IMG/VR virus record: IMGVR_UViG_3300022562_001635
Span: 1-29,763 of that record
From: a virus
Direction: 5' to 3' (one strand)
Length of the DNA stretch: 29,763 nt
In this document: in pieces, positions 1-29,763 of the stretch
Layout of the letters: each line of letters starts with the position of its first letter
Position numbering within the stretch: position 1 is the first letter of the stretch
The notes under the pieces: generated by a model
The model's database searches: none
The model's input: the letters and a program-made list of their open reading frames with translations, nothing else
What the model was told of the DNA's origin: nothing
Position numbers and translations under genes: made by a program

Positions 1-24
1 CAAAAGATAAAAGAGGTAACAAAA

Positions 25-189
25 ATGAAAAAATTAGTAATCTACAAAAGCCACAAAATAGTTTCTGGAAACTGGGTAATCCAGTATGCAGTTAAGGACA
101 CAGAGCAAAACACAATAACAACTGCAAGAAAAATTGTTGTCCCCGTTATCGGTGGGGCAATGACTTCTCTTAAAAGTTATCTTGCATAA
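25..189 (+). CDS. 54-aa conserved small protein, copy 1
   Basis: A 54-residue basic protein starting MKKLVIYKSHKI, with a central TTARKIVVP segment and a GGAMTSLKSYLA end. AGAGGT at 12-17 sits 7 bases before the ATG, and a strong promoter lies immediately upstream, so it should be the first early gene. I do not recognise the family; there is no signal peptide, membrane segment or cysteine. It is duplicated at 27492-27656 on the minus strand with one amino-acid change (Val to Ile near residue 40) and two base changes in total, which shows that it is a real gene and that the copies are recent or kept alike by conversion. The stop codon runs directly into a hammerhead ribozyme, so cleavage would cut the mRNA 24 bases after the stop. 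Confidence 0.8.
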   Translation: MKKLVIYKSHKIVSGNWVIQYAVKDTEQNTITTARKIVVPVIGGAMTSLKSYLA

Positions 190-252
190 TCGAAACGCCA
201 TTAATTTGGCGTCTGGCAGAATTGGCCTACTGCCACTGATGAGATAGGCTAG
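189..252 (+). ncRNA. Type II hammerhead ribozyme, copy 1
   Basis: All core elements are present in the type II order. The short open stem II strand AUC (189-191) is followed by GAAA (192-195). Stem III pairs 195-199 with 208-212 over an 8-nt loop. The cleavage triplet GUC is at 211-213, so the cut falls between 213 and 214. Stem I pairs 214-219 with 230-235 over a 10-nt loop, followed by CUGAUGA (236-242) and the second stem II strand GAU (243-245). Stem I loop bases GGCCUA (224-229) can pair with UAGGCU (245-250), a loop pseudoknot of the kind described for bacterial and phage type II hammerheads. A second copy at 27432-27492 has different arms with pairing preserved. The likely role is processing of the early mRNA right after the first gene. 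Confidence 0.9.
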
Positions 253-282
253 AAAAAATGAATAAAAAAAAGAGGTAAAACT

Positions 283-435
283 ATGAATAGAGAAGAATGG
301 ATAAAAAAAGCGATTGAGGAAGGCGCTTGTGATGAATTTATCGAGTTTATTGCAAATAATCCCGACGCTGAATTTGAAGATCTATCAGAAGATTGGAAAC
401 TTTATTTCTTTATTCAGTCAAAAATAAAGAAATAA
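283..435 (+). CDS. 50-aa acidic small protein, unknown function
   Basis: The ATG at 283 follows an AGAGGT ribosome binding site at 270-275. The protein has 50 residues, is rich in Glu and Asp and starts MNREEWIKKAIEEG. Its pattern (EEWIKKAI..FIEFIANNP....DWKLYFFI) suggests two or three short helices. I do not recognise a family. It is the first gene after the hammerhead cleavage site, so on a cleaved transcript it would be near the new 5' end. A six-codon frame at 258-278 overlaps its leader and is probably fortuitous. Confidence 0.6.
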   Translation: MNREEWIKKAIEEGACDEFIEFIANNPDAEFEDLSEDWKLYFFIQSKIKK

Positions 436-530
436 TTGAAAGAATAAAAAAAGAAAAACTGTTCATTCCATTGCAAAGTGTTCTCCATGAAAGACAAAAA
501 ATATTGTTTTAAAAAAAAGAGGTGAAATCA

Positions 531-695
531 ATGAACAAAGAAAAAAAAGGGAAAAGAGGGCGCCCGAAAGGGGCAAAAAAAAAGGCGATCAACATCGTCT
601 TTGATATGAATGAAATTTCGAAAATAGAAAAAATAGCCATAGAAAAGGAATGGTCCATGGCAAAAGCTGCAAAATATTATTTATCAAAGAGGTAA
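531..695 (+). CDS. Small AT-hook plus ribbon-helix-helix-like DNA-binding protein
   Basis: 54 residues with a good AGAGGTG site about 8 bases upstream of the ATG. The first 20 residues are strongly basic and include GRPKG, the core of an AT-hook that binds the minor groove of AT-rich DNA. The rest fits one ribbon-helix-helix unit: a beta strand (INIVFDM), a helix (NEISKIEKIAIEKE) and a second helix (SMAKAAKYYLSKR), similar in shape to CopG/Arc-type repressors that act as dimers. It lies about 450 bp before a region with paired AGTAAA half-sites around a promoter, so it is a candidate regulator of the early region. Both the fold and the role are inferred from pattern. Confidence 0.6.
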   Translation: MNKEKKGKRGRPKGAKKKAINIVFDMNEISKIEKIAIEKEWSMAKAAKYYLSKR

Positions 696-698
696 AAA

Positions 699-1028
699 AT
701 GTTAACAAAATGTGTAATAGAAAGTATCTCAGTTGCATCAGGAATTGTTCATTTCTGTGCAAACATAACAAAAAAGGAGGGTTTTGTTGAAGAAAAAATA
801 AAGTGCTACTCCAATACAGTCGGCCCATTAAAACTTTATCAGATCGGAGGAGGTAAATTTATTGTCAACTTAGGAGAAAAGAAAATTGTCGACATTATGT
901 TTACAGATATAGACTACAACATTATCCATCTTTCTATTACAGATAAAATAATTATTTTTTTGAAGTTAAGAAAGAAAATAATTGAAGAAGTTTGTTCCGG
1001 AGCATATACAGAGTATTTTTTTAGTTAG
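699..1028 (+). CDS. 109-aa protein of unknown function
   Basis: The gene starts 3 bp after the previous stop, and the AGAGGT that encodes the end of that gene serves as its ribosome binding site. The 109-residue protein looks like a mixed beta-rich fold (ESISVASGIVHFCANI; KFIVNLGEKKIVDIMFTDI) with a basic, hydrophobic C-terminal third (KIIIFLKLRKKIIEEV). There is no recognisable motif, signal peptide or convincing membrane segment. It closes the first small-gene cluster; right after its stop comes a very stable RNA hairpin (1036-1085) and then the gene-free regulatory region. Confidence 0.6.
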   Translation: MLTKCVIESISVASGIVHFCANITKKEGFVEEKIKCYSNTVGPLKLYQIGGGKFIVNLGEKKIVDIMFTDIDYNIIHLSITDKIIIFLKLRKKIIEEVCSGAYTEYFFS

Positions 1029-1035
1029 GATGTTG

Positions 1036-1085
1036 TTTGTTCGCTTGCAACCCCCGGACTTAACCGGGGGTATTAAGTGAACAAA
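1036..1085 (+). other. Stable two-part RNA hairpin after the first gene cluster
   Basis: The outer stem pairs 1036-1046 with 1075-1085 (11 bp, one G-U). The inner stem CCCCCGG/CCGGGGG pairs 1051-1057 with 1064-1070 over the loop ACUUAA. There is no U-tract on either strand, so it is not a standard intrinsic terminator. The loop ACUUAA is also complementary to UUAAGU at 1073-1078, which forms part of the outer stem, so two mutually exclusive folds are possible. It may stabilise the mRNA 3' end, bind a protein or act as a switch. From here to 1525 no gene is seen. Confidence 0.7.
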
Positions 1086-1141
1086 GATAAAATAAATATA
1101 AACGCAATTTTCCATAATGCAACAAAAATTTAAATTTTGTC

Positions 1142-1209
1142 AGTAAAATAAATTTACTTATTTTTTTGTTGACTTTTTATTAGCGTATGTTTACTTTTAA
1201 AAAAGTAAA
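1142..1209. promoter_or_regulatory. Paired AGTAAA operator-like palindromes
   Basis: Four AGTAAA/TTTACT half-sites form two inverted pairs: 1142-1147 with 1153-1158, and 1190-1195 with 1204-1209. The second palindrome (20 bp, 1190-1209) covers the -10 region of the promoter at 1169-1197, and the first lies just upstream of its -35. Two spaced dyads bracketing a promoter look like cooperative repressor sites. The cognate protein is unknown; the small AT-hook/RHH-like protein at 531-695 is a candidate. Confidence 0.55.
1169..1197 (+). promoter_or_regulatory. Promoter for a small structured RNA
   Basis: TTGACT at 1169-1174, a 17-bp spacer and TACTTT at 1192-1197. The -10 lies inside a perfect 20-bp palindrome, so activity is probably controlled by a repressor. 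The next signal downstream is an intrinsic terminator at 1274-1297 with no convincing gene between them, so the product would be an RNA of about 95 nt. Confidence 0.6.
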
Positions 1210-1297
1210 GGGTAAGAGAGCAGCCGGAATCATGCACCCTTATGAATAACAGTGATTGGCCGGCATTTATTTTAAAGACGAGGAGGTCTTTTTTTTT
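1204..1297 (+). ncRNA. Candidate small pseudoknotted RNA
   Basis: This is the predicted transcript between the promoter at 1169-1197 and the terminator at 1274-1297. GCCGGAAUCA (1223-1232) pairs with UGAUU and CCGGC (1253-1257, 1260-1264) with a two-base GG bulge. AAGGGU (1208-1213) can pair with ACCCUU (1236-1241) in the loop of that hairpin, forming an H-type pseudoknot. I do not recognise a known RNA family. Its place just ahead of the replication genes suggests an antisense, decoy or regulatory role. The ends are inferred. Confidence 0.55.
1274..1297 (+). terminator. Intrinsic terminator of the small RNA
   Basis: A 6-bp stem AAAGAC/GTCTTT with loop GAGGAG, running into nine T residues (1289-1297). 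It is a modest stem with a strong U-tract. Confidence 0.75.
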
Positions 1298-1322
1298 GAG
1301 TTTGTAAATAATGAAGTCCCTG

Positions 1323-1376
1323 CCACAGAGGGTTATCTGTGGAATAAAAAAGAAGGTGAAACGCCTTCTTTTTTTT
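1323..1376 (+). terminator. Hairpin followed by a second intrinsic terminator
   Basis: CCACAGA/TCTGTGG (1323-1342) forms a 7-bp hairpin. It is followed by AAGAAGG/CCTTCTT (1350-1370) with a 7-base loop and a T-run to 1376. No clear promoter lies between it and the previous terminator, so it probably catches read-through from upstream or acts as an attenuator pair. Confidence 0.7.
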
Positions 1377-1393
1377 AAAAATATAAAAAATGC

Positions 1394-1423
1394 TTGACTG
1401 TGCTTTTTTATTATGTCTTATAT
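1394..1423 (+). promoter_or_regulatory. Promoter for the replication genes
   Basis: TTGACT at 1394-1399, 18 bp, then TTATAT at 1418-1423. Transcription would start near 1430 and read through the 1456-1500 hairpin into the initiator gene at 1526. It lies directly after the terminator at 1323-1376, which suits a fresh transcription unit. Confidence 0.55.
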
Positions 1424-1455
1424 ATAGCATTACTACATTACCTCTTTTGATATAG

Positions 1456-1500
1456 ACCCCGGCCCCTACCTGTTACCCTAACAATCGGCCGGGGTTTTTT
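1456..1500 (+). terminator. GC-rich terminator/attenuator before the initiator gene
   Basis: ACCCCGGCC (1456-1464) pairs with GGCCGGGGT (1487-1495) over a 22-base C-rich loop, with Ts from 1495 to 1500. It sits between the promoter at 1394-1423 and the ribosome binding site at 1511-1516, so transcripts must pass it to express the replication genes. This suggests attenuation or antitermination control. Confidence 0.8.
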
Positions 1501-1525
1501 CGTTTTTAGAAAGGAGAATTAAAAA

Positions 1526-2188
1526 ATGATAAATGGAATAAACCATACTCAAATTTCAAATGACTTCATCGACAAATATATGCGACGCGTGTCTGGTGCA
1601 GCTACACAAGTGTTTCTTGTAATATCAAGGAAAACAATAGGGTGGCACAAAGAAACTGACAATATTTCTTTTTCTCAAATATGTGAAATGACAGGACTTT
1701 CTAAGAATACCGCGATTAAGGCAGTTAAAGAACTTGAAGATTTGAACCTTGTTATTGTAGAAAGATCTACATCTAATGGGATTAAAAATATAAACACATA
1801 TTCAATAAACTATTCTTCTGTAGTGCAAAATTTGACAGATGGTAGTGCAGAAAATGAACAAGGGGTAGTGCAAAATTTGACAGATGGTAGTGCAGAAAAT
1901 GAACATACAAAAGAAACTCTTACAAAAGAAAAATATAAAGAAATGGAAACACGTCGTTTTAAAGCTCCTAAATATGAAGAGGTGGTAAAATATTGCAAAG
2001 AAAAAAATTTAACAATTGACAGCAAGTTTTTCTTTGACTATTACAACGATAACGACTGGTTTGACAGAGACGGAAAAAAAATAAAAAATTGGAAAGGCAA
2101 AGCTCTAACATGGAGCAATCGAAATCTTACAAGGACAGGGCCTACTACCACTTTTAAGAGGCCAGAAATAAATTACCCAAAGTTATGA
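1526..2188 (+). CDS. Replication initiator, lambda O-like (Phage_rep_O N-terminal domain)
   Basis: 220 residues, starting 9 bases after AAGGAG. Residues 1-90 match the winged-helix N-terminal domain of phage O-type initiators, with a recognition-helix region around FSQICEMTGLSKNTAIKAVKELEDL. The C-terminal part (KYEEVVKYCKEKN..WKGKALTWSNR) resembles the helicase-loading ends of phage replisome organizers. Between them lies an exact 15-residue tandem duplication (VVQNLTDGSAENE, twice) encoded by the iteron DNA at 1820-1909. By analogy with lambda, the protein would bind those iterons, open the adjacent AT-rich DNA and load the helicase encoded at 2805. No phage polymerase or primase was found, so the rest of replication probably uses host proteins. 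Confidence 0.8.
   Translation: MINGINHTQISNDFIDKYMRRVSGAATQVFLVISRKTIGWHKETDNISFSQICEMTGLSKNTAIKAVKELEDLNLVIVERSTSNGIKNINTYSINYSSVVQNLTDGSAENEQGVVQNLTDGSAENEHTKETLTKEKYKEMETRRFKAPKYEEVVKYCKEKNLTIDSKFFFDYYNDNDWFDRDGKKIKNWKGKALTWSNRNLTRTGPTTTFKRPEINYPKL
1820..1909 (+). other. Putative replication origin: four iterons inside the initiator gene
   Basis: GTAGTGCA occurs at 1820, 1842, 1865 and 1887, spaced 22, 23 and 22 bp (about two helical turns), each followed by RAAWWTGA. At a higher level it is a 45-bp tandem duplication, identical over 41 bases, which keeps the reading frame. A run of A-rich DNA follows (1905-1950). Iterons inside the O gene next to AT-rich DNA are the hallmark of the lambda origin; the function here is inferred from that analogy. 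Confidence 0.75.
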
Positions 2189-2203
2189 GGATAGAAATAG
2201 AAC

Positions 2204-2818
2204 ATGATTAAAGTTAAACTTGTTTCTCATACTCCGTTGCCGGAAGAAGTAATAGCAGAAGCGATAAGGGCTTGTTATAATTCTTCTGCAAAAGCAGAGA
2301 ATTTAATCGAAAATTGCATTGCAAATGGACACGAGTCTGTTCTTGAACATGCTATAGCGACATTTGAAATTACAGGAGTGTCAAGGGCGCTAACTCATCA
2401 GCTTGTGCGACATAGGATAGCGTCATACACGCAAGAGTCGCAGCGTTATGTAAAGCAGAGTGAATTTAAATATATTGTCCCGCCATCTGTTTTGGTTAAA
2501 AATGGGTTTTATGAAAAATATGTAAACTTAATGGCAGACATCGAAAAGCTATATTGTAAAATGATTTCTGCCGGTATAAAAAAAGAAGACGCAAGATACA
2601 TATTGCCCAATGCGGCTACAACAAGAATATTTGTAACGATGAATTTTAGATCTTTAAGGCACTTTATAAAATTGAGAATCCACAAGTCTGCACAATGGGA
2701 GATTAGAAGCCTAGCCAAAGAAATGCTAAAAATACTTGCCTTTATTGCTCCTACATGTTTTTTAGATTTTATGAAGGAAAATATTTATTTCATGGCTGGA
2801 AAAAATGAAAACAATTGA
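2204..2818 (+). CDS. thyX: Flavin-dependent thymidylate synthase ThyX
   Basis: 204 residues with the ThyX signature RHRxxSxxxxSxR at residues 69-81 (RHRIASYTQESQR). Flanking family features include HESVLEHA near 43-50 and YILPNAATT later on. The enzyme makes dTMP from dUMP with methylene-tetrahydrofolate as carbon donor and FAD/NADPH as reductant, supplying thymine for phage DNA synthesis. It lies between the initiator and helicase genes, and its 3' end overlaps the helicase gene by 14 bp, implying translational coupling. The length is typical to slightly short for the family. Confidence 0.95.
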   Translation: MIKVKLVSHTPLPEEVIAEAIRACYNSSAKAENLIENCIANGHESVLEHAIATFEITGVSRALTHQLVRHRIASYTQESQRYVKQSEFKYIVPPSVLVKNGFYEKYVNLMADIEKLYCKMISAGIKKEDARYILPNAATTRIFVTMNFRSLRHFIKLRIHKSAQWEIRSLAKEMLKILAFIAPTCFLDFMKENIYFMAGKNENN

Positions 2819-4043
2819 TCTCGTTTTAGCGAAGGCTATTTTGAACAAGGAAATTGCGGAAAGACTTGTTGAAGATTTTGATATTACTTATTTTGGATGC
2901 AACAACAGCGCTGTGTTATTTTTGTGCATTTCTTTTTTGCTAAAAAACGAAATTGAAATATCTCTGTCTTCTGTAATGGAATATAATAATGCGAAGGACA
3001 GAGATGGTTTTCAAAATTATTTGTTGCTTCTTATGCGAGAAACACCATTTGTCAATTATGAGTATTGCAGAGAATCTTTATATCGCGAACATAGTAGGGA
3101 GCTTATTGCAGCGCATGCAAAAGACATCATTAAGTTGTGTGCCTCAGGTGGAGATGTCGGAGAAATTATTGATAAGATACAAGAAGCACATGAATCAATT
3201 ATTTCTTCTAAAGCAGATGATTATATGACCGTTGCTGATTATGCAAAAGAAGGATGCGAAAATCTTTTTCGAGACAATGTTTTTGTAAAGACTGGGATCG
3301 CTCGGCTTGATGCAGCTATAAAAGGATTTGGCGCTGGGCAGCTTGTTATTATTGCTGCACGCCCTGCAATGGGCAAATCTACTCTTGGCTTGCAGATTGC
3401 ATGCAATCTTGAAGACAAGGCTCTTTTTTATTGCCTTGAAATGACAGGCAAAGAAAATTTTGCTCGTCTTGTTGCAAGCAGGACTGGGCTCACAGTGTCT
3501 GACATAATTGTTGGAAGGGGAGACAAAGACAAGATTAAGCAAGGAGAAAATTCTTTAAAGACAAACGGGCTTGGACTTGTCGACAATAAAAGATACCTTA
3601 ACCAAATTGTTTCACACGCAAAAAAAGAAGCAAAAAAAAGAGAAATAAAAGCTGTTTTTGTAGACTATTTGCAAATTGTAAAGGTGAATAGCAGAAAGCA
3701 GAGATATGAAGTTGTTGGAGAAATTTCTAGAGGATTGAAGGATCTTGCCATGGATTTGAAATGCCCGGTAATTGCTTTCTCTCAGCTTAACAGAGCGCTT
3801 GAGACAGAAAATAGAAAACCATGTCTTGCAGATCTTCGTGAGAGTGGAGACATAGAGCAAGATGCAGACATTATTATTTTTATCCATAGCGAAGACAGCA
3901 AAGAAAAAGCTGTAATGGATGTTGAATTGATTCTCGCTAAAGGACGAAACTTTGGGATAGGATCTTGCCAGATGAAGTACGACAAGCCGCGTTTTGTGTT
4001 TAGAGACGAAACAGCAGCGGACTATGAAATGAAAGGTTGGTAA
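2805..4043 (+). CDS. Replicative DNA helicase, DnaB-like
   Basis: 412 residues. A short, divergent N-terminal domain (about 1-135) precedes a RecA-like motor. Walker A is ARPAMGKST at 185-193, Walker B is VFVDYLQI around 284-291, and the DnaB-type motif SQLNRALE is near 326-333, followed by LADLRESGDIEQDADIIIFI. The ILAKGRNFGIG segment corresponds to the conserved C-terminal arginine-bearing motif. It should form the hexameric 5'-3' fork helicase loaded by the O-like initiator. It is somewhat shorter than bacterial DnaB (about 450-470 residues), mainly in the N-terminal domain. The gene starts inside thyX. Confidence 0.92.
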   Translation: MKTIDLVLAKAILNKEIAERLVEDFDITYFGCNNSAVLFLCISFLLKNEIEISLSSVMEYNNAKDRDGFQNYLLLLMRETPFVNYEYCRESLYREHSRELIAAHAKDIIKLCASGGDVGEIIDKIQEAHESIISSKADDYMTVADYAKEGCENLFRDNVFVKTGIARLDAAIKGFGAGQLVIIAARPAMGKSTLGLQIACNLEDKALFYCLEMTGKENFARLVASRTGLTVSDIIVGRGDKDKIKQGENSLKTNGLGLVDNKRYLNQIVSHAKKEAKKREIKAVFVDYLQIVKVNSRKQRYEVVGEISRGLKDLAMDLKCPVIAFSQLNRALETENRKPCLADLRESGDIEQDADIIIFIHSEDSKEKAVMDVELILAKGRNFGIGSCQMKYDKPRFVFRDETAADYEMKGW

Positions 4044-4047
4044 CAAA

Positions 4048-4539
4048 ATGATAACATGCTATACGAACGGGAAAAAAATCAAACTTGACAAAGAGCATGA
4101 AGAATTTTTTAGAAACAAAAGGATTATTTTGACGAACAACATTCTTTGTTTTAAAAATGATAAAGGGAAAAAGCAGTCTTTAAAAAATTATATTCTTGGA
4201 TTTGAGAAAACGAAAAAAAACGAATATGTGTATCACCTCGATGAAGACACATATAATTTAGAGAAAAAAAATCTGAAAATTGGTCTTTTTGGAACACATT
4301 CGAAAGGTGGATACAGAACAAAGAAAGCAGAAAAAATAAACAAGTATGCAGAGAAAGAAACTACTACATCAAAAATAAAAATTTATTGCAACGATGAAAT
4401 TGTAAAAATACAAAGATATAAAAAAGCAATTTCAAATGAGGATGGATTCATCATTACGAACGACATTTATTTTTCAGAAAAAGAAGCAAAATTTATTTAC
4501 TCAGAATTAAAAAAAAGGTATGATAAAAAATGCAGTTAG
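4048..4539 (+). CDS. 163-aa protein with a degenerate HNH-like segment
   Basis: A Lys-rich protein (163 residues) starting 4 bp after the helicase stop. Residues 44-78 (SLKNYILGFEK...VYHLDEDTYNLEKKNLKIG) match the spacing of phage HNH homing-type proteins, which usually carry V.HIDGD..NNR.ENL; here H63, N70 and N75 occupy the key places. The first half has no obvious domain and the C-terminal half (KIKIYCNDEIVKIQRYKKAI) looks beta-rich. It may be a worn homing endonuclease or an HNH-fold DNA-binding protein. There is no zinc-binding cysteine pair. The family assignment is tentative; the gene itself is well supported by context. Confidence 0.55.
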   Translation: MITCYTNGKKIKLDKEHEEFFRNKRIILTNNILCFKNDKGKKQSLKNYILGFEKTKKNEYVYHLDEDTYNLEKKNLKIGLFGTHSKGGYRTKKAEKINKYAEKETTTSKIKIYCNDEIVKIQRYKKAISNEDGFIITNDIYFSEKEAKFIYSELKKRYDKKCS

Positions 4540-5012
4540 TTAGAGTTCAAAATGGTTTTCTTCCGGCAAATCCTCAGGCCGAGGAAGAAATGAAAAATTT
4601 TCCAGTCGGTGAGCTTGTAGAAATGCAGCTCAAAATAACAGAAAATTATCGAAGTTTGCAGCAGCTTAATTTGTACTGGTGGGCCTGTCATCTTGTAGCC
4701 ATGAATACAGAAAATAGAAACTGGGACAGCAAAGAAAAGGTGAGTGAGCAAATTAAAATAGCGTGTCAATTTATTGATCACTGGATTCTCTATGAGAATC
4801 CAAAAACGAAAGAAAAATGGTTGAACATAAAGACAAAAAGCATTTCCTTTAGTTCTTTGTCTCATGCTGAAGCGTGTAAATTTTTTGATAAAGCATTTGA
4901 TTTGATGGCTGAAATAATGGGGCTTGATGTTGATACTTTTATCGAAAAAGTAAAAGCTCAAATTGTGCTTAAAAACATTGTAGAAGCATTTAATGGAGAT
5001 GTAATTAAATAA
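4530..5012 (+). CDS. DUF1367-like phage protein
   Basis: 160 residues beginning MQLVRVQNGFLPANPQAEEE, with ENYRSLQQLNLYWWACHLVA around residues 38-57 and a helical C-terminus (ACKFFDKAFDLMAEIMGLDVDTFIEKV). The arrangement resembles the DUF1367 family, found in phage nin-type and recombination regions and sometimes placed near NinB functions. No catalytic motif is visible. It overlaps the upstream gene by 10 bp and the next small gene by 1 bp (TAATG), so it belongs to a tightly coupled operon. The assignment rests on general resemblance only. Confidence 0.55.
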   Translation: MQLVRVQNGFLPANPQAEEEMKNFPVGELVEMQLKITENYRSLQQLNLYWWACHLVAMNTENRNWDSKEKVSEQIKIACQFIDHWILYENPKTKEKWLNIKTKSISFSSLSHAEACKFFDKAFDLMAEIMGLDVDTFIEKVKAQIVLKNIVEAFNGDVIK

Positions 5013-5128
5013 TGGTTTATAAGGTTGTAATAAGGCACAAAGAGTCAGGGAGGCAGCTATATAAAAAAATGTATGAAACATATGAAAAATACGCACATGA
5101 CAAATATTTTATAAGAATTGAGCAGTAA
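5012..5128 (+). CDS. 38-aa small protein, unknown function
   Basis: The start codon overlaps the previous stop (TAATG). The product is 38 residues, begins MVYKVVIRHKESG and is rich in Tyr and Lys with little hydrophobic content. There is no recognisable motif. Translational coupling and filling of an otherwise empty 120-bp gap between genes support it as a real gene. Confidence 0.45.
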   Translation: MVYKVVIRHKESGRQLYKKMYETYEKYAHDKYFIRIEQ

Positions 5129-5134
5129 TAAAAA

Positions 5135-5557
5135 ATGAAAAAAATAATAGAATTATTTGCAAAACTTAAAAATAAAGCTATTGTTGAAATGATCCAAAGA
5201 GAAAAAAATAAAGCGATAAAAGAAACAGAACAGCGTCTTTATGCCGCACACGAACAAGAAAAACAGCGAATGAATCGACGGCATATGTTTAAGCTATCTT
5301 TGTTAGAAGCAGACAACGACTCCTTAAAAAGAGAAATTATTAGGCTTAAAAAAGACATGGAATCATTTCAAAGATTTGATGATGAATTGAAAAGAAAGCA
5401 AGAGACGTTTTTATTAATTTCAGAAAAATTGAATTCTTTGTGTGACAGCAACGTACATACAATTTTGAGATATTATCAAGATACAAAAAATGTAATTAAG
5501 CAGATCGAAGAGGTTGGCAGTAATGACAAAAAAAGAAATTACAAATATTTTAAATAA
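5135..5557 (+). CDS. Coiled-coil protein, unknown function
   Basis: 140 residues, dominated from about 15 to 100 by charged heptad-like helix (EKNKAIKETEQRLYAAHEQEKQ; NDSLKREIIRLKKDMESFQ). There is no signal peptide or membrane segment, so it is probably a soluble coiled coil. It may be an accessory to the nuclease genes that follow, since its 3' end overlaps the VRR-NUC gene by 35 bp and supplies that gene's ribosome binding site. The function is not recognisable. Confidence 0.6.
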   Translation: MKKIIELFAKLKNKAIVEMIQREKNKAIKETEQRLYAAHEQEKQRMNRRHMFKLSLLEADNDSLKREIIRLKKDMESFQRFDDELKRKQETFLLISEKLNSLCDSNVHTILRYYQDTKNVIKQIEEVGSNDKKRNYKYFK

Positions 5558-5825
5558 TCTTCATGGTTGGATTTGTAAAACATTTAACAGCCACAAAAAA
5601 ATGCCTAAAGGAGCAATCGGTTTTGTTGATTATGTCTTAATAAATCCAATAAAGAAAAAAATATGTTTTATCGAAATGAAAGGAAAAGGTGATGGCCTAA
5701 GTGAAAAGCAAAGCTCTTTTAAAAATGCTTGTGAAAGAATAGCAAGTGAAAGCATAGAGTTTTATTATTTTTTATTGACAGAAGAAAATTATCAAGAAAT
5801 AATAAAGGAAATTACCTCTTTGTGA
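5523..5825 (+). CDS. VRR-NUC domain nuclease
   Basis: 100 residues. The ATG at 5523 is preferred because GAGG at 5510-5513 lies 9 bases upstream; a TTG at 5514 would have no spacing. The protein is essentially one PD-(D/E)XK domain of the VRR-NUC type: GFVDYVLINP with D36, FIEMKGKGDGLSEKQ with E51 and K53, and the LSEKQ helix at 59-63. Stand-alone VRR-NUC proteins are common in phages and are thought to cleave branched DNA in a Holliday-junction-resolvase-like way. It fits the recombination and packaging needs of a phage with a Rad52/exonuclease system. Confidence 0.85.
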   Translation: MTKKEITNILNNLHGWICKTFNSHKKMPKGAIGFVDYVLINPIKKKICFIEMKGKGDGLSEKQSSFKNACERIASESIEFYYFLLTEENYQEIIKEITSL

Positions 5826-6169
5826 AAAAGGTTGAAGTAGATGAAAAAAGAATTGAAATTTATCAAAGAGATGATTACAAATGTCAATTCCAAGGATGCA
5901 ACAAAAGAGGGGCAGAAAATCTTGAATTGGCGCATCGCATCAATAAGGGTAAAACGGCGCATAAGTATGTCCAGAATTATATTCAAGACAAGTATAAAGT
6001 TCGCTTATCAACAGCATGTGTTTCCCGGTTTTTTGTTAATCACTCCCTTAATCTTGTTAGCTCATGCCGTGCGCATAATGATTACTTCAATATATTTTTT
6101 AATCCTGAAGCTACGAATCAACTTATTGACAAGATATATGAAATTGAAAAAAGCAATTTTGTTATGTAA
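5822..6169 (+). CDS. HNH endonuclease
   Basis: 115 residues with a GTG start that overlaps the previous TGA stop. It has a zinc-binding HNH pattern: C21 and C26, LELAHRI with H38, HSLNLVSSCRAH with N77, C82 and H85. Such proteins nick or cut DNA; in phages they act as homing enzymes, packaging-associated nucleases or defence-evasion factors. It is not next to the terminase here but follows another nuclease gene, suggesting a DNA-processing cluster. A Lys-rich frame at 5841-6185 in another phase is only a shadow. Confidence 0.8.
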   Translation: MKKVEVDEKRIEIYQRDDYKCQFQGCNKRGAENLELAHRINKGKTAHKYVQNYIQDKYKVRLSTACVSRFFVNHSLNLVSSCRAHNDYFNIFFNPEATNQLIDKIYEIEKSNFVM

Positions 6170-6186
6170 AATCATGAAAGGATGAG

Positions 6187-6381
6187 ATAAAAAGGATTAA
6201 ATTTTATACAAATAGTGTTGGCTTTGAATGTGATAATTGCTGTTATACGCAAACGTTAGAAAGTCCAGAGGATTTTCAAGTAGCATTTAATGAACTTACT
6301 TGCCCTGTTATATGGCGTGTTGACGGAGAAAAGTTATATTGTTCGTATTCATGTTCATGTATAAACGAAGCCAATAAATGA
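6187..6381 (+). CDS. Cys-rich small protein with a probable ATA start
   Basis: An open frame of 64 codons encodes a small protein with KRIKFYTNSVGFECDNCCYT near its start and CPVIWRV...LYCSYSCSC later. Seven cysteines in CxxC-like pairs suggest a zinc-binding fold. The frame is closed upstream by a TGA at 6175, and no ATG, GTG or TTG lies in its N-terminal part. The best start is ATA at 6187, 5 bases after AAAGG. A lost start codon (pseudogene) or a sequence error is also possible. The preserved cysteines argue for a functional product, and the frame fills the gap between the HNH gene and the NrdD-like mini-gene. Confidence 0.55.
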   Translation: MKRIKFYTNSVGFECDNCCYTQTLESPEDFQVAFNELTCPVIWRVDGEKLYCSYSCSCINEANK

Positions 6382-6413
6382 CAAATTTATTTAATAAAGG
6401 AGCTTGATCAAGT

Positions 6414-6566
6414 TTGAAAGAAATTCCATGTGAAATATTTACAAGAGTAGCCGGATATTTCCGGCCAATAGACAATTTTAATAAAGGCAAAAGAGAAGAA
6501 TATGAAGAGCGAAAAGGATGCAAAGAAAAAGCTATAGAGGCAATAAAAAATGGAAAAAATAATTGA
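6414..6566 (+). CDS. NrdD C-terminus-like mini-protein
   Basis: 50 residues from a TTG start, 11 bases after AAGGAG; no other start is available because a TGA closes the frame at 6405. The segment IFTRVAGYFRPIDNFNKGKR closely matches the motif (RV.GY.RP..NWN.GK.EE) that ends class III anaerobic ribonucleotide reductases (NrdD), just after their zinc ribbon. The glycyl-radical segment and catalytic barrel are absent, so it cannot be a reductase itself. It could regulate, mimic or complement the host enzyme. Similar short NrdD-tail proteins occur in other phages as I recall; their function is unknown to me. Confidence 0.7.
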   Translation: MKEIPCEIFTRVAGYFRPIDNFNKGKREEYEERKGCKEKAIEAIKNGKNN

Positions 6567-6624
6567 GTGCATTTGTGTGTCTTTTATTTCTGTGATGTTT
6601 GTAATATATTTTTTTAAGAAATAA
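6550..6624 (+). CDS. 24-aa single-pass membrane peptide
   Basis: The ATG at 6550 follows GAGG at 6537-6540 with 9-base spacing and overlaps the end of the NrdD-like gene. The peptide is MEKII, then CICVSFISVMFVIYFF, then KK: one hydrophobic helix with a short charged N-terminus and a Lys-Lys tail. It is too short to classify; it may be a membrane regulator or a tiny holin-like peptide. The good ribosome binding site is the main support. Confidence 0.4.
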   Translation: MEKIIECICVSFISVMFVIYFFKK

Positions 6625-6690
6625 TTTGCAATATATATGTGGGTTAATTTTTCCGCCACGTATAAATTTATAAAAAAAAGAGGTTTAAAA

Positions 6691-6975
6691 ATGGAAAACA
6701 CGTTTGTAATGGTAACGACGGAAAAAAAAGGGGTGTTTGCTGGAACGCTTCTCAACTATGATGCGGAAAAAAAAGTCGCGCATCTTAAAAATGTAAGAAT
6801 GTGCGTAATGTGGACATCGTCGAGAAAAGGTGTGCTAGGGCTTGCAGCTAATGGCCCGGACAACAAAGATCGTATAACTCCGGCAGCTTCAGAGGCTATC
6901 CTTGAGGGAGTAACTGCAATTTTTTCTTGCGCTGAAAAAGCTAGAAAAAAATGGGAGGCAGAGCCATGGGGATAG
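6691..6975 (+). CDS. DUF6948-like protein
   Basis: 94 residues starting at MENTF. AGAGGT at 6679-6684 selects this ATG rather than an upstream in-frame ATG. The pattern VMVTTEKKGVFAGTLLNYDAE..VAHLKNVRM, then a WTS...LGLAANGP stretch and a late AIFSCAEKARKKWE, resembles the small DUF6948 family common in phage early regions, in which a beta-barrel-like start is followed by a Trp-containing loop. The biochemical role is unknown. It overlaps the start of the Gly/Tyr/Ser protein gene. Confidence 0.55.
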   Translation: MENTFVMVTTEKKGVFAGTLLNYDAEKKVAHLKNVRMCVMWTSSRKGVLGLAANGPDNKDRITPAASEAILEGVTAIFSCAEKARKKWEAEPWG

Positions 6976-7535
6976 AAAGGAGCGACTACTTTGGCTCTTC
7001 CTCTGGTTTTGGCTATGGAGATGGTTATGGACATAGCCATGGATCTGGATATGGCTTTGGCTTTGGCAATGGATTTACACTTTGTTCTGGATCTGGAAAT
7101 GGTTACGGCTCTGGAGATGGTTACGGCTCTGGAAATGATTACGGCTCTGGAAATGGATATGGCTCTGGATATGGATATGGCTCTGGCTATGGCTATGGCT
7201 ATGGCTCTGGAAATGGCGATGGGTCTGGATTTGGAGAAGGAGGAATGTTTTTTTTTAAAAAAGAGGCCTTTGAATGTTATCACTATATAAAAAAAAATGG
7301 GGAAAAATACGTCTTAAGAGCTGGAAGAGAAATTGATCGCGATGAAATTCTTTTTGAAGGGAAAATAGAACTTTGTTCCCACGGGCTGCATGCATCTTTG
7401 TTAAAAGAGCAAGCATCTCTTTACGCTCCTAAAGAGTCAGTTTTGACAAAAGTAAAAGTGTGGGGGGACGTTGTTTTTGGGTCGGATAAACTTGTTGCTC
7501 AATATAGGGAAATAATTTGCGAGGTAGAGTTATGA
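6966..7535 (+). CDS. Gly/Tyr/Ser-repeat protein with a DUF7666-like C-terminal domain
   Basis: 189 residues. The ATG at 6966 is chosen because GGAGG lies 7 bases upstream. Residues 10-92 are low-complexity repeats built from GYGSG, GNGYGSG and GDGYGSG units, with aromatic residues regularly spaced, as in prion-like or self-associating segments. Residues 95-189 form a compact domain with KYVLRAGREI, KIELCSHGLHAS and a closing KVKVWGDVVFGSDKLVAQ, resembling the DUF7666 domain seen in many phages, often behind repeats. The underlying DNA is an 18-bp-type tandem repeat (about 6984-7240) prone to length change. The function is unknown; assembly or sequestration is speculation. Confidence 0.7.
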   Translation: MGIERSDYFGSSSGFGYGDGYGHSHGSGYGFGFGNGFTLCSGSGNGYGSGDGYGSGNDYGSGNGYGSGYGYGSGYGYGYGSGNGDGSGFGEGGMFFFKKEAFECYHYIKKNGEKYVLRAGREIDRDEILFEGKIELCSHGLHASLLKEQASLYAPKESVLTKVKVWGDVVFGSDKLVAQYREIICEVEL

Positions 7536-8329
7536 GGTGTTCAATTTGCGGAGAGAAAATAATGAAAGAGCACAAAGAAGCATTTATTTATGAGAAATGT
7601 AGTTTTTGCAGTTATGAAGGAAAGAGGAGCCTTGAGCCAATGGAAGAAAATGTAATAAAAAAATATACAAAAAGAGCGTGGGAAGAATATGAAAACCGCG
7701 AAGCTTTCCAGATTAGATATCGAGACTCTTTAACCGGAGCGGAAATGAAAGGCCGATTTAAAATCGGAGAAAACCTTTTAATTGAAGACACTTTTGTATT
7801 TGAGCATACAAACGAACCGCGCGACTGGGTTACGAATTTTTTTGCTTGCACTAAAAAAGTTCGGTTAATGGGAAAAGAAATTTATTTTCATCGCGGATAT
7901 TACCTAGCAGCAAAGCGTTTGCTTGATAGGTTTTCGCATGGGAATACTGCAAAAATGTTTTTGTCCGGGTATAGCATGGGAGCTGGTGTTGCTTCTATTT
8001 TTGCAATTTTGTACGCAGCAGAAAATCCCGGATGTGAGGTTGTATGCGTTGCCATGGAGGGTGCAAATTATTTTTCTGGAAAAGTGGAAATTGAAAATCT
8101 TGATATAATCAATGTCGAAAACGGAAACGATACAGTAACTAAGGTTCCATGGTGGCTTGGAAAATATGGAGAAGTTATTAATATTGGAGAAAAAAGAAGG
8201 TGGTGTAAGACAGGGATAAAACTTAGATACGACAAGATAGAAAAAGGACTTTATAAGTTTTTTGATGTTCCAGAGCATCATTTTGGGGAATACAAAAAAA
8301 GTCTTGATGTTTTTTTAGGAGGCGCATGA
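7532..8329 (+). CDS. Zinc-ribbon plus lipase-like alpha/beta hydrolase
   Basis: 265 residues; the ATG at 7532 overlaps the previous stop and has GAGGT 6 bases upstream. An N-terminal zinc ribbon uses C3, C6, C23 and C26. The remainder resembles class 3 lipases: HRGYYLAAK, then the nucleophile elbow GYSMG (S148), then a plausible acid D200 in NVENGNDTVTKVP and a histidine at 249-250 (EHHFGEY). The family hydrolyses ester bonds in lipids, and the DTVTKVP spacing is typical. With no endolysin found in this genome, a role in membrane or envelope breakdown at lysis is possible but unproven; modification of host lipids is the alternative. There is no signal peptide. Confidence 0.75.
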   Translation: MRCSICGEKIMKEHKEAFIYEKCSFCSYEGKRSLEPMEENVIKKYTKRAWEEYENREAFQIRYRDSLTGAEMKGRFKIGENLLIEDTFVFEHTNEPRDWVTNFFACTKKVRLMGKEIYFHRGYYLAAKRLLDRFSHGNTAKMFLSGYSMGAGVASIFAILYAAENPGCEVVCVAMEGANYFSGKVEIENLDIINVENGNDTVTKVPWWLGKYGEVINIGEKRRWCKTGIKLRYDKIEKGLYKFFDVPEHHFGEYKKSLDVFLGGA

Positions 8330-8330
8330 A

Positions 8331-8654
8331 ATGGAAGACAATTTGATGAAAGTTTCGTGCGCACAAAAAATCCCCGGGTTAATGACAAAAAAATATTGCG
8401 ACAAGTTACTTATGATTTTTAATCATTTTGGAGTTTGCAATCAGCTTTCCAAAATAGATGAAGAGTATGAAGAACTAAAATTATCCCGTGTTTTTCCGCA
8501 ACAGGAGATTTTGTCTAAACAAGAAAAAGAGGAACTTGCAGACCTTGCAGTATTGTGTTTTCAATTTTTTCTTGCAGACTTTGAGATTCGGAAAACTGTT
8601 GAAGACAAAATTGATAGGACAGTAGAAAGGATAAAAAGCAAGTATTATAAGTGA
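8331..8654 (+). CDS. MazG-like nucleotide pyrophosphohydrolase
   Basis: 107 residues, starting 1 base after the previous stop. The all-alpha MazG signature is present: IDEEYEEL with E44, E45 and E48, then KEELADLAVLCFQFF with E68 and D71, which bind Mg2+ and the triphosphate. A conserved helix KTVEDKIDRTVERI ends the domain. Such enzymes hydrolyse (d)NTPs or alarmones; phage versions are proposed to clean the nucleotide pool or tune ppGpp. It is the last early gene before the terminator at 8701-8725. Confidence 0.75.
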   Translation: MEDNLMKVSCAQKIPGLMTKKYCDKLLMIFNHFGVCNQLSKIDEEYEELKLSRVFPQQEILSKQEKEELADLAVLCFQFFLADFEIRKTVEDKIDRTVERIKSKYYK

Positions 8655-8700
8655 TGGCGAGAAAAACCTGTGCAGTTAAAAGATTATGTTTTATAAACAG

Positions 8701-8725
8701 GCCTCTTTAAAAGAGGCTTTTTTTT
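8701..8725 (+). terminator. Intrinsic terminator closing the early block
   Basis: GCCTCTTT and AAAGAGGC form a near-perfect hairpin (8701-8717), followed by eight Ts. It separates the early operon from the late promoter. Confidence 0.9.
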
Positions 8726-8744
8726 GTGTACAAAGAAAGATGCG

Positions 8745-8759
8745 TCTAACATTGTTAGA
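8745..8759. promoter_or_regulatory. 15-bp palindrome upstream of the late promoter
   Basis: TCTAACA, a central T, then TGTTAGA: perfect 7-bp arms. It ends 6 bp before the -35 of the late promoter, a usual place for an activator or operator site. The binding protein is unknown. Confidence 0.55.
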
Positions 8760-8765
8760 ATTTAC

Positions 8766-8794
8766 TTGACATAAATACTATACACTTGTATTGT
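8766..8794 (+). promoter_or_regulatory. Late-gene promoter
   Basis: TTGACA at 8766-8771, 17 bp, TATTGT at 8789-8794. It lies between the early terminator and the small terminase gene, whose start is 26 bp downstream, and should drive packaging and morphogenesis genes. Confidence 0.75.
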
Positions 8795-8820
8795 GCTATT
8801 AGAAAAGGAGATTTCTGAAA

Positions 8821-9284
8821 TGAACAAGGGAAGGCCGAGAAAATATAAAACGCCGGAAGAGATGCAAGCTGCAATCGATATTTATTTTGATAGCTGCAAG
8901 CCTGAGCCGATAATTGATAAAGACGGAAACATTATGATGGACAAAAACGGCAGACCTGTTTTTGAGCTTAATCCGCCAACCATTACTGGACTTGCTCTTC
9001 ATCTCGGATTTCTCGATAGAAAATCTGTTTATAATTATGCAGGATATGGGGAAAAATTTTTCCACACTATAAAAAAAGCGCGACTTAGATGCGAAAACTA
9101 TGTTGAGCGCAACGGCATGAGTGGAAACATTCCTGCCAACATCGCAATTTTTTATTTGAAAAATTATGATTGGACCGACAAGCAAGAGGTCGACATGAAA
9201 GCAGACATTACCACAAAAGGGGAATTTTCGATAATTGGGGTCGAGACAGATTCAAATTCCGGCGAAGATTCTTCGTGCTGCTAA
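8821..9284 (+). CDS. Terminase small subunit
   Basis: 154 residues from the ATG at 8821 (AAGGAG 10 bases upstream; an upstream in-frame ATG at 8793 precedes the promoter's likely start site). It begins NKGRPRKYKTPEEMQAAIDIYFDSC and continues with TITGLALHLGFLDRKSVYNYA, a helix-turn-helix-like DNA-recognition unit, then NIAIFYLKNYDWTDKQEVD, all typical of phage DNA-packaging small subunits of this type. It recognises the packaging site and feeds DNA to the large subunit. The 3' end overlaps the large-subunit gene by 50 bp. Confidence 0.85.
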
Positions 9285-10434
9285 GAAATGGCAAAGGTTC
9301 CTTGTTCTTCATGGAGGAAGAGGAGGAGCAAAAAGCGAGTCTATTGCTCGTATTTTGGTCTATGAGGGAGCACAAAGAAAGCACAGGATATTGTGCTGCC
9401 GGGAATATCAAAATAGCATTGCAGACTCGGTGCACAGTGTTCTTGGAAACGCCATTACCGAGCTTGAGATACAAGGGTACAAAATTACGGACAAGTATAT
9501 TCGTCATGGTAATGGGACAGAGTTTATTTTTAAGGGCCTTAAAAAAGAAAGTGTTGGATCTATCAAGTCTCTTCATGGAGTTACAATTTGTTGGGTGGAG
9601 GAAGCGCAATATATTAGCGCAAAATCTCTTGGAATTCTAACTCCTACAATTCGAGAAAAAAACAGCAAGATAGTATTTTCTTTAAACATAGAAACTGGCG
9701 ATGAGCCAGTTACAAAAGATTTTATAAATGTTGTGCGAGACGACACCGTTGTATGTAATGTTAGTTACTGGGATAACCCATGGTTTCCAGAAGTTCTTCG
9801 CAAAGAAATGGAATATGATAAAGCAACCGACTATGAAATGTATTTGCACCGATGGGAAGGGGAGCCAATACGCCACTCTGACGATCAGGTTTTTTTTGGG
9901 AAATGGGAAGTGTTAGATTTCGAAACAACAGAGAAAACAGATTTCTTGCAGGGAATAGACTGGGGTTTTGCAAATGATCCTCTTGCCGGTGTTAGAAGTT
10001 ATATCGAGACAAAAGATGACGGCGATTATCTTTTTATTGATCGTGAAGCATACCAAATAAAAGTCGAAATTCCACAAACAGCAGAATATTTGTTGTCTTG
10101 CATTCCGACCATAAAAGACATTCCCGCGGCAGCAGACAATGCAAGGCCTGAGATGATATCTTATCTTCGTGCACAAGGATTTAAAATAAGAGAATCGATA
10201 AAGGGTCATGGCTCTGTAAAAGACGGAATTGAAAAGATAAGAGGATTCCGCAAAATATATATCCACCCGCGCTGCAAAAATACAATTAACGAGTTTAGAA
10301 ATTACAAGTGGAAAAAGAATCGCCTTACGGGAGAAAACACAAACGTCCCAGAAGATAAGAACAACCATATTATAGACGCTCTCCGGTATAGTCTGGAGAA
10401 GTACGGAAGAAAGGTAAAGACAATAAGGTATTAA
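9235..10434 (+). CDS. Terminase large subunit
   Basis: About 399 residues from a TTG start, 11 bases after AAAGGGGA and inside the small-subunit gene. The ATPase has Walker A GGRGGAKS (27-34) and Walker B VTICWVEEA with the catalytic Glu at 122-123. The RNase H-like nuclease has D242 in GIDWGF, D301 in ADNARPE and D381 in HIIDALRY. The layout is that of Terminase_3, SPP1/PBSX type, which powers DNA into the prohead and cuts by the headful method. The following adenine methylase gene starts 2 bases after its stop. Confidence 0.95.
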   Translation: MGSRQIQIPAKILRAAKKWQRFLVLHGGRGGAKSESIARILVYEGAQRKHRILCCREYQNSIADSVHSVLGNAITELEIQGYKITDKYIRHGNGTEFIFKGLKKESVGSIKSLHGVTICWVEEAQYISAKSLGILTPTIREKNSKIVFSLNIETGDEPVTKDFINVVRDDTVVCNVSYWDNPWFPEVLRKEMEYDKATDYEMYLHRWEGEPIRHSDDQVFFGKWEVLDFETTEKTDFLQGIDWGFANDPLAGVRSYIETKDDGDYLFIDREAYQIKVEIPQTAEYLLSCIPTIKDIPAAADNARPEMISYLRAQGFKIRESIKGHGSVKDGIEKIRGFRKIYIHPRCKNTINEFRNYKWKKNRLTGENTNVPEDKNNHIIDALRYSLEKYGRKVKTIRY

Positions 10435-10436
10435 AA

Positions 10437-11144
10437 ATGAGATACATGGGAAGCAAAAGAAGAATAGCAAAAGAAATTTTGCCGATAATGCTTAAGGAAA
10501 GAACTGCAAATCAAGTTTGGGTTGAGCCTTTTGTTGGTGGAGGGAATATGATTGAATTTGTAGACGGAGAGAGAATAGGAGCAGATGCAAACAGATATGT
10601 AGTCGAAGCTCTTATTTCTATTCGAGACAACATAGAGGAGCTTCCAAAAAACAACAAAGAGTTTTCTGAAAATGATTATAAAGCTCTTCGTGAAAACGAT
10701 AATTACAAGCACAAAGGATATGCAGGGATATCTTTTTCTTGGGGTGTGCAGTGGATGAGTGGATGGAGCAAATGCAAATCTAACGTGGATTATGTAGCGT
10801 TATCATATCGTGCAGCTAAAAAACAAAGTCCAAAATTGGCTGGTGTAAAGCTATGTGTGTGTGATTATACAGAATTAAAAATACCACCAAAAAGTATTAT
10901 TTATTGCGACCCGCCATATGCTGGTGTATCTGGGTATGGTAATAAATTTAACCACGCAATGTTCTGGGAATGGTGTCGGAAAAAAGAAGGAGAGGGGCAT
11001 GTAGTTTTTGTAAGCGAGTATAATGCGCCAAAAGATTTTGAATGTATTTGGGAGAAGCAATTAACCTCTAAGATAAGAAGAAAAAATGGAGAAAAAAGAA
11101 TTGAAAAACTGTTTCGGTTAAGGAGGACAAATGCAACAAAATAA
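10437..11144 (+). CDS. DNA N6-adenine methyltransferase (D12 class)
   Basis: 235 residues starting MRYMGSKRRIAKEILP, as in Dam-type D12 enzymes. Motif I is VEPFVGGG (SAM binding, about residues 29-36) and motif IV is YCDPPYAGV. It transfers a methyl group from SAM to adenine in a short target, probably to protect phage DNA from host restriction or to mark DNA for packaging. Its place between terminase and portal is common in low-GC phages. It overlaps the portal gene by 14 bp. The target sequence cannot be read from the protein. Confidence 0.9.
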   Translation: MRYMGSKRRIAKEILPIMLKERTANQVWVEPFVGGGNMIEFVDGERIGADANRYVVEALISIRDNIEELPKNNKEFSENDYKALRENDNYKHKGYAGISFSWGVQWMSGWSKCKSNVDYVALSYRAAKKQSPKLAGVKLCVCDYTELKIPPKSIIYCDPPYAGVSGYGNKFNHAMFWEWCRKKEGEGHVVFVSEYNAPKDFECIWEKQLTSKIRRKNGEKRIEKLFRLRRTNATK

Positions 11145-12498
11145 GCTAACGGACAGCAAGTATTTAGTATGGGATAGCCAGCAAAAAATCGACAAGGAAA
11201 ATCTTGCAAAAATTGTAACAAACTATTTATCTGGATCAGAAATGGACCAGCTTCAGTATTACGATAGATATTACGATGTTGAAAATGAAAAGATTAAGGA
11301 AAAACATTTTTCTCGGGCACAAAGAAATATAACGCCGAACGAAATTGTGCCTACAGCATATTTTAAGACAATTGTCGATTCGATGGCTGGGTTTATGTTT
11401 TCAAATTCTGTATATTCTGCTGGAGATGAGTTTGCAACAAGTGCGCTTGCAACAGTTTTGAAAAAAAACTATGCCGACATAAAAGACATGAAAACAGGCG
11501 TAAACGCTCTCGCTTTTAACAAAGGAGTTGAGATCGTATACACAAAAGGAGATGGAGAAAATACTCCTGAAATACGATTTGCTTCTGTAGACCCGAGACA
11601 AATGATTTTTGTATATAGCAACGACATGGAACGTGAGCTTTTTTGCGGAATCAGAATTGTTAATTCGTGTGCTGAAGATTATGATTACATCATCGACGTT
11701 TTTTACAAAGATGAATGGGCAAAGTATTTTATGAAGGGAAAAAGCATCACAGAGGACACGTCAACGGAGCTTTTTTTTTCCGAGTGCCCGGTAATAGACT
11801 ATAGGGCGGAAATAGTAAATAACAAAAGCCCATTCCATCAAATCTTAAGGTACATAGATGTTTTAGACGCTCTTATTTCTGGAAACGCGAACGATATTCA
11901 AAAACTCGCCGATGCAATTTTAAAATTATCTGAGCAGCTTGACGAGGAGGATGCAAAGCATCTTGATGAAATTAAAGTTCTTCAAAATCTTGGCAAAGAT
12001 GCTATTGCAGAATATATTACAAAAGATATGAATCCTGCTTTTCGAGAACATGTCTCAAAATTAATTATAAAAGAGATTCACAAACATTCGCACACTGTGG
12101 ACTGGTATGACGCAGAGAATGTGAACGGGCAAGCGTCTGGAAGGTCTTTGATTATTCGTCTTTACGATATGATGATGTATTCAGAAAGAATTGAAAAAGT
12201 GTATAAGAAAGGCCTCTACAAGCGCACAAAGTTAATTCTCGAAACAATGCAAAAGGCAAATATTATTCCCGGATATGGAGACATCTCGATAACACTTAAT
12301 AGAACACTTCCGGATAATTTTTTAGACATTGCACCGGTGTTGAACACAATTCAATTTATCGATGATGAAACAAAACTTGAAATGCTGCGACTTGACAAAG
12401 AAACGATATTGGCACGTCTTGGAGAACAAAGAGAAAAAAATTTCCAAGAGCTTGAAACCCAAATGAGAAGCAGCGAAGATGATAGTATAGATGAATAG
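11131..12498 (+). CDS. Portal protein (SPP1 gp6-like)
   Basis: 455 residues with the features of SPP1-type portals: an N-terminal YYDRYYDVENEKIKEKH region, then NITPNEIVPTAYFKTIVDSMAGFMF and a long helical C-terminal half. The dodecameric portal forms the DNA channel at the capsid vertex, docks terminase and later holds the head-tail connectors. The size is near the usual 450-500. The stop overlaps a small gene by 8 bases, and the MuF gene follows soon after, as in SPP1. Confidence 0.9.
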   Translation: MQQNKLTDSKYLVWDSQQKIDKENLAKIVTNYLSGSEMDQLQYYDRYYDVENEKIKEKHFSRAQRNITPNEIVPTAYFKTIVDSMAGFMFSNSVYSAGDEFATSALATVLKKNYADIKDMKTGVNALAFNKGVEIVYTKGDGENTPEIRFASVDPRQMIFVYSNDMERELFCGIRIVNSCAEDYDYIIDVFYKDEWAKYFMKGKSITEDTSTELFFSECPVIDYRAEIVNNKSPFHQILRYIDVLDALISGNANDIQKLADAILKLSEQLDEEDAKHLDEIKVLQNLGKDAIAEYITKDMNPAFREHVSKLIIKEIHKHSHTVDWYDAENVNGQASGRSLIIRLYDMMMYSERIEKVYKKGLYKRTKLILETMQKANIIPGYGDISITLNRTLPDNFLDIAPVLNTIQFIDDETKLEMLRLDKETILARLGEQREKNFQELETQMRSSEDDSIDE

Positions 12499-12640
12499 AA
12501 TTGTTGCAAGTTTTGTTATAAACTATTTGGATTCTGGCATTTCTTTTAAAGATTCGATTGAGTTGTCTGAAAAACTGTTTTGTATAGCAAGAAACGTATA
12601 TGAGATGGTAAAGGAGCAAGAATGCAAACGATATGTTTAA
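12491..12640 (+). CDS. 49-aa small protein between portal and MuF genes
   Basis: The start lies inside the last codons of the portal gene (ATGAATAG overlap). The 49-residue product, beginning MNRIVASFVINYLDSGISF, is probably two helices with two cysteines and no recognisable motif. It overlaps the next zinc-ribbon gene by 19 bp, so it is part of the coupled operon. The function is unknown. Confidence 0.5.
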   Translation: MNRIVASFVINYLDSGISFKDSIELSEKLFCIARNVYEMVKEQECKRYV

Positions 12641-12867
12641 CGTGTGGGTGTTGCGCTCCTGCAATTCAACAACCATCAAACAACAAAAGCGCATATTATT
12701 GCAAATGTGCAATATGCGGAGCATATACGCTAGAGCATGATATAAATTTTGATGGATCGAGTGCTAATGTTTCTGCGTATCATAATTCTTTTTTGAAAAT
12801 GGCGAGTGTAAAAAATAAGATTGAAGCAAAAAAGTTGAAAGGGGCATTTGTGAGAAATGAGCTTTGA
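12622..12867 (+). CDS. Small zinc-ribbon protein
   Basis: 81 residues; ATG preceded by AAGGAGC. The N-terminal half carries CLTCGCC and CKCAICGA, a four-cysteine zinc-ribbon pattern (about residues 5-33), while the C-terminal half is a charged helix (VKNKIEAKKLKGAF). Small zinc-ribbon proteins occur near portal and minor head genes in other phages but have no established role. It overlaps the MuF gene by 11 bp. Confidence 0.65.
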   Translation: MQTICLTCGCCAPAIQQPSNNKSAYYCKCAICGAYTLEHDINFDGSSANVSAYHNSFLKMASVKNKIEAKKLKGAFVRNEL

Positions 12868-13936
12868 AAAGTTTAAAGAGCTTGGGTATGACATAACAGA
12901 AAAAGACATAAAAAGATATGAGGCACTTGCAAAAGCTGAATATGAAACTGCATATAGAAATATAAGAGCAGCGGTTCAAGCTCAATACGCAAAGCTGGCT
13001 AGTACAGATATAAGCTCTAGGGACTTTTATAACGAAATGCTAAAATACAATAGGCTCCAAAAGCTCGAAAAAAAAATTGCATTTGAGATTTCAAAAGCGA
13101 CAACAAATGTAGAAGCAATTTTGGAACGCTCGCTTAACGCTGCATTTACAAACAACTTCTATTACCAGACATATGCATCAAAATGGCTTGCTCCTGCATT
13201 TAGCTTTGTGTATGTCCCAGACGAGCTTGCAACACTTGTTTCCGTAAACACGGAACAAGCGTGGAAGAGAATAACAGAGCGGATCGAAAAAATGTTTGGA
13301 AAAAAAGAGTTGTATCGAGCGCAACATGCAACTCTTACGGAGCTGCTTGTAAAAAACAAAAATATCGCTGTGCAAGAAATAAGATCTGCTTTAACGCAAG
13401 GGCTTTTACAGGGGAAGCAAGCAAGACAAGTTATGCAAGACATTCGTGGAATTATTGGCGGAACTTATGTCAAAAATGGAATTATTTCAGAAAATGGGCT
13501 TGTCTACAATTCAATGCGAATTGCACGTACAGAAATGACAAGAGTGATGAACGACGGTGCGTTTGCAGCGGCAAAAGTCCTACAAAGCCAAGGAATAAAA
13601 GCACAAAAAAAATGGCTTGCAACATTGGACAAAAGAACACGTCCAGTTCACGCAGCCCTTGATGGACAAGTACAAGATGTAGATGATCCATTCATCTCAT
13701 CCGCAGGTGCAGTAATGCGCCCCGGACAATTTAGGATAGCAAGCCAAGACATACATTGCAGATGCACAATAATTGATATTGTAGAAGACATCTCTCCACA
13801 AATAAGAAGAGGACGAAATCCAACAACAGGAAAAAATGAAGTTTTTTCTTACAGGGACTTCCCAGAGTGGGCAGCAGAAAACAACCTTAAAAGGAATAAA
13901 TTCGGAAAGTTAGTCCCGTCTAAAAAAAGTAGTTGA
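12857..13936 (+). CDS. Minor head protein, MuF domain (SPP1 gp7-like)
   Basis: 359 residues. The N-terminal two-thirds is helical; the MuF core near the C-terminus includes RIARTEMTRVMNDGAF, KKWLATLDKRTRPVHAALDG and QDIHCRCTII, the signature of Phage_Mu_F/SPP1 gp7 proteins. These bind the portal and are packaged in small numbers, possibly guarding DNA ejection. No toxin or enzyme domain is fused to the C-terminus here, unlike some MuF proteins. An internal promoter follows directly after the stop. Confidence 0.9.
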   Translation: MSFEKFKELGYDITEKDIKRYEALAKAEYETAYRNIRAAVQAQYAKLASTDISSRDFYNEMLKYNRLQKLEKKIAFEISKATTNVEAILERSLNAAFTNNFYYQTYASKWLAPAFSFVYVPDELATLVSVNTEQAWKRITERIEKMFGKKELYRAQHATLTELLVKNKNIAVQEIRSALTQGLLQGKQARQVMQDIRGIIGGTYVKNGIISENGLVYNSMRIARTEMTRVMNDGAFAAAKVLQSQGIKAQKKWLATLDKRTRPVHAALDGQVQDVDDPFISSAGAVMRPGQFRIASQDIHCRCTIIDIVEDISPQIRRGRNPTTGKNEVFSYRDFPEWAAENNLKRNKFGKLVPSKKSS

Positions 13937-13951
13937 CAATAATTTATTTTG

Positions 13952-13980
13952 TTGACTACTACACAAATATATAGTATTTT
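13952..13980 (+). promoter_or_regulatory. Internal promoter before scaffold and coat genes
   Basis: TTGACT at 13952-13957, 17 bp, TATTTT at 13975-13980, then AAGGAG and the scaffold ATG at 13994. The short leader would give extra transcripts of scaffold and coat, the most abundant structural proteins. Confidence 0.55.
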
Positions 13981-13993
13981 TAAGGAGACATAA

Positions 13994-14593
13994 ATGGATA
14001 CAAACGTTATGCAGGGCAAGGAAAATCAGGGCCAGGCAGAAAATAGTCAGGGCGAAACAAAAGAGAAAAGCCAGGACTTCAAAATTGATCCAAAAATAAT
14101 AGATCAGATTTCTGAAAAAGTGCGGCTTGAAGTTGAAAATCAATATAAACCGCAAATACAGGGGCTTGACAAAAAAATTTCTCAGCTCGAAAAAGAAAAA
14201 AGAGATCTTGAAAGATCGCAAATGAATGACGAACAGAGACGAGCAGACATAGAAAAAGAGTTTGCGGAAAAAATGTCTCGAATCGAGCAAAGAGAGCGCC
14301 ATTCAATGATTCGCGAAATTATGGCAGACGAAGGAATTGACAAAGAGTTTTTCGGATATTTTACGGGGAACACGGAAATGGAAATTAGAGAACAAATTTC
14401 AAGCTTCAAAAATATTTTGGAAACGAAAGTTAAGCAGTATTCAGAAAAAGAAATAAATAAAAAGCTCGGCAATGGAGCACCAAAAGGAGGCGGTGCAGGA
14501 TTGCAAGACAAGACAATCTCCAGAGCTGATTTTGAAAAACTGGCTCCTAAAGAGAAAATGGATATAGCAAAAACACACAAAATAACAGAATAA
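13994..14593 (+). CDS. Capsid scaffolding protein (GP20-like)
   Basis: 199 residues. A Gln/Glu-rich N-terminus is followed by a long coiled coil (about 35-105: KKISQLEKEKRDLERSQMND) and a Gly-rich hinge (GNGAPKGGGAGL near 165). The composition, the length and the place immediately before the coat gene match phage minor structural/scaffold proteins of the GP20 family. It guides coat assembly and leaves the prohead before or during packaging. There is no protease gene next to it. Confidence 0.8.
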   Translation: MDTNVMQGKENQGQAENSQGETKEKSQDFKIDPKIIDQISEKVRLEVENQYKPQIQGLDKKISQLEKEKRDLERSQMNDEQRRADIEKEFAEKMSRIEQRERHSMIREIMADEGIDKEFFGYFTGNTEMEIREQISSFKNILETKVKQYSEKEINKKLGNGAPKGGGAGLQDKTISRADFEKLAPKEKMDIAKTHKITE

Positions 14594-14606
14594 GGAAAAA
14601 AAATAA

Positions 14607-15788
14607 ATGGCAAATACATTAACAGGGCTAATCCCTACACTGTACGAATCTTTGGACATTGTTAGCCGCGAGCTTGTTGGGTTTATTCCAGCCGTATGGC
14701 AAAATCCAGACGGCCGCAGTTTGCAGCGTGCAGCAGTCGGACAGGATATCCGGTTTCCGATTACTCGAAAATATTCTTCTGCTGCGAACACTCCGGGCGT
14801 AGAAGTTCCAGATACAGGCGACCAAACAGTAGATTACGGAACAATTTCAATTACAAAATCTCAGCACATTCCAATAAAATGGAATGGCGTAGAGCAGCAA
14901 GGACTTTCGAACGGAGACAGTCCACAGATTAACAACATTATGCGAGACCAACTCGCGCAGGCTTTTCGTTCGCTTATAAACGAAGTTGAAACAGACATTG
15001 CAAGTCAATACTTTCTTGCTTCTAGAGCAGTTGGCACAGCGGGGACAACACCTTTTGCGTCAAATCTTTCAGACGCGGCATACATAAGAAAAATTCTTGA
15101 CGACAACGGAGCGCCAAAGGGAGATCGATCATTAATTATTGACACTACCGCTGGAGTAAACCTTAGATCTCTTACGCAACTTACAAATGTAAATCAATCC
15201 GGAACAGATGGGACATTGCGCCAAGGAGTATTGAATGATCTTTTTGGCATTTCTGTTCGGGAATCTGCTCAAATTGCAACACACACAGCAGGAACAGCGG
15301 CAAGCGCAACAACAAACACTGCAGGATATGCCGTTGGAGCAACTACAATCACACTCGCATCTGCGGGAACTGGAACAATCATTGCAGGAGACGTTATAAC
15401 TTTTGCTGGGGATACAAACAAGTACGTTGTTCTTACAGGAGACACCGACGTATCGGATGGTGGGACAATCGTTCTTGCCGCTCCCGGGCTGAAAAAAGCA
15501 ATTCCCGCAAGCGCAACTGCAATTACGGTCCAAAAAGATGGAACGACGCTTGACTATGTTGGAAATATTGGATTTTCTCGAAATGCTATTTGTCTTATCA
15601 CGCGCCTCCCAGAAAGACCAGAGGGCGGTGACAAAGCTATCGACATCCAAACAGTAGTAGAGCCTTTAACAGGAATTGCGTTTGAAATTGCTCTTTACCC
15701 GGGATTTAGACAAAATTATGTTCATGTTTCTCTTGCGTGGGGAGCAAAAATTATAAAGCCAGAACATACAGCATTGCTTCTGGGGTAA
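14607..15788 (+). CDS. Major capsid protein (P22 coat-like)
   Basis: 393 residues with AAGGA upstream. It starts MANTLTGLIPTLYESLDIVSRELVGFIP, continues with RSLQRAAVGQDIRFPITR and ends in an AWGAKIIKPEHTALLLG tail, matching the P22 coat (gp5) branch of the HK97 fold. An Ala/Thr/Gly-rich segment (about 220-310, with ATTITLASAGTGTIIAGDVI) may be the inserted surface domain of this branch. It forms the icosahedral shell. The length is a little below P22 coat (430). Confidence 0.85.
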   Translation: MANTLTGLIPTLYESLDIVSRELVGFIPAVWQNPDGRSLQRAAVGQDIRFPITRKYSSAANTPGVEVPDTGDQTVDYGTISITKSQHIPIKWNGVEQQGLSNGDSPQINNIMRDQLAQAFRSLINEVETDIASQYFLASRAVGTAGTTPFASNLSDAAYIRKILDDNGAPKGDRSLIIDTTAGVNLRSLTQLTNVNQSGTDGTLRQGVLNDLFGISVRESAQIATHTAGTAASATTNTAGYAVGATTITLASAGTGTIIAGDVITFAGDTNKYVVLTGDTDVSDGGTIVLAAPGLKKAIPASATAITVQKDGTTLDYVGNIGFSRNAICLITRLPERPEGGDKAIDIQTVVEPLTGIAFEIALYPGFRQNYVHVSLAWGAKIIKPEHTALLLG

Positions 15789-15802
15789 TAAAAAGGCCGT
15801 TG

Positions 15803-16366
15803 ATGAAATTAGAACTGATATCTCTTGCAACCGTTAAGGCACAACTTGGAATATCCGACACATCGCAGGATTCTGCAATAACCGCAATGATTCCGATAGT
15901 ATCAAACGACGTCCGCAGAATTTTAAACACGAATTTTGACAAATATTGTTCTGCCTCTTTGACATCTGGATCGAACATTGTTCAAGTCGCATGTTGCGTG
16001 AACAGCGATTCTCGAAAATCTTCTCTTGTGATGGGACAAGTTGTTTACAGTCCTGCCCTGCCTGATGATACATATGTGACCGGATATAATCCAAACAATG
16101 GCGAACATACTTTGTCTGCAAGTGCAACCAACAATGACAATTATTTATACAAGACGGTTCTAATTTCTCAATGGCCTACAATTTCAAAAATGATATGGTA
16201 TAAGATAATAACGCAAAACGCAGACGATGCAAAAACAAAAGAAATAAGGTCTTTGTCGTATGGAGGAGTTTCAAAAAGTTTTTCTGATTCCGAAGTTGAC
16301 AAGAAATACAATTACCCGGGGATTTTAATAAAAGACCTTGGGCCAAAAAACGTAAAGGTAAACTGA
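15803..16366 (+). CDS. Head-tail connector (gp15/gp6 type)
   Basis: 187 residues from the ATG at 15803 (AAAAAGG upstream), chosen over a start inside the coat gene. The N-terminus MKLELISLATVKAQLGISDTSQDSAI followed by a helical stretch is characteristic of head completion adaptors that bind the portal after packaging. A beta-rich middle (about 55-110) is longer than in the smallest members. Its place directly after the coat gene supports the assignment. Confidence 0.7.
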   Translation: MKLELISLATVKAQLGISDTSQDSAITAMIPIVSNDVRRILNTNFDKYCSASLTSGSNIVQVACCVNSDSRKSSLVMGQVVYSPALPDDTYVTGYNPNNGEHTLSASATNNDNYLYKTVLISQWPTISKMIWYKIITQNADDAKTKEIRSLSYGGVSKSFSDSEVDKKYNYPGILIKDLGPKNVKVN

Positions 16367-16911
16367 TGCCAAACGCAAAAGGACTATTAGCGCCTCTTTC
16401 ATTTTCGGACGACGGTCAAATTATAACGACATACCTAGATGACTTTATTGTTCGGGGGAAAGTTTTTTCTATCCAAAAAATTTTGTCTTTAACTGCTGCA
16501 ACGCCATTGTATATTCACTTCGCTCTTTCTTTGTCAAAACCTCCAACATATGTTTTGCCAATAAGAGTTCATCCAACAGATGGGACTGTTCGGTTTGATC
16601 TATATAAGAATCCGACTGGTGTGTCTGGAGGAACGGCAGTAACGGCATTAAATAGGAATTTTTTATCTGGCTATTTATCAAATGTGACAAGTAAATATGG
16701 AGTTTCTGTTACGGGAGAAGGAACAAAAGTTCCGATAGAAAATATTTATGGAACGGCTGCAACCCCTTTATCAAGCGGAAGCGGTAGCGATTCTGCAGGG
16801 TCTACTAATTCTATTATTGTTGGGAACAATGACGACTTTCTCATAAAGCTTACTCCATCAGAAACAGCCGATGTTGCAGTATTTATTGAATTTGTAGAGA
16901 CCGGTTTATAA
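16366..16911 (+). CDS. Virion structural protein, possible decoration protein
   Basis: 181 residues, beta-rich, starting 1 base from the previous stop. It contains GKVFSIQKILSLTAATPLYIHFALS, FDLYKNPTGVSGGTAVTALNRN and a closing DDFLIKLTPSETADVAVFIEFVE, the layout of phage surface proteins with a jelly-roll-like fold whose middle reads LYEN..VS.GT..TP.N.NR. It is probably a head decoration or accessory structural protein. The family match is from pattern only. Confidence 0.55.
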   Translation: MPNAKGLLAPLSFSDDGQIITTYLDDFIVRGKVFSIQKILSLTAATPLYIHFALSLSKPPTYVLPIRVHPTDGTVRFDLYKNPTGVSGGTAVTALNRNFLSGYLSNVTSKYGVSVTGEGTKVPIENIYGTAATPLSSGSGSDSAGSTNSIIVGNNDDFLIKLTPSETADVAVFIEFVETGL

Positions 16912-17331
16912 ATGGCAGAGTTGAACAAAGAAATATTTGAAGAACTGGTAAAGCGCCTTGAAGAAAAAATCGAGTCATCGAACAAAAATATTAACGAAAG
17001 GCTTTGTTCGATTGATGGGCTTATTTGCAGGGTTGAGGGCCACATCGAAAAAATAGAAGTCCAAAACAATAGGCAAGCAGAAAAAATTGTTAGAGTTGAA
17101 ACCAAATGCGAAAGCATTGAGGAAAGAGTAAAAACGATAAAGGATAACTTTGAAAATGAAATAAAAAATGTAAAATACAGTCTCGAAAGAGAGCTGAAAA
17201 GTACAAAAGAAAATTTGAAGCAAGAAATTCAAAAAGAAAACAGTAATCAGAACCTGAAGATAATTGCTCAAGCTGTAGTTGTAATGTCTTTGTTAATGAC
17301 AATTTATAAATTTATTGTAGGTTCGTTATGA
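16912..17331 (+). CDS. Coiled-coil protein with a C-terminal membrane anchor
   Basis: 139 residues. Residues 5-112 are heptad-rich (LVKRLEEKIESSNKNI; VKYSLERELKSTKENLKQEI); residues 113-136 form one hydrophobic helix (IIAQAVVVMSLLMTIYKFIV). The layout recalls XhlA-type haemolysin/holin partners and tail-anchored coiled coils, but it is longer than XhlA (about 90). It sits among head-tail connector genes, an odd place for a lysis gene. No other convincing holin was found, so this is a lysis candidate; a virion-associated membrane protein is the alternative. Confidence 0.6.
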   Translation: MAELNKEIFEELVKRLEEKIESSNKNINERLCSIDGLICRVEGHIEKIEVQNNRQAEKIVRVETKCESIEERVKTIKDNFENEIKNVKYSLERELKSTKENLKQEIQKENSNQNLKIIAQAVVVMSLLMTIYKFIVGSL

Positions 17332-17678
17332 CTTTTCTTAATGACTTTTTTGCAACAGAAAAAAGCTATGTGGCGGAGTTCCAAGGTAAGGAAAATGTGT
17401 ATTCTGGAAACACGATTGTAGACACAACATATCCAGTGCTTGGTTCAGTCAATTCTTTAATTTGGGATAGCAGTGTTATGCAGTCTAAAATTTCTGAAAA
17501 ATACAAAGAAGAAATTGATTCTATAATCGTTTTCAATTATGGAGACTTGCCGTATAGCATTGTCAAATCTGCCCACAGAATTTATGTCAATAATGAATTG
17601 TTTAGCGTTCTTGCTCGCGAAAATATAGGAAATCAAAACGAGATTATAAGGGTGTTTTTGAAGAAGTATGAGCAATAG
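17328..17678 (+). CDS. Head closure (stopper) protein
   Basis: 116 residues, overlapping the previous gene by 4 bp. The small beta-rich protein (DSIIVFNYGDLPYSIVKSAHRIYVNNELFSVLAREN) has the size and gene position of SPP1 gp16-type stoppers that close the portal channel. The sequence alone would not identify it; the assignment is mainly from order: connector, stopper, HK97 gp10-like, tail terminator, tail tube. Confidence 0.55.
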   Translation: MTFLNDFFATEKSYVAEFQGKENVYSGNTIVDTTYPVLGSVNSLIWDSSVMQSKISEKYKEEIDSIIVFNYGDLPYSIVKSAHRIYVNNELFSVLARENIGNQNEIIRVFLKKYEQ

Positions 17679-18093
17679 AAATATAACAATTAAAAAAATA
17701 ACATACGGCAACCCAATTGCAGGAGTAGAGAGTGGAATTAAGAAAGGAACTCTTGCAATTCTTGCAGAAATTGCAGCTCATGCAAAATCGCTTTGCCCTG
17801 TAGACACTGGAACCTTAAGAGCTAGCGTCGGATATATGACAAGTGGAGAGTCTACAACTTTTTTCAAAAACATAAAAAAAATAGAGCCGGGCACAGGATA
17901 CGTCGGAAGCCCGCTTGACTATGCAACATATCAAGAATTTGGAACAAGATACATAAAGCCACAGCCATATATGAGACCGTCGCTAGCGCTTGCAAAAGGT
18001 GTTAAAGCGGCATTACTGATTTCAAAAATTCAAAGAGAAGAAATGAGAGGAGCGCTAAAAAAAGGCGAGATAAGAGAGAGTTTTATTTTATGA
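17668..18093 (+). CDS. Tail completion protein (HK97 gp10-like)
   Basis: 141 residues. Diagnostic features are CPVDTGTLRASVGY, GYVGSPLDYATYQEFGTRY and PQPYMRPSLA, together the signature of the HK97 gp10/minor tail family. The protein sits at the head-tail joint of siphoviruses. It overlaps the stopper gene by 11 bp and the tail terminator gene by 4 bp. Confidence 0.9.
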   Translation: MSNRNITIKKITYGNPIAGVESGIKKGTLAILAEIAAHAKSLCPVDTGTLRASVGYMTSGESTTFFKNIKKIEPGTGYVGSPLDYATYQEFGTRYIKPQPYMRPSLALAKGVKAALLISKIQREEMRGALKKGEIRESFIL

Positions 18094-18476
18094 CACCATC
18101 AGAAATAATGGCAACGATTCTTGACAAAGCAAGCATTAACGCGCTTCTTTCTAACTACGACAGCAGAAAAACAATATACGAAGACGTTCTTATCCCCAAA
18201 GATGTTCCGGCAACATACACGACAATAAATTATTACGTTTCTGGGACAGTTGACGAAGGAGTTGATTTTTATCAGGCCGAGTGGTCGATAAATTGTAGGG
18301 CTGAGTCGTATAGCAAAAGCAATATTTTGGCACAAACGGTGTCGAACGAAATAAATAGAATTTCTGGAGACGGGTTTTCTTCTACAGTTATTTTTTTCCC
18401 AACAATAAGCCCGGCAGACGATACAGATAATTATAACACACCTTTACAGGTTACCTTAAAAACAAGGAGATTTTAA
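18090..18476 (+). CDS. Tail terminator-like protein
   Basis: 128 residues starting MTPSEIMATILDKASINALLS, with a central EDVLIPKDVPATYTTINYY and a closing NTPLQVTLKTRRF. The size and the pattern of an N-terminal helix, a central strand pair and a late strand resemble DUF3168/tail terminator proteins that cap the tail tube at its head end. Its place between the gp10-like and tail tube genes is exactly where that gene is expected. Confidence 0.65.
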   Translation: MTPSEIMATILDKASINALLSNYDSRKTIYEDVLIPKDVPATYTTINYYVSGTVDEGVDFYQAEWSINCRAESYSKSNILAQTVSNEINRISGDGFSSTVIFFPTISPADDTDNYNTPLQVTLKTRRF

Positions 18477-19343
18477 ATGCCAGTACAAACGATAAAAGGG
18501 GACAATATATATTTCCCCGATGGAGCAGCAGTAAAAATAAAAAGAAACGCTATTGAGTCTTATTTCGATCTAGGAGCAATAAACAGCGCTGTAACCGCAA
18601 CAATGAATTACGATGTAAATGAGGTTGAGACTGCAAACTTCGGAAAACTTGCGCGTCAAATTAGAAACCTTACTGTTGCAGGAAGTTTTACGCTTATCAA
18701 CCTCAGTCAAGATGGCCTTGACAGAATGGGCGGTGGAGTTTTTACACTTGTTAATACTCCGGGAACTCCAGTGTCGACTATTCCAGATCAAGAAATTGCG
18801 GCGGGGTGGTCAGGGAACGTCAAATATCCACTTGTAATAAAAACGTCAAGCTCAGACAGCACGAAATTAAGAACAACAGTAAAACCAACAATTACAAGCA
18901 TTACGCTAGATCCAACAGGAACGCCAGAGGTGCTTGCTGAGGATTCTGAATACATTATTGTTGCAGATTCAGGCTCCTCATCTGGGTGGTCAGTCATTTT
19001 TATTCCGGGAAATATGACTACAGTTTCTCCAACAACTTATGAAATTGAAATTGTATATGGGACAAATACACCAATACAGAAATCGACACTTTATGCAGGG
19101 TCATCTACTGTTTTGATGAATGCCTACTCCATGCTTATCGAACACACAGATAGCAACGGGCTTGTACGCTCTCTTGAGTTGTTTAGTGTAGACACAGATA
19201 GCGGAGGTTTTCAATTTGGATTTAAAGGTGCAAACGAAGACGGCGTCGAAGAAATGCCTCTTGCGTTTACTGCAAAAATTGATACTTCCCTTACAGATGG
19301 GCGACAACTTCTTGCGTGGTCGATCGATAATGGAGCTGCATAA
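18477..19343 (+). CDS. Major tail tube protein
   Basis: 288 residues, starting directly after the previous stop. It is beta-rich, with VKIKRNAIESYFDLGAINS at the start, a mid-protein TSITLDPTGTPEVLAEDSEY segment that looks like a small inserted domain, and a terminal TAKIDTSLTDGRQLLAWSID. The position just before the frameshifting chaperone pair and tape measure identifies it as the tube subunit. The length is typical for a tube protein with an extra surface domain. Confidence 0.75.
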   Translation: MPVQTIKGDNIYFPDGAAVKIKRNAIESYFDLGAINSAVTATMNYDVNEVETANFGKLARQIRNLTVAGSFTLINLSQDGLDRMGGGVFTLVNTPGTPVSTIPDQEIAAGWSGNVKYPLVIKTSSSDSTKLRTTVKPTITSITLDPTGTPEVLAEDSEYIIVADSGSSSGWSVIFIPGNMTTVSPTTYEIEIVYGTNTPIQKSTLYAGSSTVLMNAYSMLIEHTDSNGLVRSLELFSVDTDSGGFQFGFKGANEDGVEEMPLAFTAKIDTSLTDGRQLLAWSIDNGAA

Positions 19344-19786
19344 TGAAAGAAGTTAGAATAAAATATTCTAGTCGTGGAGAAATGAAAGAAAAAGTTGTAA
19401 AAATCTTTTTTGTTTCAAATAAAGCGATTAGGCTTCATGACGAAATAACAGTTCAAGCAAATCATGTTGTAGATCTTGTAAACGAAATAAACGGATACGA
19501 GTCAAAAATTGCAGCAATGGAAAGTCTTGGAGAAAAAGAAGACGCAATTAGAGAACTAAAAGAAAAAGCAAAGCTTGCAACAAAAAAGATTAGGGAGTTT
19601 AGCTCAGAATCGTTTTACAAAGAAAGGTTTAATCTTGTAAAAATGATTCTCGAAAAAAACGGCGTAGAAGATGAGCAACTTTTAAGTTTTGCCTTTTGGG
19701 ATGAAGACGTTGAGCCAATTGAAATGATAAACTTTTTGAAAGAGTGCATGACTAAAGACCAAGTAAAAAAAAAGGATCAGCCTTAA
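19343..19786 (+). CDS. Tail assembly chaperone (gpG-like, zero frame)
   Basis: 147 residues, starting on the last base of the tail tube stop. It is charged and helical (VNEINGYESKIAAMESLGEKEDAIRELKEKAK), ending with LKECMTKDQVKKKDQP. It matches the gpG role in lambda: it coats the tape measure during tail assembly and is not in the virion. Near its end lies a nine-A slippery run and a hairpin that contains its own stop codon, allowing a fraction of ribosomes to make the extended product. Confidence 0.8.
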   Translation: MKEVRIKYSSRGEMKEKVVKIFFVSNKAIRLHDEITVQANHVVDLVNEINGYESKIAAMESLGEKEDAIRELKEKAKLATKKIREFSSESFYKERFNLVKMILEKNGVEDEQLLSFAFWDEDVEPIEMINFLKECMTKDQVKKKDQP

Positions 19787-19977
19787 AAATTAAGGCATAT
19801 CATCCAGAGCGCCTTATTGCTGCATTGAATAAGTGTGGAATTACCGTCACCCCAGATCAGTTCTGGGAAGAGTGGGATTCCCCACAAACTCAAGCAGCAA
19901 TTGAGGTGGCACAATTTCCAAAAGAAATAACAGAATGGATTTGGGAGATTGAAAGGTTTCCTTTTGAGGTGTTCTAA
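19343..19977 (+). CDS. Tail assembly chaperone, frameshifted long form (gpG-T-like)
   Basis: Zero frame from 19343 to 19774 (144 codons), then the -1 frame from 19774 to the TAA at 19975-19977 (67 codons), giving about 211 residues. The T-like extension begins GSALKIKAYHPERLIAALNK, includes TPDQFWEEWDSP and ends ERFPFEVF. The extension has no start codon of its own, and without frameshifting bases 19787-19976 would be empty. The stop overlaps the tape measure ATG (TAATG). In lambda the long form bridges the tape measure-chaperone complex to tube subunits. Confidence 0.8.
19768..19796 (+). promoter_or_regulatory. Programmed -1 frameshift site
   Basis: The heptamer A AAA AAG (19768-19774) is in phase within a nine-A run. 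After a 5-nt spacer a hairpin GCCUUAA/UUAAGGC with loop AAA occupies 19780-19796. The zero-frame stop TAA (19784-19786) is inside the hairpin. A -1 slip opens a 67-codon frame reaching the tape measure start. This is the lambda G-GT arrangement. Confidence 0.85.
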
Positions 19978-22319
19978 TGGCAACAGAAACGATAGGCGAG
20001 CTTGTTTACAAAATTACCGGAGATGCATCCGGACTTACTGCCGAGCTTAAAAAAACAGACAAAGCAACAAATGACGTTTCTTCATCTACGTTTTCATTTA
20101 AAAAAATCCTTGCTGGGCTTTTTACTGGCGCAGTTATTGCAGGGGTTGTCAATTACACCAAAAAAATAATAGGTCTTGCAAGTACAGCAGAAGAAACCAA
20201 CAATAAATTTGGTGTCGTTTTCGATTCTGTAATTGATCGGGCAAACACTCTTGCAGAAACGCTTGCAGACAGTTTCGGTCTTGCACGAACAGAGGCTAAA
20301 GCTCTTTTGGCAGATACAGGAGATCTCCTTGTTGGATTTGGCGTTGCGAAAGGAGAAGCTCTTGATCTGTCTTTTCAAGTTCAAACGCTGGCAGTTGACC
20401 TTGCATCTTTTACGAATTATGCTGGCGGTGCTTCTGGAGCAAGCAAAGCTCTTACATCTGCACTTCTTGGAGAAACTGAACAGGCAAAAGCGTTAGGACT
20501 TGTACTTACAGATACAGCGTTAAGGCAATATGCAGAAAATAATGGATTGGTGTTCAAAGAGCTCACGCAAAATGAAAAAATGCAATTGCGCTTAAATCTT
20601 GCTATAAGCCAATCGCAAAGCGCTGTCGGAGATTTTAATCGTTCAATAAACAGCTATGCTAATCAAATGCGAATTGCAGAGGCGACAACAAGTGATTTGC
20701 AAGAACAACAAGGAAGAGTTCTTCTTCCTGTTGCTACTGCGCTTGTAAAAGTGTTTAATGAGCAAACAAAAGAACTTGTAAAGTCTCAAAAAGCATTTGC
20801 AGATTATGTCACAAGTGCCGAAGGAGCTGAGGAAATAGGCAATATACTAGGAACAATTGCGCTAACGATAAGGACGCTTTATTCTCTTGTTATTGCTCAG
20901 GGACGGGAGTGGGTTTCGCAATTTGACAAAGCAAAAAGTGCAGTTGTGGAAAGCTCAGACAAGTTTCAAGAAGCTTTTTCTAATATAAAAAAAGAAGTGC
21001 AGCCGTTAATTGATTCTTTTTTCGATCTTGCCGGAAGTGTTGAAAGCAATGTTGATTTGTGGACTATTTTTGGAGGTGCTATTCTTTTAGTTACTATTCC
21101 AATAAAAGCTGTTGGATCTCTTGCCGTTGCCGTTATAAAAACTATTGCCGATTTGACTCTTGCGATTTCTAAATCAGTAAGTGTTATAAGCGATTTTTAT
21201 AGAGGATTTACAGAAAATAATTTTTCTTTGATAAAAAAATCTGTTGTTGACGCAGGCGCTTTGACATCTGAGACATTTGGAGCAGTAAAGGACAATGTCG
21301 GAAATGCATTTTCTGATATTGCAGATGATATTTCAAACTTTTCTACTCGCGCACAAGAGCTTGGGCAGGGCGCTAAAAAAACATATAAAGATCTGAAAGA
21401 TGGAATAACTGATGCAACAAAAAGCATCTTGACAGCAAACCAAGCAGTAGCGACAGGAACAGGAGACCTTGCGCAGCAACAACAGCAAACAAAAAAGACA
21501 GGAAAAGAAGTTGAAACGCTTGCAAGCAAATACGCAAAGCTTGTTAAAGAAATTGGACAAGTTGGAGCAGCGCTCACCATTGCCGAAGATTTGTCGCAAT
21601 CTTTTGTTTCTGGTTTTCAAAATGTTTTGTCTGCTTACGGAAATTATGTGCAGGCGTCTGCAGACGCAGACACAGAAAAGCTTGACGCAGATCTACAACG
21701 ACAGCTTGAAGCAGAAGGATTGGCAGAAGAATCTGCATTGCAGGCAGCGCAAAGAGAACTTGATATAGCAAAAGAAAAAGGAAACAAAGAAGAAATTCAG
21801 GAAAAAGAGAAAGCTGTCCGCAAAGCCGAGATAGAAGAACAGTACCAAAGAAGAAAAGCACAGATAGAATATGATGCTGCTGTTTCTGGATGGCAGATAC
21901 AAAAAGCTCTTGCAGGAGTTCAGCTTCTTGCAGCTCCTTTAAATGCCTACGTATCTTCTCTTACGGCTCCGTGGCCGTTAAATATGATTCTTGCTCCAAT
22001 CAATGCAGCAATTGCAGCAGCTTCGGCGGGGTTGCAGTATGCAGCTGTTGCACAGGCAAAACCGCAAAAACCAAAATTCCAATATGGTGGCGTTGTTCCG
22101 GGGTCGAACTACACAGGAGACAATGTAGAAATTTTGGCGAACAGCGGCGAGCGAGTCCTTACAGCAGAACAACAAGGGACGCTTGTAAATGCACTTGAGG
22201 GTCGTGGATCGTCTTCTATGGCTCCGGTCATAATTGACAATGAATCTATGTTTGAAATGTTATTCCGTGCATCACAAGACGGGAGATTATTTATTGATAG
22301 GAAGGCGCTAACAACGTGA
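19977..22319 (+). CDS. Tail tape measure protein
   Basis: 780 residues, the longest gene. The N-terminus (GELVYKITGDASGLTAELKKTDKATNDV) is typical. Hydrophobic segments occur near 45-60 (ILAGLFTGAVIAGVV), 358-385 (FGGAILLVTIPIKAVGSLAVAVI) and 645-680, with long helical, Gln- and Ala-rich stretches between them. It sets tail length and helps DNA cross the envelope. No peptidase or lysozyme domain is visible. At about 1.5 angstrom per residue the tail would be near 115 nm (rule-of-thumb estimate). Confidence 0.9.
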   Translation: MATETIGELVYKITGDASGLTAELKKTDKATNDVSSSTFSFKKILAGLFTGAVIAGVVNYTKKIIGLASTAEETNNKFGVVFDSVIDRANTLAETLADSFGLARTEAKALLADTGDLLVGFGVAKGEALDLSFQVQTLAVDLASFTNYAGGASGASKALTSALLGETEQAKALGLVLTDTALRQYAENNGLVFKELTQNEKMQLRLNLAISQSQSAVGDFNRSINSYANQMRIAEATTSDLQEQQGRVLLPVATALVKVFNEQTKELVKSQKAFADYVTSAEGAEEIGNILGTIALTIRTLYSLVIAQGREWVSQFDKAKSAVVESSDKFQEAFSNIKKEVQPLIDSFFDLAGSVESNVDLWTIFGGAILLVTIPIKAVGSLAVAVIKTIADLTLAISKSVSVISDFYRGFTENNFSLIKKSVVDAGALTSETFGAVKDNVGNAFSDIADDISNFSTRAQELGQGAKKTYKDLKDGITDATKSILTANQAVATGTGDLAQQQQQTKKTGKEVETLASKYAKLVKEIGQVGAALTIAEDLSQSFVSGFQNVLSAYGNYVQASADADTEKLDADLQRQLEAEGLAEESALQAAQRELDIAKEKGNKEEIQEKEKAVRKAEIEEQYQRRKAQIEYDAAVSGWQIQKALAGVQLLAAPLNAYVSSLTAPWPLNMILAPINAAIAAASAGLQYAAVAQAKPQKPKFQYGGVVPGSNYTGDNVEILANSGERVLTAEQQGTLVNALEGRGSSSMAPVIIDNESMFEMLFRASQDGRLFIDRKALTT

Positions 22320-23146
22320 AAATATTATACGTGAACGAGATAGACGGAGCAATACTTACGCCGTCGACAGAAAACACACAATTCAAATTTGAAACTGCAT
22401 TTGCCGACAAGAGGTTAACAAGGTTCGGAACGTTTACGGGATTTGCAAACGAAAATTTAAAATTCTACAAAGACTCTGGTATCCCTTTTTGCGAAGTACT
22501 TGTAGCAAACAATAATTTTTCTGAAAGTGCAATAGTTGTTTTTGAAGCAAATATTGAAGACGTGTGGACGTCTCCACAAGTTTCTGTGGCTCTTCAAAGG
22601 CAAACAAATGGATATTATTATTACTCTTTTGCAAATGAAATAGCTCCAACCGCAAATAATTATGCCGATGAGCTTGGTAACACATATTCAGATGAAAGTG
22701 GGAATATTTATGCAGATTATGACAAAGAAAAATATATATACTGTAGAATAACGGTGCAAGACCCAACAAACACAACTCCTCTTAAAATTGCAAAAATATT
22801 TGTAGGAACAAATATTGTTCTTCCCGGAATTGATTCTGGAACAGAGCTGCCGATAAATTCTAATTCTGTTTATATTCAAGGGCAAGGAGGTCAAATTTTT
22901 TCTGACAAAAGGATTCAATACAAAACTGCAAAGGCAAGTTTCCCAGCAATAACAGAAGCACAACGTAAAAACATTCTTGCTTTTTTTAGCGTAGTCGACA
23001 TTACGGAGCCTTTTTATTTGCTTGTCTGGGAAAATGATCTTGATGTTGAGCCACCACTTTATTGTTCTTTAACAAAAGATTTGAACATACGTAAAATGAG
23101 TAATCAAGTTTTTACGCTTGATTTTGAATTTATAGAAAACAAATAA
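22316..23146 (+). CDS. Distal tail-region protein
   Basis: 276 residues with a GTG start overlapping the tape measure stop by 4 bp. It is beta-rich; the C-terminal part (KASFPAITEAQRKNILAFFSVVDITEPFYLLVWENDL) resembles the region of distal tail and tail-tip proteins that reads like a DNA-circularisation or field-of-view domain. The gene order (tape measure, this gene, large tip protein, fibre) fits a baseplate-hub component. The exact homolog is not recognised. Confidence 0.55.
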   Translation: MKILYVNEIDGAILTPSTENTQFKFETAFADKRLTRFGTFTGFANENLKFYKDSGIPFCEVLVANNNFSESAIVVFEANIEDVWTSPQVSVALQRQTNGYYYYSFANEIAPTANNYADELGNTYSDESGNIYADYDKEKYIYCRITVQDPTNTTPLKIAKIFVGTNIVLPGIDSGTELPINSNSVYIQGQGGQIFSDKRIQYKTAKASFPAITEAQRKNILAFFSVVDITEPFYLLVWENDLDVEPPLYCSLTKDLNIRKMSNQVFTLDFEFIENK

Positions 23147-23156
23147 GGAGATACGA

Positions 23157-23924
23157 ATGAGCGTAACAAAGATCGGAGATTTTGCGCCGGGCGATGTTAA
23201 TTTGAACAATGTAATGACATGGACTAATTACAACGCAATTGCAAATGACAAAATCAGTTTCAAGTTTGATTCTGGTCCAAAAATTGCAGCTGGATCAATT
23301 TTTGAGTCTGCTGGAGCAATTTTTGAAGTGCTATCGGATACAATAATATCAGGAAGTGCAAACACGCCAAACTATGTGTATTTTGATAGTACTTTGTTAT
23401 CTTTTTCTTTTGCAACAACGGTTCCGACATGGGACAATGCAAAACAAGGATATTATTCTTCCGGAAAAAAAGCAATTCTAAAAGGATTTGGGAATGATGA
23501 CTTCCAATATCTTGCTCCTCCAACGGCAAAAGAAATTGAAAAAATATATTCTGCTTCGTCTCTTGTCGTAGAAGATGGAGGAAAAATTGACATAGATCAA
23601 AATGGGCAAATAAGGATAAACGAAAATGGCGACCTTAATGTAGAATCAAATGGGCAAATAAATGCAAAAAATGGAAGCGAAATAAATATTTTGTCCGGAG
23701 CGGAATTAAGTTGCGCAAATGCATTTTCCGCAACAGATGGGAGATTGGAAATGCTTTCAAATTCAAATTTTCGTCTTCCCTTGTATGCTTATGGAGCAAG
23801 GCCATCTTCTCCAGAAATAGGAGATATTTTTGCAGAATTAAATTTTGGCGGGAATGCATTATATAGAGTGTATATTTATGGAGGTCCTGGACAAGGATGG
23901 AATGTGATTCAGTTTGGAGTATAA
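23157..23924 (+). CDS. Tail protein with a repetitive beta-helix-like segment
   Basis: 255 residues; AAGGAG precedes the ATG by a few bases. The first half is a beta-rich domain (KIAAGSIFESAGAIFEVLSDTI). Residues about 140-190 show a short regular repeat (GGKIDIDQNGQIRINENGDL, then NVESNGQINAKNGSEINI), like a narrow beta-helix or fibre shaft. The end (YGARPSSPEIGDIFAELNFGG) looks like a compact cap. It is probably a tail-tip or fibre protein. The next gene begins inside its last 28 bases. Confidence 0.6.
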   Translation: MSVTKIGDFAPGDVNLNNVMTWTNYNAIANDKISFKFDSGPKIAAGSIFESAGAIFEVLSDTIISGSANTPNYVYFDSTLLSFSFATTVPTWDNAKQGYYSSGKKAILKGFGNDDFQYLAPPTAKEIEKIYSASSLVVEDGGKIDIDQNGQIRINENGDLNVESNGQINAKNGSEINILSGAELSCANAFSATDGRLEMLSNSNFRLPLYAYGARPSSPEIGDIFAELNFGGNALYRVYIYGGPGQGWNVIQFGV

Positions 23925-25621
23925 GGCAATTGCTTTTTGAAATAGGGCAGCAAAAAAACGATCAAGAATTTTATAATTACGCACATGGAGTGTGGTATAA
24001 AAGAGTAAGCTCTCTTGTTTCTTTATTTGTAGATGATTATGGGGTTGTCGGGAATTATGTTTTTCCCATTAATTCCATCACAAACATTGTAAGTTTAAAA
24101 GTTGCGAATATTGATTATTATTTAACAGAAACGCTTAATAATTGTTTAGAAAATTCTCAAACTTTTTTTTATGATTATGCTGAACAAACAATTTATATTC
24201 ATTTTATTAACGACGAAAGGCAGCTTGGAAAAGAAATTGTTTTAGGGATTGCTATAGGATATGCATCTACATTTAATAATAATACAGAAAACATTTATAA
24301 CAACAGCTATTATGACCCAAGATTATTAAGCGGTGGAAATTTAAGAAAAAATATTGATCCTCTTTTTTATGGAAAACTGCAATACGATTCTGCATCAATT
24401 TCATTTATAAACGCGGATGGACACTTTGACAACTGGCGTAAAAATAATTTCTTTGGATCACAGGCGACAATATTATATTCATCAGCTGGAAACAAATATT
24501 CAGATTTCGAAAAAATAAATAGCGGGTTTATTTCTGATGATTCTACAACATGGGATAATTTTTCTATTAAAATTGACGACCAGCGCCGAAGCCTTGAGCA
24601 GCCTGTAGCTACAAACATAATAGCTATTGCAGATTACCCAAACGCTTTGCGCAATCACATTGACGAAAGAAAGGGAGTTTCTTACGGAAAACTTTTTAAA
24701 AGAAAATGTTGGTGCATAGACGAAACAGGCCCTTATGTTTTTTCTTTTTGTGATACAGAATTTAATGCGCCCACAAGCCTTGATGGCGTATTTATAAACG
24801 GAGTTGCGCAAAGCCCATCAAATATAAATTTGTCTGCTGGAACTTTTGAGCTTGCAGGAGTTGCCGATGATCTTGATAATGTATACGCTTCTTTTACGAT
24901 GCCAATAACAAATGGAGTTGAAATTATAAAAGACTTGTTGTTGCGATATGACAACAAAATTTTTAATGAAACATTTTTTGATGTTGCAGAAGTAAATGTT
25001 GCAAGTAGACTTTGCCGCAACACTTCGCTTTTCATAAATGACGACACAAAGCTAAGTGATGCAATTGAAAGCGTGTGTTTTGATTGCGATTTACGTTTTT
25101 TTGTGAAAGACAACGGCAAAATGACGATGAGGTTGTATGACGAAAACAGGATTCCTACTGCATCTGTGTTGTACGATGATTGGACGGATGACGCGCCAGC
25201 AACAAAAAATACAGGAAGCCAATATCTAACAAGTGCAACTGTAAAATATTTGTTTAATGATGAAGACGACAAACACACAGCGCAATACTTAAACTCGGAT
25301 TATGAGCAAGCTGCTTATGGTATTTATAAAAAATATAAAACAAAAACATTTGAGACGCAACTATATGAAGAGTCTGCAGCAATAGAAAAATCAAACACAA
25401 TTATGGCGTATAGCAGCAATATATCTGATATTATAACAAGGTCTGTTAGCTGGGATTTTTTAGGGCTTGAGCTAACTGACTTTATTCTCGCAGCGCCAAA
25501 GACAAGAATAAAAGACAGAGAAAACGAAACTCTTTCAATTTATGAAATTATAGGGATCGAGAAAAACTTGCAAAAGTTTGACATAAAACTAACTTTAAGA
25601 TATGTAAAGGAAAATGAATAA
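23897..25621 (+). CDS. Large tail tip/baseplate protein
   Basis: 574 residues from the ATG at 23897, which overlaps the previous gene; the ribosome binding site there is weak. A TTG at 23930, after GGAG and just beyond the upstream stop, is a serious alternative start. The protein is beta-rich with many Asn, Asp and Tyr. The segment DRRSL-like QRRSLEQPVATNIIAIADYP and the late EIIGIEKNLQKFDIKLTLRYV are typical of hub-type tail proteins in Gram-negative and spirochaete-like phages as I recall them. No enzymatic motif is visible. It probably forms the tail tip hub. Confidence 0.6.
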   Translation: MECDSVWSIRQLLFEIGQQKNDQEFYNYAHGVWYKRVSSLVSLFVDDYGVVGNYVFPINSITNIVSLKVANIDYYLTETLNNCLENSQTFFYDYAEQTIYIHFINDERQLGKEIVLGIAIGYASTFNNNTENIYNNSYYDPRLLSGGNLRKNIDPLFYGKLQYDSASISFINADGHFDNWRKNNFFGSQATILYSSAGNKYSDFEKINSGFISDDSTTWDNFSIKIDDQRRSLEQPVATNIIAIADYPNALRNHIDERKGVSYGKLFKRKCWCIDETGPYVFSFCDTEFNAPTSLDGVFINGVAQSPSNINLSAGTFELAGVADDLDNVYASFTMPITNGVEIIKDLLLRYDNKIFNETFFDVAEVNVASRLCRNTSLFINDDTKLSDAIESVCFDCDLRFFVKDNGKMTMRLYDENRIPTASVLYDDWTDDAPATKNTGSQYLTSATVKYLFNDEDDKHTAQYLNSDYEQAAYGIYKKYKTKTFETQLYEESAAIEKSNTIMAYSSNISDIITRSVSWDFLGLELTDFILAAPKTRIKDRENETLSIYEIIGIEKNLQKFDIKLTLRYVKENE

Positions 25622-25623
25622 AG

Positions 25624-26640
25624 ATGGCTAATTTTAGACTTAACACGGACAAAACAGAAAAAGGAGCATTGGCGGACAACGATCTATTTCTAATTGAAGA
25701 CAGCGATGCATCTTTTGGAGTTAAATACGCAAAACGAGGAACGGTAAAAAATGAAATTGTAGCAGCAGCAGAAACGGAAATTCTTGCTGAAACTGACACA
25801 AGATATCCTGCAATTGCAGATTTTAATGATCTTGTTTCTCTTGTAAATACATACAATTTTACAGATGTGATAAACACTGTTCACCATGGAAAAACATCTG
25901 CTGGAGCTCCAGCTTTTCTATCATATTCAACGTTGAATGTTTCTATTGACACAAACGGTGGACTTGACAAATTGAGATTGAATTCTGCAACAGGAAGAGG
26001 AGATCAAGGAAGGCAGGCAACCGTAATAAATATAAACAATGACGTATCTAATGCGTGGACAGTTCCTTCTACTGCTGGAACATACCAGTTATGTATAAAA
26101 AGTGATGGGTCTTATTACGTAAGCACGAAAGATTTATATTATTATTCTGGAACAATTGCTCCTTCTGCTCCGGCAACAGGACAGTTGTTTTTTAATATTC
26201 CTAAAAATATAATGCAACGATATAATGGAACATCTTGGGTCGACGACGCAATGACTGTTTGCGCGGAATGCGTAACAAATGGAACAATAATAACATCTCT
26301 TGTCCATTATGCGTACAACGGAATTGCCATGATAACTGCAACGCCTATAACGCTTGGCTCTTCTTTTGTACTGCAGCACAATCTTGGATGCAATTATGAC
26401 GCAATGCAATGCAATTCTTTTGTTTATTCTACAACTGGCGGGGCTGGAACATATGATCTTTTGCCAAGGCCGATAGAATTCTTTGTAGACAATCTTTTTT
26501 ATGGAACAACAATCGAATCGATTTCTAGGCTTTCTATTCGGTATGGAGTAGGGGCGACGGCTTTTTGGGGTGGTCATCGTGCAAACGATGTTCTTACCGG
26601 AACAGGTAGTATCAATCTTACAATAAAAAGAAATTACTAA
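25624..26640 (+). CDS. Tail fibre / receptor-binding protein candidate
   Basis: 338 residues. The start (MANFRLNTDKTEKGALADNDLFLIEDS) is typical of phage fibre N-termini that dock to the tail tip. The middle has GTIAPSAPATGQLFFNIPKNIMQRYNGTSWVDD, a common fibre motif, and the C-terminal part is beta-rich, ending SINLTIKRNY. The order near the end of the late operon, followed by a short gene, fits a host-recognition fibre and its helper. Confidence 0.65.
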   Translation: MANFRLNTDKTEKGALADNDLFLIEDSDASFGVKYAKRGTVKNEIVAAAETEILAETDTRYPAIADFNDLVSLVNTYNFTDVINTVHHGKTSAGAPAFLSYSTLNVSIDTNGGLDKLRLNSATGRGDQGRQATVININNDVSNAWTVPSTAGTYQLCIKSDGSYYVSTKDLYYYSGTIAPSAPATGQLFFNIPKNIMQRYNGTSWVDDAMTVCAECVTNGTIITSLVHYAYNGIAMITATPITLGSSFVLQHNLGCNYDAMQCNSFVYSTTGGAGTYDLLPRPIEFFVDNLFYGTTIESISRLSIRYGVGATAFWGGHRANDVLTGTGSINLTIKRNY

Positions 26641-26654
26641 AAGCGAGGAAAGTT

Positions 26655-27194
26655 ATGTCTGGATTTTGGGGCGAATGGGACGAAGATGGATATATCACAA
26701 CCCTTTATTACAATCAGCGGCCCAACGATGTTGATAGGCTTGCGTGGTTTGGAGAAGGGATAAATCTCGAACACCAGAAATTTGTATGGACCGGGACAAC
26801 TTGGCATTTTGTCGAAGATATGGACGCGGCAAAAAAAGAATATCGCCAAAAAATAAAAACAAAATTTTCTGCGATAGAAGAACATGGGGAGCTAGGAGGA
26901 TTGTATTCTCCTACACTAGATGCACAGATATACAATGCAGCCGAAGACATAGACAAGGTTTCAAAAATTATTGCAGGATTTGAAGCAGGAGCAACAACGC
27001 CAACTTTCTACAAGACAAAAAATAAAGGACTTGTTTCTGTTTCCGGAATAAATGTTTTTAAGGCTGTATATTTGGAACTATACAACAGGTATATAGAACT
27101 GTGGACACAAAAAGAAAATTTCTATTCCAAAATTGATGCATGTAAAAATTTATATGAGTTAAAAACTGCTTATTCAGAAATGTCTTTTTCGTAA
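26655..27194 (+). CDS. Fibre-associated protein, last late gene
   Basis: 179 residues starting 14 bp after the fibre gene. The N-terminal part (MSGFWGEWDEDGYITTLYYN; FVWTGTTWHFVEDM) looks like a small beta domain; the rest is helical (DAAKKEYRQKIKTKFSAIEE; a final IDACKNLYELKTAYSEM), resembling tail fibre assembly or DUF4376-type proteins, which often end with such a helical tail. It is the last gene before the convergent-strand hairpin at 27198-27242. Confidence 0.55.
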   Translation: MSGFWGEWDEDGYITTLYYNQRPNDVDRLAWFGEGINLEHQKFVWTGTTWHFVEDMDAAKKEYRQKIKTKFSAIEEHGELGGLYSPTLDAQIYNAAEDIDKVSKIIAGFEAGATTPTFYKTKNKGLVSVSGINVFKAVYLELYNRYIELWTQKENFYSKIDACKNLYELKTAYSEMSFS

Positions 27195-27197
27195 AAT

Positions 27198-27242
27198 TAT
27201 AGCACCAGTGTCAAGTATTAGCTTCCGAACACTGGTGCTATA
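27198..27242. terminator. Perfect hairpin between convergent gene blocks
   Basis: TATAGCACCAGTGT (27198-27211) and ACACTGGTGCTATA (27229-27242) form a perfect 14-bp stem over a 17-base loop. It lies 4 bp after the last late gene and 19 bp from the end of the minus-strand block, where a bidirectional terminator is expected. The flanking T-tracts are short and offset on both strands, so termination may be inefficient, or the site may bind a protein. Confidence 0.65.
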
Positions 27243-27261
27243 GTGAACTTTTTAAATCGCG

Positions 27262-27411
27262 TCAATTCCAACATTTAAATTCATAAAATATGCATCCATT
27301 GTGATCTTCTGTTTTTAAGCCAGCATTAGCAGCTATGATCCATGCCTTGCTGGCGCACTCTTCTCCGTCGTCCCACTTGCAAGAGTCACAATCATGGGTG
27401 ATTTTTTCCAT
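27262..27411 (-). CDS. 49-aa Cys-rich mini-protein
   Basis: The ATG at 27411 (minus strand) is preceded by a full GGAGGT site with 6-base spacing. The product has 49 residues with CDSCKWDDGEEC at residues 8-19 and further cysteines in GC..YEFKC, a likely metal-binding fold with acidic loops and several Trp. I do not recognise a family. It is the last gene of the minus-strand block and lies downstream of the second hammerhead ribozyme, so cleavage would give its message a new 5' end about 58 bases before the start codon. Confidence 0.7.
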   Translation of the reverse strand: MEKITHDCDSCKWDDGEECASKAWIIAANAGLKTEDHNGCIFYEFKCWN

Positions 27412-27431
27412 GTTTATACCTCCATTTTTTT

Positions 27432-27492
27432 TAGCCTATCTCATCAGTGCCGGTAGGCTATCCCCGGCAGACGCTCCGAAGAGCGTTTCGAT
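27432..27492 (-). ncRNA. Type II hammerhead ribozyme, copy 2
   Basis: Minus-strand positions are given. AUC at 27492-27490, then GAAA at 27489-27486. Stem III ACGCUC/GAGCGU (27486-27481 with 27476-27471) is closed by a UUCG tetraloop. C17 is 27470, so the cut is between 27470 and 27469. Stem I UGCCGG/CCGGCA (27469-27464 with 27453-27448) is followed by CUGAUGA (27447-27441) and GAU (27440-27438). Loop AGCCUA (27459-27454) pairs fully with UAGGCU (27438-27433). Compared with copy 1, stems I and III and the pseudoknot have changed on both sides with pairing kept, while the core is identical. Confidence 0.92.
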
Positions 27493-27656
27493 TATGCAAG
27501 ATAACTTTTAAGAGAAGTCATTGCCCCGCCGATAATGGGGACAACAATTTTTCTTGCAGTTGTTATTGTGTTTTGCTCTGTGTCCTTAACTGCATACTGG
27601 ATTACCCAGTTTCCAGAAACTATTTTGTGGCTTTTGTAGATTACTAATTTTTTCAT
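27492..27656 (-). CDS. 54-aa conserved small protein, copy 2
   Basis: Minus-strand duplicate of the gene at 25-189: 54 residues with one Val to Ile change and 163 of 165 bases identical. The start at 27656 uses the same AGAGGT site; a longer in-frame reading from upstream would begin in the A/T-rich leader and is not supported. It has no promoter of its own, because the -35/-10 segment is missing, so it probably depends on read-through from rad52-exonuclease-ssb. The ribozyme follows its stop immediately, as in copy 1. The function is unknown. Confidence 0.8.
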   Translation of the reverse strand: MKKLVIYKSHKIVSGNWVIQYAVKDTEQNTITTARKIVVPIIGGAMTSLKSYLA

Positions 27657-27726
27657 TTTTGTTACCTCTTTTATCTTTTGACAAAAAAAACAGAAAAAGA
27701 CAGAAAAAACAGTTATTTTTGTTTTT

Positions 27727-28143
27727 TTATGGAATTTCTTCGTCCGAAAAAGCGTTTTGAATTTCTTGAGAAATGTATTTTTCATCATTTTTTTTTGCGT
27801 CCGGAACATCTCTTTGCCAGTTTTCTTCTTTTAAACTGTCCTTTTTTTCGATAAAAGAAAAACTTTGAACGATAAAGTCAATGCTGTACATTTTTTTTCC
27901 TTCGCTTTCCCATGAATTTTGACGTGCCTTTGATTGCACAAGAAGCCTCTGCCCTTTTGTTACATATGTTGCTATTGCTTCTCCTGTCTTTCCAAAAGCT
28001 ACAAAATTAAAAAAACTTGTGTGCTCTTCTCCGTTATATTTTTCTCCGAACGCGCCTGAAAATTTACATATTTTTGTGTCGTTGTTAGTCATGACTAACT
28101 CAGGGTCTTTTGTGAGCCTGATTAAAAATGAGCAGTTATTCAT
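27727..28143 (-). CDS. ssb: Single-stranded DNA-binding protein
   Basis: 138 residues, GGAG upstream. The OB fold is evident: MNNCSFLIRLTKDPELVMTN at the start, TSFFNFVAFGKTGEAIATYV in the middle, and KGQRLLVQSKARQNSWES next, followed by an acidic tail ending FSDEEIP. This resembles the SSB protein-interaction tip but lacks the usual final Phe. It coats single strands during replication and recombination and often works with annealing proteins, which lie directly upstream here. The coding end abuts the repeat unit. Confidence 0.92.
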   Translation of the reverse strand: MNNCSFLIRLTKDPELVMTNNDTKICKFSGAFGEKYNGEEHTSFFNFVAFGKTGEAIATYVTKGQRLLVQSKARQNSWESEGKKMYSIDFIVQSFSFIEKKDSLKEENWQRDVPDAKKNDEKYISQEIQNAFSDEEIP

Positions 28144-28164
28144 ATTTTCTCCTTTGCGGGGTAA

Positions 28165-28872
28165 TTATCCCCAGATATTTTTTACTCGTGGATTATTTTT
28201 TAGCCTTCTTTTTTTCTCGGCGTAAAAAAAATCAACAAGGCTATAGAAAGCAAACATGGCATTTTCTATGTTTTTTGAAAAATCTTTAAATTCATATTCT
28301 CCTGTTTCTTTGTCAAGGCGCAACACCGCAACCTTTGCAATCTCATTTATCATTTCCAATAAAGCGCCCGTGTATCCGGCAAGCTGTAATTTAAATGAGT
28401 CATATATTGCTTTTCCTGTTTTGATGTCGAGGATATATAATTGTCCTCCAAGTCTACATAAAATATCGCATGTTCCAGCATACAAATATTTTTCATGCAC
28501 AAGAAACTTTTCCGATTCTACAAGCTCAAAATTAACTGTTTTTTCCCAATCATAAAACGCGTTAAACGCAGCGCTTTTTTCTTTTGGAAGCTCTCCATGC
28601 CGCAAGTACAATTCAATTTCTTTGTGTATGCTTGTCCCGGTTTTTGCTGCATCTTCTTTTTTTATTTTGTGGGCTTCTTTCGCTTCAGAAAGCAAATTGT
28701 CAAAATCATGTGCTCCAGAACCACAGTTGCTTATATTGTCGCGGATATGCTCTATCGCCATATTTACAGCCCATGGAATTAACGGTCCGGACTTATCAAG
28801 CTGCCCGACAATTTGCGATACAGACGGAACATCTACTACAAGGCCATTGCTTAGAGTTATTCCTTTATACAT
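28165..28872 (-). CDS. PD-(D/E)XK exonuclease, RecB/Cas4-like family
   Basis: 235 residues with GGAG 7 bases before the ATG. The nuclease motifs are in order: GTSIHKEIE (helix with His), YAGTCDILCRLGG (metal-binding Asp), YILDIKTGK (D-x-K core) and QLAGYTGALLE (QxxxY-type motif). Members digest DNA ends to expose single strands. The gene overlaps the Rad52-like annealing gene by 8 bp, so the pair is the two-component recombinase, comparable in role to lambda Exo-Beta. There is no iron-sulfur cysteine cluster. Confidence 0.88.
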   Translation of the reverse strand: MYKGITLSNGLVVDVPSVSQIVGQLDKSGPLIPWAVNMAIEHIRDNISNCGSGAHDFDNLLSEAKEAHKIKKEDAAKTGTSIHKEIELYLRHGELPKEKSAAFNAFYDWEKTVNFELVESEKFLVHEKYLYAGTCDILCRLGGQLYILDIKTGKAIYDSFKLQLAGYTGALLEMINEIAKVAVLRLDKETGEYEFKDFSKNIENAMFAFYSLVDFFYAEKKRRLKNNPRVKNIWG

Positions 28873-29539
28873 GGAGCCGCTCCTTTATCGCGTTCCTTAT
28901 CGCGCAAACCTCTTGCGGAGTATACATGTATTTTACAAGACGAAAACTGTCTGCATACTCTTTTACATCGTCTTTATTTTTTTTCTGTACTTTTTGCAAA
29001 ATAGAATCTAAAGTAAGATATGCAGATGGAAGTGCCCACCATGGAATTTGTGGAGGATCCCATTTAAAGGATGGATGTTTGTCTTTTTTTGGACAGACGT
29101 AAAAAGCCCCTCTCCCGTCTTGCACGTCATATACCGTCGCATATGACTCATTAAGGCTGTAAAGATATCTACCAATGCCCCACTGTACAGCAGCTCGTTT
29201 CATTGCTCCAGACAACCCACCCTTAATAGCCTCAAATTGTGTGTTTTCTGCCCCGTCCTCTTTTGTTAGCCATCGCGAAAATATTGCGTTTTTTTCTGAA
29301 TCAAATTCACGAATAAAAAGTGAAAGCGCGCAGATAACGCCACCTTCTGGTCCTGCCTTAAATTCATTTTTCCAGTTTTCTGGCCCTACAACGTCGTCAA
29401 GTCGGTCTTGAATTGCTCTATTGTCCACGTATGCAAGACATTTTGCCCACAACGATCCATCTTTTTTTATACCAACCTGAGAAATTCTCCATTCAAGATC
29501 GCACTCTGGAAAAGGTTTTTTTAATTCTATCAAATTCAT
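28865..29539 (-). CDS. Rad52/Rad22-like single-strand annealing protein
   Basis: 224 residues; AGAGGTG lies just upstream of the ATG. The Rad52 signature is clear: LEWRISQVGIKKDGSLWAKC and YVDNRAIQDRLDDVVGPENW, then the basic helix region GGLSGAMKRAAVQWGIGRYLY. It anneals complementary single strands after exonuclease processing. It is the first gene of the minus-strand block and lies divergently from the early plus-strand operon, with about 130 bp between its start and the early promoter. No clear promoter of its own was found there: a TTGACC is present but badly spaced from any -10. Confidence 0.9.
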   Translation of the reverse strand: MNLIELKKPFPECDLEWRISQVGIKKDGSLWAKCLAYVDNRAIQDRLDDVVGPENWKNEFKAGPEGGVICALSLFIREFDSEKNAIFSRWLTKEDGAENTQFEAIKGGLSGAMKRAAVQWGIGRYLYSLNESYATVYDVQDGRGAFYVCPKKDKHPSFKWDPPQIPWWALPSAYLTLDSILQKVQKKNKDDVKEYADSFRLVKYMYTPQEVCAIRNAIKERLHV

Positions 29540-29666
29540 ATCTCACCTCTTTGTAAATATTAATACACTGTGCATTGCGTAAGGAAAAGGTCAAGGATTT
29601 AATAAAGAAAAATAAAGAAAAAAAAACAAAAATAACTGTTTTTTCTGTCTTTTTCTGTTTTTTTTG

Positions 29667-29695
29667 TTGACAAAATATAATACTGGATGTATATT
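29667..29695 (+). promoter_or_regulatory. Consensus sigma70-type promoter for the early genes
   Basis: TTGACA at 29667-29672, a 17-bp spacer and TATATT at 29690-29695. It lies about 35 bp upstream of the start codon at base 25 after circularisation and is the only strong candidate reading into the early plus-strand block. An imperfect dyad (TATAATAC, then GTATATTATA) covers the spacer and -10 and could be an operator. The segment carrying this promoter is absent from the other repeat copy. Confidence 0.75.
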
Positions 29696-29703
29696 ATATA
29701 TAT

Positions 29704-29763
29704 CAAAAGATAAAAGAGGTAACAAAAATGAAAAAATTAGTAATCTACAAAAGCCACAAAATA
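29704..29763. repeat. Terminal overlap identical to bases 1-60
   Basis: The last 60 bases equal the first 60 exactly, starting in the 5' leader of the 54-aa gene and ending inside its coding sequence. The break falls within a gene, so this is most simply the overlap left when a circular or circularly permuted genome is assembled as a linear contig. Joining the ends gives a 29,703-bp molecule. A real short terminal repeat cutting through a gene is less likely, and the SPP1/P22-type terminase, portal and coat genes fit headful packaging of permuted DNA. Confidence 0.9.

Follow-up and report, generated by a model that had tools for sequence, protein, structure and literature searches.

Opposite-strand type II hammerhead ribozymes behind an inverted gene duplicate probably process mRNA in a phage genome

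The window analyzed here, which takes in the whole of a 29,763-base IMG/VR record, contains two copies of a 54-aa gene on opposite strands, each of which runs directly into a type II hammerhead ribozyme (HHR1 and HHR2; Table 1). Collectively, the sequence comparisons make it probable that these are two ordinary and likely active hammerheads that process phage mRNA, and that the cassette to which they belong was duplicated, with its gene parts subsequently homogenized by recombination.

Table 1. Coordinates of the ribozymes, their structural elements, and the surrounding features in the window
Feature	Position	Strand	Basis or remark
HHR1, type II hammerhead copy 1	188..253	+	RF02276, 37.7 bits; motif scan; predicted cut between 213 and 214
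HHR1 stem II	189-191/243-245	+
HHR1 stem III	195-200/207-212	+
HHR1 stem I	214-219/230-235	+
HHR1 GUC; CUGAUGA; GAAA	211-213; 236-242; 192-195	+
HHR1 loop I/tail	224-229/245-250	+	pseudoknot
HHR2, type II hammerhead copy 2	27430..27493	-	RF02276, 47.4 bits; motif scan; predicted cut between 27470 and 27469
HHR2 stem II	27492-27490/27440-27438	-
HHR2 stem III	27486-27481/27476-27471	-
HHR2 stem I	27469-27464/27453-27448	-
HHR2 cleavage site; CUGAUGA; GAAA	27472-27470; 27447-27441; 27489-27486	-
HHR2 loop I/tail	27459-27454/27438-27433	-	pseudoknot
54-aa gene copy 1	25..189	+	ORF, sequence; stop TAA 187-189 runs into HHR1
54-aa gene copy 2	27492..27656	-	2/165 bases unlike copy 1
50-aa ORF downstream of HHR1	283..435	+	AGAGG ribosome-binding sequence
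49-aa ORF downstream of HHR2	27262..27411	-	GGAGG ribosome-binding sequence
Operon enclosed by inverted cassettes	27727..29539	-	PHROGs and Pfam
Rad52/Erf-like annealing protein	28865-29539	-	PHROGs and Pfam
Exonuclease	28165-28872	-	PHROGs and Pfam
SSB	27727-28143	-	PHROGs and Pfam
Terminal direct repeat	29704..29763	+	identical to window 1-60
AT-rich leader, 48 nt	29620..29667	+	exact reverse complement of 27681-27728; inner end of inverted duplicate
48-nt leader of 54-aa gene copy 2	27681..27728	-	overlaps SSB stop codon
Promoter-like TTGACA-17-TATATT (11/12) in 37-nt stretch	29667..29703	+

Both sites score above the 37-bit gathering score of the Rfam family Hammerhead_II (RF02276), HHR2 with an E value of 6.1e-07 against all of Rfam and HHR1 with an E value of 5.2e-08 in a one-family, one-genome search. 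The covariance model thus bears out the type II identity that the first-pass annotation had assigned to both sites, and the predicted cleavage positions coincide with those it had proposed. A cmscan of the window with E values up to 10 reported only 27430-27493, finding no further ribozymes and missing HHR1 itself, while a motif scan of the window returned HHR1 and HHR2 and nothing else. The conserved CUGANGA and GAAA core with a UH cleavage site, here GUC, is present in both copies, as are loop-closed stems I and III and an open stem II, with 6, 6, and 3 pairs, respectively. Loop I of each copy also forms six pairs with the tail, a pseudoknot found in most of the class; in HHR1, stem II and the pseudoknot share base 245, so that at most one of these two pairs forms. 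The predicted minimum-energy nested fold of HHR1 opens stem I in favor of the loop I–tail helix, which suggests that HHR1 may cleave more slowly. It is highly improbable that these motifs arose by chance or are relics without activity: although HHR1 lies just over the Rfam cut-off (37.7 versus 37), every core base is intact in both copies, their pairs are compensated, and 60 first-order shuffles of the window produced four weak matches and none that was comparable.

These ribozymes add to a kind that is already published. The association of type II hammerheads with small phage genes dates back to 2011 (PMC3088659), when Perreault et al. proposed a role in mRNA processing and showed that related prophage-operon arrays are cleaved both in vitro and in E. 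coli, and the role of prokaryotic hammerheads has been stated as an open question (PMC6155905). The window copies share with the described RF02276 members (PMC3088659) the permuted order with an open stem II, the CUGAUGA and GAAA core, the GUC site, the loop I–tail pseudoknot, the presence of phage genes on either side, and the occurrence of several per genome. They also resemble the clustered prophage hammerheads (PMC3088659; reviewed in PMC6155905) in that small ORFs, which in those clusters are nonconserved, are separated by ribozymes, but the window has just one ribozyme per operon and strand. Hammerheads flanking small phage genes had thus been reported before (PMC3088659, PMC6155905), and it is the opposite-strand pair that is unusual, as the first-pass annotation noted.

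The arrangement was compared with relatives from pattern scans of IMG/VR, the larger of which gave more than 100 stretches each, for a total of more than 230 loci and at least 423 type II hammerhead motifs outside the window; the sample was picked by sequence patterns, and the figures below describe motifs of that kind. Among the matches listed, none of the 37 whole records with at least two matches is mixed-strand, and of the 85 loci with at least two motifs the window is the only mixed-strand one, with its copies placed behind a duplicated gene. The phages closest in terminase or Rad52-like protein were also searched: none of their 48 records, among them Nitratiruptor phage NrS-1 and some short fragments, contained an RF02276-family hammerhead. 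In 374 distinct relatives among the matches listed, loop I forms at least five pairs with its own tail in 53%, compared with 20% when tails were swapped (300 swaps, maximum 25%), which indicates that the pseudoknot is under selection.

The position relative to stop codons is equally regular. Among the matches listed (423 motifs), 72% begin 0–8 nt after the stop of an ORF of at least 50 aa, and the modal distance is 2 nt, as in both HHR1 and HHR2. In the first set of 224 motifs, again among the matches listed, 74% show this spacing, compared with 3.6% of control CGAAA sites elsewhere on that strand and 2.2% of those on the opposite one, and most of this set has a start codon and a ribosome-binding sequence 12–40 nt after stem II. 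HHR1 and HHR2 likewise each separate two genes of the same orientation, adjoining the upstream stop and followed by a start codon with its ribosome-binding sequence. Stop-codon bases are often part of stem II (ribozyme loci L003-L128 and L284-L404), and in HHR1 the final base of the TAA stop, A189, pairs in this stem. Perreault et al. (2011) do not give this stop-codon rule in their main text, and the literature searches turned up no mention of it, though older or closed literature could contain it.

Judged from these features, the most likely function is the cutting of polycistronic phage mRNA right after the stop codon. Each ribozyme would fold while the polymerase moves out of the 54-aa gene, cutting the transcript 24 nt past the stop. 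The upstream mRNA would then end in the stem III hairpin with a 2′,3′-cyclic phosphate, and the downstream mRNA would begin with a 5′-OH and the stem I hairpin, followed by its own ribosome-binding site. Cleavage directly behind the stop would yield separately decaying mRNAs, detaching the small gene from its operon, and the two RNAs could differ in how stable they are and in how well they are translated. Because the ribozyme abuts the stop, stem II and the 5′ strand of stem III would lie under a terminating ribosome, and cleavage could be delayed by translation.

The window begins and ends with the same 60 bases, an exact direct repeat, and the contig therefore closes as a 29,703-bp circle; the record is apparently classed as linear in the search listing. 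Upon closure, the leader-gene-ribozyme cassettes become outward-pointing inverted-repeat arms around the Rad52-like/exonuclease/SSB operon, and the plus-strand gene copy acquires upstream the 48-nt leader and the promoter-like TTGACA-17-TATATT, the latter in a 36-nt stretch (29668-29703) exclusive to this copy and lacking from the minus-strand one. The inverted duplicate comprises 48 + 198 nt with two differences between the arms, both within the 165-bp gene (one V to I, one silent), in agreement with the first-pass count. By sequence comparison, both copies thus derive from an inverted duplication of the leader-gene-ribozyme cassette. The 48-nt exact inverted repeat (27681-27728 and 29620-29667) that lengthens the gene duplicate also flanks the operon, and the segment between its two arms is possibly invertible.

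The contig starts exactly at the repeat and stops 60 nt into it, as assemblers typically do at an unresolved repeat, which raises the question of whether there is only one real gene copy, the end of the contig being mis-joined or taken from a variant strain. The closure falls within the repeat, and the exact repeat measures 144 nt, so that the upstream side (promoter or SSB) belonging to HHR1 and HHR2 may be swapped. However, the copies are distinguished by two gene positions, by their hairpins, and by all of the sequence that follows, and what lies downstream of each is contained in one contig. An assembly artefact is therefore quite improbable.

The proteins encoded around the ribozymes offer few ties to known families. 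The 54-aa protein has no PHROGs match and no significant Pfam match, and no relatives of it were found in IMG/VR or in phages; the 50-aa ORF has no PHROGs match and no Pfam match over the cut-off, and the 49-aa ORF no family match in either. A long inverted repeat (~27195-27245) follows the 49-aa ORF, where the convergent rightward operon meets. A blastn search of window positions 1-8000 against phages gave no match, the nearest named phage terminases, from Nitratiruptor phages, are 45% identical, and a search of collected bacterial and archaeal genomes found no terminase relatives, while in these genomes Rad52-like relatives are scattered across many phyla. Elsewhere in the window, an ORF at 6951-7535 encodes a Gly/Tyr/Ser-rich repeat (SGxGYG units with 18- and 12-nt spacing) and has no PHROGs match, a lipase/esterase-like protein (PHROG 21992) is encoded at 7517-8329 amid early phage genes, and a 41-nt exact direct repeat with 45-nt spacing (1820-1905) lies in a replication-initiator-like gene, where it repeats QNLTDGSAENE.

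Comparison of HHR1 with HHR2 reveals changes on both sides of the pair in 2/6 pairs of stem I and 2/6 of stem III, compared with 0/3 in stem II and 0/6 in the pseudoknot. Stem II and the tail have the same sequence in both copies, and the pseudoknot carries one one-sided change, G-U to A-U. The compensatory changes that the first-pass annotation saw in every arm are therefore present in stems I and III only, and "every arm" was an overstatement. Nonetheless, pairing is maintained as it had described, and four compensated pairs with no stem pair broken lend real support for function.

The annotation had further held that the two ribozymes drifted in place after duplication, constrained by pairing alone, with their structure under selection. 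The pair itself does not lead to this conclusion: 16 of the 37 hairpin columns are different, as against 2 of 246 bases of the flanking duplicate (Fisher p 3e-14), which implies that the gene parts are younger, or more recently homogenized, than the difference between the ribozymes. The preservation of all stem pairs, four of them altered on both sides, would fit drift, and one pair of relatives (L114 and L115), in which stem III is 79% identical and the rest 99–100%, indicates that stem III alone can change. In nearly all other comparisons with an upstream identity of at least 93%, however, stem III identity is at least 0.91, as against 0.60 and 0.64 for the window, and hairpins are usually identical in cross-phage ribozyme pairs with near-identical sequence on both sides. 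In-place drift is thus unlikely and was rejected as the main account, the window pair having the most divergent hairpins between near-identical flanks. Recombination or gene conversion between the inverted arms would be the simplest account and appears to fit better than drift; the phage carries its own Rad52/Erf-like annealing protein. Such inverted-arm recombination would hold the gene parts near-identical, or would have freshly copied them, leaving the hairpins at the outer ends different.

Ribozyme junctions were also examined as synteny breakpoints, by asking, where 150 nt of gene on one side is at least 85% identical in another contig, whether the other side is unrelated. This was so at 42% of ribozyme junctions when the upstream gene was shared and at 61% when the downstream gene was, compared with 24% and 23% of junctions that have no ribozyme within 2.5 kb and with 20% and 19% when only similar gap lengths were considered. 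The permutation p values against matched junctions range from 0.02 to 0.0002, with 19–31 ribozyme junctions per test and contigs that are not independent. As a lead, ribozyme junctions would thus be breakpoints about two to three times as often as matched junctions, and they look like cassette borders. Five contig pairs (L064/L363, L291/L308, L296/L392, L309/L383, and L329/L370) are near-identical on one side of the hammerhead and unrelated on the other.

In several contig pairs, the switch from homologous to unrelated sequence falls inside the ribozyme itself. L080 and L363 become unrelated there (gene 98%, stem I 57%), as do L085 and L334, and L329 and L370 are 50% identical upstream and 59% in stem III but 100% from stem I through the downstream region. 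Together with the breakpoint excess (42–61% versus 19–24%), these cases favor a possible, though doubtful, alternative in which the window hairpins were swapped in by recombination with a different hammerhead, with the breakpoint within the conserved core. Against it, the pseudoknot tail CACTGATGAGATAGGCTA is the same in both copies, so that the replacement must begin and end inside the ribozyme, or the donor had an identical tail; the exact tail occurs in only eight IMG/VR stretches, and no donor was found.

A broader reading that joins these observations is that type II hammerheads form the 3′ borders of exchangeable single-gene phage cassettes, their core serving as short homology for Rad52/Erf-like single-strand annealing, and that the inverted arms could here flip the Rad52-like operon leftward or rightward. 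New genes would then join at the ribozyme and be insulated immediately at the RNA level. We regard this reading as speculative and rather unlikely.

Two points are notable about the preferred reading of mRNA-processing ribozymes in a duplicated, homogenized cassette: the ribozymes differ while their genes are almost identical, and ribozymes of this kind lie right behind stop codons. With almost the same gene carried twice but two unlike ribozymes, the genome provides a compact natural comparison, and the tight coupling to the stop codon yields a testable prediction on translation versus cleavage. Judging by the excess of breakpoints, these ribozymes may also play a part in phage gene shuffling.
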